Source: an uncultured Fidelibacterota bacterium (GTDB lineage: Bacteria; Fidelibacterota; Marinisomatia; Marinisomatales; Marinisomataceae). Taken from it: a stretch of 54,951 bases of DNA. Position numbers and translations under genes: made by a program. Shown here one piece after another: positions 1 through 54,951 of this stretch (the first letter of the stretch is position 1; every line of letters begins with the position of its first letter). Under the pieces are notes generated by a model. It made no database searches, was not told where the DNA came from, and saw only the letters and a program-made list of their open reading frames with translations. The stretch lies in NCBI GenBank assembly GCA_902578385.1, contig CACHCR010000007.1, positions 1-54,951 of the forward strand, in the 5' to 3' direction.

Positions 1-301
1 TTTGCCAAAAGAATTGAATGGTAAAAATCTTATAATCGCATATGAGCCTGTTTGGGCAATTGGAACTGGATTAGTTGCATCAAAAGAATATATTGATGAT
101 GTTCTTTCATATATAAATAATTTAATAAAAGAGTTATATTCCGAAGAAAACTGTTCTAATATAAGTTTATTTTATGGTGGATCAGTAGATGAAAATTCTG
201 TTAAAGAGTTATCATCAATTAATTTGTTAGATGGATTTTTGATTGGTAGCGCTAGTGCAGATTTTGAAAAATTTGAAAATATTTTAAATAAAATGAGGTA
301 A
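1..301 (+). CDS. tpiA: Triosephosphate isomerase, C-terminal fragment (5' end outside window)
   Basis: Interconverts dihydroxyacetone phosphate and glyceraldehyde 3-phosphate in cytosolic glycolysis. The fragment opens before the active-site signature AYEPVWAIGTG, whose Glu (fragment residue 15) is the catalytic base. The phosphate-binding GGSV near residue 60 and GSAS near residue 83 follow, and the protein ends normally. The apparent TTG at base 2 is only the first in-frame codon here; the family is about 250 residues, so roughly 150 are missing upstream. secG starts one base after the stop, so the two are probably co-transcribed. Confidence 0.95.
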   Translation, partial: LPKELNGKNLIIAYEPVWAIGTGLVASKEYIDDVLSYINNLIKELYSEENCSNISLFYGGSVDENSVKELSSINLLDGFLIGSASADFEKFENILNKMR

Positions 302-302
302 T

Positions 303-653
303 ATGGTTCAATTTTTAATTACTATACATACAATTATTAGTATTATGTTGATTGTTGTTGTTTTGATGCAGTCAGGTCAAGGTGGATTAAATTCTATGAT
401 GAGCGGTACTGCAAATTCTATGCTAGGATCTTCAGGTGCTAACGATTTTATAACAAAATTGACAACTGGTTTAGGTATTGCTTTTATTGGTTTAGCAATG
501 CTTATTGGTGCTTTGAGCGGTGAATCAAATACTACATCTGAATCGATTCTGCAAAAAGACGCAGAATCACGACAGGTAGATGAAATGATTCCTCAAGAAT
601 TTTCTCTTCCTTCATCAGATGAGTTAATTCCTGAAGAAAGCTCCTCCAACTAA
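303..653 (+). CDS. secG: Preprotein translocase subunit SecG
   Basis: Small inner-membrane partner of SecYE that assists protein export. The 116-residue product has the SecG layout: a first membrane helix (about 4-24), a Gly/Ser/Met-rich cytoplasmic loop containing the LMQSGQGGLN signature, a second helix (about 53-72), then a polar acidic tail. The tail is about 40 residues and rich in Ser/Glu, as in many SecG proteins. It starts one base after the tpiA stop and ends five bases before a tRNA-Leu, so the tRNA lies in the same likely transcript. Confidence 0.93.
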   Translation: MVQFLITIHTIISIMLIVVVLMQSGQGGLNSMMSGTANSMLGSSGANDFITKLTTGLGIAFIGLAMLIGALSGESNTTSESILQKDAESRQVDEMIPQEFSLPSSDELIPEESSSN

Positions 654-658
654 TTTTT

Positions 659-742
659 GCCGAAGTGGTGGAATTGGTAGACACGCTAGCTTGAGGGGCT
701 AGTGGAGGAAACTCTGTGTGGGTTCAAGTCCCGCCTTCGGCA
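659..742 (+). tRNA. tRNA-Leu (anticodon GAG)
   Basis: Acceptor stem GCCGAAG (659-665) pairs with CTTCGGC (735-741), with discriminator A at 742. The anticodon stem CTAGC/GCTAG closes the loop TTGAGGG, giving anticodon GAG (Leu, CUC/CUU). A long variable arm, typical of class II tRNAs, lies before the T arm (TTCAAGT loop). The 3' CCA is not encoded. It sits five bases after the secG stop, so it must be excised from a shared transcript or have an internal promoter. Confidence 0.97.
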
Positions 743-818
743 CAATTAATTTATTTAGCATTGTTTTTAAAAGATTTGTTAGATTAGATAATATTTGAAA
801 TAAACATAAGGTGAGAAA

Positions 819-2024
819 ATGAAAAATTTCATTATAATACTTTTAACTTTTTCTGCAATGTATGCTCAGACTTCGGCTGTTGCATTATACGAAGAATCTC
901 AAAAAGCTCTATCAAATGGAAATATAGAACTTGCTGGAGAAAAAATAAGAGCTGCTATTGAAGCAGATAAATCAAACGATTCTTTTAGAAAAGAATTTGA
1001 TCGGCTTAACAATTTAAGAAATAAGATGATTAACGCTAACAGGTCTGTTAAGGATGGAAGATTTGACGATGCCATACAAGGTTTTAGCGCTGTTTTAGAA
1101 AGTGTTCCTAATTCTGCAGAAGCATTGTACGGAACTGGAAAAGCACACGAAGGTAAAAAAGAGTTTATGACTGCAGTAGATTTTTATAAAAAATCACTTC
1201 AAATAGACTCAAACTACATTAAATCTAAGAAATCTATTTCTAATGTAGCTAAAAAGTTATACAACAGTGCAAATCAAGATTATAAAAACGGAAATCTTGA
1301 ATTAGCTTTAACGAAGTATAAACAGGTCTTATCAATTAATTCAAGATTATATCAAGCATATTTCCAAATGGGCGTTCTTCAGAAAAAAATGGGTAATTTG
1401 TCTTTATCAATTGAAAATTATTTGAAAGCTCTTGATATCAAAAAAACATTTGATAAAGGATGGTATAATCTAGGTTTAGCGTATAAAGAAAACGGTGATA
1501 TTGAAAATGCTAAAAAGTCTTTTGAAGAAACTGTAAGATTAAATGGTAAATATTATAAGGCTCATAAAAGCTTGGGAGAAATTTTTATTGATGTTGAAGA
1601 GTTTGATAATGCAATTTCAAGTTTTCAGAGAGCTATTGATATAAAACCTAATTATTCCTCTGCTTACCATGCTTTAGGAATTACATATGCTAAAATTGGA
1701 AATTATGAAAAATCAGCGGAATCTTTATCAAAAGCTGTCGAATTATCTCCTAAAGAATTTCTTTCATGGTTTCATCTAGCCGAGGCATACAATAAGTTAA
1801 ATGACTGTGATTCAGCTAAAGAGGCTGCCCAAGAATCAATAGATCTTAAAAAGAATTTTGGTGGTGGCTGGTTCGAGCTAGGTATTGCTGAATATTGTAG
1901 CGGAAATGGTAATAAAAATGCATCTATTAATCATTTTGAAAGAGCACGCAATGATCGTGACTGGAGAAAAATGGCTGAGTACGAAATTGATCGTGTAAGA
2001 AATCCTGAAAAATATGAGCAATGA
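819..2024 (+). CDS. Secreted/periplasmic tetratricopeptide-repeat protein
   Basis: A 401-residue protein with a short signal peptide (residues 1-16, ending MYAQ) followed by at least eight tandem 34-residue TPR units spanning about residues 18-380. Conserved A..G positions recur, for example in LYQAYFQMGVLQKKMGN and GWYNLGLAYKENGD. TPR arrays are protein-protein scaffolds; the partner cannot be told from sequence. The start is supported by AGGTGAG nine bases upstream of ATG. The HAD gene overlaps its stop by four bases (ATGA), so the two are translationally coupled. Confidence 0.85.
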   Translation: MKNFIIILLTFSAMYAQTSAVALYEESQKALSNGNIELAGEKIRAAIEADKSNDSFRKEFDRLNNLRNKMINANRSVKDGRFDDAIQGFSAVLESVPNSAEALYGTGKAHEGKKEFMTAVDFYKKSLQIDSNYIKSKKSISNVAKKLYNSANQDYKNGNLELALTKYKQVLSINSRLYQAYFQMGVLQKKMGNLSLSIENYLKALDIKKTFDKGWYNLGLAYKENGDIENAKKSFEETVRLNGKYYKAHKSLGEIFIDVEEFDNAISSFQRAIDIKPNYSSAYHALGITYAKIGNYEKSAESLSKAVELSPKEFLSWFHLAEAYNKLNDCDSAKEAAQESIDLKKNFGGGWFELGIAEYCSGNGNKNASINHFERARNDRDWRKMAEYEIDRVRNPEKYEQ

Positions 2025-2704
2025 TAAAAGCTGTCATATTTGACTTAGACAATACACTTTTAGATTTTATAAAAATGAAGAGAGAGGCAGTTGTCAATGC
2101 TCTCTTATCGATGAAAGAAGCAGGTTTAGAGCTTGATATTGATAAATCCTATGATAAGGTCATGTCTATATATGAGTCTGAAGGATGGGAGCATCAATTA
2201 GTATTCAATAAATTTCTAATGGATGAAATTGGCTATGTAGATAATAAATTTCTTGCTGCTGCAATTGTTGCTTATAGAAGAGGTAAAGAAGCTAACTTAA
2301 AAGCATACCCAAATGTCCATAGAACTTTAAATCATCTTATGAAAATAGGAATTAGACTTGCAATTGTTTCTGACGCACCTAGTCGAGAAGCATGGATGAG
2401 AATTTATTATTTGAATTTACATCATATGTTTGATGCTGTTGTAACCTTCGATGATTCAAAAGAAAAAAAACCATCGCCAAAACCTTTCAATTTAGTTTTA
2501 AAAAAACTAAATCTAAAAAAGGAGGAAGTTGTGATGATTGGAGACTGGCCTGAAAGAGATGTTGTTGGGGCTAATAGTTTAGGCATTAAAACAATTTTTG
2601 CGAGATATGGAGATACATTCGGGGTAAAAAATTCTGGAGCTAATTGGGACATAGATGATATTTCAGAATTAATTAATATTATTGAAAGTGAAAATGGAAA
2701 ATAG
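2021..2704 (+). CDS. HAD-superfamily hydrolase (phosphatase)
   Basis: A 227-residue cytosolic haloacid-dehalogenase-fold enzyme. Motif I is FDLDNTLLDF at residues 7-16, where the first Asp is the nucleophile. Motif II is the Ser in AIVSDAP (about residue 118), motif III a Lys in KKPSPKPF (about 153), and motif IV GDWPERD (about 173-179) carries the metal-binding acidic residues. The spacing and a helical cap between motifs I and II fit phosphoglycolate phosphatase-like members, but substrate cannot be assigned. Its start overlaps the TPR gene stop, and its 3' end overlaps acpS. Confidence 0.88.
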   Translation: MIKAVIFDLDNTLLDFIKMKREAVVNALLSMKEAGLELDIDKSYDKVMSIYESEGWEHQLVFNKFLMDEIGYVDNKFLAAAIVAYRRGKEANLKAYPNVHRTLNHLMKIGIRLAIVSDAPSREAWMRIYYLNLHHMFDAVVTFDDSKEKKPSPKPFNLVLKKLNLKKEEVVMIGDWPERDVVGANSLGIKTIFARYGDTFGVKNSGANWDIDDISELINIIESENGK

Positions 2705-3050
2705 TTTATCTACTGGAGTTGACATCGTTTTAATTAAAAGAATTGAAGATATTTTAAGTTCTTCAAAAAGAGATAAGTTTTTAGAAAAAATTTTTTCGAA
2801 AAATGAAATTGAAGATGCAAAATCTAGAAAAGATGAAGTAAGATTTTTTTCAGGTAGATTTGCAGCAAAAGAAGCTGTTCGTAAAGCAACTTCTAATAAT
2901 ATTAATTCCACAAAATTAAGCTTTAAATCCATAGAGATCTTTAATCATAGAAGTGGAAAGCCTGGTGTTAATTTGAAAAATGATTTAGCTGTAGATATTT
3001 CAATTTCTCATGATGGGAACTATGCTATAGCTTTTTGCGTAGTGCAATAA
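2694..3050 (+). CDS. acpS: Holo-[acyl-carrier-protein] synthase
   Basis: Transfers 4'-phosphopantetheine from CoA to apo-ACP, activating fatty-acid synthesis. The 118-residue product (from ATG 2694) has the AcpS Mg-binding motifs: GVDIV..I.RI at the N-terminus and FAAKEAVRKA near the middle, whose Glu and Lys are catalytic. I chose ATG 2694 because the protein then begins six residues before the conserved GVDIV; TTG 2682 and GTG 2688 lie in frame upstream. It overlaps the HAD gene by 11 bases and shares one base with the murA start. Confidence 0.9.
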   Translation: MENSLSTGVDIVLIKRIEDILSSSKRDKFLEKIFSKNEIEDAKSRKDEVRFFSGRFAAKEAVRKATSNNINSTKLSFKSIEIFNHRSGKPGVNLKNDLAVDISISHDGNYAIAFCVVQ

Positions 3051-4309
3051 TGGATTATTTTGAAATAAAGGAATCAAAAAAACTTTACGGCTCAGTTAAA
3101 GTTAGTGGAGCAAAAAATGCTGTGTTGCCTTTAATGGCTGCATCAATTCTTAATAAGAAAAAAATTAAAATTTTAAATGTTCCTACTTTATCTGACTCAA
3201 TAACTATGTCAAAACTTATTGAGGAGATGGGAGGCAATGTTCAATTTGACTCCGATGATTCTATAATAGTTGATTCATCAAAATTAAATAATCCATATGC
3301 ACCTTATGATTTAGTTAAGACTATGAGAGCATCATTTTATGTTCTTGGTCCATTATTAGCTAGGTTTAAAAAAGCTAAAGTATCTCTTCCGGGTGGTTGT
3401 GCCTGGGGTCCAAGACCTGTAGACTTTCATTTAAAAGGTTTAGAATCTCTTGGAGTAAAAATATCTATTGAAAATGGATATGTTGTAGCAAATGCTAGGC
3501 AATTAGTAGGCAATAAAATTCATTTTCCAAAGATTTCAGTTGGTGCTACAGGAAATGTAGTCATGGTTGCAATTCTAGCAGAAGGAACAACCACTATCAC
3601 AAATGCTGCCGCTGAACCCGAAATTCAACAACTTTGTAAAATGTTAAATGAAATGGGAGCTAAAATATCAGGCATTGGATCTAATACATTATTGATTAAG
3701 GGCGTAAAATCTTTAAAACCAATCAAAGAAGTATCTGTTATTCCAGATAGAATTGAAGCAGGCACATTTTTAATTGCTGCTGCAGCTGTTGGAGGTGAAG
3801 TTGAGATTAAAAATATAATTCCTGAACATTTAGAAAGTGTAACTAATTGTCTATTAAAGGCCAATATTGATATAAATGTTAGAGATAGCTCAATTACTAT
3901 AAAGTCAGATGGAAAAAATATATTATCAACAAATATTGAAACTAATGAATATCCTGGCTTTCCAACAGATTTACAAGCTCAGTGGATGATGCTAATGTGT
4001 TTGGCAGATGGAACATCAACAATTAAAGAGAATATTTATTATGATAGATTTACTCATATTATGGAATTAAATAGGCTGGGTTGTAATATCAAGCTTGAAG
4101 ATTCTGTTGCAATAATTGAGGGAAATAAAAATCTTATTGGAGCTGACGTTATGTCAACCGATATAAGGGCGTCTGCAGCATTAATTATTGCTGCTCTTTG
4201 TGCAAAAGGAGTAACAAATATTAGTAGAGTTTATCACATTGATAGAGGTTATGATAAAATTGAAAAAAAATTGACCAATATTGGTGCAAATATTATTAGA
4301 AAAAAATAA
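3050..4309 (+). CDS. murA: UDP-N-acetylglucosamine 1-carboxyvinyltransferase
   Basis: Catalyses the first committed step of peptidoglycan synthesis, adding enolpyruvate from PEP to UDP-GlcNAc. The 419-residue EPSP-synthase-fold enzyme has the substrate-binding SGAKNAVLPLMAA near the N-terminus and the catalytic loop PGGCAWGPRPVD, with Cys117 as the fosfomycin-target cysteine (not replaced by Asp). ATG 3050 shares its A with the acpS stop (TAATG), deciding the start over an upstream TTG at 3035. Length is normal for the family. Confidence 0.96.
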   Translation: MDYFEIKESKKLYGSVKVSGAKNAVLPLMAASILNKKKIKILNVPTLSDSITMSKLIEEMGGNVQFDSDDSIIVDSSKLNNPYAPYDLVKTMRASFYVLGPLLARFKKAKVSLPGGCAWGPRPVDFHLKGLESLGVKISIENGYVVANARQLVGNKIHFPKISVGATGNVVMVAILAEGTTTITNAAAEPEIQQLCKMLNEMGAKISGIGSNTLLIKGVKSLKPIKEVSVIPDRIEAGTFLIAAAAVGGEVEIKNIIPEHLESVTNCLLKANIDINVRDSSITIKSDGKNILSTNIETNEYPGFPTDLQAQWMMLMCLADGTSTIKENIYYDRFTHIMELNRLGCNIKLEDSVAIIEGNKNLIGADVMSTDIRASAALIIAALCAKGVTNISRVYHIDRGYDKIEKKLTNIGANIIRKK

Positions 4310-4359
4310 TCGAATTTATATTGTTTTTGAATTAATTATTTATAGATTTACCTCCAGAC

Positions 4360-5709
4360 ATGAAAATTGTTATTATAGGCGCTGGTGAAGTAGGGTTTCA
4401 CGTAGCAAAATCGCTTAGTGAGCTTGATTACGATATATCAGTAATAGATATTGATCATGCCAAATGTTCGAGAGCAAACGAACACTTAGATGTTATTGTA
4501 AATCAAGGTAACGGTTCTGACGAAAAACTTTTAAAAAATATTAATGTAGCAGATGCTGATTATGTATTTTGTTTAACAAATTCTGATGAAACAAATCTTA
4601 TTTCCTCATTACAGTGTCATAATCTTGGAGCAAAGAAAATAATAGCTCGATTAAGAGATTTAGATTATTCTAGAAATGGAAATGCCATTCCCCCAGAAAA
4701 ATTTGGGGTTGATATAGTAATTCATCCTGAAAAAGAGGTTGCAAAAGAGATAATTAGATTAGTTAAACATCCTTATGCAGATAAGTTTTATGAGTTTGAG
4801 GGTGGTAAAGCTGTTTTATTTTCAAAGAAAATTAACCACCGATCAAAGCTTGCAGGCATGACTGTGGAAGAATTCCATAAATCCAATGAAGATTTTAAAA
4901 GTTTAATTGTTGCAGTTATTAGAGGAGAAAAAATGACAATTCCTTCAACAACTTTTAAATTTGAACCAGAAGATTATGTTTTCTTTTTTGTTAAGTCAAA
5001 GAATCTAAATTCACTACTTGAAACGCTTGGCGTGAGAAATTCTGATTCCAAAAGAGTTATGATTGCTGGCGCAAGCAAAATTGGAAGGCTGGTCTCTTCA
5101 ATGCTCGAAGATGATATGTCCGTAAGATTGATTGAAAAGTCTAAAGAAAAGGCAACGGAAATTGCTAACCATCTAGACAAAACAATAGTTTTAAATTCAG
5201 ATGCAACAGATATTGAGTTTTTAAGAGGGGAGAATATTTCTGAAGCTGACTCATTTGTAGCAGTTACGGATGATCAACAATTAAATTTATTAGCTGGAAT
5301 ATTAGCTAAACAATTAAAAGTAAAACATTCAATTATACATGTAACTAACCCAGACTATGTCAGAAATATGTCTGATCTTGGAATTGGTTCCATTGTAAGT
5401 AAAAATAATGTTAGCGTGAATGCAGTGATTAAATCTATTAGAATCGACCAAAAAGAACATGTTATTCAACTCTTTAGTTCGTTGGATATGGAAGCAATAG
5501 AACTTGTAGCAGAAAAAGATTCAAAAGCTTCAAGATTACCTGTTTCTAATTTAAATCTTCCTCACGGATGTATTTTAGCACTGGTCAATCATAATGGTCA
5601 TATTAAAATTCCTTCTGGAGATTTTCAAATTACAGAAAATGATACAGTGTTGATTTTCTGTATTAATTCTAAAATAAGGGAAGTAAGTAAAATCTTTAAA
5701 TCTGAATAA
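4360..5709 (+). CDS. trkA: Trk potassium uptake protein TrkA (two RCK domains)
   Basis: Cytosolic NAD-binding regulator of the TrkH channel. At 449 residues it has two RCK-N/RCK-C repeats: a first Rossmann motif at the start (GAGEVGFHVAKSL) with an acidic NAD-ribose residue in VIDID, and a second at about residue 233 (AGASKIGRLVSSM). TrkA_C domains follow each (about 140-225 and 365-449). No clear Shine-Dalgarno is visible before ATG 4360. The trkH ATG overlaps the stop by one base, so the pair is coupled. Confidence 0.95.
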   Translation: MKIVIIGAGEVGFHVAKSLSELDYDISVIDIDHAKCSRANEHLDVIVNQGNGSDEKLLKNINVADADYVFCLTNSDETNLISSLQCHNLGAKKIIARLRDLDYSRNGNAIPPEKFGVDIVIHPEKEVAKEIIRLVKHPYADKFYEFEGGKAVLFSKKINHRSKLAGMTVEEFHKSNEDFKSLIVAVIRGEKMTIPSTTFKFEPEDYVFFFVKSKNLNSLLETLGVRNSDSKRVMIAGASKIGRLVSSMLEDDMSVRLIEKSKEKATEIANHLDKTIVLNSDATDIEFLRGENISEADSFVAVTDDQQLNLLAGILAKQLKVKHSIIHVTNPDYVRNMSDLGIGSIVSKNNVSVNAVIKSIRIDQKEHVIQLFSSLDMEAIELVAEKDSKASRLPVSNLNLPHGCILALVNHNGHIKIPSGDFQITENDTVLIFCINSKIREVSKIFKSE

Positions 5710-7133
5710 TGAGTCTTAGACCAACATTTAGACTTTTATCTATTTTGATTTCAGTGTTGTCTGTATTTCTTTTAATACCTGCAACTATAGAATATTTTGA
5801 TACTGCCAATATTTATCTTTACCGTATATCTATAATTTCAATTTTATGTGCAATACCTGTATGGTATTTATCAAGAAAAGCTAAATCTTTTTCAAATAAA
5901 GATGTTTTTTTGGTTATTGTTTTGTGTTGGATTTCAGCTGCAATTTTTGGTTCGATCCCATTTTATGTATCTGGAGCTTTTAATGGATATTCAAATGCAT
6001 TATTTGAAGCTGTGTCAGGAGTTACTACAACTGGTGCAACTATCTTGACTGACATCGAAAGTATGCCAAGGAGTATTTTATTATGGCGTTCATTCTTACA
6101 ATGGTTCGGTGGTCTTGGAATTGTTATTTTTACTATAGCATTATTACCGTTGCTTGGAGTATCTGGAGAAAAGATTTTTAATCTTGAATATCCGGGACCT
6201 TCTTCTGAGAAAATAACTCCCAGAATTAAAGATACGGCAAGATTATTGCTAAAATTTTATATTGGATTTACACTAGCACTATTTCTTTTATTGTCATACA
6301 GTATGTCTTTTTTTGACGCTATATGTCATGCAATGACAACAATGCCATCTGGAGGTTTTTCAACCTTTAATGATAGCATTAATGGACAAAGCGATTATGT
6401 AAAATCAGTCATCTTATTTTTTATGCTAGTTACTGGAACTAATTTTGCATTGCATTTTAGAGCAGTTAATCTAGGACTTAAATCTTATCAGAGGGATAGA
6501 GAGTTTCAATACTATATTTTTGCATGTTTATTATTCATGACTTTAATTTTTTCTTTTGGTTTTTTTAATGAAGACAAGACATCTCCTTTAGATGTTGCTT
6601 TTCAAACTGTTTCAATAATTACAACTACTGGTTATACTGCAACTGATTATAGTAGCTGGACACCTTTTATTTCGCAATATTTACTATATATTTTGATGTT
6701 TACAGGCGCAATGGGTGGTTCAACTAGTGGAGGTATTAAAATTATAAGAATCGTTGCTTTGTATAAATATGTTAGAGTTGAACTAAAAAGAGCTTTACAT
6801 GAGAAAGCAATTATTCCTGTCAGAATAGGAAAAAAAGTTTTATCAGATGAGTTAATAAGAAAAACGTTAGCATTTTTCTTGTTTTATGTTTTATTCTTCT
6901 TTTTAGCATCTGTTATCTTTGTAATGTTAGGAGATAATTTGGAGTCTTCAATTGGAGCATCTGCTTCAGCTATGGGTAATATTGGTCCATCTATTGGGGA
7001 GTATGGAGCTATGAATAATTATAATAGCATGCACGTACTTGGTAAGTATCTGATGATGTTTGGAATGATTTTAGGAAGATTAGAAATTTTTGCGGTATTA
7101 GTTCTATTTACTAGAACATTTTGGAGATCATAA
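5709..7133 (+). CDS. trkH: Trk potassium uptake channel TrkH
   Basis: Inner-membrane K+ translocating subunit, 474 residues, with multiple M1-P-M2 units. Pore-loop selectivity-filter-like segments are visible: VSGVTTTGATI near residue 100, TTMPSGGFSTF near 215, IITTTGYTATDY near 305 and ASAMGNIGPS near 425. The conserved Gly of each filter is kept. It follows trkA with a one-base overlap. The end of this gene (GGAGATC around 7123) doubles as a Shine-Dalgarno for uvrC. Confidence 0.95.
   Translation: MSLRPTFRLLSILISVLSVFLLIPATIEYFDTANIYLYRISIISILCAIPVWYLSRKAKSFSNKDVFLVIVLCWISAAIFGSIPFYVSGAFNGYSNALFEAVSGVTTTGATILTDIESMPRSILLWRSFLQWFGGLGIVIFTIALLPLLGVSGEKIFNLEYPGPSSEKITPRIKDTARLLLKFYIGFTLALFLLLSYSMSFFDAICHAMTTMPSGGFSTFNDSINGQSDYVKSVILFFMLVTGTNFALHFRAVNLGLKSYQRDREFQYYIFACLLFMTLIFSFGFFNEDKTSPLDVAFQTVSIITTTGYTATDYSSWTPFISQYLLYILMFTGAMGGSTSGGIKIIRIVALYKYVRVELKRALHEKAIIPVRIGKKVLSDELIRKTLAFFLFYVLFFFLASVIFVMLGDNLESSIGASASAMGNIGPSIGEYGAMNNYNSMHVLGKYLMMFGMILGRLEIFAVLVLFTRTFWRS
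7123..7129 (+). promoter_or_regulatory. Shine-Dalgarno sequence that decides the uvrC start
   Basis: GGAGATC, inside the trkH 3' end, ends six bases (eight from the GGAG core) before ATT 7135. It matches the anti-SD of 16S rRNA and is well placed for initiation at ATT. No ATG, GTG or TTG exists in this frame between the upstream stop at 7099 and the uvrC catalytic domain. Confidence 0.55.
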
Positions 7134-7134
7134 T

Positions 7135-8913
7135 ATTAGCATACAGTCCAAAATTTTAGGCCTTCCAAAGCAGCCCGGCATTTATCAATTTAAAGATAAA
7201 AATGGCAAAATTATCTACATTGGTAAGGCAAAAAATCTTAAAAATAGGGTAAAGTCCTATTTTCAAAAAAAATCATATAGAACACCAAAAGAACAATCTT
7301 TATTGAAAAGAATTGAGGATTTCGAGTGGATTGTTTGTCAAGATGAAGCTGATGCCTTTATTACTGAAGCAACTTTAATTAAAAAGTTTAAACCTAGGTA
7401 TAATGTTCAATTGAAAGATGATAAGTCATTTCCATACCTAAAAATAACCAATGAACAGTTTCCTAAGGTTTTTATAACAAGAAAAATATTTAATGATAAA
7501 TCAAAATACTTTGGACCGTACACGGATGTGAAATCGATGAGAAGATTGGTAGATGTATTGTATAAGGCATTCCCCATAAGAAATTGTTACATAGAATTGA
7601 ATGAGATTGATGAGAAAACAAAGCAACCTTTGGTTTTAAAAAACGGGCTAGGCATTAGAACAATTACTGAAGATGAGTATAAAGATATGGTTGCTGATAT
7701 GATTTCGTTTTTAAAAGGAGAAACCAAGTTTGTTGAAAAGAAACTTTCAAAACAAATGGATTATTTTACTTCAAAAATGATGTATGAAGATTCTGCAAGA
7801 GTAAGAGATCAAATAAAGGCAATAAATTTATTTAAAGTTGGTCAAAGAAAATTAGAGGCTGACTTCTCAAATAGAGATGTGATTGGTTATCAGAATAAAG
7901 ATAAACACTTTGTGGTGGTCATTTTACGAATAAGAGAAGGACGAATTCTTAGTAGAGAAAAGATTTCTTTAGATTCTGATGAATCATTAGATAATATTTT
8001 AAGATCTATTGTAATTAATTTTTATATGAACGCAGCTTATATCCCTAATAAGATTTATTTTCCTGAACTTCCTGAAGAATCCAAAGAACTTGAATCATGG
8101 TTATCAGAAAAAGCTGGAAGAAAGGTAGTATTTCATGTTCCTCAAAGAGCAGTAAAGTTGCAAGAATTAAAACTTGCTAATAGAAATGCAAAATTATTAT
8201 TGAATGAATGGTTGTTAAATATTGAAAAGCGCAAAGATTACATTCCAAAATTATTAAATGAATTAAAAGATATTTTAAATCTTAATAAACCACCAAGACT
8301 GATTGAAGCGTTTGATATATCTCATTTAGGAGGAACGGATACTGTGGCATCTATGGTAGTATTTAAAGACGGAAGACCGTTTAAAAGTGCCTATAGAAAA
8401 TATAATATTAATGTTGATAAAGTAGATGATTTTGAATCAATGAGAGAGGTAGTACTTAGACGATACAAACGTCAATTAAAAGAAAAAAATACGTTACCTG
8501 ATCTTGTATTGATTGATGGTGGAAAAGGGCAATTATCTGCTGCTTTAGAATCACTCAAAGAATTAAAACTTGATTTGCCAATAGTAGCACTTGCTAAACG
8601 TTTGGAAGAGTTATTTCTTCCATCACAAAAAGATTCTCTGCGCATTGCTAAAAATTCACCTGCCTTAAATATTTTAAAACAGTTAAGAGATGAAGCACAT
8701 AGGTTTGCAATCACATTTCAAAGACAAAAAAGAACTAAAGGTATTGCTAAATCAAAATTTGAAGATATTCCTGGAGTTGGAAAGAAAACCGTTGAAAAAA
8801 TATATAAAAGATTTCAAAATACAAGCGATATGAAAGATTTATCAGATAAAGCATTAGCTTATAAGCTTGGTGTTAGTCAAAAGATTGCAAAAGAAATTAA
8901 AAAGAATATTTGA
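7135..8913 (+). CDS. uvrC: Excinuclease ABC subunit C, apparent ATT start
   Basis: Makes both incisions in nucleotide excision repair with UvrAB. Read from ATT 7135, the protein is 592 residues with all UvrC parts: GIY-YIG domain at the extreme N-terminus (PGIYQFKDKNG...IYIGKAKNL), a UVR motif around residue 210, the RNase H-like 3'... 5' nuclease domain (FDISHLGGTDTVASMVVF and LVLIDGGKGQL), and a C-terminal helix-hairpin-helix pair (IPGVGKKT...). The first canonical start codon in frame, TTG 7303, would delete most of the GIY-YIG domain, so it is rejected. The upstream stop is at 7099. ATT or ATA initiation, or a sequence error at the start, are the options. Confidence 0.88.
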   Translation: MSIQSKILGLPKQPGIYQFKDKNGKIIYIGKAKNLKNRVKSYFQKKSYRTPKEQSLLKRIEDFEWIVCQDEADAFITEATLIKKFKPRYNVQLKDDKSFPYLKITNEQFPKVFITRKIFNDKSKYFGPYTDVKSMRRLVDVLYKAFPIRNCYIELNEIDEKTKQPLVLKNGLGIRTITEDEYKDMVADMISFLKGETKFVEKKLSKQMDYFTSKMMYEDSARVRDQIKAINLFKVGQRKLEADFSNRDVIGYQNKDKHFVVVILRIREGRILSREKISLDSDESLDNILRSIVINFYMNAAYIPNKIYFPELPEESKELESWLSEKAGRKVVFHVPQRAVKLQELKLANRNAKLLLNEWLLNIEKRKDYIPKLLNELKDILNLNKPPRLIEAFDISHLGGTDTVASMVVFKDGRPFKSAYRKYNINVDKVDDFESMREVVLRRYKRQLKEKNTLPDLVLIDGGKGQLSAALESLKELKLDLPIVALAKRLEELFLPSQKDSLRIAKNSPALNILKQLRDEAHRFAITFQRQKRTKGIAKSKFEDIPGVGKKTVEKIYKRFQNTSDMKDLSDKALAYKLGVSQKIAKEIKKNI

Positions 8914-8923
8914 GATTAAATTA

Positions 8924-10015
8924 ATGGACAAAAAAGTTGCATCTCAAGGTTATTGGCAAGATAAAAATAATAGAATTTCCCATTTAAAAAAATTTGAAAG
9001 AAAAAACAAAATTTTTTCTCCTGAAGATTGGTATAGAGTAAGAATTAAAGATCTTTATAATTACAATATTTCTCAAGGATATGGAAGAACGGCTCTTGTA
9101 TTACAATACTTTGGCGGAAGTATTTACAATATAGCTCATTTTTTATACCCTACATTTAATTTTGATTTGTGGAAATTTTCAAGAGCACCTTCAAATTTTA
9201 GCTATAAAAATGATGATGATGTTAGAACAATGATTGAGAAAACTTTGAAAGACTTAAATCTCATATTTCCTCAAGGTGTGTATCAATTAAGTATGAGAAA
9301 ACATTTTGGTAATACTCGTTTTAGTAAAGAGCGTAAAGGAGGCCTATATAATATTGTAAAAAAATTATACCCTAAAAATGATTGGTATCCGTGGCTCTTT
9401 GTTGGAGGAGTAGGTAATAAATTTTGGCAGAATAAAAAAAATATAAAAAGATATGTAGAATGGCTTTCAATTCAGCTTCAAATAAGTTCATTAGATGAAT
9501 GGTATGATATTAATAATGAAATTATTAATTATTATAAAGGATCAGGTTTATTAGTCCACGGCTTAGACAAAGGAGTTACAATCTATGACATTGTTATGAT
9601 TGCATATCCCAAATATCGATGGGATAGAACTCAGTTTGATAAAAAAAAATATACATCACAAAAAAGATTATATAACATTTTGAAAAAAATCTTTCCTAAT
9701 GAAGAAATTTTATACAACAAAAGAAACCATGATATAGTAAATCCAAAAACAAATTATCCATTAGAATTAGATTGTTTCATCCCTCGATTAAAATTGGCTT
9801 TTGAATATCAAGGGATTCAGCATAAAAAAAGAGATAAAAGATTTTTTCATTCAAAAAAATCAAGAGATAAATATAAAGACTTGTTATTTAGAGATAACTT
9901 TAAAAAGAAAAGGTGTAAAGATTTAGAGATTCATTTGATTGAGGTTTTTGCTGAAGAATGGGACTATACCGAAAAAGGTCTCAGAAATATTATTAATGAA
10001 GTGTCAATTATATAA
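8924..10015 (+). CDS. Three-repeat aromatic-rich protein with C-terminal PD-(D/E)XK/VSR-like nuclease domain
   Basis: Not a family I can name. The 363-residue protein has three imperfect repeats of about 75-85 residues (about 8-85, 95-160, 166-240). They share a tryptophan start, a DWY/EWY block, a Gly-Leu block, SIYNI/GLYNI/TIYDI, then YP...W...F. The C-terminal 110 residues resemble the restriction-fold domain seen in phage and giant-virus proteins: LELDCFIP, then FEYQGIQH, then RDNFKKKRC and IHLIEVF. Asp and Glu/Gln residues there are candidate metal ligands. It starts 10 bases after uvrC and lacks a signal peptide, so a DNA-related cytosolic role is inferred. Its 3' end overlaps cbs on the other strand by eight bases. 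Confidence 0.7.
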
Positions 10016-10964
10016 GATCATTTTCTTTCATCCAATCGTCTGAAAGAAACTTTCTCATATAATTTCTGATACTATCAGGTAGTATTACTAAGCAATTTTG
10101 CCCTTTTTTGAGCGATTTTGCTGCTTTTAAGGCTGCAAACATGGCTGAGCCACATGAACCTCCAATTAATAGTCCTTCTTGACGAATAAGAGCTCTTGCA
10201 GTATTGAATGCTTCTTTGTCATTAACTTTGACAAAATCATCTATATAATCATGGTCACAAGTTTTCGGTATAAAATCATAACCAATTCCTTCAACTTTAT
10301 ACGGCTGTCCTTTATATTCATCTTCGCCGCCAAGAATTGAGCCATAAGGATCAGCTCCAATGATTTTTATATCTGCAATTTCTTCTTTTAATCTTTTTCC
10401 AACTCCAGTAGCAGTTCCTCCAGTCCCAACACCCATAACCACCATATGTAAATCAGTTCCGAAGTCATTTAGAATCTCTTGAGCAGTGTCATGGTAATGT
10501 GCGTCAGGATTACAACAATTAGTCCACTGATCTAAAATGTGACTATTTGAAATCTCTTCATTTAATTTTTTTGCAACTCCAAAATTACTTTTTGGATCAT
10601 CATGAGCTGCTTCAGTAGGGGTGCGCACTATTTTTGCACCTAAGGCATTGATAGTCAGTTCTTTTTCCATACTCATTTTTTCAGGCATACAAATAATCAA
10701 TTTATATCCTCTAACTGCTGCTGCTAAAGCAAGTCCAATTCCAGTATTACCAGATGTTGCTTCAATTAGTGTATCTCCTGGCTTAATACGACCTTCTTTT
10801 TCAGCATGATCAATCATTCTAAAGGCAGTTCTGTCTTTTACAGATCCTCCAGGATTAACCATTTCTATTTTTGCGTAAAGATTGCATTCAAGGTGTTTGC
10901 CAATAGAATTTAATTTTACGACTGGAGTAGATCCGATTGTTTCAAGAATGTCATTATATATCAT
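10008..10964 (-). CDS. Cystathionine beta-synthase, catalytic core only
   Basis: PLP-dependent fold-type II enzyme, 318 residues. The PLP Lys43 lies in NPGGSVKDR, the phosphate loop is [10 protein letters not shown] and the Ser/homocysteine loop TSGNTG. Several segments are more like eukaryotic/bacterial cystathionine beta-synthase than O-acetylserine sulfhydrylase: [22 protein letters not shown] and [18 protein letters not shown]. It lacks the N-terminal haem region and the C-terminal CBS-domain pair, so no SAM regulation is expected. A cysteine synthase activity cannot be excluded. No cystathionine lyase gene is adjacent. Confidence 0.85.
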
Positions 10965-10979
10965 GCATAGATATTAAAA

Positions 10980-11010
10980 AAAAAGGGGCGAAAAGCCCCT
11001 CTTTTTTTTC
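10980..11010 (-). terminator. Rho-independent terminator, bidirectional
   Basis: AGGGGC and GCCCCT form a stem around a GAAAA loop, flanked by an A-run on the left and a T-run on the right. It serves the minus-strand hsp20 gene (stop at 11023), and would also stop plus-strand read-through toward hsp20. Confidence 0.85.
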
Positions 11011-11022
11011 AATCGGTCAGAA

Positions 11023-11433
11023 TTATTTCACAGAAATTTTTCTACCGAGCGATGATTTTGCTTTTGGAAGTAGAACTTTTAATACCCCATTGTCAATTTT
11101 AGCAGATATTTTATCTGTTTCAACATTACTAGGAACACTAAAGGTTCTTTCCATTTTACCATATTCATACGAATTATATTTATCAGACTTTCTTTGTCCT
11201 GAAATTTTTAAACGATTGCTATCGAATGTTACTTCAACATCGTTTTTGGACATTCCAGGAACATCCATAGTCAAATAATATTCTTTTTCATTTTCATTAT
11301 AATAATTTGAAACATTATTCGTATTCATTAATGAAAAACGTGGATCATATGATAAGTCATTGAAAAATTGATCAATAATATTATCGAATGTATCTATTTC
11401 ATTGTTTAATGGTTTCCATTTTATTAAACTCAT
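11023..11433 (-). CDS. Small heat shock protein, Hsp20/alpha-crystallin family
   Basis: ATP-independent cytosolic holdase that binds unfolding proteins. It is 136 residues: a variable N-terminal arm (1-44) with a WKP start, then the alpha-crystallin domain (about 45-136) including MDVPGMSKNDVEV, LKISGQR and the GVLKVLLPK signature. The dimer-forming I-x-I-like tail is short (KISVK). The start ATG has GGAG nine bases upstream. A sigma-54-like element lies about 40-58 bases upstream, so stress induction through an enhancer-dependent promoter is possible. It diverges from tldD. Confidence 0.93.
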   Translation of the reverse strand: MSLIKWKPLNNEIDTFDNIIDQFFNDLSYDPRFSLMNTNNVSNYYNENEKEYYLTMDVPGMSKNDVEVTFDSNRLKISGQRKSDKYNSYEYGKMERTFSVPSNVETDKISAKIDNGVLKVLLPKAKSSLGRKISVK

Positions 11434-11473
11434 TTTATTCTCCGTTCAATAGTTAATATTTACATTATTATTG

Positions 11474-11491
11474 TTGCAAATGGAGTGCCAA
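11474..11491 (-). promoter_or_regulatory. Sigma-54-type (-24/-12) promoter for hsp20
   Basis: On the minus strand the element reads TTGGCACTCCATTTGCAA. It matches the sigma-54 consensus YTGGCACGRNNNTTGCW at all positions except the less conserved G and R, with GG and GC separated by exactly 10 bases. The expected start site is about 30 bases before the hsp20 ATG, leaving room for the GGAG ribosome site. No sigma factor or activator gene is in the window, so use is inferred. Confidence 0.55.
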
Positions 11492-11584
11492 TTAGAAAAG
11501 ATATGCAAGTTTGGCATAAATTAATTTTAAGCATTGCCATTTTTTCAAATTGTTATAAAATTGTATGAATTTTTGACATAAAAA

Positions 11585-13021
11585 ATGAATTTTAAGAAAA
11601 TATTATCACAAGCAAATAGTAAGGCAGAATGGGTAGGCCTACGTTATGTTGAAGAAAAACAAAACATTCTTTCTACGAAAAAGTTTTCTTTAGACAATGT
11701 TCAGAGAAATGCGACAAGAGGAGTCATGATTGATGTGATGGTAAATGGACAATTTTCTTATTATGCTACTCCATTTCTCGATGAGAAACATATTCTTGAA
11801 TGTATTGATATTGCCGTAAATAATGCACAGCTAGCATCAAAATTTTCCGTTTTTAAATTTGACCATGACACAGTTAGGAAAGGTTATGAAGGTACATACA
11901 AAACAAACCTGAAGTCTCCATTAAGCAATTTATCAGTAAATGATATCAAAGATTTAGCATTTCTTGGATCAAAAAATATGATGAATTTTGATAAGAGAAT
12001 TATACATGCTGCAACCACTGTAGAGCTTATTGAACGAAATACTAGGATTGTAAGCACTAATGGTGCTGATATAGATCAGAAAATGGATATTGTTTTAGTA
12101 GAATTATCCTCAACAGCACAAGATAAAAAAGACTCACAAACACGAAGTAATCATGGAATGAGAGGCCATTGTTTTCAAGCTGGCGCTGAATTTATTGAGG
12201 ACTATGATATTGAAACAGAAGCAAAGCAAATTTCTCATCAAGCTATTGAGTTGCTTGAGGCAGATCAATGCCCAAGTGAAGTATGCGATTTGGTGCTAGC
12301 TCCTGATCAAATGATGCTTCAAATTCATGAAAGCGTAGGACATCCATTAGAGCTCGATAGAATTTTAGGAGATGAAAGAAATTTTGCTGGATCAAGTTTT
12401 GTAAATCTTGAAGATTTTGGAACATTGCAATATGGTTCTGAATTAATGAATATTGTCTTTGATCCTACTGTTGACAATCAATTAGCTTCATATAATTATG
12501 ATGATGGAGGAATGCCTGCTACAAAAGAACATTTAATTAAAGACGGTATTCTTGTAAGAGGGTTGGGCGGTATTGAGAGTCAAATACGTTCTGGAATTGA
12601 TGGTGTCTCAAATCTAAGAGCATCATCTTGGAATAGAATTCCAATTGATAGAATGGCAAATATTAATTTAGAGCCTGGAGTTTCAACGAAAGAAGAAATT
12701 ATTGGAAGCATTGAGCGTGGAGTTTATATGGAAAGCAATCGTTCATGGTCTATTGATGACTATAGAAATAAATTTCAGTTTGGTTGTGAATATGCAAAAT
12801 TGATTGAAAATGGAGAATTAACTAAAGTCGTTAAAAATCCAAATTATAGAGGAATTACCAATCCGTTTTGGAGAAGTCTTTCAATGACGGGAAATGAGGA
12901 CACTTATGAAGTGTTTGGTACTCCAAACTGTGGAAAAGGAGAGCCAAATCAAGTTGAAAGAGTTGGACATGCTTCTCCGTTATGTAAGTTTGATAAAGTT
13001 CAAGTATTTGGAGGAGCATAA
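11585..13021 (+). CDS. tldD: TldD metalloprotease subunit
   Basis: TldD is the zinc peptidase half of the TldD/TldE heterodimer, which degrades unfolded peptides and matures some modified peptides. At 478 residues it carries the zinc-binding HESVGH (His248, Glu249, His253), followed by the family-typical LELDRILGDE and NYDDGGMPA blocks and a Cys near the C-terminus (ASPLCKFDKVQVFGGA). No Shine-Dalgarno is evident at ATG 11585. The tldE ATG overlaps the TAA by one base. Confidence 0.93.
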   Translation: MNFKKILSQANSKAEWVGLRYVEEKQNILSTKKFSLDNVQRNATRGVMIDVMVNGQFSYYATPFLDEKHILECIDIAVNNAQLASKFSVFKFDHDTVRKGYEGTYKTNLKSPLSNLSVNDIKDLAFLGSKNMMNFDKRIIHAATTVELIERNTRIVSTNGADIDQKMDIVLVELSSTAQDKKDSQTRSNHGMRGHCFQAGAEFIEDYDIETEAKQISHQAIELLEADQCPSEVCDLVLAPDQMMLQIHESVGHPLELDRILGDERNFAGSSFVNLEDFGTLQYGSELMNIVFDPTVDNQLASYNYDDGGMPATKEHLIKDGILVRGLGGIESQIRSGIDGVSNLRASSWNRIPIDRMANINLEPGVSTKEEIIGSIERGVYMESNRSWSIDDYRNKFQFGCEYAKLIENGELTKVVKNPNYRGITNPFWRSLSMTGNEDTYEVFGTPNCGKGEPNQVERVGHASPLCKFDKVQVFGGA

Positions 13022-14361
13022 TGAAAAAAGAAATTTTTCATGATATTTGTTCACAAGTGTTTAGTTTTTTAGAAAATAATGAACAATTAACCATTTATTT
13101 AGAGGGAGAAAATTCTCAGTATTTTCGATTTAATGATTCAAAGTTACGTCAAAGCGGTATTATCGAAGATTATGCTGTAACTATTTCACTTTTTTCAGGT
13201 AAGAAGTCGCTTCAATCTGCAACTACAGTTTCCTCTGATATAGAAAGCTCAGTAATTAATTTAAAAAATGAAATTCAGGCTTTAAGAGATCCTTTATCTC
13301 TTATTCCAGAAAATGAATTTACAAGTTTTCCTGATAACTTTGAATCTATAGAAATGATTAAATCTGGACAATTGCCAGACAGAAATGAAATATTGGAAGC
13401 TTTAATGGATGTTATTACCAGAGATTATTTAACCGGTGTTTGGACTTCTGGAAAGATTTTTAGAGCATGTTCTACTTCAGAAGGAACAAATCACTGGTTT
13501 GAAAAAGATTCATTTATATTTGATTTCTCACTAATTGATGAAAAAGAAAATATGGTAAAAGTTTTATTTCCAGGAAATGATTGGGATAAGGATAGATTTA
13601 CTGCAGCATTCCAAGAAGCTTCTTCAAAGCTAAAGCTTATGAATAAGCCAAAAATGGAGTTAAAACCAGGAAAATATAGAGTTTGGTTTGAGCCCAATGC
13701 TGTAGCAGATTTTGTGGATATGTTTAATTGGAATGGAGTAAGTGAATCTGCATTTAGAAATGGATCAAGTTGTTTATTAAAAATGAGAAGTTCTGATCAA
13801 AAATTGTCTAATTTATTTTCTTTAAAGGAATCATTTTCTTCGCAAGCAACAGCTTCTTTTAACTCAAGAGGAGAGGTTTCAAATGATATAAGTATCATCC
13901 ATAAAGGAGAGTTAATGAATACATTAGTTAATTCTAAAACTGCGTTAGAGTATAATATGGTATCAAATTTTGCAGAAGAGTCAAATTCATGGGGAATGGG
14001 AGAATATATGCGATCTCCATTAATGGAATCAGGAGATATAGAAAACGATGAGTGTTTAGAAAAATTAGGAACAGGTATTTTTATCTCAAATATCCATTAT
14101 TTGAATTGGAGTGACACTCTTGGAGGACGAATTACAGGATTAACCCGTTATGCTTGTTATTGGGTTGAAAATGGTAAGATGGTTGCGCCTATTAAAACAA
14201 TGAGATTTGATGATTCGTTTTATAATTTTTTTGGAAGTAATTTAGAAGGCGTTGGAAAAGAGATTTCAGCACGACCAGTTATAGAAACTTACGATGGTAG
14301 GAATCCTGGAGAAACCACATGTCCAGGTATACTAGTTAATGATTTTGAATTAACTCTCTAA
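13021..14361 (+). CDS. tldE: TldE/PmbA subunit of the TldD/TldE protease
   Basis: A 446-residue partner of TldD with the same fold but, as expected for TldE, no HExxxH zinc site. The C-terminal region (TGIFISNIHYLNWSDTLGGRITGLTRYACYWVENG) is the typical PmbA ending that forms the shared peptide tunnel. It begins on the last base of tldD, so stoichiometric coupled synthesis is likely. The adjacent pair with no peptide-precursor gene nearby favours general peptide turnover over a dedicated maturation role. Confidence 0.92.
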   Translation: MKKEIFHDICSQVFSFLENNEQLTIYLEGENSQYFRFNDSKLRQSGIIEDYAVTISLFSGKKSLQSATTVSSDIESSVINLKNEIQALRDPLSLIPENEFTSFPDNFESIEMIKSGQLPDRNEILEALMDVITRDYLTGVWTSGKIFRACSTSEGTNHWFEKDSFIFDFSLIDEKENMVKVLFPGNDWDKDRFTAAFQEASSKLKLMNKPKMELKPGKYRVWFEPNAVADFVDMFNWNGVSESAFRNGSSCLLKMRSSDQKLSNLFSLKESFSSQATASFNSRGEVSNDISIIHKGELMNTLVNSKTALEYNMVSNFAEESNSWGMGEYMRSPLMESGDIENDECLEKLGTGIFISNIHYLNWSDTLGGRITGLTRYACYWVENGKMVAPIKTMRFDDSFYNFFGSNLEGVGKEISARPVIETYDGRNPGETTCPGILVNDFELTL

Positions 14362-14391
14362 ATCTCTATATTTCGACGCTATTTTAAATTT

Positions 14392-14465
14392 GGCGTCGTA
14401 CCCAAGTGGTTTAAGGGACCGGTTTGCAAAACCGTTATTCGTCGGTTCGAATCCGACCGACGCCT
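14392..14465 (+). tRNA. tRNA-Cys (anticodon GCA)
   Basis: Acceptor GGCGTCG (14392-14398) pairs with CGACGCC (14458-14464), with discriminator T at 14465 as is characteristic of tRNA-Cys. The anticodon loop TTGCAAA gives GCA. T arm GTCGG/CCGAC with loop TTCGAAT. No encoded CCA. It starts 30 bases after the tldE stop and is nine bases from the next tRNA. Confidence 0.97.
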
Positions 14466-14474
14466 CATTGTGTT

Positions 14475-14560
14475 GCCCGGGTGGTGAAATTGGTAGACAC
14501 AAGGGACTTAAAATCCCTCGGAGATAATACTCCGTGCCGGTTCGAGTCCGGCCCCGGGCA
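14475..14560 (+). tRNA. tRNA-Leu (anticodon TAA)
   Basis: Class II tRNA: acceptor GCCCGGG (14475-14481) pairs with CCCGGGC (14553-14559), discriminator A 14560. Anticodon stem AGGGA/TCCCT around loop CTTAAAA gives TAA (reads UUA, a frequent codon in this AT-rich genome). A long variable arm and T loop TTCGAGT are present. No encoded CCA. An alpha/beta hydrolase gene starts only eight bases downstream. Confidence 0.97.
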
Positions 14561-14568
14561 CAAATCTT

Positions 14569-15321
14569 ATGAATCATTTTATTTTTTTTCACGGTGTAGG
14601 TATTCGCTCTCATTTCTGGGATATAATAGTACCAAAGCTAGAAGAAAGATCTGTAGAGTATTCACTTATAGATTTAGACTTTTCTTCTTTAGATAATGCA
14701 TTTGAATCTTCAATACAGTCAGTCAAAGAAATTATGAAAAAGTATCCAGAAAGAAACTTTGTGCTTGTCGGACATAGTCTAGGAGGATTATTTGCAATTT
14801 ATGTTGCTCAACAGCTTGGAGATGAAATTCACAAGTTAATTTTTGTTAACACAGGTCTTGCACCAAAAAGGGTGGCTATGAAAGCTATGCAGCAGATGCA
14901 AATCAATCGTTTTTCAAAATTTATCAAGAAAATTGGTATGAGAATGCTTTTTAGTGGAAAGCTTCCTAAATGGTTGACAAGTTCACTTTATTTTACTGAT
15001 GATACACCTGAACATGTTAAAATGGAATTATCAAAACATAAAGTACGCGAAAATCGAGCATTTTTGATGGAGCATTTTAATTCAAAAAGTATATGGAATT
15101 CACATATAGAGCGTATACATTTTAGCGGTCCTGATAATGTACTTTCATTGTTTGGAAATAAGGATAAAACAACCCCAAAAACAGCGTTTATGTATCTAGT
15201 TAAAAAACTAAATGCATCGTACACTATTTATGAAGGAAGTGGACATAATGATATTATCACGGCTCCTAAATACAATGATAAATTTGTTAAAGAGATAATT
15301 TTATTTGCTGATAATGTTTAG
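14569..15321 (+). CDS. Alpha/beta-hydrolase fold enzyme
   Basis: A 250-residue cytosolic hydrolase. HFIFFHGVG near the start is the oxyanion-hole segment, and the nucleophile elbow GHSLGG (about residues 66-71) contains the catalytic Ser. A late Asp (GNKDKTTP, about 204) and His (GSGHND, about 224) complete the triad. Substrate is unknown; the family includes esterases, lipases and MhpC-like enzymes. The start is eight bases after the tRNA-Leu 3' end with no Shine-Dalgarno, so its message may come from tRNA processing. Confidence 0.85.
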   Translation: MNHFIFFHGVGIRSHFWDIIVPKLEERSVEYSLIDLDFSSLDNAFESSIQSVKEIMKKYPERNFVLVGHSLGGLFAIYVAQQLGDEIHKLIFVNTGLAPKRVAMKAMQQMQINRFSKFIKKIGMRMLFSGKLPKWLTSSLYFTDDTPEHVKMELSKHKVRENRAFLMEHFNSKSIWNSHIERIHFSGPDNVLSLFGNKDKTTPKTAFMYLVKKLNASYTIYEGSGHNDIITAPKYNDKFVKEIILFADNV

Positions 15322-15423
15322 TTTAAGTAAAAATGTTAAAGTATTACTTTATCTATAAATTTAAACAATATTATAATGATATAATACTTGGATTGATATG
15401 AGCAATTTGCTAATATTGTTATA

Positions 15424-15834
15424 ATGAGACCTTTCCATTTAGCCTTTCCGGTTACAGATTTAAAATCAACCAAATCCTTTTATGTAGATATATTAAAATG
15501 TGAAATTGGAAGATCATCTGATGCATGGATTGACTTTAACATGTTTGGTCATCAAGTAGTAGCTCATTTAGTTGATGAAAATGATCATCCCGCTTCAAAT
15601 AGTGTTGATGGAGATGATGTGCCTGCCTCTCATTTTGGAGTAGTATTGACAATGCCCCAATGGGAAGAATTAAAAACTCATTTATTAGAACAAAAAATTC
15701 AGTTTATTATTGAGCCTAAAATTCGTTTTAAGGGCGAAGCAGGTGAACAGGCTACTATGTTTTTTTTAGATCCTTCAGGAAATGCACTTGAATTTAAGGC
15801 ATTTAATGACGATAATCAGATTTTTGCAAAGTAA
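15424..15834 (+). CDS. VOC-family (glyoxalase/dioxygenase fold) protein
   Basis: A 136-residue protein with two beta-alpha-beta-beta-beta modules. The start [10 protein letters not shown] and the repeat SHFGVVLTM supply the usual metal-ligand His positions, and the ending [14 protein letters not shown] supplies the Glu. Such proteins are glyoxalases, extradiol dioxygenases or resistance proteins; this one is close to bacterial 'glyoxalase/bleomycin resistance' homologues and cannot be assigned a substrate. The ATG is embedded in TATAATG with no Shine-Dalgarno visible. Confidence 0.85.
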
Positions 15835-15848
15835 GGAGAATATTGTTA

Positions 15849-16550
15849 ATGGATAAAACAGCAGTCGCCCACTGGGCACCGGAAATTGGAGGTCAATTTT
15901 GGTGGAACGGTGTATTCTTTGTTTTATTTTTTGTTCCTTTTATGTTATTTATAGGCAAGAAATTATCTTCAAAACAACGTGATTATATGTTGTATGGAAT
16001 GGGAGCCTATCAATTAATCAAAGTATTGGCTGTTCAAATGTCTCATATTTTGTCAGATAATTATATTTTAGCGACGCATCTTCCTCTCCAATTATGTGGA
16101 ATATCAGGAATTCTTGCTGGAGTTGTAGTATTTTACAGAAAACAAATGCTTTTTGAGTTTTTATATTATTTTGGCATCGTAGGATTTATTCATTCGATTT
16201 TAACTCCAGAATTTACAGGAGGTACATCACCTTGGAATATTTTTGACTACTATGTAGGACACTCAATGTTACTTATTGTACCAATATGGTTAATGATTTA
16301 TTATAATCAAAGATTAAGGCATAATGCATGGTGGACAAGTTTCATATTTTTACAATTTATTGTTGTTTTAGTATCACAAGCTAATTCCATTATAGGAAAT
16401 GGAGCTAATTACATGTATCTCGCAAAAGCACCAATAGCTAACAATCCTTTAGTTTTACAAGATCCTTACCACATTATTGGTTTTGAAATTTTTGCAATTA
16501 TTCATTTTTATATTCTTGATGTTATAGCCAGACGGATATTTGATAAATGA
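15849..16550 (+). CDS. YwaF-type (TIGR02206) integral membrane protein
   Basis: A 233-residue inner-membrane protein with about seven hydrophobic helices (near 18-36, 50-65, 76-95, 100-120, 138-155, 167-185, 205-225). The motifs THLPLQLCGIS and LYYFGIVGFIHSILTPE are characteristic of the YwaF/TIGR02206 family of unknown function, which is distantly like eukaryotic TMEM164. AAGGAGA nine bases upstream supports ATG 15849 over the in-frame TTG at 15843. Its stop overlaps the next start by four bases. Confidence 0.8.
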   Translation: MDKTAVAHWAPEIGGQFWWNGVFFVLFFVPFMLFIGKKLSSKQRDYMLYGMGAYQLIKVLAVQMSHILSDNYILATHLPLQLCGISGILAGVVVFYRKQMLFEFLYYFGIVGFIHSILTPEFTGGTSPWNIFDYYVGHSMLLIVPIWLMIYYNQRLRHNAWWTSFIFLQFIVVLVSQANSIIGNGANYMYLAKAPIANNPLVLQDPYHIIGFEIFAIIHFYILDVIARRIFDK

Positions 16551-17554
16551 CACTACTTTTAGCATACTTTTTCTTAGCATTATTTCTATCATTTTTATGT
16601 TCATTATTAGAAGCAGTATTGCTTTCTACTCCTGCTTCTTATTCATCAATACTTGCAAAACAAAATTCATCACATGGAGAACGATTAGAACGATTTAAAG
16701 AAAACATTAATCGTCCTCTTGCAGCGATATTGACACTTAATACTTTTGCTCATACTTTAGGAGCAGCAGGTGTAGGTGCCCAGACTTTAGAGCTTTATGG
16801 AGAAAGTTCAGTCGCGATTGCATCAGGTATATTAACTCTACTGATTCTTGTTTTTTCTGAAATTATTCCAAAAACTATTGGAAGTGTTTATTGGAGAGGG
16901 TTGATTGGAAATACTACGCTTATAATTGAGATATTAATCTTCTTTACATATCCGCTAGTTTTATTAGCAGAGTATATTTCTAATTTTGGAGAAGATGAAG
17001 CTACAGTTACTCGAGAAGAAGTGATTGCGATGGCAGAAATGGGTGAAGATGAAGGTGTCTTGGAAGAGCAAGAAACTGACATTATTGAAAACACTTTAAA
17101 GTTAAAAGATGTTAAAGTGAAGGATATCATGACCCCTAGATCAGTTATATTCGCTTTAAATAGCGATTTAACGGTCGGTCAAGTGCTAGAGGAGCATGAA
17201 ACATTGGATTTCACTAGAATTCCAATTTTTAAAGGCAATTTGGACTCAATTCAGGGTATGGTCAATAGATACGAAATAATAAATCGAAAAGCTGAGGACC
17301 AATTTAGCACTAGAATGCATGAAATCTGCCAAGAGGTTCCGCTTGTCAATGAAAACGATCCAATAGATAAGGTGCTTGAGCTTTTTATAAAAAATCGAGA
17401 CCATATGGCTTTGGTGAATAATGACAGTAATACTTTGACGGGATTAATCACTTTAGAAGATGCAATTGAAACCATTCTTGGGAAAGAAATTGTCGATGAA
17501 CATGATTCAGTTGTTGATATGAGAGATTTAGCTGAATCCAAAGAACAAGAATAA
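16547..17554 (+). CDS. CNNM/CorC-type membrane protein with CBS domains (hemolysin-C family)
   Basis: A 335-residue protein. An N-terminal DUF21/CNNM transmembrane domain (about 1-150, four hydrophobic segments, with NTFAHTLGAAGVGAQ and SEIIPKTIGSVYW motifs) is followed by a cytosolic CBS-domain pair (about 190-320, beginning KDIMTPRSVIFAL). The family handles Mg2+/Co2+ efflux and some members are mis-named hemolysins. The C-terminal transporter-associated domain (CorC_HlyC) is absent, so this is the short form. ATG 16547 overlaps the previous stop (ATGA). Confidence 0.88.
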   Translation: MTLLLAYFFLALFLSFLCSLLEAVLLSTPASYSSILAKQNSSHGERLERFKENINRPLAAILTLNTFAHTLGAAGVGAQTLELYGESSVAIASGILTLLILVFSEIIPKTIGSVYWRGLIGNTTLIIEILIFFTYPLVLLAEYISNFGEDEATVTREEVIAMAEMGEDEGVLEEQETDIIENTLKLKDVKVKDIMTPRSVIFALNSDLTVGQVLEEHETLDFTRIPIFKGNLDSIQGMVNRYEIINRKAEDQFSTRMHEICQEVPLVNENDPIDKVLELFIKNRDHMALVNNDSNTLTGLITLEDAIETILGKEIVDEHDSVVDMRDLAESKEQE

Positions 17555-17609
17555 ATAATTAATAAAATATTTGAGTTTTTAAAATCCTACATTAACTTCT
17601 CCATCAGTT

Positions 17610-18014
17610 ATGGCAAAAAAACAAACATTTACATCAAAGCTTAGCAAGAAAGGAAGTGACTTTAAATATGTAAAACATATAAAGTCTGTTACTTCTGAGG
17701 ATACTGGTCATATTAAGTTTTTAGAAAATATGGTAAGACTGGAAGAAAATGAAAATCTTGATCAGGCTTTGAAAAGAATGGAAGAAGAATCCAAACAAGT
17801 TTTATCATTTGGAGAAACTCTTGAAGAAGCTCCTGTAGAGGAAGCGCCAGCAGAAGAAGAATCGAAAGATGAAGCTCCTGCAGAAGAATCTACAGAAGAA
17901 CCAGCTGAAGAGCCTAAAGAAGAAGCTCCTGTAGAGGAAAAAACAGCTGAAGAAGCTGAACCGGCAACTGAAGATAAATCAGCTGAAGAAGCTGAAGAGT
18001 CCTCCGATAAATAA
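17610..18014 (+). CDS. Hypothetical protein with Glu/Ala/Pro-rich acidic repeat tail
   Basis: Not recognised. Residues 1-65 are basic then mixed and predicted helical (KKQTFTSKLSKKGSDFKY...); residues 70-134 are almost only Glu, Ala, Pro, Ser and Lys in EEAPVEE/AEEAEE units. No signal peptide or membrane segment. The tail DNA contains internal direct repeats. No Shine-Dalgarno is visible before ATG 17610. It lies between a CNNM protein and tRNA-Ser, ending five bases before the tRNA. Codons fit the genome, so it is probably real. Confidence 0.7.
   Translation: MAKKQTFTSKLSKKGSDFKYVKHIKSVTSEDTGHIKFLENMVRLEENENLDQALKRMEEESKQVLSFGETLEEAPVEEAPAEEESKDEAPAEESTEEPAEEPKEEAPVEEKTAEEAEPATEDKSAEEAEESSDK
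17823..17996 (+). repeat. Internal direct repeats in the acidic-tail gene
   Basis: A 21-base unit (GAAGAAGCTCCTGTAGAGGA plus A) occurs at 17823-17843 and again at 17919-17939. A 17-base unit CAGCTGAAGAAGCTGAA occurs at 17944-17960 and 17980-17996. Spacings of 96 and 36 bases are multiples of three, so unit gain or loss keeps the frame. Confidence 0.85.
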
Positions 18015-18019
18015 TTTTT

Positions 18020-18104
18020 GGAGAGGTGGCCGAGTGGCTTAAGGCGCACGCTTGGAAAGCGTGTAGAACGCAAGTTCACGCAGGTTCGAATCCTGTCCTC
18101 TCCG
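18020..18104 (+). tRNA. tRNA-Ser (anticodon GGA)
   Basis: Class II tRNA: acceptor GGAGAGG (18020-18026) pairs with CCTCTCC (18097-18103), discriminator G 18104 as usual for Ser. Anticodon stem CACGC/GCGTG closes loop TTGGAAA, giving GGA (UCC/UCU). Long variable arm and T loop TTCGAAT. No encoded CCA. Sits five bases after one ORF stop and 18 bases before the next ORF start. Confidence 0.97.
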
Positions 18105-18122
18105 CAAAAAAACAAAACAAAA

Positions 18123-18623
18123 ATGAATAATTATAATTTTTCAATAAAACACCGTGAAGAATTTGATGTATCTTCGCAAAGAATATGGGATATCATATCT
18201 GAACCATCTAACCTTAATCATTACCACCCGTTTTGTAAAAACAATGATATTATCTCATGGGATGGTGAAAATCATCATGACAGACTTGAGTATTTAAATG
18301 GAGTTGTTATTGAAAGAAAATTTATTTCCTGGGACAAAGATAATGGATATGATCTTTTTATTGGAAGAAAAAATGGAAGACAATCCCATGTTTCTTGGAG
18401 AATAGAAGACATATCTGAAAATAAATCAGCTTTAACAATAAAAGTTCACCCTTGGACGATAAATCAAGGTAATAAAGTATTACAGTTTATACCTTTTCAG
18501 TTGTTTGTTAAACCGCAACTAAGATTATATCTTAAATCTGTTCTAGGAGGTTTAAAATGGTATACTGAACACAATAAGCCAACTCCTCGAAATCATTTTG
18601 GAAAACTAGCTTGGTTTTCTTGA
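18123..18623 (+). CDS. SRPBCC/START-like ligand-binding protein
   Basis: A 166-residue protein with the helix-grip fold pattern of the polyketide-cyclase/START superfamily: a beta-strand FSIKHREEFDV, helix SQRIWDIISEPSNLNHYHP, a central antiparallel sheet with alternating W and charged residues, and a long C-terminal amphipathic helix. These bind hydrophobic ligands; none can be named. ATG 18123 was chosen because an earlier in-frame start would lie inside tRNA-Ser. The leader is the A-rich 18 bases after the tRNA with no Shine-Dalgarno. Confidence 0.78.
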   Translation: MNNYNFSIKHREEFDVSSQRIWDIISEPSNLNHYHPFCKNNDIISWDGENHHDRLEYLNGVVIERKFISWDKDNGYDLFIGRKNGRQSHVSWRIEDISENKSALTIKVHPWTINQGNKVLQFIPFQLFVKPQLRLYLKSVLGGLKWYTEHNKPTPRNHFGKLAWFS

Positions 18624-18640
18624 TATTTATTGATTGTTTG

Positions 18641-18656
18641 TTGTAATATTTTACAA
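18641..18656 (+). promoter_or_regulatory. Inverted repeat over the umuD start, possible SOS operator
   Basis: TTGTAATATTTTACAA has perfect six-base half-sites TTGTAA and TTACAA around a four-base spacer, and its last A is the A of the umuD ATG. A LexA/S24-type repressor bound here would block initiation. It does not match the E. coli or Bacillus LexA boxes, and no similar element is seen before recA or uvrC. Confidence 0.45.
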
Positions 18657-19111
18657 TGAATTCCATTAAAAAAATCAAAACAATAGATAATTTAGAATTT
18701 TTTACAGTTTCTGTAGATTCCAAAAAAGAAATACCTTTTATTGATACCATGGTTTCTGCAGGATTTCCTTCTCCAGCAGATGATTATCTAGATTTACCTA
18801 TTGACTTAAATGAGTATTTAGTAGAAAACAGTGCTGCAACATTTTATATCAGAGTCTCCGGAAACTCTATGCAAGATGAAGGAATTGATGATGGAGATTT
18901 ATTAGTGGTTGACCGATCAAAAAGTCCTAAGAATAATGATATTGTAATTGGCGTTTTGAATGGTGAATTCACTGTTAAAAAAATTCAAAAAACAAAAACT
19001 AAATTATTTATGGTTGCAGCGAATAAGGATTATAAAAAAATTGAAATTACTGAAGAGATGGATTTCTCTGTTTGGGGAGTTGTAACCTATGTCATCCATA
19101 AAACCAGATAG
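18656..19111 (+). CDS. umuD: UmuD-like S24 peptidase, polymerase V accessory subunit
   Basis: UmuD self-cleaves with RecA filaments to UmuD', which activates UmuC. At 151 residues it has the cleavage dipeptide Ala35-Gly36 (VSAGFPSP), nucleophile Ser71 (SGNSMQDEGI) and general base Lys108 (FTVKK). The Ser-Lys spacing of 37 equals that of E. coli UmuD. No DNA-binding domain, so it is UmuD and not LexA. umuC begins 23 bases before its stop. The inverted repeat overlapping its start is the likely control site. Confidence 0.9.
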   Translation: MNSIKKIKTIDNLEFFTVSVDSKKEIPFIDTMVSAGFPSPADDYLDLPIDLNEYLVENSAATFYIRVSGNSMQDEGIDDGDLLVVDRSKSPKNNDIVIGVLNGEFTVKKIQKTKTKLFMVAANKDYKKIEITEEMDFSVWGVVTYVIHKTR

Positions 19112-20366
19112 CTACATAGCTATTGTTGACTGTAATAACTTTTATGCTTCGTGTGAGAGGGTGTTTAATCCTGCGTTAAATAACAAACCTGTTATTGTTT
19201 TATCTAATAATGATGGATGTGTTATTGCACGATCACAGGAGGTAAAAGATTTAGGTATCCCTATGGGAATTCCAGTTTTTAAGATTAGACACCTTGTTGA
19301 GATTCATGATATACAGATTTTTTCATCAAATTTTGCTTTATATGGAGATATGTCTAATAGAATTATGAATATCATTCGCTCAGGTAATTCTGAGATGGAA
19401 GTATATTCTATTGATGAAGCATTTGTAACTATTAATCCTCGCTATACAGACCCTATTAAATATGCTACAAAACTCAGAAATAAGATTTATCAATGGACCG
19501 GAATTCCAGTATCAATTGGAATCGGAAAAACTAAAACCTTAGCCAAGGTAGCTAACCATTTATCCAAAAGAGGTACAGGAAAGGACAATGTTTGTTTGAT
19601 TGATAGTGAGAATGATAAGGCTTTGCTGCAGAAAGTTAAAGTGCATGATATTTGGGGTATAGGAAGAAGAAAGCAAAAATTTCTTAAGATTAATGGTATT
19701 TATAATGCTTATGATTTAAAACAAGCTAACTCGGAATGGATTCAAAGACATATGACCATTATTAGCAGGCACACAGTGGATGAGTTAAATGGTAGAAAAA
19801 AGATAGAGCTCGAAAGTGAATTTGCTACTAAAAAGAGTATTTCAACTTCTAGGTCATTCTCGAGAATGATTTCTGATCTTAATACATTAAAAAACGCTAT
19901 TTCGTCACATGCTTCTAGATCTGCTGAAAAGCTGAGATTACAAAATAGTTATGTAAACTCGATAGGAGTATACTTATGCACTAATCGTTTTCGCACTGAT
20001 ATGCCTCAATATCGCCGTTATATCAACGTTCAACTACCTGTTGCGTTAAATGATACCAGTGGTATTATTAATGCTGCTTTAGAAGGATTGTATGCAATTT
20101 ATAAAAGTGGATATGAGTATAAGAAATGTGGAGTAATATTAAACGACTTGGTACAAGCAAATGAAGTGCAACAATCTTTGTTTTATAATCGAAGAGAGAA
20201 AGATGAACGTATTAGTGCATCTATTGATCAAATCAATCAAGCTTTTGGGTCAGATACTATTAGGTATGCAGTGCAAGGAGAGAATGAATCTTGGTCCATT
20301 AAAAGAGAAAAGCTATCCCAGAGCTATACCACAAATTGGAATGAATTTTTAACATTGAAGATTTAG
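19089..20366 (+). CDS. umuC: DNA polymerase V catalytic subunit UmuC
   Basis: Y-family translesion polymerase, 425 residues. Active-site Asp lies in IAIVDCNNFYASCERVF and the second acidic pair in YSIDEAFV. The little-finger domain follows and the UmuC-specific C-terminal extension is present, so this is UmuC rather than DinB. The zinc-free thumb helix-hairpin region is DIWGIGRRKQKFL. It overlaps umuD by 23 bases, giving a coupled SOS mutagenesis operon. Confidence 0.94.
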   Translation: MSSIKPDSYIAIVDCNNFYASCERVFNPALNNKPVIVLSNNDGCVIARSQEVKDLGIPMGIPVFKIRHLVEIHDIQIFSSNFALYGDMSNRIMNIIRSGNSEMEVYSIDEAFVTINPRYTDPIKYATKLRNKIYQWTGIPVSIGIGKTKTLAKVANHLSKRGTGKDNVCLIDSENDKALLQKVKVHDIWGIGRRKQKFLKINGIYNAYDLKQANSEWIQRHMTIISRHTVDELNGRKKIELESEFATKKSISTSRSFSRMISDLNTLKNAISSHASRSAEKLRLQNSYVNSIGVYLCTNRFRTDMPQYRRYINVQLPVALNDTSGIINAALEGLYAIYKSGYEYKKCGVILNDLVQANEVQQSLFYNRREKDERISASIDQINQAFGSDTIRYAVQGENESWSIKREKLSQSYTTNWNEFLTLKI

Positions 20367-20381
20367 TAAGGGTATACTAAA
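20362..20381 (+). repeat. Seven-base inverted repeat at the umuC 3' end
   Basis: TTTAGTA and TACTAAA flank a six-base loop and overlap the umuC stop codon. There is no T-run after it, so it is not a standard terminator; it could stabilise the umuC mRNA end or be chance. Confidence 0.35.
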
Positions 20382-20389
20382 CTCTGAAA

Positions 20390-20851
20390 ATGAAAAATTA
20401 TATTATAACACTAATTATACTAAGTACTTTTTCTTTCGCTCAAGAAGCATCTACAGGAAATATACTGGAGGATCATGATAAAGCAGTGGAAGGTATTTTA
20501 TCAGATGAAATCAAAAAGCAAACTGAGATAGTAAACAAGGCGCTAGCAAAACAAAGTAATGATGTGTTATTTGCTCAAGCCACATATTCATTTTTAGGTA
20601 CTGTAGGTACTATCATTTTTGAAGCCAATAATGAAGGTAATCCTGTAAACTTGATACCTATGGTGTTAGGACATACAATTGTTCCAGTGCTTGAAATGAG
20701 AGATATTAATAAAAGCGATGAACCTGTATCTTTGAAAGAAATGCGCAAAAGTAGAGTAAGGATAAATAGCATGCTGGGTTCAATTCCTCTAGCAAAATGG
20801 ATTATTGTTGCACTTAGGATGCCAAAAGCGCTTCTTGATAGCATATTTTAG
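20390..20851 (+). CDS. Hypothetical exported protein
   Basis: Not recognised. The 153-residue product has a signal peptide (about 1-17, ending FSFAQ). The mature part has a polar helical stretch (DHDKAVEGILSDEIKKQTEIVNKAL split over two helices), then a hydrophobic segment near residues 66-100 and another near 135-150. No cysteines in the mature part. It starts 23 bases after umuC and is probably unrelated to SOS. Codon use matches neighbours. Confidence 0.7.
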   Translation: MKNYIITLIILSTFSFAQEASTGNILEDHDKAVEGILSDEIKKQTEIVNKALAKQSNDVLFAQATYSFLGTVGTIIFEANNEGNPVNLIPMVLGHTIVPVLEMRDINKSDEPVSLKEMRKSRVRINSMLGSIPLAKWIIVALRMPKALLDSIF

Positions 20852-20888
20852 TGAAATTTTTTAATTCTAAAAGACATGGATTTGAAAT

Positions 20889-21407
20889 ATGAAAAAAGTA
20901 ATTATAACCTCAAAAAATCCAGTTAAAATAAATGCCACCAAAAAAGCATTTGAAAAAGTTTTTAATGATCGTTTTGAATTTGAAGGCGTTTCAGCTGATT
21001 CACTAGTTTCAGATCAACCAATGAATAATGCCGAAACTCTGAATGGTGCAATGAATAGACTTAAAGATATTCAACACCTAAAAGCAGATTATTTTGTATC
21101 TATTGAGGGAGGAGTTGATTTATTGGAAGATAATTATGAAGCATTCGCTTGGATTGTAATATCTGATAATGACAAATTTGGGAAGGCAAAAACTGCAACA
21201 TTTCCTTTACCATTAAAAATTTCCAAACTTATTAAAGAAGGTTATGAATTAGGAGATGCAGATGATATAGTTTTTAAACGTTCTAACTCTAAACAAAAGA
21301 ATGGTGCTGTAGGAATATTGTCTGATAATCTAATTAGTAGGACTGACTATTATGTTCATGCAATTATTTTGGCATTAATTCCTTTTTCGAATTCAAAACT
21401 TTACTAA
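20889..21407 (+). CDS. Inosine/xanthosine triphosphatase, YjjX/DUF84 family
   Basis: House-cleaning NTPase that hydrolyses non-canonical purine triphosphates. The 172-residue protein has the family order: ITSKNPVKINATKKAF at the start, SDQPMNNAETLNGAMNRL (about 42-59), SIEGGVDLLEDNYEAFAWIVI (split motif with acidic metal ligands) and KNGAVGILSDNLISRTDYYVHAIILAL near the end. Length is typical. It precedes a small membrane protein by 18 bases. Confidence 0.88.
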   Translation: MKKVIITSKNPVKINATKKAFEKVFNDRFEFEGVSADSLVSDQPMNNAETLNGAMNRLKDIQHLKADYFVSIEGGVDLLEDNYEAFAWIVISDNDKFGKAKTATFPLPLKISKLIKEGYELGDADDIVFKRSNSKQKNGAVGILSDNLISRTDYYVHAIILALIPFSNSKLY

Positions 21408-21425
21408 AAGTTATTATATTCACGC

Positions 21426-21614
21426 ATGTTTAAAGTTCTTCATGAGTTACGTAAGAATACTAGGGAATCTGGTATTAAAGAGGCTATTAAGTTAATGTTC
21501 AGAAAGTATGGCTGGAAAGTTGGATTAGCCATTTTTATGTACTATTTAATAAGGGATGTGACGCTTTATATAATTTTACCCTATCTCATTATGAGAGGTT
21601 TCTTTAGCGGATAA
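21426..21614 (+). CDS. Small single- or two-span membrane protein
   Basis: Not recognised. 62 residues: a basic N-terminal helix (FKVLHELRKNTRESGIKEAI), then hydrophobic residues 33-58 (GLAIFMYYLIRDVTLYIILP...), forming one long or two short membrane segments. Basic-first topology suggests the N-terminus is cytosolic. It lies 18 bases after the NTPase gene, convergent with yceI seven bases downstream. Real gene status rests on codon use and spacing only. Confidence 0.6.
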   Translation: MFKVLHELRKNTRESGIKEAIKLMFRKYGWKVGLAIFMYYLIRDVTLYIILPYLIMRGFFSG

Positions 21615-21621
21615 AAAAGGA

Positions 21622-22350
21622 CTATTTTGATAGCATTCCCGGCATCGAAACAACATTAAATCTAATTTCAATTTCTTCATTAATTACTTTATCTTTAGCA
21701 GTGTCTCGAGTAGTTTGAAGTCTATTCCAAAAGGTTTTAGGATCATCAAGATGCATTTCAGATCGATATTGAATATCAAAATCATTTCTGTTAAAAACTA
21801 AAATTCCATTTGCAGTTTTTACATCTGAATCTAGGTCAATAATTGCTTCAAAGGATATCGGATTAGTTTTTGATTTAACCGTCATAGCTCCATCAATAAG
21901 CATTTTATATTTTCCATCGTTAAGCTTTTCAATTATTTTACTATTTTCAATAGACAGTTTTGCAGTTGGATATTTCTCAACATCAAAAAAGTCTGCACTT
22001 CTTAAATGACCAACAAGTCTCTCACTAGAAGTACCAACAAGTTCACTATTTGTTAAAGAGAGCATATTGATAACAACATCACCAGAAATATTTTGATTAT
22101 CCAAATTAATATTACCATTCAATAATCTTAATTTTCCATTATGAGTTTTTGGCCCAAATTTTAATCCACCATTCCATATAAATTGACTTTTCCCTGGATC
22201 AAGAATAATCATAGGACTGATTAAGCTTTCTTCAATTTGATTGCTTGTATTAGCAAATTTTTTTACAGGAATTACTTCCTTTTCAGATCTATTTAAGAGT
22301 TGACCAAAAGCAAAATTTGAAATTAAAATAATTATTAATATTTTTTTCAT
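21622..22350 (-). CDS. YceI-family periplasmic lipid-binding-like protein
   Basis: A 242-residue exported protein: signal peptide 1-16 (FAFGQ), a linker, then the YceI lipocalin-like barrel (about 45-235). Typical YceI features are the start SQFIWNGGLKFGPKTHNG, the VGHLRSADFFDVEKYPTAKL block and DGAMTVKSKTNPISFEA. The family binds isoprenoid lipids; a ligand here is unknown. Transcribed alone on the minus strand with an AT-rich upstream region (22351-22495) in which I see no clear promoter. Confidence 0.88.
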   Translation of the reverse strand: MKKILIIILISNFAFGQLLNRSEKEVIPVKKFANTSNQIEESLISPMIILDPGKSQFIWNGGLKFGPKTHNGKLRLLNGNINLDNQNISGDVVINMLSLTNSELVGTSSERLVGHLRSADFFDVEKYPTAKLSIENSKIIEKLNDGKYKMLIDGAMTVKSKTNPISFEAIIDLDSDVKTANGILVFNRNDFDIQYRSEMHLDDPKTFWNRLQTTRDTAKDKVINEEIEIRFNVVSMPGMLSK

Positions 22351-22495
22351 AAGAAAAATACTCCCTTAAATTTTTATAAATAAAATTAGTAAAACAAATT
22401 AATATATTTAGTTTTTAAGGACAAGTAAGTATAATATTATTAAGTAGTAATTATCTTTTATTTTCATATATAATTGATAAATTACATTGATTTTT

Positions 22496-22582
22496 GGAGG
22501 CATGGCAGAGCGGTTGAATGCACTGGTCTTGAAAACCAGCAAGGGTGCAAGCCCTTCAGAGGTTCGAATCCTCTTGCCTCCG
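22496..22582 (+). tRNA. tRNA-Ser (anticodon TGA)
   Basis: Class II tRNA: acceptor GGAGGCA (22496-22502) pairs with TGCCTCC (22575-22581), discriminator G 22582. Anticodon stem CTGGT/ACCAG closes loop CTTGAAA, giving TGA (UCA). Long variable arm; T stem AGAGG/CCTCT. The 3' CCA is not complete in the DNA. The gltX start codon is two bases downstream. Confidence 0.97.
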
Positions 22583-22584
22583 CA

Positions 22585-23997
22585 ATGAGTAATCCACGCG
22601 TAAGATTTGCACCAAGTCCTACTGGATATTTACATATCGGAGGCGCCAGAACAGCTCTTTTTAATTGGCTTTTTGCCAAACAAAACAATGGAAAATTTCT
22701 TTTAAGAATTGAAGATACTGACCTTGAACGTTCAAAGGAAAAGTACGTTAATCAAATAACAGATGCTCTTAAATGGCTTGGTTTAAATTGGGATGAAGAT
22801 ATTATTTTACAGTCAAAAAATAATTCCAGACACCAAGAGATGGTTTCTAGGATGCTTAAAGATGGAACTGCTTATAAATGTTTTCTTCAAAAAGATGAGC
22901 TAGATAAGCTCAGACGAGAGTCTGAAAAGAAAAAAGAAGTATTTCGTGTTCCTCGAACATATAGAGATTTACCTGTTGAAAAAGAAAAAGAGTTAATCAA
23001 AAAAGGTAAGTCTTTTACTATTCGAATTAAAGTCCCAGATGGAGAAACAGAATTTAATGATTTGGTGTATGGTTCTATAAAGGTTCAAAATAAAGATTTA
23101 GACGACTTTATTATTGCTAGGTCGGATGGATCGCCTACTTACAACTTTGTAGTAGCAGTTGATGATGCAGATATGAAAATTACTCATGTTGTTAGAGGGG
23201 ATGATCATTTGGCAAATACTCCTAAACAAATTCTTGTATATAGAGCTTTGGGACTAGATGAACCAATTTTTGCACATCTACCTATGATTCTAGGTTCAGA
23301 TAAAAAAAGATTAAGTAAAAGACATGCCGCAACAAACGTTCAAGAGTATAAAGAAAAGGGTTTTACTCCAAAAGTAATATTAAACTATTTATCACTTTTA
23401 GGTTGGAATCCTGATTCTGATCAAGAAATCTTTAATGAAAACGATCTAGTTAAAAGTTTTCAATTTCAACAGGTTCAAAAAAAATCTGCAGTATTCGATG
23501 AAAAAAAATTATTATGGATCTCACAACAACATCTTTCAGAGATGAATGTAAGAGATCTCATGAATGAAATTTATGTTTTAAGCCCAGGATGGGGAGATGG
23601 TTTAGAATGGGATTATTTAAAAGAAGTTGTAAAGTTAATCAAAGATAGGTGTAAAACTATCAAAGAGGTTGCAACTATGTCTGAGTTGTTTTTCACAGAC
23701 AAAATAGATTATGATCCAGATTTATTATCAAAAACCTTTAATAGTGAATCAATTGCAATTATTAAAGATTTTCATACTGCATTAAATACAGTTGAAGATT
23801 GGTCCAGGGTTGAGTTAGAAAATATTTTTGAAAATATAATGGAGCAACATGAAGTAGTCATAGGAAAAGTAATGAAGCCTATAAGAGTTGCTCTTAGTGG
23901 TATTCCGTTTGGACCTGGAATTTTTGATTTAATTCTATTGTTAGGCAAAGATGTTTGTTTAAGAAGGTTAAGGCATACACTTTTAGAAATTGAATGA
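22585..23997 (+). CDS. gltX: Glutamyl-tRNA synthetase
   Basis: Class I aminoacyl-tRNA synthetase, 470 residues, charging tRNA-Glu (and possibly tRNA-Gln). HIGH-type motif at residues 17-20 in PSPTGYLHIGG; KMSKS-type motif KRLSK near 242. The zinc-binding cysteine cluster of E. coli GltX is not evident. ATG 22585 aligns with the universal N-terminus (RVRFAPSPTG), which fixes the start only two bases after tRNA-Ser(TGA). There is no ribosome site other than the tRNA itself. tlpA-like gene overlaps its stop by four bases. Confidence 0.96.
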   Translation: MSNPRVRFAPSPTGYLHIGGARTALFNWLFAKQNNGKFLLRIEDTDLERSKEKYVNQITDALKWLGLNWDEDIILQSKNNSRHQEMVSRMLKDGTAYKCFLQKDELDKLRRESEKKKEVFRVPRTYRDLPVEKEKELIKKGKSFTIRIKVPDGETEFNDLVYGSIKVQNKDLDDFIIARSDGSPTYNFVVAVDDADMKITHVVRGDDHLANTPKQILVYRALGLDEPIFAHLPMILGSDKKRLSKRHAATNVQEYKEKGFTPKVILNYLSLLGWNPDSDQEIFNENDLVKSFQFQQVQKKSAVFDEKKLLWISQQHLSEMNVRDLMNEIYVLSPGWGDGLEWDYLKEVVKLIKDRCKTIKEVATMSELFFTDKIDYDPDLLSKTFNSESIAIIKDFHTALNTVEDWSRVELENIFENIMEQHEVVIGKVMKPIRVALSGIPFGPGIFDLILLLGKDVCLRRLRHTLLEIE

Positions 23998-24470
23998 ATA
24001 AAATACTATTATTTTGTATTCTTTTTTGCAGTTTATTTTCACAAGATAAACTACCTAATTATTCTGTCAAACTTTTAAACAATAATTCAACCACCTTAAA
24101 TAATTTGACAGATGAAGTGACTTTAATCAGTTTTTGGGCTACATGGTGTCTTCCATGTATTAAGGAAATAGATAAAATTAATCTCTTTGTAAAAGATTAT
24201 GAAAATTTATCAGTAATTCTTATCAATACAGATAAAGTTGGTGAAATACCAAAAGTAAAAAGATTGGTAAATACAAAAAAATATCCCATTGATGAAAAAT
24301 ATCATATTGTGATGGATTACAATCAGAAACTTTCTAGATCGTTTAATGCACAACCAATTCCATTAACTCTTATCACTAAAGACAACCAAATTATTTATAG
24401 AAAACGAGGGTTTAATATTGGAGATGAAACTGAAATTAAAAATATTATTGAGCAGGTAATTTTTGAATAG
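23994..24470 (+). CDS. Exported TlpA-like thioredoxin-fold protein
   Basis: A 158-residue envelope thiol oxidoreductase. Signal peptide 1-17 (SLFSQ), then a thioredoxin fold with redox motif WCLPC (Cys52, Cys55) and the cis-Pro loop PIPLTLI near 120-126. CxPC with Leu is like the TlpA/ResA group, which reduces disulfides outside the cytoplasm. Coupled to gltX by ATGA overlap and to the following barrel gene by an eight-base overlap, suggesting its client may be the neighbouring barrel protein. Confidence 0.87.
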   Translation: MNKILLFCILFCSLFSQDKLPNYSVKLLNNNSTTLNNLTDEVTLISFWATWCLPCIKEIDKINLFVKDYENLSVILINTDKVGEIPKVKRLVNTKKYPIDEKYHIVMDYNQKLSRSFNAQPIPLTLITKDNQIIYRKRGFNIGDETEIKNIIEQVIFE

Positions 24471-26142
24471 TCTTATCAAATTTTTTTTGTTTTTTTCAAC
24501 ATTGTACTCCCAAGTAAATATTACAAATGAACTTGAAGTTCGTTACGGAGATAGTGCAAATGATTATAATTATAATGAATTAATTTTTGATACTAGAATC
24601 TCATTATTCAAGCCAAATTATATGATTGAGGGTATTTTGTCTTTTGAGCGTAGCAATCCTCCAGAAATTGGCTTAGATGAAAGAGGTTTACGAAAATATT
24701 TAATTGGATATTATAAAGAAAATTGGTCTTTAGAATTTGGAGATATATATCAAACTTGGGGTAGAGGGTTAATTTTAAATCAACTAGATTATCAAAATCT
24801 AGACTTTGATACTGGTGCAGAAGGAGTTGGATTTAAGTTTTCAAAGCCAAATTTATCAGTAAATCTAATTGTCGGAGATTTAGCCTTAAGCAAAAGTACG
24901 ACAAGTCACTCAGGATATAATCCTAGAATCCCAAATTATTTTATTGACCAGTTTATTTATGGAGCAGATTTTAATCATTTTATAAAAGGTTTTAATTACG
25001 GATTATCTATTTTGGCTGTTGAGGAAAATAGCCAAGATATAAATCATAATTTATCTAATTTCAGGATAGGTAAAGATTATTCTGCTGGAGATATTTTTCT
25101 ATCTTTAATAAGAAAAGATTCCAAAAAAGATAACTTTGATCAAAATAAACAAGGATCGGGGTTTTATTTATCTAATACTAACTATCTATCAAATTGGTCA
25201 ATTACAACATCTTATCGTTCAATGAAGATAGATATTAATGATCCTATATCAAGAGATAATTTATCTGAAAATTTTGGAAATGCTCTAGACATTCAAAGGT
25301 CACCAACAGGATATTATCTTCATACATTTCGTTTGCTCAGTAGAACAACTCAAGAAGTGAATTTAAATGATGAAATTGGTTTAGAATTTCAAGTATCTGG
25401 TCCTTTAAATAGCAATAATATTGTGGCAATAAATTTTATGAAGTCAAGTAGTACTAAACAGTGGTATCAGATTTTGGGTGGAGAATGGGCAGGTAAAGAA
25501 AATTCTTTCTTTCCTACAAGCGATAATAGCGCATACCCGTTTGAAGAAATTTATTTAGAGTTTAGCGGATATAGCAAAAATGGAAATATTTATTATAAAA
25601 CAGGTATAGACTTTCAAAATGAAGTATTCAATGTTTTATCAAACAGTTCGGAGAATAAGTCCTATGAAATAAATAAATCTCAAACTGTTCCTTTGCTACT
25701 TAGTTTTAATACAGGTTCTAAATGGAGTTTTGAAATGCAACTAGAGTATCAAAAACTTAAAACCGGTTTTAAAAATATAATTATTTCAGATGTTGCTGGC
25801 ATAGATGATTTATATTCATTTCATTCGTTATTAAGTGAAAAATATCAGATTAATAAATTCATTTCATTGTCTACAAATTTTAATCAAAAATGGACTTTTA
25901 ATTTTTCAGTTGAAACTACAAATGCAGATGAATCTAAATTAAATAACGATTCGAATGAGAATTTTGATTCGTCAAATTCATGGAAGTCTTTTGGTGTATC
26001 ATATAAATTTGATACAGATGATACTCTTCAAGTATTTTACGGTTCAGTAAGAGGAGGGCTAGATTGTACAAATGGTGTATGTAGGTATATACAATCATTT
26101 GATGATGGTCTTAGAATTGACTACACTTCAAATTTGAATTAA
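24463..26142 (+). CDS. DUF6029-like outer-membrane beta-barrel protein
   Basis: A 559-residue exported protein. TTG 24463 gives a good signal peptide (residues 1-17, ending LYSQ) and overlaps the previous stop. The rest is alternating hydrophobic/polar strands typical of a porin-like barrel. GDIYQTWGRGLIL near residue 90 and the C-terminal block RGGLDCTNGVCRYI (Cys535, Cys540) match what I recall of DUF6029 proteins from Bacteroidota. The two Cys could form a short extracellular disulfide. Function is unknown; the neighbours are two thioredoxin-fold exported proteins. Confidence 0.72.
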   Translation: MNSLIKFFLFFSTLYSQVNITNELEVRYGDSANDYNYNELIFDTRISLFKPNYMIEGILSFERSNPPEIGLDERGLRKYLIGYYKENWSLEFGDIYQTWGRGLILNQLDYQNLDFDTGAEGVGFKFSKPNLSVNLIVGDLALSKSTTSHSGYNPRIPNYFIDQFIYGADFNHFIKGFNYGLSILAVEENSQDINHNLSNFRIGKDYSAGDIFLSLIRKDSKKDNFDQNKQGSGFYLSNTNYLSNWSITTSYRSMKIDINDPISRDNLSENFGNALDIQRSPTGYYLHTFRLLSRTTQEVNLNDEIGLEFQVSGPLNSNNIVAINFMKSSSTKQWYQILGGEWAGKENSFFPTSDNSAYPFEEIYLEFSGYSKNGNIYYKTGIDFQNEVFNVLSNSSENKSYEINKSQTVPLLLSFNTGSKWSFEMQLEYQKLKTGFKNIIISDVAGIDDLYSFHSLLSEKYQINKFISLSTNFNQKWTFNFSVETTNADESKLNNDSNENFDSSNSWKSFGVSYKFDTDDTLQVFYGSVRGGLDCTNGVCRYIQSFDDGLRIDYTSNLN

Positions 26143-26162
26143 CTTCTATTGAAGGGTAAAAA

Positions 26163-27032
26163 ATGAGAAAAAACTTAAATATTTTAATATTACTATCTTT
26201 TATTTTATTATCTTGTGGTCAAGAAGGTAGCAATGTTACTGCGACCACTGATAATAATAATGAGGGTGGAAGTAATGCTATAGTTTATGATTCAAAAATT
26301 TTAATGGAATTATTTACATCCACTACTTGTGGACCTTGCCTTCCTCAAAATACTACTTTAAATCGTTATCTTGATCCAACATCCTCTGTTTATGCTGGTG
26401 ATTTAGCAGATAAATGGATTGTTTTAAGATATCATGTATGGTGGCCATCATCGGGAGATCCTTATTATGATTGGAATCAATCACCTGTAATAAATAGAGA
26501 AGCTTATTACGATGTAGGATATGTGCCTCATATGTATACAAATGGTAATGTTGATTCTGCAGGCACTGCTGCTACTTGGAGAACAAATGCAAGAGCAGCT
26601 GTCAACCAACCTACAGTTTTTAAAATTGATATTAATGGTTCAAGAAATGGAAATAACATCAGTGGTAATGTTCAGGTAACATCTTCTGCTGATTTAAGCG
26701 ATGTATCTGGATTTAAATTATATGTTGCAGTAACACACGACAATAGCACTTATAACGCTCCAAATGGACAAACAGTATTTGATCAAACATTTGTAGATTT
26801 TTTAACTGGTAGTAATGTTGATGGACAGCAAATTTATTCAGATACTATTAGTTTAGGAGCTGCAGAAACAATGACAAAAGCTTTCAATTGGACTATGGAT
26901 AGCAACTGGCCTAATGATTCAGGAGTATCTTGGAGTATTGAAAAATTAAACTTAGTTGCTTTTGTTCAATATGATGGAGCAGGGCAAAATAATAAAAAAG
27001 TTTATCAGGTTGAAGCTCTGGCTTTTGATTGA
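26163..27032 (+). CDS. Omp28-related lipoprotein with thioredoxin-like CGPC motif
   Basis: A 289-residue lipoprotein: lipobox LLSC with Cys18 as the lipidation site, a Asn/Thr/Gly-rich linker, then a thioredoxin-like domain beginning LMELFTSTTCGPC (Cys56, Cys59) with the Omp28 pattern (YVPHMYTNG as the cis-Pro region) and a C-terminal beta-sandwich with CARDB-like alternation (about 150-289). Omp28 family proteins are envelope proteins of the FCB group. GAAGGG seven bases upstream supports the start. Third of three exported genes in this run. Confidence 0.8.
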   Translation: MRKNLNILILLSFILLSCGQEGSNVTATTDNNNEGGSNAIVYDSKILMELFTSTTCGPCLPQNTTLNRYLDPTSSVYAGDLADKWIVLRYHVWWPSSGDPYYDWNQSPVINREAYYDVGYVPHMYTNGNVDSAGTAATWRTNARAAVNQPTVFKIDINGSRNGNNISGNVQVTSSADLSDVSGFKLYVAVTHDNSTYNAPNGQTVFDQTFVDFLTGSNVDGQQIYSDTISLGAAETMTKAFNWTMDSNWPNDSGVSWSIEKLNLVAFVQYDGAGQNNKKVYQVEALAFD

Positions 27033-27056
27033 TAACTTTCAAGCTGTTTTACATAT

Positions 27057-27130
27057 GCGCCCGTAGCTCAATTGGATAGAGCGTCTGGCTACGGACCAGA
27101 AGGTTGTGGGTTCAAGTCCTTCCGGGCGTA
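27057..27130 (+). tRNA. tRNA-Arg (anticodon ACG)
   Basis: Acceptor GCGCCCG (27057-27063) pairs with CGGGCGT (27123-27129) with a G-T at the end pair; discriminator A 27130. Anticodon stem TCTGG/CCAGA with loop CTACGGA gives ACG, whose A34 must be deaminated to inosine by TadA to read CGU/CGC/CGA. The T stem GTGGG/CCTTC has a T-T mismatch and a G-T pair. tadA starts three bases downstream. Confidence 0.95.
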
Positions 27131-27133
27131 CTA

Positions 27134-27622
27134 ATGTCTGAAAATAATCTTACACAAACATCCCATGAAGACTGGATGAGAAAAGCAATTAATTTAGCTA
27201 CTAAAGCAATGCTTGAAGATGAAGTTCCTGTTGGGGCAATAGTAGTTTATAAAGGTAGGATTATAGGTCAAGGTTATAACCAATGTAACTCTCTAAATGA
27301 TTCGACTGCACACGCTGAAATGCTTGCAATTACTGCAGCATCAAATACTATTGGAGACTGGAGATTAAATGATTGTACAATGTATGTTACAAAAGAGCCA
27401 TGTCCTATGTGTGCAGGTGCAATAGTAAACAGTAGGATAGAGTTTTTATATTTTGGTTGTTATGATGAAGATTTTGGTGCCTGTGGATCAAAATTTGAAA
27501 TATGTGGAAACGTAAATTTAAGTACCCCTTCGGTAGTTAGAGGAAATCTTCTTTCTGGGGAATCACTTGCTTTAATAAAAGAATATTTTTTCAAAAAAAG
27601 ACAGAAGAAAAAAGATTTTTAA
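27134..27622 (+). CDS. tadA: tRNA adenosine(34) deaminase
   Basis: Converts A34 to inosine in tRNA-Arg(ACG). The 162-residue deaminase has zinc ligand His60 and catalytic Glu62 (AHAEM) and zinc ligands Cys90/Cys93 (PCPMCAGA). The N-terminal SHEDWMRKAI aligns with the E. coli start region, fixing ATG 27134, three bases past its own substrate tRNA gene. No Shine-Dalgarno is possible in that leader. Two additional Cys pairs (GCYDED, GACGSKFEICG) are common to the family. The 3' end overlaps the convergent reductase gene by four bases. Confidence 0.95.
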   Translation: MSENNLTQTSHEDWMRKAINLATKAMLEDEVPVGAIVVYKGRIIGQGYNQCNSLNDSTAHAEMLAITAASNTIGDWRLNDCTMYVTKEPCPMCAGAIVNSRIEFLYFGCYDEDFGACGSKFEICGNVNLSTPSVVRGNLLSGESLALIKEYFFKKRQKKKDF

Positions 27623-28365
27623 ATAATATAAGGAAAAATAGCTTTTCTATTTTTGGGATAAGAATCAAATTTACTATGATACCATTGATGTCCTTTAATT
27701 GCTCTTGGAACAAGGTTTGCCATTGTCCAAATCATAAAAGATAATCCTGCCAACGACCACGTCATAAGTGCGAAGGCCATCCATTCAAGTATTTCACCTA
27801 AATAATTTGGAAATGAAACGTATTTAAACATAAATCCTTCAGGAATTTTATATTCTCCAGACTTTGATCTTAATGAAAGTAATATATTATCTGATTTTAT
27901 ATTTATATATGCTCCAAGAATAAATAAACATAATCCAAGTATAAAGTTCCAATTAGACATATAATCAATTGAATATTCTTGTATGGAGCCTAAATATGTT
28001 CCATTGATATATCCATTTACTATATTAAACAAGAAAGCAAGCAATGCAATTAGTAAAGGCATTTTTGCTGGATTGTTTTGTCTGAGTGGATAAATAATAC
28101 TTCTATTAAAATAATGTAATACCCAACAAGATATAAAAATAATACTTGTAGGAGTTTGAACTATATTGCCTTTAATAATGAAATATAATAAAGCTATTGG
28201 GGAAATAATCTCCATTACAATCCATCCAAGCTTACTAGGAATCATTGGACCCCAATTATTTTTAGCAAATTTGCCATATGGGGCTGGAATCCTTAAAAGA
28301 GTTATAAAGGTTATAAAACCCAGTAGAAGCCATAGTATAACAATTGATTCAAAATTTTGTAACAT
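27619..28365 (-). CDS. 3-oxo-5-alpha-steroid 4-dehydrogenase-like membrane reductase
   Basis: A 248-residue integral membrane protein of the steroid 5-alpha-reductase / DUF1295 superfamily: PAPYGKF near the start, LHYFNRSIIYPLR in the middle, LRSKSGEYKIPEGFMFKYV, then the NADPH-site-like PNYLGEILEWMAFAL and the closing WYHSKFDSYPKNRKAIFPYI. ATG 28365 places the start at the family's usual position and avoids overlapping the divergent SDR gene; ATG 28455 would overlap it by 44 bases. Substrate (sterol, polyprenol or enoyl lipid) is unknown. Confidence 0.82.
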   Translation of the reverse strand: MLQNFESIVILWLLLGFITFITLLRIPAPYGKFAKNNWGPMIPSKLGWIVMEIISPIALLYFIIKGNIVQTPTSIIFISCWVLHYFNRSIIYPLRQNNPAKMPLLIALLAFLFNIVNGYINGTYLGSIQEYSIDYMSNWNFILGLCLFILGAYINIKSDNILLSLRSKSGEYKIPEGFMFKYVSFPNYLGEILEWMAFALMTWSLAGLSFMIWTMANLVPRAIKGHQWYHSKFDSYPKNRKAIFPYII

Positions 28366-28411
28366 CCATAATAATTTATGAGTAATATTTAAATCTTCAA
28401 ATATCAGATAT

Positions 28412-29251
28412 ATGCAACAAAAAAATATTATTATAACAGGTGCAACTGACGGCATAGGGTTAGCAGCAGCTAAAGAAGTTTCAAAAAAAGGCTACCATAT
28501 TGGTTTAGTAGGAAGAAATCCTGAAAAAGGTAAAAAAGCTATTGAAACTATTATTTCTTACTCAGGAAATGAAAATTTAGATTTTTTTGAGTGCGATCTT
28601 AGTTTAGTAAAAAATGTCAAAAGCTTATCTGAACAAATAAAGCAAAAATATAATAAAGTTGACGTTTTATTAAATAATGCTGGTGGTGCTAATAAGAAAA
28701 AAATTATTACTTCAGAAGGACTTGAAAAAACATTTGCAACCAATCAAATGAATTATTTTGTGCTATCTACAGAGTTATTAAATATAATTTCTGAGTCAAA
28801 TGATGGAAGAATTGTTAATGTAGCTTCAAATGCCCATATTGGAGCTGAGGTTGACTATGGAAACATTAATTCCGAAAAAAGCTTTTCTGCGTGGACGTCT
28901 TATTGTGTATCAAAATTAATGAACATTATGTTTACCTATCAATTATCCTTAATGCAAGACAAGGTTTCAATAAATGTACTACATCCTGGTTTTGTTGATA
29001 CCAATATTGCAGGAAATGAAGGTAACTTGATAAAATATATTGTAAAATTTGGTGCGAAAATGTTTGCTAGAACAGTAGATAATGGTGCAGATTCAAGTAT
29101 TTATTTGTCAACTTCCGATGAAGTAAAAGGTGTTTCTGGTAAATATTTTTTTAAATGCAGAGAAATCAAATCTTCAAGGGCTTCATATAGTCAAGAAGAT
29201 TGGAAAAAAGTTTGGGAATTGTGTGACAACTATAAAAATAAGCTAATATGA
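28412..29251 (+). CDS. Short-chain dehydrogenase/reductase, retinol-dehydrogenase-like
   Basis: A 279-residue Rossmann-fold oxidoreductase. Cofactor motif TGATDGIG (residues 9-16), GRN after strand 2 consistent with NADP preference, NNAGG (about 91-95), catalytic Ser in NVASNAHIG and the YxxxK pair in SYCVSKLMN. The overall pattern, with HPGFVDTNI, resembles retinol dehydrogenase/WW-oxidoreductase-like SDRs. It diverges from the 5-alpha-reductase-like gene across 46 bases and overlaps the thioesterase gene by four bases, suggesting a lipid or ketone metabolic group. Confidence 0.87.
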   Translation: MQQKNIIITGATDGIGLAAAKEVSKKGYHIGLVGRNPEKGKKAIETIISYSGNENLDFFECDLSLVKNVKSLSEQIKQKYNKVDVLLNNAGGANKKKIITSEGLEKTFATNQMNYFVLSTELLNIISESNDGRIVNVASNAHIGAEVDYGNINSEKSFSAWTSYCVSKLMNIMFTYQLSLMQDKVSINVLHPGFVDTNIAGNEGNLIKYIVKFGAKMFARTVDNGADSSIYLSTSDEVKGVSGKYFFKCREIKSSRASYSQEDWKKVWELCDNYKNKLI

Positions 29252-29688
29252 AAAAAAAGATTTTAAATAGAAGTGATTACGATTTTTTTACATCCGCTGA
29301 AACCAGGTGGAGAGATATTGATACTCTGGGTCATATAAATCATACTATTTACCTAAGTATCTTAGAAACAAAACATAAAGATTTTATTGATTATATTTAC
29401 GGGGAAACTACTTATGATTTGGGGTTAAAAAGTACAGCAGCAGGATTATTAGCTTCAATGGATGTTACTTATATTAAACAAGTACATCATCCTGTAAAAT
29501 TAGACATTGGATGTCGAATTACTAGAGTTGGAAGCAAGAGTTATGATGTGCACCAAGGAATATTTGTTGAAGGGGAAAATGATCCTTCTTTTCAAACTGT
29601 TCATACGTTTGTGATGTTCAATTTTGTAAAACAAAAATCAATTCCAGTTCATCAAGTAGTTATAGATAATTTAAGGGAGTTAGAATGA
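29248..29688 (+). CDS. Hotdog-fold acyl-CoA thioesterase
   Basis: A 146-residue cytosolic protein with the 4-hydroxybenzoyl-CoA thioesterase/YbgC pattern: WRDIDTLGHINHTIYLSILE carries the catalytic Asp at the start of the hotdog helix, followed by a five-stranded sheet (ASMDVTYIKQVHHPVKLDIGC). Acyl-CoA substrate unknown. The ATGA overlap with the SDR upstream and with yaaA downstream indicates a coupled operon. Confidence 0.85.
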   Translation: MKKKILNRSDYDFFTSAETRWRDIDTLGHINHTIYLSILETKHKDFIDYIYGETTYDLGLKSTAAGLLASMDVTYIKQVHHPVKLDIGCRITRVGSKSYDVHQGIFVEGENDPSFQTVHTFVMFNFVKQKSIPVHQVVIDNLRELE

Positions 29689-30449
29689 TTACATTATTAT
29701 CACCATCAAAAAAGTTAAATTTTAATAATCAAGATGCTGTTTCAGTATTTACTCAATGCGATTTTATAGAAAGTGCGAAAGAGCTTGTTAATCAAGCTAA
29801 GAATTTGACAGCTCAAGATTTAAAAGATTTAATGAAAATTAGCGATTCATTAGCAGATCTTAATAAAGAACGTTTTGACAATTGGTCATTACCATTTAAT
29901 AAAGACAATGCTAAGCAAGCCATTCTTGCATTTGATGGTGGAGTATACTCAGGATTAGAAGCAGAAACATTTAACCAGAATGATTTAAACTTTGCTCAAG
30001 ATCATTTAAGAATTCTTTCTGGGTTGTATGGATTGTTAAAACCTTTAGATTTGATTCAACCTTATAGATTAGAAATGGGTACAAAGTTTAAAAATAGTAA
30101 AGGAAAAAATTTATATGACTTTTGGAGTCATGAAGTGACAGATAATCTTAATAAAAACATTAAAAAACATGATAATAAAACAATCTTAAATTGCTCTTCA
30201 AATGAATATTTTAATGTTATTAATCAAAAGAATCTTAATGGAAACATTTTGAATACAGTATTCAAAGAATATCGTGATGGAGAGCTTAAATTTATTTCTT
30301 TTAATGCTAAAAAAGCTCGCGGTTTGCTTACAAAGTTTGTAATTAATAATAAAATAACAAGTAATAATGATTTGAAAGATTTTAACTTAGAAAATTACAA
30401 ATTTGATATGTCATTATCAGATGAATCAACATTTGTATTTACAAGATAA
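29685..30449 (+). CDS. yaaA: Peroxide-stress protein YaaA
   Basis: YaaA (DUF328) lowers free iron damage under H2O2 stress and binds DNA. The 254-residue protein opens with the typical LLSPSKKL, has GGVYSGL (about residue 86), LSGLYGLLKPLDLIQPYRLEMGT (in two parts) and NCSSNEYF, and ends with an SDESTFVFTR tail. It is the last gene of the SDR-thioesterase run; a Shine-Dalgarno for the next gene (GGGAGG) follows it. Confidence 0.92.
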   Translation: MITLLSPSKKLNFNNQDAVSVFTQCDFIESAKELVNQAKNLTAQDLKDLMKISDSLADLNKERFDNWSLPFNKDNAKQAILAFDGGVYSGLEAETFNQNDLNFAQDHLRILSGLYGLLKPLDLIQPYRLEMGTKFKNSKGKNLYDFWSHEVTDNLNKNIKKHDNKTILNCSSNEYFNVINQKNLNGNILNTVFKEYRDGELKFISFNAKKARGLLTKFVINNKITSNNDLKDFNLENYKFDMSLSDESTFVFTR

Positions 30450-30461
30450 AGGGAGGAAATA

Positions 30462-31922
30462 ATGAAAAGAATATTAATATTACTTTCATTTTTAGCAATT
30501 AGTTGTCAGTCAAACTCTGGTGAAATGTCCAGGCAAGCTGGCCAAGCTTCAAATGAATTAATGAATGGATTAGAAGCGATGCATCATGTACGTTTTGCTG
30601 AAGCAAGAGCATTGTTTTTAGAGGGAATCGAAAAAGATCCAAATTGTGCATCATGTTACCTGAATTTAGGAAATGCTGAGCAAGATAGAGTTTTAAGAAG
30701 AGAATACCTTGAAACTGCTTTAAGTATGGCAAAAAAAGGCCATCCAGAAACAAAAATCATGGAAGCATCAGTTAATTGGATAAATGGTGAGGGTGGAAGA
30801 TTTGATGCTCACCCTGACTTATATAAAAAATATAAAGGCGATAAATTTTTAGCTGCAGGCGCATACAGATATCTCCAGTTCAATGATCAAATTGAAGAAG
30901 GTAGAGAGTTACTTGTTGAAGCAGGCGCAAGATTAAATGCTGGTCATTTATATAACCTTTTAGCTTATTCATACTTTTGGAATGCTGAAAATGATGAAGA
31001 ATATGATAAAGGGTTACAATACATTGAGAAATATATTGAATTAAACCCTAATGAAGCTAATGCATATGATTCACTAGCTGAGTTTCATCTAAATAAAGGT
31101 GAGTTTGATTTAGCAATAGAAAATTATCAATTAGCTTTTGAGGTAGACCCTGAATTTGAGTGGGCAACAAGGAATTTGGCTCTTGCTAAATATCAAGAGA
31201 AAATGTCTAGCGAAGATGCTAAGGTCATGAATTGGACAAGCGAATCAGAAGAAGCTAGAAATGCATTTAATATTGGAATGTGGCAATTATACAATCTTGA
31301 ATGGGAGCAAGCTGGTCAATCATTCTCTTCAGCTATAGAGCTTGATGAAAGCTTTGCATTGGCTTATGCTATGAGAGCAAGAACAAACTATTTTTTGCAA
31401 AATCAAGGTAAGGTTGCTGAAGATCTTGATATTGCTGTAAGTATGTCAATTAATGCTTCACCAGAAGAGAAAAAAATGATAATGGCACTATCTAATGATA
31501 ATAATCTTGGAACAAATTCGTTTAACCAGGTTGTTGAAAGATTAGTTAGAAAATATCCAGATAGTTCGTTTTTGAGATTTGAATCAATATTTGCTACTAT
31601 CAATGATATTGGTCCTGATATGATACTTAGAAGAGGTAAGGATTTGATTGAAATGAATCCTAACTTTACACCAGCTTTAAATATTATGGGTTATGCATAT
31701 TTACAAAAAGATAACCTTGATTTAGCAAAAGCTACTTTCCAAGAACAGGTAAGAAGACAGTCTGGAAAAGCAAATCCTTACGATTCACTTGGAGATTATT
31801 ATTTAGCTGAAAATAATAATGAAATGGCTTTAAGATATTTTGAACAATCATCTATGATGGGCTTAAAGGCAAGTGAATCAAAAGTTGATAGTCTAAAAGC
31901 ACTCATTGAAAGTGTTGATTAA
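30462..31922 (+). CDS. TPR-repeat lipoprotein
   Basis: A 486-residue lipoprotein: signal peptide with lipobox LAISC (Cys15) then about ten TPR-like units covering about residues 25-480, including FAEARALFLEGIEKDPNCASC, LDLAKATFQEQVRRQSGKANPYDSLGDYYL (two parts). Probably anchored to the outer or inner membrane facing the periplasm. Partner unknown. GGGAGG seven bases before ATG supports the start. A strong terminator follows. Confidence 0.82.
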   Translation: MKRILILLSFLAISCQSNSGEMSRQAGQASNELMNGLEAMHHVRFAEARALFLEGIEKDPNCASCYLNLGNAEQDRVLRREYLETALSMAKKGHPETKIMEASVNWINGEGGRFDAHPDLYKKYKGDKFLAAGAYRYLQFNDQIEEGRELLVEAGARLNAGHLYNLLAYSYFWNAENDEEYDKGLQYIEKYIELNPNEANAYDSLAEFHLNKGEFDLAIENYQLAFEVDPEFEWATRNLALAKYQEKMSSEDAKVMNWTSESEEARNAFNIGMWQLYNLEWEQAGQSFSSAIELDESFALAYAMRARTNYFLQNQGKVAEDLDIAVSMSINASPEEKKMIMALSNDNNLGTNSFNQVVERLVRKYPDSSFLRFESIFATINDIGPDMILRRGKDLIEMNPNFTPALNIMGYAYLQKDNLDLAKATFQEQVRRQSGKANPYDSLGDYYLAENNNEMALRYFEQSSMMGLKASESKVDSLKALIESVD

Positions 31923-31964
31923 ATAATTAAAATTTAATTAATAGAAATCTTTACTAGAAAAAGG

Positions 31965-31997
31965 GGCGTAGAGTTGTTATAATTCTACGCTCTTTTG
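31965..31997 (+). terminator. Rho-independent terminator
   Basis: GCGTAGAGTT pairs with AATTCTACGC (ten pairs, one G-T) around a GTTAT loop, followed by TCTTTTG. It separates the TPR lipoprotein operon from dnaX. Confidence 0.85.
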
Positions 31998-32034
31998 TTA
32001 TGTTTGATTAAATTGTCGTTGAAAAGGAAGTAAA

Positions 32035-33597
32035 TTGTCAGAAAATTATCAAGTATTAGCTCTAAAATGGCGACCAAAACAGTTTAAAGATGTTGTAGGT
32101 CAAGACCATATTACAAATACGCTCCAAAAAGCGTTTGAAAAGAATCGTATAGCCCAAGCTTTTTTATTTTCAGGCCCCAGAGGGGTAGGAAAAACTACAA
32201 CTGCAAGATTAGTTGCTATGTCTTTGAATGGTTCAGATAATCCAACAACTGATTTTGACTTAAAATCTGATTCTGTAAAAGATATTGTTGATGGTAAATC
32301 TATGGACGTAATAGAGATTGATGGTGCATCTAATAGAGGTATTGATGAAATAAGAGAGCTTCGTGAAAATATTAAATTTATGCCTGTTTCAGGAAAATAT
32401 AAGGTTATTATCATAGATGAGGTTCATATGCTTACCGTTCAAGCTTTTAATGCACTTTTGAAAACTCTCGAAGAACCTCCACAGCATGTAAAGTTTATTT
32501 TAGCTACTACAGACGTTCATAAAATTCCTCAAACAATTATTTCAAGATGTCAAAGATTTGATTTTTTACCCTTAAACAATGAAACAATTAGTGATAGGTT
32601 AAAATTTATTGCAGAAAGTGAATCACAATCGATTGATGACAAATCTTTATCACTTATCGCTTCAAAATCTGAAGGAAGTATGAGGGATGCACTTAGTTAC
32701 CTAGATCAAATATTAGTTCTTGGAGAAGATATTACCTATAAACTTGTTCAAGACCTGCTTGGAATTGTGCCTTTTGAAATTTTATTTAGCATTTCAGATG
32801 CATTGCATGATTCTGATGGAGATAAATTAATATCTGAATTAGAATTAATTCGAAATAAAGGATACATTGTAGAAGATCTTCTTAAAGATCTAATTCTTCA
32901 TTTTAGAAATTTATCAGTTAAGAATTTTAAAAATGGATTAAAACTTTCTGGTGTAGATTCAGAGTTAGCTAAAAAATATGAAGAAATAGATTATTCATGG
33001 TCTAATAAAGATATAATTAGACTGTCAAATAATCTATCATCTTTGTATTCAAAGATAAGACAGTTTTCAGATCAATATCTCCTTTTGGAAATAAATTTAA
33101 TTAAGCTTTTAGAATTTGATTCAAGTGTTGAAATAGAAAATTTTTTAAAAAATGAAATTGCAGAAGATTCAAAGAAGAGTATTTCGGAGAAAAAACCTAT
33201 AAAAAAAAACAGAAAAGAAACTAAAAAAGAAACAAAATCTGTTACTAAGTCTAGTAAAGAATTAGATGAGGATTTATTGAGGAGTGAATGGCCAGAAATC
33301 GTTCAAATAATTTCAAAGAAAAGAGGTTCAATTGGAGCACAATTATCAGGATGTGTACTTGGAAGTTTAAACAAGATGAATCTAGAGCTTATTTCGTACG
33401 ACAAAACTGAATTCAATCAAAAGCTTTTAAATGATGGAATCCCATTTATTAAATCAATTATTGATGAGAAATATGAATCTGATGTAAATATTAATTTGGT
33501 TATAGATACAAAAGTAGAAAAAATCGAAGATAAAAAAGAGGGTAAGGTTAATGAAAATGATATCGTGACTTTGTTCGATGGAAAGGAAATGTTATAA
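32035..33597 (+). CDS. dnaX: DNA polymerase III subunits tau/gamma
   Basis: Clamp-loader ATPase, 520 residues from TTG 32035 (AAGGAAG five bases upstream). Walker A GPRGVGKT (47-54), DEVH Walker B near 125, SRC Arg-finger motif in ISRCQRF, domain III to about 370, then a Lys/Glu linker and a C-terminal tau domain. The four zinc-binding cysteines normally present between Walker A and the DLIEID motif are absent (residues 64-92 have none). An A9 tract at codons 389-392 could slip to produce a gamma-like 396-residue product. ybaB overlaps the stop by one base. Confidence 0.95.
   Translation: MSENYQVLALKWRPKQFKDVVGQDHITNTLQKAFEKNRIAQAFLFSGPRGVGKTTTARLVAMSLNGSDNPTTDFDLKSDSVKDIVDGKSMDVIEIDGASNRGIDEIRELRENIKFMPVSGKYKVIIIDEVHMLTVQAFNALLKTLEEPPQHVKFILATTDVHKIPQTIISRCQRFDFLPLNNETISDRLKFIAESESQSIDDKSLSLIASKSEGSMRDALSYLDQILVLGEDITYKLVQDLLGIVPFEILFSISDALHDSDGDKLISELELIRNKGYIVEDLLKDLILHFRNLSVKNFKNGLKLSGVDSELAKKYEEIDYSWSNKDIIRLSNNLSSLYSKIRQFSDQYLLLEINLIKLLEFDSSVEIENFLKNEIAEDSKKSISEKKPIKKNRKETKKETKSVTKSSKELDEDLLRSEWPEIVQIISKKRGSIGAQLSGCVLGSLNKMNLELISYDKTEFNQKLLNDGIPFIKSIIDEKYESDVNINLVIDTKVEKIEDKKEGKVNENDIVTLFDGKEML
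33201..33209 (+). other. A9 slippery tract in dnaX, candidate site for gamma production
   Basis: Nine consecutive A bases lie at the junction between the ATPase/domain III part and the tau-specific part. One extra A in the mRNA gives Lys-Gln-Lys-Arg-Asn then TAA; one fewer A gives about 20 codons then TAG. Thermus dnaX makes gamma by transcriptional slippage at A9. The E. coli-type A-AAA-AAG heptamer is not in frame. Confidence 0.4.
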
Positions 33598-33911
33598 TGT
33601 TTGGAAATATGAAAGAAATGCTTAAGCAGGCCCAAAATATGAAATCTCAAATGAAAAAAATTAAAAAAGAGCTTGAAAGTATTGAAGTTGAAGGAGTCTC
33701 AGCTAATGGTGCTTGTAAAGTAATTATGACTGCAGATATGAAAACTCAAGATGTAAAAATAGATGAAACTTTACTTAGTAGTGAGGCTTATGTAATTGAA
33801 AATGCAGTAAAAGTGGCTGTAAATAGTGCACTTGAAGATGCCAAAGATGTCTCAGCTAAAAAACTAAAAGCTGTTACTGGCGGTTTAACAGATGGATTAC
33901 CAGGATTTTAA
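33597..33911 (+). CDS. ybaB: YbaB/EbfC nucleoid-associated DNA-binding protein
   Basis: A 104-residue dimeric DNA-binding protein that is almost always encoded between dnaX and recR. N-terminal amphipathic helix (MKEMLKQAQNMKSQMKKIKKEL), then a beta-sheet with SANGACKVIM and a C-terminal helix ending in GLPGF, as in the family. ATG shares its first base with the dnaX stop, and recR starts on its last base. Confidence 0.94.
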   Translation: MFGNMKEMLKQAQNMKSQMKKIKKELESIEVEGVSANGACKVIMTADMKTQDVKIDETLLSSEAYVIENAVKVAVNSALEDAKDVSAKKLKAVTGGLTDGLPGF

Positions 33912-34510
33912 TGGCAAGTGCTTCCAAATATATTGAAACATTAATTGATTCATTGACCAAATTTCCTGGAGTTGGTAGAAAAGGAGCTGAAAGAATAGCT
34001 TATTTTATAGTCAAATCAGAAAAATCATTGGGCAAAAACTTAATTAATGCTTTAACTGATGTTGCAGAAAATATTGATATCTGTCCTGATACGGGTATGA
34101 TTTTGTTGAAAGGAGAAGAGTCAATTTTAAATAACGATAGTAGAAATTCAGAAATATTATGTGTCGTTGAAAATATGGAAGACGTTATAAAAATTGAAAA
34201 CACTAATAGCTTTGATGGGTTATATCATGTGTTAGGTGGTTCAATTTCTCCATTAGATGGAATTGGTCCATCAGATTTATCTTTTGATAAGCTTTTAAAC
34301 AGAATTAATCCAGACTTAAAGGAAGTCATCATTGCAACTAACCCAAGCACATCTGGCAATGCCACTGCATTATATTTAGAGAAGATCTTAAAAGATAAGG
34401 GTGTTGAAATATCAAGATTAGCAGTTGGTTTACCTGTTGGTAGTAATCTAGAGTATATTGATGATAAAACTATATCTACTGCAATTTCAGGAAGGGTAAA
34501 ATTAAATTGA
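33911..34510 (+). CDS. recR: Recombination mediator RecR with degenerate zinc finger
   Basis: RecR acts with RecO (and RecF) to load RecA at gaps. The 199-residue protein has the N-terminal helix-hairpin-helix (LTKFPGVGRKGAERIAY), then a zinc-finger region, then a TOPRIM domain (VVENMEDVIKIE, GGSISPLDGIGPSDL, IATNPSTSGNATALYL). Of the usual C-x2-C ... C-x2-C, only Cys58 remains; Thr61 and the Asn74/Asn75 region replace the others. Function may persist without zinc. pgsA starts within its stop. Confidence 0.93.
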   Translation: MASASKYIETLIDSLTKFPGVGRKGAERIAYFIVKSEKSLGKNLINALTDVAENIDICPDTGMILLKGEESILNNDSRNSEILCVVENMEDVIKIENTNSFDGLYHVLGGSISPLDGIGPSDLSFDKLLNRINPDLKEVIIATNPSTSGNATALYLEKILKDKGVEISRLAVGLPVGSNLEYIDDKTISTAISGRVKLN

Positions 34511-35010
34511 AATTTATTTTAAATTTTTTTACTTATTCTCGAATTTTATTAACCCCATTAATCATATATTTAATTATTGAAGGCAATTTTTTTACAGCAG
34601 GATTAATTTTCGCTTATTGTAGTTTTAGTGATATTGCAGACGGAAAAATTGCAAGAAAATACAATCTTGTCTCAAATCATGGGAATTATATGGACCCTTT
34701 TGCTGATAAGGTATTAATGATTGGAACATTATGTTCTTTATTATTTTTGGATATAATACAATTATCGCCGTTTATAATTATTGTTGGTAGAGATGTCTTA
34801 ATTACGCTCTACAGAAACTACTTAATTTCAAAAAATAAACCTCTTGAAACTTCAAAGTATGGAAAATTAAAAACTGTATTTCAGCATGGAATGGTATTAA
34901 TTATTTTACTCATAAATCCATCTCAAGATATAATTAATCTTATAGTTAATATTAACGCAATTTATGCAGCTGGTACAGGAGTTCAATATTTTGTCAAAAA
35001 TGGATTTTAG
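34507..35010 (+). CDS. pgsA: CDP-diacylglycerol-glycerol-3-phosphate 3-phosphatidyltransferase
   Basis: Inner-membrane enzyme forming phosphatidylglycerol phosphate. The 167-residue protein starts at TTG 34507 (overlapping the recR TGA) with the CDP-alcohol phosphotransferase signature D-x2-DG-x2-AR-x8-G-x3-D-x3-D intact (DIADGKIAR ... GNYMDPFADK). Several membrane helices follow. PgpA, the next enzyme of the pathway, is encoded immediately downstream, overlapping by 11 bases. Confidence 0.9.
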   Translation: MKFILNFFTYSRILLTPLIIYLIIEGNFFTAGLIFAYCSFSDIADGKIARKYNLVSNHGNYMDPFADKVLMIGTLCSLLFLDIIQLSPFIIIVGRDVLITLYRNYLISKNKPLETSKYGKLKTVFQHGMVLIILLINPSQDIINLIVNINAIYAAGTGVQYFVKNGF

Positions 35011-35530
35011 TAGAGGTTTTAATATTCATTTAGCAACATTGTTTGGTATTGGTAAAATACCTGGTGGTGGTACATGGGCTTCTCTTATTGTTTTATTAAT
35101 TGCACTATATGAAAACAATGCTGGAACAGCATCCTTTCTAGCTTTTTTATCACTAATAGTTGGTCCTAAAGCTTACAAAAAATTAGTTTCTGTAGTAGAT
35201 ACAGAAGATCCAAAGGAGTTTGTGTTAGACGAAGTAATTGGTATGGGTATTGCAATTTCTGGTGTATATATTTTTTCAAGGCTAATAAATGAATTCTCAT
35301 TCAATATTTTTAGTGATTATACCTCACTTTCAGATATTGGTAATTTATTTATATTGACTTTTATCGTTTTCAGATTTTTTGATATTTCAAAAATAGGTCC
35401 TGTTGGTTGGGTAGAAAAAAATTCTAATGAAAAAGCATACAATAAAGTTATAGGAGACGATATAGTGGCAGCTATTCTATCCATTCTTATTGTAATAATT
35501 ATTTTAAGTATTAATTTATGGGTATTATGA
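35000..35530 (+). CDS. pgpA: Phosphatidylglycerophosphatase A
   Basis: Dephosphorylates phosphatidylglycerol phosphate to phosphatidylglycerol. A 176-residue membrane protein from ATG 35000; TTG-like starts further upstream would lie deeper inside pgsA. Shows the PgpA blocks GIGKIPGGGTWASL (usual GLG..P.APGT.GS) and FVLDEVIGMGIAI (DE-x-x-GM), with about four hydrophobic helices. Together with pgsA it makes phosphatidylglycerol synthesis a two-step cotranscribed unit. cinA ATG overlaps its stop by four bases. Confidence 0.88.
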   Translation: MDFSRGFNIHLATLFGIGKIPGGGTWASLIVLLIALYENNAGTASFLAFLSLIVGPKAYKKLVSVVDTEDPKEFVLDEVIGMGIAISGVYIFSRLINEFSFNIFSDYTSLSDIGNLFILTFIVFRFFDISKIGPVGWVEKNSNEKAYNKVIGDDIVAAILSILIVIIILSINLWVL

Positions 35531-36807
35531 GAGTTGGAATTATTACGATTGGGAATGAGCTATTAAGTGGTTTTACTTTAGATCGTAATGCTGCCTGGAT
35601 TGGACAGCAATTACTTTCATCTGGAATAAAAGTAAACGTACATCATACGATACCTGATGACTTTGGTGTAATCTATGATACATTAGAATATCAACTTAAA
35701 GAATGGGAATGTGACCATATTATTGTAACAGGAGGTCTTGGTCCAACGGTTGATGATATAACTGTTTCCGCATTTCTTGAGTATTTTGATGATTCGCATG
35801 AATTTGATAAAGAGTATTGGGAAATATTGTGCGAAAGATTTAAAAAATTGAATTTTAAAATGCCAAATCTTAATAAAAATCAAGCTTATAAGTCTAAGAA
35901 AGGATCAATGATTCCAAATTTAGTAGGTACAGCAAGAGGATTGCATTATACAGCTAAGCATGATTCCATTTTGAGGGACGTTAAGGGTTTAATAACTGGA
36001 GATAAGAATAAGGTTAATTTTTATGCCCTTCCTGGTGTACCAAAAGAAATGAAGTCTATGTTTACTAATTATGTTCTTCCAGAAATTGAAAAGACAAATA
36101 AAAAGAAGGTTGTTTGTAAAAGTATTAGAACTACCGGCGTACCAGAATCAATTCTTCAAGAAAAAATTACGGACATTATAGAGTCTAATAAAGATGATTG
36201 CGATATTGCATTTCTTCCTCATAGAATGTTAGGGGTTGATATTCGTTTAACATCGTCAGACTCAGAGTTGGTAGATAGGTTAATTCTATTGATTGTTTCT
36301 AGAATTGAAAAATATGTTTATGGTTATGATAATGACAAACTTGAACAAGTAATTGCTAATTTATTCTTAAAAAATAATCTAACCATAAGTACAGCTGAAT
36401 CTTGTACTTCAGGATTATTAGCTGCAAGATTAACAGATGTGCCTGGTAGCTCAAAATATTTTAAAGGTGGAAGTGTTTGTTATAGCAATGAGTTAAAAAT
36501 AAATGATGTTGGAGTAGATAAAGATTTGATAGAACGTTACGGCGCGGTAAGCGAAGAAGTAGTAGAATCTTTGGCAAAAAATATTGCTAAAAAAAATAAT
36601 TCAGATATTGGAATTGGTATTACTGGAATTGCTGGTCCTGATGGAGGAACTGAAAAAAAACCTGTTGGATTAGTATTTGTTGGAATATTTTATAAAAATA
36701 ATTTATATATTAAGAAGTATAATTTAACACCTGACAGAACCACAAATCGTGAGCTTACTGTTATTTTGTGTCTGAATGAAGTACGAAAAATTTTAATAAA
36801 TTTATAA
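35527..36807 (+). CDS. cinA: CinA-like nicotinamide-nucleotide amidase / competence-damage protein
   Basis: Two-domain protein of 426 residues. N-terminal MoaB/MogA-like COG1058 domain (1-170, GNELLSGFTLDRNAAWIG, VTGGLGPTVDD); C-terminal PncC domain (about 265-426, STAESCTSGLLAARLTDVPGSS, GITGIAGPDGGTEKKPVGLVF) which deamidates NMN in pyridine nucleotide salvage. ATG 35527 is chosen because it overlaps the pgpA TGA; another ATG is nine bases earlier. recA follows by 20 bases, the common cinA-recA order. Confidence 0.93.
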   Translation: MRVGIITIGNELLSGFTLDRNAAWIGQQLLSSGIKVNVHHTIPDDFGVIYDTLEYQLKEWECDHIIVTGGLGPTVDDITVSAFLEYFDDSHEFDKEYWEILCERFKKLNFKMPNLNKNQAYKSKKGSMIPNLVGTARGLHYTAKHDSILRDVKGLITGDKNKVNFYALPGVPKEMKSMFTNYVLPEIEKTNKKKVVCKSIRTTGVPESILQEKITDIIESNKDDCDIAFLPHRMLGVDIRLTSSDSELVDRLILLIVSRIEKYVYGYDNDKLEQVIANLFLKNNLTISTAESCTSGLLAARLTDVPGSSKYFKGGSVCYSNELKINDVGVDKDLIERYGAVSEEVVESLAKNIAKKNNSDIGIGITGIAGPDGGTEKKPVGLVFVGIFYKNNLYIKKYNLTPDRTTNRELTVILCLNEVRKILINL

Positions 36808-36827
36808 ATAGTTAAAGGAAAGTCGCA

Positions 36828-37820
36828 ATGGCAACAAAAAATTTAGAAAAAGCTTTAGAAGCAGTTCAATTAGATATTAATAAAGAGTATGGAGAAGGTT
36901 CCATCATGAGGTTGGGCGGAACAGCCAATCTTGATGTAGAGGCAATTTCAACAGGTTGTCTTTCATTGGATATGGCCCTTGGAGTAGGCGGAGTGCCAAA
37001 AGGTAGAATTGTTGAAGTTTTTGGACCAGAATCTTCAGGAAAGACAACTTTAGCTTTGCATATTGTTGCAGAATGTCAAAAAAATGGAGGTAAAGCTGCA
37101 TTTATAGATGCTGAAAATGCATTAGATCCTGAATATGCAAAGAATCTTGGATGTAACTCAGATGACCTTTTAGTATCTCAACCAGATTCAGGAGAACAAG
37201 CACTTGATATTCTTCAGAAATTACTTGAGACTGCTGCATTAGATGTTATTGTAATTGATTCAGTAGCTGCACTCGTACCTAAAGCTGAGCTTGACGGTCA
37301 AATTGGAGATGTTACTGTTGGATTACAAGCTAGATTAATGTCTCAGGCTTTAAGAAAGCTTTCAGGACCAATCAATAAATCAAGAACATGTGTAGTTTTT
37401 ATCAATCAGATTAGAGAAAAAATTGGTGTAATGTTTGGTAGTCCTGAAACTACTCCAGGTGGTAGAGCTTTAAAATTTTATTCATCTGTAAGATTGGATA
37501 TCAGAAGAATAGCTGCTATTAAAGAAGGTACTGATATGACTGGAAATAGAACCAGAGTAAAAGTAGTTAAAAATAAAGTAGCTCCACCTTTTAAAATGAC
37601 TGAATTTGATATTATGTATGGAAAGGGAATTTCATATTCAGGTGATTTATTAGATTTAGCATTACAGGGAGGAGTTGTTGAAAAAATGGGTTCCTGGTTC
37701 TCTTATAAGGGTGATAAAATTGCCCAAGGACGTGAAAAGGTCAAAGCTTTGCTTGATACAGATGAAAAGCTAATGAAAAACGTTTTATCAGATGTAAAAG
37801 ATTATTTAGAGTTAAGCTAA
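36828..37820 (+). CDS. recA: Recombinase RecA
   Basis: DNA strand-exchange ATPase and co-protease for UmuD. 330 residues: Walker A GPESSGKT (66-73), Walker [13 protein letters not shown], loop L1/L2 regions ([15 protein letters not shown] and [22 protein letters not shown], in parts). The C-terminus is short relative to E. coli and lacks a long acidic tail. AAAGGAAAG ten bases upstream supports ATG. No SOS-box-like palindrome is visible before it. It faces the AGCS gene tail to tail. Confidence 0.97.
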
Positions 37821-37839
37821 GATTCTTTAATTATTTTAA

Positions 37840-39414
37840 TTAGTACTTTTCGAAATATTTAGAGGAAATATCTTTTAGTTTAGTGCTTAAAAGAATTATT
37901 GCAATAAGATTAGGAAAAGTCATAAATCCTAAAGCTGCATCTCCAAAAATCCATACTGGTTCTAGAAGTAAAGTAGAGCCTACAAAAACCATAAAAACGT
38001 ATACATATCTGTAGTATTTAATTGCATTAGAACCAAATAGATATTCAGTTGCTCTATCTCCATAAAATGACCAACTAATTGCCGTAGAAATTGCAAATAA
38101 TACAACGGCTAAAGTAACAATTTTGTCTCCAAAAGGAACACCTTGTGCAAATGCATGACTTGTTAAAACACTGCTATTCATCCATAGGTCTTCGGAAATG
38201 CTTGGATCAATTCTAGTTGCATAGAATTCAGTAAGATGCCATGAATCAGTTACCATTATAACAAGACCAGTTAATGTACAGATAATGATAGTATCAATAT
38301 AAGGCTCTAGTAGAGCTACTACACCTTCACGAACAGAATATTTAGTTTTAGCTGTAGAGTGAGCTATAGCTGCAGATCCTTGTCCAGCTTCACTAGAAAA
38401 TAATCCTCTTTTAACACCCATCATCATAGTGTTTAAAAATGCGATGACTGCACCAGCGCCAATACCAGAAATTTGAGCTGGAGGATTAAAAGCCATTGAA
38501 AATATTGTACTAAAAGATGAACCAACTTTTTCAAAATTGCTTAATACAATAAATAAAGCTGTAAATACATAAATTGTAGCCATAATAGGAACCAGATAAC
38601 CTGTTACATTACCAATTCTTTTAATTCCACCTAAAATCACAGATCCAACAATAAAAGCTAATAATATCCCTAAAATTATTTGAAGCGCAGATGGTTCAAA
38701 TATTCCAGGCAAAATAACTGACTTTGTCATTAAGGGGTGTGTTTCTCCAAGAACAGGTAAGAATTGACTATAAAGTTGATCAGTTAATGTAAAAGATTGA
38801 ATAGCATTTCCAGTAAAGAAAGAGCAAATAATTGCAAATGCAGCAAAAGTAACAGCTAGCCATCTCCATTTGGGACCAAGTCCATTTTCTATTGTATACA
38901 TTGGACCACCAGCAGTATTTCCAAATTTATCGGTTTCCCTATATTGTAAAGCCAGCGTACACTCTGAATATTTTAAAGCAGTTCCAAAAAAAGCGGTAAT
39001 CCACATCCAAAACAAGGCACCTGGACCACCATAATAGATAGCAATAGCAACTCCAGCAATATTACCAATTCCTACTGTAGCAGCAAGTGCAGTTGAAAGT
39101 GCTTTAAAATGGTTTAAATCACCTTCATCCTCAACATCATCGTAATCACCTCTGGTTACTTTAATTCCATGTAAAACATGTTTTAATTGAGGAAAACCTA
39201 ATTTAAATGTCATATAAATACCTGTACCAAGTAAAGCAATTACCATTAAAGGAATACTGGCAATAGGAAAGGTGTTTTTGAAATCATCTGATAAAAGATT
39301 TCCAGGAAAAGACCATACTTTATCATAAAATTCAACTCCTACTCCTGGAGATAATAGTAAAATAGCTATAATTGAAAATACTAAAAGTGTGTACTGCTGT
39401 TTTGACATGAACAC
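37840..39414 (-). CDS. Sodium:alanine/amino-acid symporter, AGCS family
   Basis: A 524-residue inner-membrane transporter with about 11 helices. AGCS signatures include TVGIGNIAGVAIAIYYGGPGALFWMWITAFFGTALKYSE (in parts) and the KRGLFSSEAGQGSAAIAHSTAKT block, which is typical of the family. The substrate is likely alanine or glycine with Na+. Two ATG codons lie at the N-terminus; 39414 is the first. Downstream of it is only weak IR sequence (TAATTA repeats), no clear terminator. Confidence 0.9.
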   Translation of the reverse strand: MFMSKQQYTLLVFSIIAILLLSPGVGVEFYDKVWSFPGNLLSDDFKNTFPIASIPLMVIALLGTGIYMTFKLGFPQLKHVLHGIKVTRGDYDDVEDEGDLNHFKALSTALAATVGIGNIAGVAIAIYYGGPGALFWMWITAFFGTALKYSECTLALQYRETDKFGNTAGGPMYTIENGLGPKWRWLAVTFAAFAIICSFFTGNAIQSFTLTDQLYSQFLPVLGETHPLMTKSVILPGIFEPSALQIILGILLAFIVGSVILGGIKRIGNVTGYLVPIMATIYVFTALFIVLSNFEKVGSSFSTIFSMAFNPPAQISGIGAGAVIAFLNTMMMGVKRGLFSSEAGQGSAAIAHSTAKTKYSVREGVVALLEPYIDTIIICTLTGLVIMVTDSWHLTEFYATRIDPSISEDLWMNSSVLTSHAFAQGVPFGDKIVTLAVVLFAISTAISWSFYGDRATEYLFGSNAIKYYRYVYVFMVFVGSTLLLEPVWIFGDAALGFMTFPNLIAIILLSTKLKDISSKYFEKY

Positions 39415-39469
39415 ATATTAATTATTTTTTTAAAAGATGTACATTGATTTTTTATTATTAATTTAAAAA

Positions 39470-40024
39470 ATGATTATTGCTGGAGTAGATGAGGTAGGAA
39501 GGGGATGTTTGGCAGGCCCTGTTGTAGCAGCAGCAGTTATTTTAGAAAATTCAATCACTGGCTTAAATGATTCAAAAAAAATATCTAAAAAGAAAAGAGA
39601 AGTTTTATATAGCGAGATTTTAGAAAATGCCACTTCAGTTGCAGTTGGAGTTAAGTGGAATGACTATATTGATAAGCATAATATTAAAGTTGCCTCAGAG
39701 CATGCAATGATAGATGCTATCAATTTATTGAACGTAAAACCTAATAAGGTTTTGATAGATGGTTTTTCTCTTGATATAGATATAGAAAACGAAGGTATTA
39801 TTAAAGGCGATCAAAAGTTTGAGCAAATAATGGCAGCATCAATTATAGCAAAAGTAACAAGAGATGAAATAATGCGCTCATTTCATTATATTTATCCAGA
39901 ATATGATTTTATGTCTAACAGTGGATATGGAACAAAAAAACATTTAAAAGCATTAGAGAAATACTCATATACACCTATTCATAGATTAACATTTAAACCA
40001 ATTTCTACAGATATAAAAAAATGA
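39470..40024 (+). CDS. rnhB: Ribonuclease HII
   Basis: Removes RNA from RNA-DNA hybrids and single ribonucleotides. The 184-residue protein begins right at the active site IIAGVDEVGRGCLAGPV (Asp7, Glu8), with further acidic ligands in LIDGF and ASIIAKVTRDE. The YPEYDFMSNSGYGTKKHL and HR..F block completes the family pattern. lepB starts within its stop (ATGA overlap). Confidence 0.95.
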   Translation: MIIAGVDEVGRGCLAGPVVAAAVILENSITGLNDSKKISKKKREVLYSEILENATSVAVGVKWNDYIDKHNIKVASEHAMIDAINLLNVKPNKVLIDGFSLDIDIENEGIIKGDQKFEQIMAASIIAKVTRDEIMRSFHYIYPEYDFMSNSGYGTKKHLKALEKYSYTPIHRLTFKPISTDIKK

Positions 40025-40995
40025 AGAATATTATTAAAGAGATTAAATCATTGTTTGTTTTGATTTTAGCAGTTCTTTTTTTGAAAGAAACAGTTGTCGA
40101 ATTATATATCGTTCCAACAGGTAGTATGGAAAAGAATATCTTGAGGGGAGATATGTTGATTGGAAGTAGATATATATATGGTATGAAAGTTCCACAAAAA
40201 ATTTGGATTCCTTTTACCGCTATAAGTATTCCAACATTTTTACCAGAATATAGGTTTCCAGCTTTTAAGGAAATTGAAAGAGGAGATGTAGTGGTGTTTG
40301 AATACCCAAGAGATAATGTTTATAAATATGTAAAGAGATGTATTGGCCTTCCTGGTGATTCATTGAAGATTGAGGATCGTAAAGTATTTGTTAATAATGA
40401 AGAGTATTTATTGCCTGAAGGAGGACAGTTTTTATCTAAAAATTCGTCTTCGAAAGATTACATAGACGAAAATATATTTATGGATTTGGGAAATAAAGAT
40501 AATTTAGACGAATTTATTGTTCCAAAAAAAGGAGACATATTTATTATTGATGAACAAATGAACTGGGAATTGATTATTCCGCTATTACTTTTTGAAGGAA
40601 ATAAAGTCGAATTAGTTTTTAATGATCAAAAACTTACATTTACAAATGAGGATCCATTTGATCTTTATAGGAGAACCGGAGATAGAAAAGTTTTTAATGA
40701 ATTTGTTCCACAACCAAATGCATCATTAATTAACCCTTGGATGTCTGTTATGAAAAAAGACTATTTAAAATATTTAACTATAAATGATACTCCTATTGAT
40801 GAATATAGTAATTATACTCTTAAGCAAGATTATTTTTGGATGATGGGCGATAATAGAGATAATAGTGAAGATTCAAGATTTTGGGGTTTTGTTCCTAAAA
40901 GTCATATCCTTGGTCAACCTGTAATTACATGGTTTTCTTTAAACCTTGAAAACTATCTTCCTAGGCTGTCAAGAATTGGAAATGTTCCTAAATAA
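40021..40995 (+). CDS. lepB: Signal peptidase I
   Basis: Inner-membrane peptidase that removes signal peptides. 324 residues: one N-terminal helix (about 8-26), catalytic Ser35 in PTGSMEKN, catalytic Lys105 in YVKRCIGLPGDSLKI, and box E GDNRDNSEDSRFWGFV near 285. A long insertion of about 150 residues between boxes D and E makes it larger than the minimal enzyme, as in FCB-group LepB proteins. It would process the many short FSQ/YAQ-type signal peptides encoded here. Confidence 0.93.
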   Translation: MKNIIKEIKSLFVLILAVLFLKETVVELYIVPTGSMEKNILRGDMLIGSRYIYGMKVPQKIWIPFTAISIPTFLPEYRFPAFKEIERGDVVVFEYPRDNVYKYVKRCIGLPGDSLKIEDRKVFVNNEEYLLPEGGQFLSKNSSSKDYIDENIFMDLGNKDNLDEFIVPKKGDIFIIDEQMNWELIIPLLLFEGNKVELVFNDQKLTFTNEDPFDLYRRTGDRKVFNEFVPQPNASLINPWMSVMKKDYLKYLTINDTPIDEYSNYTLKQDYFWMMGDNRDNSEDSRFWGFVPKSHILGQPVITWFSLNLENYLPRLSRIGNVPK

Positions 40996-41066
40996 AAAAA
41001 ATGTTTTCATATTGATTTTCATTCATTAGTTTCAGTGGACTAATAAAACAATTGAGGTATTATATT

Positions 41067-41543
41067 ATGTTATCTAGTACAGAAAAGATTTTAAGTGTTG
41101 TTGTTCTTGCTCTTACCTTAGCGGTTGGTTTTTCATTAATGCAATATGGTTCAGCTATGGATGAAATGGCTCAATTAAGAGGCGAACAAGCAGAGCATGT
41201 TGATATGGTTAATAAAGAATTTAAACAAAGAGTTAAAGCTGTTGAGCTTGAAAATATCGGTCAAGGCAAAGAAATTAAAAGAGGTCAAGATATGATCTTA
41301 GCTAATACTAAATTAATCTACGCCAAAGCTGATTCTCTTGGAAATTTGATTGATGATTTAGCTTACGAAATCAAAAGAGTTGATAGAGATTTAACTAAAA
41401 GAATTAAAAATGTTCAACGTGATCTTGAAGGATTAGAAGATAATTTTGACTCTGAAAAACGTAGAACTAGAAGAGACTTATCTGATATTAAGAAACAGTT
41501 AAAGAAACTTAATGATGAAGTCTTCCCACCGGAAGAAGAATAA
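41067..41543 (+). CDS. Membrane-anchored coiled-coil protein
   Basis: Not recognised. 158 residues: an N-terminal membrane helix (about 6-26) and then an almost entirely helical, charged heptad-like region (about 30-150) rich in K, R, E and D. The end is proline plus acidic (FPPEEE). GAGG 10 bases upstream supports ATG 41067 over the in-frame TTG 41052. Alone between lepB and a terminator. A structural or envelope-spanning role is possible but unsupported. Confidence 0.7.
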   Translation: MLSSTEKILSVVVLALTLAVGFSLMQYGSAMDEMAQLRGEQAEHVDMVNKEFKQRVKAVELENIGQGKEIKRGQDMILANTKLIYAKADSLGNLIDDLAYEIKRVDRDLTKRIKNVQRDLEGLEDNFDSEKRRTRRDLSDIKKQLKKLNDEVFPPEEE

Positions 41544-41560
41544 GTTTAAACTAATTTTAA

Positions 41561-41591
41561 AAAAAAGGGCTTTTAAAAGCCCTTTTTTTTT
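41561..41591 (+). terminator. Bidirectional terminator
   Basis: GGGCTTTTAAAAGCCC (41567-41582) is a perfect palindrome flanked by A-run and T-run. It ends the coiled-coil gene on the plus strand and the tRNA-Leu(CAA) transcript on the minus strand, whose 3' end is two bases away. Confidence 0.85.
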
Positions 41592-41592
41592 G

Positions 41593-41676
41593 TACCGAGG
41601 GTCGGGCTCGAACCGACATGAGATTACTCTCACTGGTGTTTGAGACCAGCGCGTCTACCAATTCCGCCACCCCGGC
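41593..41676 (-). tRNA. tRNA-Leu (anticodon CAA)
   Basis: On the minus strand acceptor GCCGGGG (41676-41670) pairs with CCTCGGT (41600-41594), with end G-T pairs, discriminator A. Anticodon stem CTGGT/ACCAG and loop CTCAAAC give CAA (reads UUG). Long class II variable arm, T loop TTCGAGC. Only tRNA of the window on the minus strand; the terminator follows it directly. Confidence 0.96.
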
Positions 41677-41743
41677 AAAGATGTTGACAAATTTCAGATA
41701 AAGTATGTAGTTTGTCAATAACCAAAATTAAAAGGAGTGTATA

Positions 41744-43615
41744 GTGTCATTTAAAACAGTACCACAAATGTTTCAACATTTAGTAAACGAAAGACCAACT
41801 TTGAAAACTTTTTATACAAAAACTGATAATGGTTGGGAAGGTGTAGAATTAACTGAACTTCAAAAATTAGTTGAAGATTTTGCAAATGGTTTAAAAAATT
41901 TAGGAATTAATGAACATGATAAAGTTGCTATTATTGGTGCAAATTCACGTTTATGGGCAATATCTGATTATGCCATAGCTCATATAAGAGCTGTTTCAGT
42001 TCCAGTTTATCCAACGCTTATTCCGGCACAATCACAGTATGTTGTTGAGCATTCAGAAAGTAAAATTGCTATTGTGCAAGATGAAATTCAATTAGATAAA
42101 GTTCATTCATTAATTAATGATGCTAATTCTAATCTACATACCATTGTAATTATGGATGATAACTATAATGGAGGTAAAGATAATGTTGTAAAATATTCTG
42201 ATGTATTTAATATGAAAGATACTCAACATGACATTCGATCAATTTCTGCTACAGTTCAGGAAAATGATCTATTAACACTAATATATACTAGTGGAACAAC
42301 TGGCAATCCAAAGGGTGTTATGCTTAGCCATGCAAATATTTGTAATAACCTTCTTTCAATTGATAGCACTATTAAAGCAGCAATGGAGCTTAATCCTGAA
42401 TTAAAACCTGCTGATGGTATAGAAAGATTTGTTTCATTTCTACCAATTAGTCATAGTTTTGAAAGAGTGGGTGGCCATTATTCAATTTTCAGTCAAGGAA
42501 CTTCTATATATTACGCTGAAATGAATTTTACTCCTGAAATTCTTTTTGAAAATATCAGAGAAGTTCGACCAACTTTTTTAACTGCAGTACCAAGGATTTT
42601 TGAAAAAATTCATGCTAAAATCTTAGATACAGTTGCATCTATGACTGGAGTTAAAAAGAAGCTTGCTGACTGGTCAATTTCTGTTGGCTTAAAAACAGTT
42701 CCTTATCGTCAAAGAAGCCAAAAACTACCATTTATGCTAGGTTTAAAGTATAAAATAGCAGATAAATTAGTACTAAATAAATTTAGAGCTGCTTTGGGAG
42801 GTAAAGTAAGAGCTTGTTCTTCTGGCGGATCAGCATTGTCAAAAGAAGTTGGATCATTTTTCTGTGGAATTGGAATTTCTATTATAGAAGGATATGGTTT
42901 AACAGAAACTAGTCCAGTTATGACAATAGGACATCCTGATCTTTTTAAGTTTGGTACTGTTGGAAAAGCGATACCAGGTGTTGAAGTTAAAATCCAACCT
43001 GATGGTGAGATTGTTTGTAGAGGTCATAATGTTATGATGGGTTATTATAAAAATGAAGAAGCTACAAATGAAGCAATTATTGATGGATGGTTTCATTCAG
43101 GAGATATAGGTGAATTTGATGAAGATGGTTTGTTACGAATTACTGATAGAAAAAAGAGCTTAATTGTAACATCTGGAGGAAAAAATGTTGCTCCGCAACC
43201 TATGGAGGTGTCACTTACATCTAATAAATATATTGAGCAATGTAATATTGTTGGTGATGATAGAAACTTTATTTCAGCTTTAATAGTTCCAAGTAAAGAT
43301 AATCTTATAAGTTGGGCGGAAGAACAAGGCTTAGCTAGTTTAGATTATAATGCTCTTTGTGCACACGATCAAACGTACGAGCATTATGATGCTATAGTAA
43401 AGACAGTTATGACCAATTTTTCAAGATATGAATCAGTAAGAAAGTTTACCTTAATTGCTGATGAATGGACTGTTGATAAAGGAGAATTAACTCCAAAAAT
43501 GTCAATAAAACGAAAAGTTGTAATAGAAAAACATCAAGCAGAAATTGAAGCTATGTACAATTCTAAAGATTTACCAAAAGTTGCTACGGATGACGAAGGT
43601 CAACTATTTGGTTAG
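41744..43615 (+). CDS. Long-chain acyl-CoA synthetase (AMP-forming)
   Basis: Activates fatty acids to acyl-CoA through acyl-AMP. 623 residues from GTG 41744 with AAAAGGAG eight bases upstream. AMP-binding motif LIYTSGTTGNPKGVMLSH (about 183-200), YGLTETSPV near 388 and the C-terminal hinge/GWFHSGDIGEFDEDGLLRITDR region. The FadD/FACL4-like C-domain with late Lys is present. Membrane-associated rather than exported. Feeds beta-oxidation or lipid synthesis. The PqqB-like gene begins inside its 3' end. Confidence 0.9.
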   Translation: MSFKTVPQMFQHLVNERPTLKTFYTKTDNGWEGVELTELQKLVEDFANGLKNLGINEHDKVAIIGANSRLWAISDYAIAHIRAVSVPVYPTLIPAQSQYVVEHSESKIAIVQDEIQLDKVHSLINDANSNLHTIVIMDDNYNGGKDNVVKYSDVFNMKDTQHDIRSISATVQENDLLTLIYTSGTTGNPKGVMLSHANICNNLLSIDSTIKAAMELNPELKPADGIERFVSFLPISHSFERVGGHYSIFSQGTSIYYAEMNFTPEILFENIREVRPTFLTAVPRIFEKIHAKILDTVASMTGVKKKLADWSISVGLKTVPYRQRSQKLPFMLGLKYKIADKLVLNKFRAALGGKVRACSSGGSALSKEVGSFFCGIGISIIEGYGLTETSPVMTIGHPDLFKFGTVGKAIPGVEVKIQPDGEIVCRGHNVMMGYYKNEEATNEAIIDGWFHSGDIGEFDEDGLLRITDRKKSLIVTSGGKNVAPQPMEVSLTSNKYIEQCNIVGDDRNFISALIVPSKDNLISWAEEQGLASLDYNALCAHDQTYEHYDAIVKTVMTNFSRYESVRKFTLIADEWTVDKGELTPKMSIKRKVVIEKHQAEIEAMYNSKDLPKVATDDEGQLFG

Positions 43616-44519
43616 AATAGCATTTATACTTTTTTTCGCTATTAGTCTTACTAGTTTTTCAGATTATGAAAAATCTCCTTATGTAATTATTTTAGGAACC
43701 GCTCAGGATGGAGGAGCTCCGCATGCAGCTTGTGAAAAAGTATGTTGTTTAAATAAGTGGAGTAATCCCAATCTTCACAAAAAAGTCTCAAGTATCGGTA
43801 TTGTTGATCCTGAATCAAATGAAGTTTGGATGATTGATGCTACTCCTGATTTTGCAGAGCAATTACATTTACTTACAAATAACAATCAAAGAGCTCTTAA
43901 GGGGATTTTTATTACACATGCACACATAGGCCACTACACAGGATTAATTCATTTAGGAAGAGAGGTTATGGGTTCAAAAAATACAGTTGTAAATGTTATG
44001 CCGAAAATGGAGGAATTTTTAAGAAATAATGGACCATGGAGCCAATTGGTAAAACTGAACAATATTACACTCAAAGGTTTAAAAAATAATGAAACAGTAC
44101 AATTGAATTCAAAATTATCAATTACACCTTTTAAAGTTCCTCATAGAGATGAATTTTCTGAAACAGTAGGATTTAGAATTGATGGTCCGTCTAAATCATT
44201 GATATTTATTCCAGATATTGATAAGTGGAATAAATGGCAAATTGATATTATAGATATCGTTGAAAACTCAGATTATAGCATATTAGATGGTACTTTTTAT
44301 GATATTAATGAACTTCCTGGTAGGGATATGTCAGAAATTCCTCATCCATTCATAATTGAAACGATGAGATTGTTTAAAAATTCTGATAAAAAAGACTCTA
44401 TTTATTTCATTCATTTAAATCACACAAATCCTGCATTAAATAAGGATTCTGTTGAGCATAAAAAAGTAATCTATAACGGATTTAATATCTCAGAGTTTGG
44501 TCAAATGTTAAAATTATAA
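43608..44519 (+). CDS. Exported metallo-beta-lactamase-fold hydrolase, PqqB-like
   Basis: 303 residues from TTG 43608, chosen because GAAGG lies nine bases upstream and it yields a signal peptide (1-18, ending TSFS). ILGTAQDGGAPHAACEKVCC (Cys42, 46, 47) matches the PqqB-like start; THAHIGHYTGL (His104, His106, His109) is an HxHxGH variant of the HxHxDH metal motif, with PHRDEF and HLNHTNP later. No pqq genes are nearby, so coenzyme PQQ synthesis is not implied. Substrate unknown. Confidence 0.78.
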   Translation: MVRIAFILFFAISLTSFSDYEKSPYVIILGTAQDGGAPHAACEKVCCLNKWSNPNLHKKVSSIGIVDPESNEVWMIDATPDFAEQLHLLTNNNQRALKGIFITHAHIGHYTGLIHLGREVMGSKNTVVNVMPKMEEFLRNNGPWSQLVKLNNITLKGLKNNETVQLNSKLSITPFKVPHRDEFSETVGFRIDGPSKSLIFIPDIDKWNKWQIDIIDIVENSDYSILDGTFYDINELPGRDMSEIPHPFIIETMRLFKNSDKKDSIYFIHLNHTNPALNKDSVEHKKVIYNGFNISEFGQMLKL

Positions 44520-44583
44520 TTATCTAACACTATTTTTATAAAAATAATTAATTTTATATGTTATTAACAAAATGGAGGGAAAA

Positions 44584-45297
44584 ATGAAAAATATCTTACT
44601 AATGATAGTTTTTTCAACTTTAGCTTTTAGTCAAACTTATAATATGCAAATTCAAATAGGTGTTAAAGATGGTGTAAAAGTTACTGATTTTGAAAAAGCT
44701 ATGATTCAACATAATAAAGCACATGCTACAGATCTTGGTGCTGCAACAACTTACCAAATTATTAATGGTCCAGATGCAGGAGATTATGTCAGAATGCCTA
44801 AATCTATATTTACTTCAGCAGATATGATTGACGCAGTATTTAATGAATGGCAAAATCATGAGCCTGTTCCTTATGATAAATTCGATGGAAAAATGGTCGA
44901 AGGAAGAAATGGAACTGTGTTTTATACTTTAAGACCTGATTTAAGTTACAATCCTCAAGTAAAAACTTGGAAATATATTAGACAAAGTAAATGGAATGTA
45001 AGACAAGGCGGTCAATCTAGCGCAGAATCAATCTTTAAAATGGCAAATGAAATTAGAGATGCATTAGGTTCAGATGAGCATTTTGTATGTATGGTTTCAA
45101 ATACTGGTCAACCATTCAACGAGTATGTATTTGTTTCAGGACATGATACTCTTTCAGAAGCTTTAGATCAATCAGCTTTTTTTGCATTATTAGCAGAGCT
45201 TAATAACAGAATGCCTGACTGGGAATCTGTTTGGGGTCAAAGCGCTTGGAATGGAGAAAGTCAAGTATCCGTTCATAGACCTGATTTAAGTAATTAA
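44584..45297 (+). CDS. Hypothetical secreted protein
   Basis: Not recognised. 237 residues with signal peptide 1-16 (LAFSQ). The mature part has two similar-looking ferredoxin-like halves (MQIQIGVKDGVKVTDFEKAM and NGTVFYTLRPDLSY...SKWNVRQGG), each with possible antiparallel strands and helices; a dimeric alpha/beta-barrel-like fold is conceivable. Only one Cys. ATG 44584 is chosen because GGAGGG eight bases upstream is within the in-frame ATG 44572. A terminator follows. Confidence 0.72.
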   Translation: MKNILLMIVFSTLAFSQTYNMQIQIGVKDGVKVTDFEKAMIQHNKAHATDLGAATTYQIINGPDAGDYVRMPKSIFTSADMIDAVFNEWQNHEPVPYDKFDGKMVEGRNGTVFYTLRPDLSYNPQVKTWKYIRQSKWNVRQGGQSSAESIFKMANEIRDALGSDEHFVCMVSNTGQPFNEYVFVSGHDTLSEALDQSAFFALLAELNNRMPDWESVWGQSAWNGESQVSVHRPDLSN

Positions 45298-45309
45298 TAC
45301 TTTAGATTA

Positions 45310-45350
45310 AAAGAGCCTTTCAATTATTTTATTGTAAGGCTCTTTTTTTT
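45310..45350 (+). terminator. Rho-independent terminator
   Basis: AAGAGCCTT and AAGGCTCTT pair around an AT-rich loop, followed by a run of eight T. It ends the secreted-protein transcript and isolates it from the asparaginase gene. Confidence 0.85.
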
Positions 45351-45365
45351 CCTAAATTAAACATT

Positions 45366-46325
45366 ATGAAAAGAAGAAATTTTATTAAAGCAGGAGTTGC
45401 TGGAATAGCCACTCCTATTTTTTTATCGGAAAATAATAATATGAAAAGAAATAAAAATAATCCAATTGTGATATCTACATGGAATCATGGTATGGCTGCA
45501 AATGAAGCTTCCATAAAGGTTTTAGAACAAAATGGATCTGCGTTAGATGCTGTAGAACAGGGAGTTAGAGTTACAGAGGCAGATGCAGAAAATCAATCAG
45601 TTGGACTTGGAGGAAGACCAGATAGTGAAGGAAATGTTACTTTAGATGCATGTATTATGGATTCAAATGGTAATGCTGGATCAGTTGGTTTTTTACAAAA
45701 TATTAAACATCCTATTTCAGTTGCTCGAAAAGTAATGGAGAAAACTAATCATGTGATGCTTGCAGGTAAAGGAGCATTAAAATTTGCGATAGAAAATGGT
45801 TTTTCAGAGGAAGATTTACTAACTGAAAAATCTAAAAAAGGTTGGTTAGAGTGGAAAAAAGATAACAATATCAAAGATACATGGGGTCCAAATGATGATC
45901 ATGATACTATCACATCACTAGCTCAAGATAAAGATGGAAATTTAGCGGGTGCATGTACTACTAGTGGATTGGCTTATAAATTACATGGTCGAGTAGGAGA
46001 TAGTCCTATTATTGGAGCAGGAATGTATGTTGATAATGAGATTGGTGCTGCAGGGGCTACGGGAGTTGGTGAGCTGGTAATGAAAACATGTGGAAGTTTT
46101 TTAGTGGTAGAATTAATGCGTCAGGGATTTTCAGCCATGGAAGCTTGTACTGAGGCCGTAAATCGTATTATTAAACAAGAAGGTAACAAAACAAAGCTTC
46201 AAGTTGGATATATTGCATTGGGTAAAGATGGAAGTATAGGATATGCCTCTATTCAAAAAGGTTTTCAGTATGCGTTGTATAAAAATGGAAATAATAAATT
46301 ATTTGACGTTAAAAGCATTTTCTGA
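45366..46325 (+). CDS. N4-(beta-N-acetylglucosaminyl)-L-asparaginase-like Ntn hydrolase
   Basis: 319 residues. N-terminal RRNFIKAG followed by a hydrophobic stretch (residues 1-20) looks like a Tat-type or twin-Arg-like signal. The Ntn nucleophile Thr181 lies in HDTITSLA, preceded by the autoproteolytic Asp, with substrate-binding GLAYKLHGRVGDSPIIGAGMYVD (in parts) downstream. This is the glycosylasparaginase group (plain isoaspartyl peptidases have TVG-type motifs). It would release sugar-linked Asn from glycoproteins. SD is not obvious before ATG 45366. Confidence 0.85.
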   Translation: MKRRNFIKAGVAGIATPIFLSENNNMKRNKNNPIVISTWNHGMAANEASIKVLEQNGSALDAVEQGVRVTEADAENQSVGLGGRPDSEGNVTLDACIMDSNGNAGSVGFLQNIKHPISVARKVMEKTNHVMLAGKGALKFAIENGFSEEDLLTEKSKKGWLEWKKDNNIKDTWGPNDDHDTITSLAQDKDGNLAGACTTSGLAYKLHGRVGDSPIIGAGMYVDNEIGAAGATGVGELVMKTCGSFLVVELMRQGFSAMEACTEAVNRIIKQEGNKTKLQVGYIALGKDGSIGYASIQKGFQYALYKNGNNKLFDVKSIF

Positions 46326-46337
46326 TAAAATAAGGCC

Positions 46338-47375
46338 GTGTATAATAAAAAGTCCAAAATTGAGCTTAAAAAAAGCTTAGACAGAGAAAGCTTTAATAGA
46401 ATTACTTGTTCTTTTTACAAGTACTGTTCTATTAATAGCCCTGAAGATTTTCGCAACGAATTATATACAAATCTTGAAAATTATAATATTTTAGGAAGAA
46501 TTTATGTTTCTTATGAGGGCATAAATGCTCAAATAAGCATTCCAGAACATAGTCTTGATCAATTTAAATCATATATTAGCTCTTTTAAGATTTTTAAAGA
46601 TATAAAGTTTAAACATGCTGTTGAAGAAGGAATTTCTTTTTTAAAGTTAAAAATTTTAGTTCGCGATGAAATAGTTGCATATAAAGTACCCAAAGATTCT
46701 TATGATATGAACAAAACCGGTATTCATTTAAAGCCTGTAGATTTTAATAATTCAATAAAACACAAAGATGCAGTTGTTGTAGATATGCGTAATTATTACG
46801 AGAGTGAAGTTGGTAGATTTAAAAATGCTGTTATTCCGGATGCTCATTTTTCAAAAGAATTATTACCAAAGGTAGCTGAGATTCTTGAGGATAAAAAAGA
46901 CAAAAAAGTACATTTGTATTGTACAGGTGGTATAAGATGCGAAAAAGCAAGTTCATATTTAATTAATCAAGGTTTCAAAGAAGTGTATCAGCTCGAAGGT
47001 GGAATTATACAATATGCTCACGATATAAAAGAAAATAATTTAAAATCCGAGTTTATTGGAAAAAACTTTGTTTTTGATGACAGAATGGGTGAGAGAGTTA
47101 CAAATGATGTTATAGCACAATGTCATCAATGTACTGCGTCTTCTGATCAACATAAAAATTGCAAGAATGATGCATGTCATTTACTTTTTATTCAATGCGA
47201 TAAATGTGCTAGTAAATATAATGATTGTTGCTCTGAAGCTTGTAATGAGTTCATCTCATTAGACATAGATACTCAAAAAAAATTGCGAAAAGATATAAAT
47301 AAAAAGGTTTCAAGTGCCAAATTATCCACTAAATTTAGGCCTAAACTTTATAAACTATTTAATTACTGGAAATAA
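46338..47375 (+). CDS. trhO: tRNA uridine(34) hydroxylase TrhO (rhodanese domain)
   Basis: Hydroxylates U34 of certain tRNAs to ho5U. 345 residues from GTG 46338: a ferredoxin-like N-terminal domain (GRIYVSYEGINAQIS), rhodanese domain with YCTGGIRCEKAS (Cys195, Cys201) and a Cys-rich C-terminal segment (CHQC, NCKNDAC, QCDKC, CCSEAC) that probably binds zinc. Length and layout fit the longer TrhO form. The small TPR gene starts two bases after its stop. Confidence 0.88.
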   Translation: MYNKKSKIELKKSLDRESFNRITCSFYKYCSINSPEDFRNELYTNLENYNILGRIYVSYEGINAQISIPEHSLDQFKSYISSFKIFKDIKFKHAVEEGISFLKLKILVRDEIVAYKVPKDSYDMNKTGIHLKPVDFNNSIKHKDAVVVDMRNYYESEVGRFKNAVIPDAHFSKELLPKVAEILEDKKDKKVHLYCTGGIRCEKASSYLINQGFKEVYQLEGGIIQYAHDIKENNLKSEFIGKNFVFDDRMGERVTNDVIAQCHQCTASSDQHKNCKNDACHLLFIQCDKCASKYNDCCSEACNEFISLDIDTQKKLRKDINKKVSSAKLSTKFRPKLYKLFNYWK

Positions 47376-47377
47376 TA

Positions 47378-48013
47378 ATGATTGATAAGATTCAAAATTT
47401 TATTTTAACACCTATTAAGGTGAGCTATAAGGAGAGATCAGATTATTCTCCAATCGAAAATTTTATTTTAAACCCTTTGGTTTTAGCGCTCTTGGTATTC
47501 CTTGTAACTTTTCAGGCTTTTTCTTTAAACGGTGAAGCAAAACCAACTCAGTCAGATACTGCACTAAGTAATGCAATGATATATTTTGAAAAAGGAGACT
47601 TTGATAATGCTGTATTGCAGTTAGAAAGTGTTATTGATAATTATTCCGGAAGTAAAGCTGCTCATCAAGCTAAATTTTATCTCGGAAGAACTGCATTTAT
47701 TAATGGTAACAATGATAAAGCATTAGTTTACTTATCTGAGAGTGTTTCAAAATTAAAATTTGATAATCTTAAAAAAGAGGGGTATATCATGCTCGCAGAA
47801 TTGCAGAATGATATCAAAATGTATGATAAAGCAATGAAATATACTTCCTCAGAAAATGAAATTAAATATATCTCTATTTTAAAGGCTAAAAAATTAGCTG
47901 ATAATAATCAACTTGATCAAGCAACTCTTTTATTAGAATCGTTAGATACTGATAATCCACTCTATAACGAGCTTTATGAAGAAGTTTATGGTTATGTGTT
48001 AAGTATTAGTTAA
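47378..48013 (+). CDS. Membrane-anchored TPR protein (possible YfgM-like)
   Basis: 211 residues: a short cytosolic N-terminus, one membrane helix (about 31-46) and about four TPR units outside (about 60-205). The single-anchor-plus-TPR layout resembles YfgM, an ancillary factor of the Sec translocon, but the similarity is architectural only. It occupies the position before nusA where rimP is usually found; it shows no RimP motif. A terminator follows. Confidence 0.7.
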   Translation: MIDKIQNFILTPIKVSYKERSDYSPIENFILNPLVLALLVFLVTFQAFSLNGEAKPTQSDTALSNAMIYFEKGDFDNAVLQLESVIDNYSGSKAAHQAKFYLGRTAFINGNNDKALVYLSESVSKLKFDNLKKEGYIMLAELQNDIKMYDKAMKYTSSENEIKYISILKAKKLADNNQLDQATLLLESLDTDNPLYNELYEEVYGYVLSIS

Positions 48014-48058
48014 GATACTTGTTAAAACGATTTTAATATTATATATTTCAGTGAATTA

Positions 48059-48080
48059 AATGGGCTACGGCCCATTTTTG
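48059..48080 (+). terminator. Rho-independent terminator upstream of nusA
   Basis: TGGGC/GCCCA hairpin with TACG loop (48061-48074), flanked by A-T pairs and followed by TTTTTG. A TATAAT-like -10 (48082-48087) follows at once, so nusA probably starts its own transcript here. Confidence 0.8.
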
Positions 48081-48108
48081 TTATAATGAAAAAAATTGAA
48101 GGGTTATT

Positions 48109-49599
48109 ATGATTAATAGAGATTTAATTGAAATTTTTATTGAATTAGCAAGAGAGAAGAATATTGAGCGATCAGAGCTTGGAACGATAATTGAACAATT
48201 ATTCTTATTTATTATTGAAAAAGAAACTGGTGAGTCAGATAATTGTAGTGTTATTGTTAATCTCGATAAAGGTGAAATTGAAATTTATGTTGAGAAAACA
48301 ATCGTTGAAGAGGTAGATGACGATCATTTTGATATTACTCTTGAAAGAGCTGTAGAATTAGAGCCTGATCTTGCAGGAGAGTTAAAATTAGGAGATACTT
48401 TTGTTGAAGTAATTGATCCCGCTAGGTTTGGTAGAAGGCTTGTTGCAAATGCTAGACAATTCTTAAATAAACGAACTCGCGAGGTACAACAACAGTATAT
48501 TTATGAAGATTATGTTCAAAGAATCGGTGAAGTAATTATCGGTACAGTTCATCAGGTTCATAGAGAGAATACTTTTGTAAACATTGAGCAAACAGAGTTA
48601 AGAATGCCTAGAAATGAACAGATTTATTCTGAAAGATTTAGAAGAGGTGATACCATTAGAGCATTGGTAAAATCTGTTGAAGTAACTCCAAAAGGTCCAG
48701 ATATATTGATATCAAGAAGTGATGATCTTTTTCTTTATAAATTGTTTGAAATGGAAGTTCCTGAAATTGAAGACGGTATAATTGAAATTAAAGGAATAGC
48801 TAGAAAACCAGGAGAAAGAAGTAAAATCATCGTGCATTCAGTTGATAAGCGAATTGATGCAGTAGGGGCTTGTGTAGGTATGAGAGGTAGTAGAATTCAA
48901 TCTGTGGTTAGAGAGTTAAATAATGAGAAGATTGATATTGTAAATTATACTGAAAAATCAGAAGTATTTATAACCAGAGCTTTATCTCCTGCAAAACCAA
49001 TGGATTTATATATCGATGATGATAGAAAGTATTGTGTAGCTATTTTTGAAGAAGGTGGGTTAGAAAATGCAGTTGGTAGAAGTGGAGTAAATATTAACTT
49101 AGCGTCAAAACTAACCGGTTATACTATTGATGCATATACTAAATCAGAGTATGATGAGGTTTTAATCAATCAAAAAACTACATTAGAATCCTTAGACGGT
49201 ATCACTAAAACATTAAGTAATAAGCTTGCAAAAGCCGAAATTGTTTCAGTTGCAGATTATTTAAATACTAAAAAGTATGTTTTGGTAGATGAATTAGAAC
49301 TTAATGATAAAGAAATTACATCAATAAGCGATGCTGTTAATTTATTTATTGAGGTTACTCATAATAAAGAGGAAGAAGCAGAAGAGGTCGTTGAAGAGGT
49401 TTTAACTGAACCATCTGAAGAAGTAATTGAAGATAATTCTGAAAATGATACTGCTGATGAAGTTGAAGAAGTAGATGAATCTCCTATAAAAGAAGAAGAT
49501 ACAGTTGCTGAATCTAGCGAAGAAGTTGAAGAAGTTATTGAATCTCCTGAATTAACAGAGGAAGAAAATCAAGAAAAGTTAGAGGACTCTGAAGAATAA
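48109..49599 (+). CDS. nusA: Transcription factor NusA with acidic C-terminal tail
   Basis: Modulates RNA polymerase pausing, termination and antitermination. 496 residues: N-terminal RNAP-binding domain (1-~120), S1 domain around 135-205 (GEVIIGTVHQVHRENTFVNI), KH1 and KH2 (about 210-350, ACVGMRGSRIQSVV and AVGRSGVNINLASKL), a helix-hairpin-helix region (390-420), then a low-complexity Glu/Val-rich acidic tail (about 420-496). The tail is longer than in E. coli. infB follows by three bases. Confidence 0.95.
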   Translation: MINRDLIEIFIELAREKNIERSELGTIIEQLFLFIIEKETGESDNCSVIVNLDKGEIEIYVEKTIVEEVDDDHFDITLERAVELEPDLAGELKLGDTFVEVIDPARFGRRLVANARQFLNKRTREVQQQYIYEDYVQRIGEVIIGTVHQVHRENTFVNIEQTELRMPRNEQIYSERFRRGDTIRALVKSVEVTPKGPDILISRSDDLFLYKLFEMEVPEIEDGIIEIKGIARKPGERSKIIVHSVDKRIDAVGACVGMRGSRIQSVVRELNNEKIDIVNYTEKSEVFITRALSPAKPMDLYIDDDRKYCVAIFEEGGLENAVGRSGVNINLASKLTGYTIDAYTKSEYDEVLINQKTTLESLDGITKTLSNKLAKAEIVSVADYLNTKKYVLVDELELNDKEITSISDAVNLFIEVTHNKEEEAEEVVEEVLTEPSEEVIEDNSENDTADEVEEVDESPIKEEDTVAESSEEVEEVIESPELTEEENQEKLEDSEE

Positions 49600-49602
49600 A
49601 CA

Positions 49603-49938
49603 ATGTCTGATTCAATAAGAATATTCCAATTAGCTAAGGAGCTTAATATATCTCATAATGATATTTTAGATTTTCTAAAATCTAAAGATATATCTGTTTC
49701 AAGTCATATGTCTCCTATTGATGGTAAAACTCAACAATTAGTATATACCGAGTTTGCAAAAGATCGACAATCTGCTGAAAGAGACAGAAAAGAACAGGTA
49801 AGAAAAGAAATTCATGATTCAAAAGTTGTCATGAAAACCAAATCAGTTAAAAAATTTAAAATTATGTCAGTTGAAGATCAGCGAAAGTCTGAAAAGAAAA
49901 AAACTGAACCAAAACCTGATGAAGATAAAAAAAACTAA
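49603..49938 (+). CDS. infB: Translation initiation factor IF-2, N-terminal part (before frame break)
   Basis: 111 residues in the first frame: the IF2 N-terminal winged-helix-like domain (IRIFQLAKELNISHNDILDFLKSKDI in two parts, HMSPID) then the start of a Lys/Glu-rich linker. It ends at TAA 49936, just past an A8 run at 49927-49934. The remaining IF-2 continues in the +1 frame, so this is the first half of one split gene. Either a one-base error in A8 or a real slippage site explains the break. Confidence 0.85.
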   Translation: MSDSIRIFQLAKELNISHNDILDFLKSKDISVSSHMSPIDGKTQQLVYTEFAKDRQSAERDRKEQVRKEIHDSKVVMKTKSVKKFKIMSVEDQRKSEKKKTEPKPDEDKKN

Positions 49939-51958
49939 AGAAGATAAAGTAAAAGCAAAGAAATCTTCTCCTGCGGAGAAAAAACCTAAGAAAAAGCTTA
50001 GAAAAATTTCTCTTAGAGAACCTGAAAAGAAAGAAGATAAAAAACAGTCAAAAAAACATAAAGATGAGCTTAAAAAAGATAGCTCCGCTGTTAAAAGGTT
50101 GAAAAAAACTCTTGCTTCCATTGATTCAGGTCCGAAAAAGAAATCATATAAAAAATCAAAAAAAGATTTAAAGATAGAAGATGGAGATCAACAAAGAGTT
50201 ATTGAGTTGACAGAATATGCTAGTATAGATGAAATTGCAAAGGTTTTAGATGTATCTACAAGTGAAGTTATCGGTAAATGTCTTCAAATGGGTATTTTAG
50301 CGACTGTAAATCAACGTCTTGAATGGGATGTTATAGAGCTTATTGCAGGTGAATATGATGTTGAGTTAAAAAAATATGAAGAAGTAGTTGATGACTTATT
50401 TGTAACCTCACATTCTGAAGAAGAACTATCTGATGCAATTGAAAGAGCTCCAGTTGTAACTATTATGGGTCATGTAGATCATGGTAAAACTTCTATTTTG
50501 GATTATATACGTGAAACGAAAGTAGCTGCAGGAGAATCTGGTGGAATTACTCAGCGTGTTGGAGCTTATCAAGTATTACATAATGAAAATAAAATTACAT
50601 TTTTAGATACACCTGGACACGAAGCTTTTACTGCAATGAGAGCAAGAGGTGCACAATCAACAGATATCGTAATTTTAGTCGTTGCTGCAGATGATAGTGT
50701 GATGCCACAAACTATAGAGGCAATAAACCATGCTAAAGCTGCAGAAGTACCAATAATTGTGGCAATTAATAAGATGGATAAACAAGGTGCTAATCCAGAT
50801 GTTGTTAAAAGAGAATTGTCTGAAAAAGATGTATTAGTTGAAGAGTGGGGTGGTAAAATACAATCTGTTAATACTTCTGCAAAAACAGGAGAAGGAATTG
50901 ACGCATTAATGGAAGCAATTATATTAGAAGCTGAAGTTTTAGATTTAAAAGCTAATGAAGAAATTGATTGTAAGGGAATCGTTATAGATTCTAAGCTTGA
51001 TAAGGGACTTGGACCGGTAGCAACAGTTCTTATCCAAAAAGGTACATTGAAAATTGGTACTCCTTTTATTTGTAATAATTTTCCTGGAAAAGTTAGAGCA
51101 ATAATGAATGAAAGAAATGAAAGAATTAAAGAGGCAAAACCTTCGGATGCTGTACAAATTCTAGGGTTTGATCAAGTTCCACAATCAGGAGATATATTTG
51201 CCGAGGTTTCAAATGAATCAGATTTAAAGAAAATTGCCAATGAAAGACAGCGAATAAAAAGAGAAATTGACCTACAAATGGTTCAAAAAACCTCATTAGA
51301 TAGTATTTCAGCACAAATTAAAGAAGGTGATGTAAATAATTTAAATATTATTATCAAAGCTGATTCTGATGGTTCGATTGAAGCACTTATTCAAAGCATT
51401 GAAAAAATTAACAACGAAGAAGTTGGGGTTGATATTGTGCATAAGGGTGTTGGAAATGTAACAGAGTCTGATGTGTTATTAGCGCAAGCATCTAAAGCTG
51501 TAGTTATTGGTTTTGGTGTACAGATTCCTTCAAACTCAAAGCTTTTAGCTAATCAAAATAATGTTGAAATAAGAGCATATAGCATTATATACCAAGTTGT
51601 TGAAGATATTAAGATGGCAGTAGAAGGGCTATTGAAACCTGATCTAGTTGAAGAGGTTTTAGGTGTTGCCGTCGTTAAAGAGTCCTTTAAAATTCCAAAA
51701 ATTGGTTTTATTGCAGGTTCACAGGTTGAATCAGGTAAAATCACTAGAGATAGTTTTGTTCGACTTATCCGTGATGAAGAAGAGTTAGTTTCTAAAGGCT
51801 CAATTACCTCTTTAAAGAGATTTAAGGACGATGTTACTACAGTTGATTCAGGTTTAGAGTGTGGTATCGCCATAGAGGGCGTTAAAAAGTTTTTTGAAGG
51901 TGACAGAATTGTTGCATATAAGATTAACGAAATTAAAAGAACATTAGCAGACAGTTGA
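49919..51958 (+). CDS. infB: Translation initiation factor IF-2, main GTPase part (second frame)
   Basis: Binds fMet-tRNA and GTP on the 30S subunit. From ATG 49919 the frame has a Lys-rich linker, then the G domain GHVDHGKTSILDYI (Walker A), DTPGHEAF (G3), NKMDKQ (G4), followed by domains II-IV (VNTSAKTGEG, KGIVIDSKLDKGLGPVATVLIQKG, IKADSDGSIEAL and IGFIAGSQVESGKI). Length of the rejoined protein is about 785 residues, normal for IF-2. The start may be internal (E. coli also makes shorter forms) or the true frame joins the upstream half. rbfA overlaps its stop by four bases. Confidence 0.93.
   Translation: MKIKKTKEDKVKAKKSSPAEKKPKKKLRKISLREPEKKEDKKQSKKHKDELKKDSSAVKRLKKTLASIDSGPKKKSYKKSKKDLKIEDGDQQRVIELTEYASIDEIAKVLDVSTSEVIGKCLQMGILATVNQRLEWDVIELIAGEYDVELKKYEEVVDDLFVTSHSEEELSDAIERAPVVTIMGHVDHGKTSILDYIRETKVAAGESGGITQRVGAYQVLHNENKITFLDTPGHEAFTAMRARGAQSTDIVILVVAADDSVMPQTIEAINHAKAAEVPIIVAINKMDKQGANPDVVKRELSEKDVLVEEWGGKIQSVNTSAKTGEGIDALMEAIILEAEVLDLKANEEIDCKGIVIDSKLDKGLGPVATVLIQKGTLKIGTPFICNNFPGKVRAIMNERNERIKEAKPSDAVQILGFDQVPQSGDIFAEVSNESDLKKIANERQRIKREIDLQMVQKTSLDSISAQIKEGDVNNLNIIIKADSDGSIEALIQSIEKINNEEVGVDIVHKGVGNVTESDVLLAQASKAVVIGFGVQIPSNSKLLANQNNVEIRAYSIIYQVVEDIKMAVEGLLKPDLVEEVLGVAVVKESFKIPKIGFIAGSQVESGKITRDSFVRLIRDEEELVSKGSITSLKRFKDDVTTVDSGLECGIAIEGVKKFFEGDRIVAYKINEIKRTLADS
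49927..49934 (+). other. A8 tract at the infB frame break
   Basis: Eight A bases separate GAT (frame 1) from ACT (frame 2). Reading A7 or A10 in the mRNA or true genome joins both halves of IF-2 into one frame. Confidence 0.75.
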
Positions 51959-52302
51959 ATAATAAACCGTTTTCAAGATCAGAAAGAGTATCACAACAAG
52001 TTTTAAAAACCATTAATGATATCTTAACAAGAGAGATGGATTTAAGGAAGTATGGTTTTATAACTTTTTCTTCAGTTAAAATGACGGCTGATTTAAAACA
52101 TGCAACCTTATATTATAGTGTAATAAATCCTACTAAAAAAATAGAAATTATAAATGAAGAACTAAACTTGCTTGTGCCAGTTTTTAGAAAATTTTTGTCA
52201 GCTTCACTAAATTTGAGATCTACTCCAACATTAAAATTTTTCTATGATGATTCTTTTGAGCAGTTTGAGAAAATTGATAAGCTTATAAAAGAAATAGATT
52301 AG
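51955..52302 (+). CDS. rbfA: 30S ribosome-binding factor A
   Basis: Late 30S maturation/cold-adaptation factor. 115 residues from TTG 51955, overlapping the infB TGA. The KH-like fold pattern is present: SERVSQQVLKTINDILTREM at the start, SVKMTADLKHATLYYSV in the middle, and RSTPTLKFFYDDSFEQ at the end. truB begins two bases later. The start codon choice is fixed by the overlap; no other start lies upstream in frame. Confidence 0.9.
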   Translation: MNNKPFSRSERVSQQVLKTINDILTREMDLRKYGFITFSSVKMTADLKHATLYYSVINPTKKIEIINEELNLLVPVFRKFLSASLNLRSTPTLKFFYDDSFEQFEKIDKLIKEID

Positions 52303-52303
52303 T

Positions 52304-52945
52304 ATGATATATAATATATATAAGCCAAAAGATTTATCCTCATTTTCTATTGTTAGGAAGGTAAAAAATATTACCAAAGAAAAGGTTGGACACTCAGGAA
52401 CTTTAGACCCATTTGCAGACGGAGTTTTAGTTTTAGGTGTTGGAAAATCAACAAAAAAATTATCAAATATCATACAATTTGATAAAACTTATGAAGGTAT
52501 AATAAAATTAGGCGAAAAAACTGATTCAATGGATTTAACAGGGAATGTTGTTGAAGAAAAAAAAATTACTGAAATTTCTGATCAGAGTTTAATTGATTGT
52601 GAAAATAAATTTGTTGGCGAATTATTGCAAAGAACTCCAATGTTCTCAGCGAGAAAAATTAATGGGGTTCGACTTTACAAGCTTGCAAGAAAAAATATTG
52701 AAATCAAAACAAATCCAAAGTTAATAACTATCAAAAGTTTGAAAATTAAACAATTAGAAAAAAGTACATTAAAAATCACTGTTGAATGCTCATCAGGGAC
52801 TTATATAAGAGTTTTAGCAGAGGATATAGCTGAGTATTTAGGCACAGTGGGTCATTTGACTAGCTTGACTCGATTAAGTGTTGGTGAATATAGATTAGAT
52901 GAATCAGTTACAATAGAAAAGTTTGAGGACAAATGGAAGTCATAA
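52304..52945 (+). CDS. truB: tRNA pseudouridine(55) synthase TruB (short, no PUA domain)
   Basis: Makes pseudouridine 55 in the tRNA T loop. 213 residues: catalytic Asp in HSGTLDPFADG (about residue 36), and EGIIKLGEKTDSMD, FSARKINGVRLYKLAR and CSSGTYIRVLAEDIA blocks. It ends soon after the catalytic domain, lacking the C-terminal PUA-type extension of E. coli TruB, as in many small forms. Overlaps ribF by 13 bases. Confidence 0.93.
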   Translation: MIYNIYKPKDLSSFSIVRKVKNITKEKVGHSGTLDPFADGVLVLGVGKSTKKLSNIIQFDKTYEGIIKLGEKTDSMDLTGNVVEEKKITEISDQSLIDCENKFVGELLQRTPMFSARKINGVRLYKLARKNIEIKTNPKLITIKSLKIKQLEKSTLKITVECSSGTYIRVLAEDIAEYLGTVGHLTSLTRLSVGEYRLDESVTIEKFEDKWKS

Positions 52946-53883
52946 CAACTTTAAAAGATTTCAAAAAGCTATCAAACTCCGTTATAACTGTTGGTAATTA
53001 TGATGGTATTCATAAGGGGCATCATGATGTATTATCTTATATTGTTGAAGAGGGTAAAAAAAGAAATATACCTTCTTGCTTAATTACGTTTGATCCTAAT
53101 CCATTTTATGTACTTTCTCAAAAAACAACTCCAATAAATCTTCAAAGCCTTGATGTAAAGCTAAAAGCTTTAGAGGAGATAGGCTTAGATAAGGTGTTAA
53201 TAATACCATTTAACAAAGAGTTTTCACTAATGTCTGCTCAGGTATTTGCAGATACGATATTAAAAGATTTATTTAATCCAACTTTAATTTCTGTTGGCAC
53301 AAATCATTATTTTGGACATAAAAAAGAAGGAGATTTGCAATTTCTAAAAGCTTTTTGTAGTGAAAATAATATTGAACTTCATACTCCTTTAATGAGAAAA
53401 TATAAAGGAAGAACAATATCAAGTAGTTTAATTAGGTCATTAATTTTAGATGGAAATTCAAGAAAAGTGTATGACTATTTAGGAAGATTTTATGGATTTA
53501 ATGCAACTGTTGTATCTGGTTCAAAACGCGGAAAAACAATGAATTATCCAACTGCAAACTTTATTCCAACTTTCAAGAATCAGCTTCTTCCAAGTACTGG
53601 AGTATATTTAACTAGAGTATTTTTAGACGGAGAAAGTTATTTTGGAATGATGAATGCCGGTGTTAGACCAACATTTAATGAAAAAAAATTTGTTATGGAA
53701 GTTCACATATTATCTGATAAATTCGGCAGTCTATACGATAAAAATTTTTATATCGAATTTTTACATAAAATTCGAGATGAAAAAAAGTTTGATAATATGG
53801 AATTACTAATCAAACAAATTGAAAAAGATAAAGAAGTATTTATTGAATTGATAGATGCTTTCAAGGAGAAATATGAAATATAG
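52933..53883 (+). CDS. ribF: Bifunctional riboflavin kinase / FAD synthetase
   Basis: Converts riboflavin to FMN and FAD. 316 residues: N-terminal FAD synthetase nucleotidyltransferase (VGNYDGIHKGHHDVL near 18-32, SSSLIRSLILDG near 165) and C-terminal riboflavin kinase (VVSGSKRGKTMNYPTANF near 195-212, FYIEFLHKIRDEKKFD near 275). No FMN riboswitch is seen in front, as expected inside an operon. rpsO overlaps its end by 11 bases with AAGGAG inside ribF. Confidence 0.94.
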   Translation: MEVITTLKDFKKLSNSVITVGNYDGIHKGHHDVLSYIVEEGKKRNIPSCLITFDPNPFYVLSQKTTPINLQSLDVKLKALEEIGLDKVLIIPFNKEFSLMSAQVFADTILKDLFNPTLISVGTNHYFGHKKEGDLQFLKAFCSENNIELHTPLMRKYKGRTISSSLIRSLILDGNSRKVYDYLGRFYGFNATVVSGSKRGKTMNYPTANFIPTFKNQLLPSTGVYLTRVFLDGESYFGMMNAGVRPTFNEKKFVMEVHILSDKFGSLYDKNFYIEFLHKIRDEKKFDNMELLIKQIEKDKEVFIELIDAFKEKYEI

Positions 53884-54142
53884 TAAAGAAACAAGTACAC
53901 TTCTTCAAGACGCAGGTCTTGATGTAAAAGATGTCGGTAGTAGTGAAGCACAAATTGCGCTTCTAACTGATCGAATTAGATCATTGACAGAGCATGTAAA
54001 GATGCATAAGAAAGATGTTCATTCAAAACATGGTTTAGTTAAGTTAGTGTCACAGCGAAAGAAGCTATTGAAGTATTTAAGAAAAACTAAACTAGATAGT
54101 TACGATGAATTAATTAAAAAACTATCGATAAGAGGAAGATAA
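53873..54142 (+). CDS. rpsO: 30S ribosomal protein S15
   Basis: 89-residue, all-helical 16S rRNA-binding protein. ATG 53873 gives the normal length and has AAGGAG six bases upstream; an earlier in-frame start at 53855 has none. Visible: GSSEAQIALLTDRIRSLTEHVKMHKKDVHSKHGL (in parts), LVSQRKKLLKYLR. Sits in the canonical position before pnp, separated by eight bases. Confidence 0.96.
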   Translation: MKYSKETSTLLQDAGLDVKDVGSSEAQIALLTDRIRSLTEHVKMHKKDVHSKHGLVKLVSQRKKLLKYLRKTKLDSYDELIKKLSIRGR

Positions 54143-54150
54143 AGAAGAAT

Positions 54151-54951
54151 ATGATAAAAGTTGAAAAGAATATAGCGGGAAGACCGCTTAAAATTGAATC
54201 TGGACAGATTGCTAGACAGGCAGGAGGTTCAGTCATGATTAGTTATGGTGAAACATCAATATTAGCAACAGTTTGTTGCTCAAATGAGCCTAGAGAAGGC
54301 ATTGATTTTTTACCTATGCAAGTTGAATATCGTGAAAAACATTATGCGGGAGGAAAAATACCCGGAGGTTTCTTTAAAAGAGAGGCAAAACCTACAGATG
54401 CTGAAGTTTTAACTTCACGACTTACTGATAGACCAATTAGGCCTTTAATACCTAAGAATTATAGACATGAGTTGCAAATTATGTTAACTACAATGTCATA
54501 CGATAAAATTAACACACCTGATGTAGTAGCTGCAATTGGTGCTTCTGCTGCACTATTATTATCACCTGTTCCATTTGATGGACCAATTGCTTCTGTTAAA
54601 GTTGGATTAATAGATGGAGAATATGTATTAAATCCTACACATGAGCAAATGGATTCATCTGATTTAGACTTAATGGTTACAGGTAAAAAAGATAAAATTT
54701 GTATGATTGAAGGTGGTTCAAATTTTGTTCCAGAAAAAACAATTTTAGAAGCGCTTGATGTTGCTATGGAAGGAATTAATAATATTGTTGATCTTCAGAT
54801 GGAATTCTCAAAGCATTTTGATAATTCATATGAGGTTGTTGAAACAAAAATCTTAACTGATGATATAGAAAAATCACTTGATGATACTTATTCAGCAAAA
54901 ATTGAAAAAATATTTGACTTAGATACAAAACAAGCAAGAGATGATGAATAT
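54151..54951 (+). CDS. pnp: Polynucleotide phosphorylase, N-terminal fragment (3' end outside window)
   Basis: 3'-5' phosphorolytic exoribonuclease of the RNA degradosome. The first 267 codons are open from ATG 54151 to the window end. RNase PH domain 1 is present with GETSILATVC, LPMQVEYREKHYAGGKIPGGFFKREAKPTD (in parts) and the loop RLTDRPIRPL for RNA/phosphate binding. The all-helical domain begins near residue 235. About 430-450 residues (second RNase PH, KH, S1) lie beyond the window. Confidence 0.95.
   Translation, partial: MIKVEKNIAGRPLKIESGQIARQAGGSVMISYGETSILATVCCSNEPREGIDFLPMQVEYREKHYAGGKIPGGFFKREAKPTDAEVLTSRLTDRPIRPLIPKNYRHELQIMLTTMSYDKINTPDVVAAIGASAALLLSPVPFDGPIASVKVGLIDGEYVLNPTHEQMDSSDLDLMVTGKKDKICMIEGGSNFVPEKTILEALDVAMEGINNIVDLQMEFSKHFDNSYEVVETKILTDDIEKSLDDTYSAKIEKIFDLDTKQARDDEY

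Follow-up and report, generated by a model that had tools for sequence, protein, structure and literature searches.

A conserved AUU, AUA or AUC codon as the probable weak start of uvrC in a genus of marine Marinimicrobia

In the DNA analysed here, uvrC follows almost directly on trkH and lacks a canonical start codon at the place where its protein is expected to begin. The question that this locus raises is from which codon the gene is translated, and what such a codon would mean for the amount of UvrC in the cell. The window, by which we mean the whole stretch of 54,951 nucleotides, belongs to the draft genome of an uncultured bacterium from an open-ocean genus (946 kb, 14 contigs, completeness 75.67), most of whose nearest relatives are recorded as Candidatus Marinimicrobia or Neomarinimicrobiota.

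The trkH-uvrC junction and its relatives

The features of the junction in the window are as follows.

5709 to 7133, plus strand: trkH, the upstream gene (Pfam TrkH, E 6.2e-65), whose last codons, Trp-Arg-Ser-stop, contain the Shine-Dalgarno (SD) motif of uvrC
7123 to 7126, plus strand: GGAG SD motif, 8 nt before the ATT and shared by all 23 genomes of the genus in which the start could be read
7131 to 7133, plus strand: TAA stop codon of trkH, one nucleotide ahead of the uvrC start
7135 to 7137, plus strand: ATT, putative start codon of uvrC, from which coding constraint begins
7135 to 8913, plus strand: uvrC, 592 codons and TGA, with Pfam matches to GIY-YIG and to two UvrC RNase H models
7174 to 7404, plus strand: GIY-YIG catalytic domain, residues 14 to 90 (Pfam PF01541, E 2.6e-11)
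7303 to 7305, plus strand: TTG, the first canonical start codon in the uvrC frame, codon 57 counted from the ATT at 7135
8269 to 8712, plus strand: UvrC RNase H endonuclease domain, residues 379 to 526 (Pfam)

The identity of the gene as uvrC is given by the presence of both the GIY-YIG and the RNase H endonuclease domains. Its frame is closed by a TAG at 7099 to 7101 and open from 7102, and between that stop and the TTG at 7303 neither the sequence nor its translation holds an ATG, GTG or TTG in frame, while the PGIY motif begins at 7174. Two claims of the sequence-only reading are thereby borne out, namely that uvrC has no canonical start before the GIY-YIG motif and that the ATT at 7135 stands eight bases after a GGAG in the 3' end of trkH. 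The TTG falls inside the GIY-YIG domain; a mechanical list of open reading frames, which began uvrC at this codon, gave a protein of 536 aa in which more than half of the domain was lost. No Rfam element was found at the gathering threshold around the junction (positions 4000 to 10100). The open reading frame directly 3' of uvrC (8924 to 10015, plus strand) encodes 363 aa and has no Pfam match at 0.001.

Twenty-four genomes of the genus were searched, the window's own included, and the uvrC start could be read in 23 (G004 gave no match); for G011, G012 and G014 it was taken from the records L065, L053 and L052, paired by coordinates. The start column holds ATT in 13 genomes, ATA in eight and ATC in two, and ATG in none of the 23. 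The GGAG lies 8 nt from this codon in 19 genomes, 9 nt in two and 6 nt in two. An AUU, AUA or AUC codon (AUH) with GGAG 6 to 9 nt upstream in 23 of 23 genomes is more than chance. In 14 of the 23, the interval running from the in-frame stop upstream to codon 15 is free of canonical codons, and the other nine have only TTG or GTG, situated at least 12 codons upstream or at codons 8 to 13. Outside the genus, 37 genomes representing other families of the order were searched and nine loci were read, seven with ATG exactly in the start column and two with ATG two to three codons before it; more distant uvrC loci (Ignavibacteria, Chlorobi, Bacteroidetes) have an in-frame ATG further upstream in ten of ten cases. 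The comparison of relatives that the sequence-only reading had proposed as its check thus places ATG at the same position in other families only.

In 19 genomes the uvrC codon lies at +1 nt from the trkH stop; G001 and G017 have it at +2, G003 and G009 at -1. A tblastn search with TrkH against the 19 loci outside the genus (nine from the order, ten more distant) returned one match, in L027, where the end of TrkH lies some 1.4 kb ahead of uvrC; the search could miss a diverged TrkH, and L028 offers only 34 nt of upstream sequence. Since this single distant match was all that the outside loci gave, the junction looks particular to the genus. The history of the codon was followed on a quick 27-row tree of UvrC and Ddl (stars on 11 of its 24 inner branches). 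There the start column changes at least twice inside the genus, and three times when three outgroups with ATG are included. Its two steps compare with 1 to 6 (median 5) in 17 invariant isoleucine columns of UvrC, three of which have two steps or fewer, so that the column is not clearly slower. As AUU, AUA and AUC are also the three isoleucine codons, the column taken by itself could reflect either a weak start or an internal isoleucine.

Two further observations concern uvrC itself. The genome G015 contains two copies (L010 on contig C8 and L050 on contig C1), of which the C1 copy is broken; both have ATT at the start column, and the bin is perhaps mixed. In six of nine genus members checked, UvrC ends after 533 codons (L018 to L023, from G005, G023, G017, G001, G020 and G021 respectively). 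These six proteins are devoid of the C-terminal stretch that holds residues 543 to 589 of P0001, a match to HhH_5 below the Pfam cut-off, and the DNA after their stop codons bears, by eye, no resemblance to the missing stretch.

The onset of coding constraint and other genes with AUH starts

The distinction between a start codon and an internal isoleucine was provided by the pattern of substitutions on either side of the ATT. Synonymous and nonsynonymous changes were counted in nine non-overlapping pairs of close relatives, chosen by hand and covering 18 of the 23 genomes, in all of which uvrC stands in one and the same frame relation to trkH. In the uvrC frame, the ratio was 2:10 over the 11 codons that precede the ATT, but 23.5:4.5 over codons 2 to 15 and 66:13 over codons 16 to 44; the last ten trkH codons gave 8:0 in their own frame. 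The difference between 2:10 and 24:4 (rounded counts) corresponds to a Fisher p of about 6e-5. Because the ratio shifts in this manner from upstream codons to codons 2 to 15, protein constraint in the uvrC frame starts at the ATT and there is none before it. The coding-boundary test does separate a start from an internal isoleucine, whereas the rate of the column does not.

The initiation machinery was considered in parallel. IF3_N was matched in 17 of the 24 genomes, the window's included, and not in the other seven, among them G002 (97% complete) and G015 (94%). We presume that these missing matches reflect gaps in drafts; a real loss in G002 and G015 would bear on the use of AUH starts. In the window's genome, IF3 can be aligned to a solved IF3 over residues 6 to 169 of 169 (E 2.9e-47). 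The G018 stretches contain three CAU tRNAs, one of which looks like an initiator by eye, with 1:72 unpaired and GGG/CCC in the anticodon stem, and the 16S end in G019 is GGATCACCTCC, with a normal anti-SD. Where they were found, the initiator tRNA, the anti-SD and IF3 seem unremarkable, and, apart from the seven genomes with no IF3_N match, these components give no sign of an altered decoding apparatus or a changed code.

Other genes of this kind were sought in a survey of 780 open reading frames over about 968 kb of G018, compared with stretches of G019 (794 kb) and G023 (about 340 kb) and with the window, and covering genes of at least 60 codons with a homologue in the compared stretches. 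A first pass over 400 kb with a loose cut-off had flagged 87 of 362 frames, of which 23 were inspected. The full pass flagged 22 of the 780, and three were kept by eye as having a conserved N-terminus with no canonical start: infC, uvrC and ddl. The other 19 were dropped by eye, as a canonical start followed or as they looked antisense, rRNA, tRNA-adjacent or masked. A separate screen sought AUH codons that have both an SD and a canonical codon close by; its 65 rows were judged by eye, and beyond the same three genes only one stood out, which from its sequence we take to be a CIA30-like gene (G018:C1, about 274391 to 274958, minus strand, in L109), with ATC after AAGGAG. It was rejected as a fourth case, as its start is not conserved: GTG occupies the same column in G019, ATG is found in G004 and G006, and other N-termini occur elsewhere. 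A further gene of G018 (C1, 305058 onward, in L111), presumably lgt-like, has just before its ATG a leader that is nearly identical in G018, G019 and G023. The leader reads GGTTACAAAGTATTTTTTGTATC in two of these genomes, with one base different in the third, and is perhaps a promoter or a regulatory leader.

The ddl gene, identified by its Pfam Dala_Dala_lig match, has ATT in 16, ATC in six and ATG in two of the 24 genomes at its start column. An SD (AAAGGA, AAGGA, AAGGG or GGAGG) precedes all 22 AUH versions and neither of the ATG versions; the latter belong to the sister genomes G008 and G022 and overlap the upstream gene by 4 nt. This exchange, in one column, of AUH with an SD for ATG with none is the best internal evidence suggesting that AUH codons serve as starts in the genus. 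For infC, the start is ATT in 15 and ATC in one of 16 genus loci read, and ATC in 13 and ATA in one of 14 order loci; in the window's genome the ATT stands 8 nt after GGAG, the spacing seen in uvrC. No canonical codon precedes the infC ATT or ATC in the stretch printed for 11 of the 16 genus loci. In the other five (G000, G001, G003, G011 and G017, the window's genome among them), the SD coincides with or is preceded by an in-frame ATG or TTG, and the infC start there consequently rests on homology and on the known infC.

The three genes share their setting. Relative to the end of the upstream gene, uvrC begins at -1 to +2 nt, infC at -5 or -8 and the AUH versions of ddl at -10 or -16, and all three combine a close upstream stop with an SD. 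Among 623 genes of G018 with assigned canonical starts, 281 lie at -20 to +3 nt from the upstream stop; an SD of comparable kind is found in 132, and 63 combine the two features. SD use looks like a minority habit in this genome: 95 of its 645 assigned ATG starts are preceded by GGAG or GAGG, compared with 24 of 644 in the control interval.

A proposed mechanism and the alternatives

We consider it likely that uvrC of this genus is translated from a weak AUU, AUA or AUC start, with few UvrC made per transcript and with a link to free IF3. The sequence basis of this reading, which indicates that the codon acts as a start, consists of the AUH column with its conservation throughout the genus, the SD, the point at which coding constraint sets in, and the fact that no better start is available. 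We propose that ribosomes finishing trkH, or entering at the GGAG in its last codons, would set the AUU in the P site, the nearby termination of trkH helping them to reach the uvrC start. The initiator tRNA would pair properly with the first two bases of AUU only, leaving a mismatch at the third, of the kind that IF3 disfavours; initiation on uvrC would then be slow and should drop when IF3 is abundant. The outcome would be few UvrC molecules per trkH-uvrC transcript and a UvrC level tied to free IF3. We infer the lower yield and the IF3 sensitivity from the literature on IF3 and weak starts in other bacteria, namely E. coli, Streptomyces and S. aureus. The co-transcription of trkH and uvrC and a benefit of scarce UvrC are likewise deduced, and the usefulness of a low level, for a nuclease of which few copies would be needed, is our guess. 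AUU initiation of uvrC, as suggested by the sequence-only reading, is supported by the coding boundary, by the conserved SD and by ddl, which mostly has AUU or AUC with an SD but ATG in the same column of two genomes; the earlier account of the mechanism is most likely correct, its regulatory part being a prediction.

The principal alternative, which we regard as possible if doubtful, accepts the AUH start as real and denies it a regulatory role: behind trkH, reinitiation and the SD would have made the codon nearly irrelevant, and a weak codon would have drifted in and stayed. Coupling to trkH might indeed make the start efficient enough for the weak codon to matter little, each of the three AUH genes begins where an upstream gene ends or within its last codons, and a junction with trkH is scarcely met at the 19 loci searched outside the genus, where the one TrkH match lies far from uvrC. 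Nevertheless, a single third-base change would give AUG, yet none of the 23 genomes has it despite the repeated changes of the column, and ATG is reachable, as the two ATG versions of ddl demonstrate. Tight coupling alone does not bring AUH either, as the 281 closely placed genes of G018 have canonical starts.

The remaining alternatives deny that the ATT is the start at all, or that it exists. Programmed frameshifting could yield a TrkH-UvrC fusion with the isoleucine codon internal, as the two genes overlap or nearly abut, no canonical start is well placed, and GGAG occurs just ahead of the trkH stop. This is very unlikely on account of the frame relation, which takes two forms (+1 in 19 genomes; +2 in two and -1 in two) such that the shift would have had to change, and of the substitution pattern, the codons upstream of the ATT being free of protein constraint in the uvrC frame. 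The argument from frame relation does not extend to ddl and infC, for which the relation to the upstream gene is constant; for ddl, the frameshift reading is countered by the ATG in the same column of the two sisters. It is equally hard to credit that translation begins only at an internal canonical codon, the TTG at 7303 being the first, or that uvrC is a pseudogene. Codons 2 to 56 hold more than half of the GIY-YIG domain and are under purifying selection, with synonymous to nonsynonymous changes of 16:0 against G018 and 20.5:5.5 against G019, and TTG is absent at that place in several relatives (e.g. G005, G008, G013, G020 and G021). Finally, a sequencing or assembly error might be suspected in a draft genome, but it is ruled out by the same codon class in 22 other genomes, which derive from different isolates, single-cell or metagenomic, according to record titles covering most of them.

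Relation to known weak starts and significance

The bacterium E. coli belongs to a different phylum than this lineage, and its chromosomal gene pcnB is reportedly limited by an AUU start, going by the title of a report by Binns and Masters of 2002. By that title, uvrC resembles pcnB as a chromosomal gene with an AUU start, the difference being that it is another gene. The infC gene of E. coli, which encodes IF3, starts with AUU (PMC5472188), as does uvrC here, and the infC of the window's genome shares with uvrC the arrangement of GGAG, 8 nt and ATT. The two differ in that repression of infC amounts to autoregulation, whereas uvrC would be a target only. In Streptomyces, the GTC start of sigR was found by experiment to be repressed by IF3, and across 34 species it is GTC in 32 and GTT in two, with a conserved SD (PMC5472188). 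Both sigR and uvrC thus keep a non-canonical start within a genus together with a conserved SD, but sigR has GUC or GUU rather than AUH, encodes a sigma factor and was demonstrated experimentally, while uvrC is known from its sequence.

Conserved starts with a strong SD, AUU in cvfC1 and AUA in ccpN, were detected by profiling in S. aureus, and reporters with AUU or AUA starts reached about 10% of AUG in poor medium and, for ccpN, as much as 30% in rich medium (PMC13009471). The combination of a conserved AUU or AUA start with a strong SD is common to these genes and to uvrC; in the Firmicute, one encodes a small protein and the other a regulator, whereas a DNA-repair nuclease and a cell-wall ligase are concerned here, in a lineage with minority SD use. 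In experiments in vitro, a rising IF3 level works against weak third-base pairs, including AUU with the anticodon CAU (PMC10158994). Overproduced IF3 lowers re-initiation in E. coli when no SD is present (PMC2268962), a result that applies only loosely because uvrC has an SD. Few bacterial genes with AUU, AUA or AUC starts are named in the literature consulted (infC, pcnB, cvfC1, ccpN and citZ), and a search of one library, judged by titles and the beginnings of abstracts, returned no description of an AUH start in uvrC, in ddl or in Marinimicrobia.

The best reading is that uvrC represents an additional, genus-wide case in the known class of weak start codons discriminated by IF3, and its conservation through the genus together with the company of ddl would raise it above a curiosity. 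It can further be imagined, although we think it unlikely, that infC, uvrC and ddl form a small IF3-gated regulon under AUU, AUC and AUA control in this marine genus. Excision repair and the supply of D-Ala-D-Ala would then move together with the ratio of ribosomes to IF3, and a streamlined genome would possess a sensor of growth state made of start codons alone. For annotation, a gene caller limited to ATG, GTG and TTG would truncate UvrC in these bacteria, and its GIY-YIG nuclease domain would look broken. With an AUH start in a housekeeping DNA-repair gene, in all 23 readable genomes, and in 22 of the 24 versions of ddl, the class would reach into an uncultured ocean phylum, and such starts would prove to be detectable by comparison alone. 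In this genus, the weak AUU, AUA or AUC start probably keeps UvrC scarce and tied to the state of the translation machinery.
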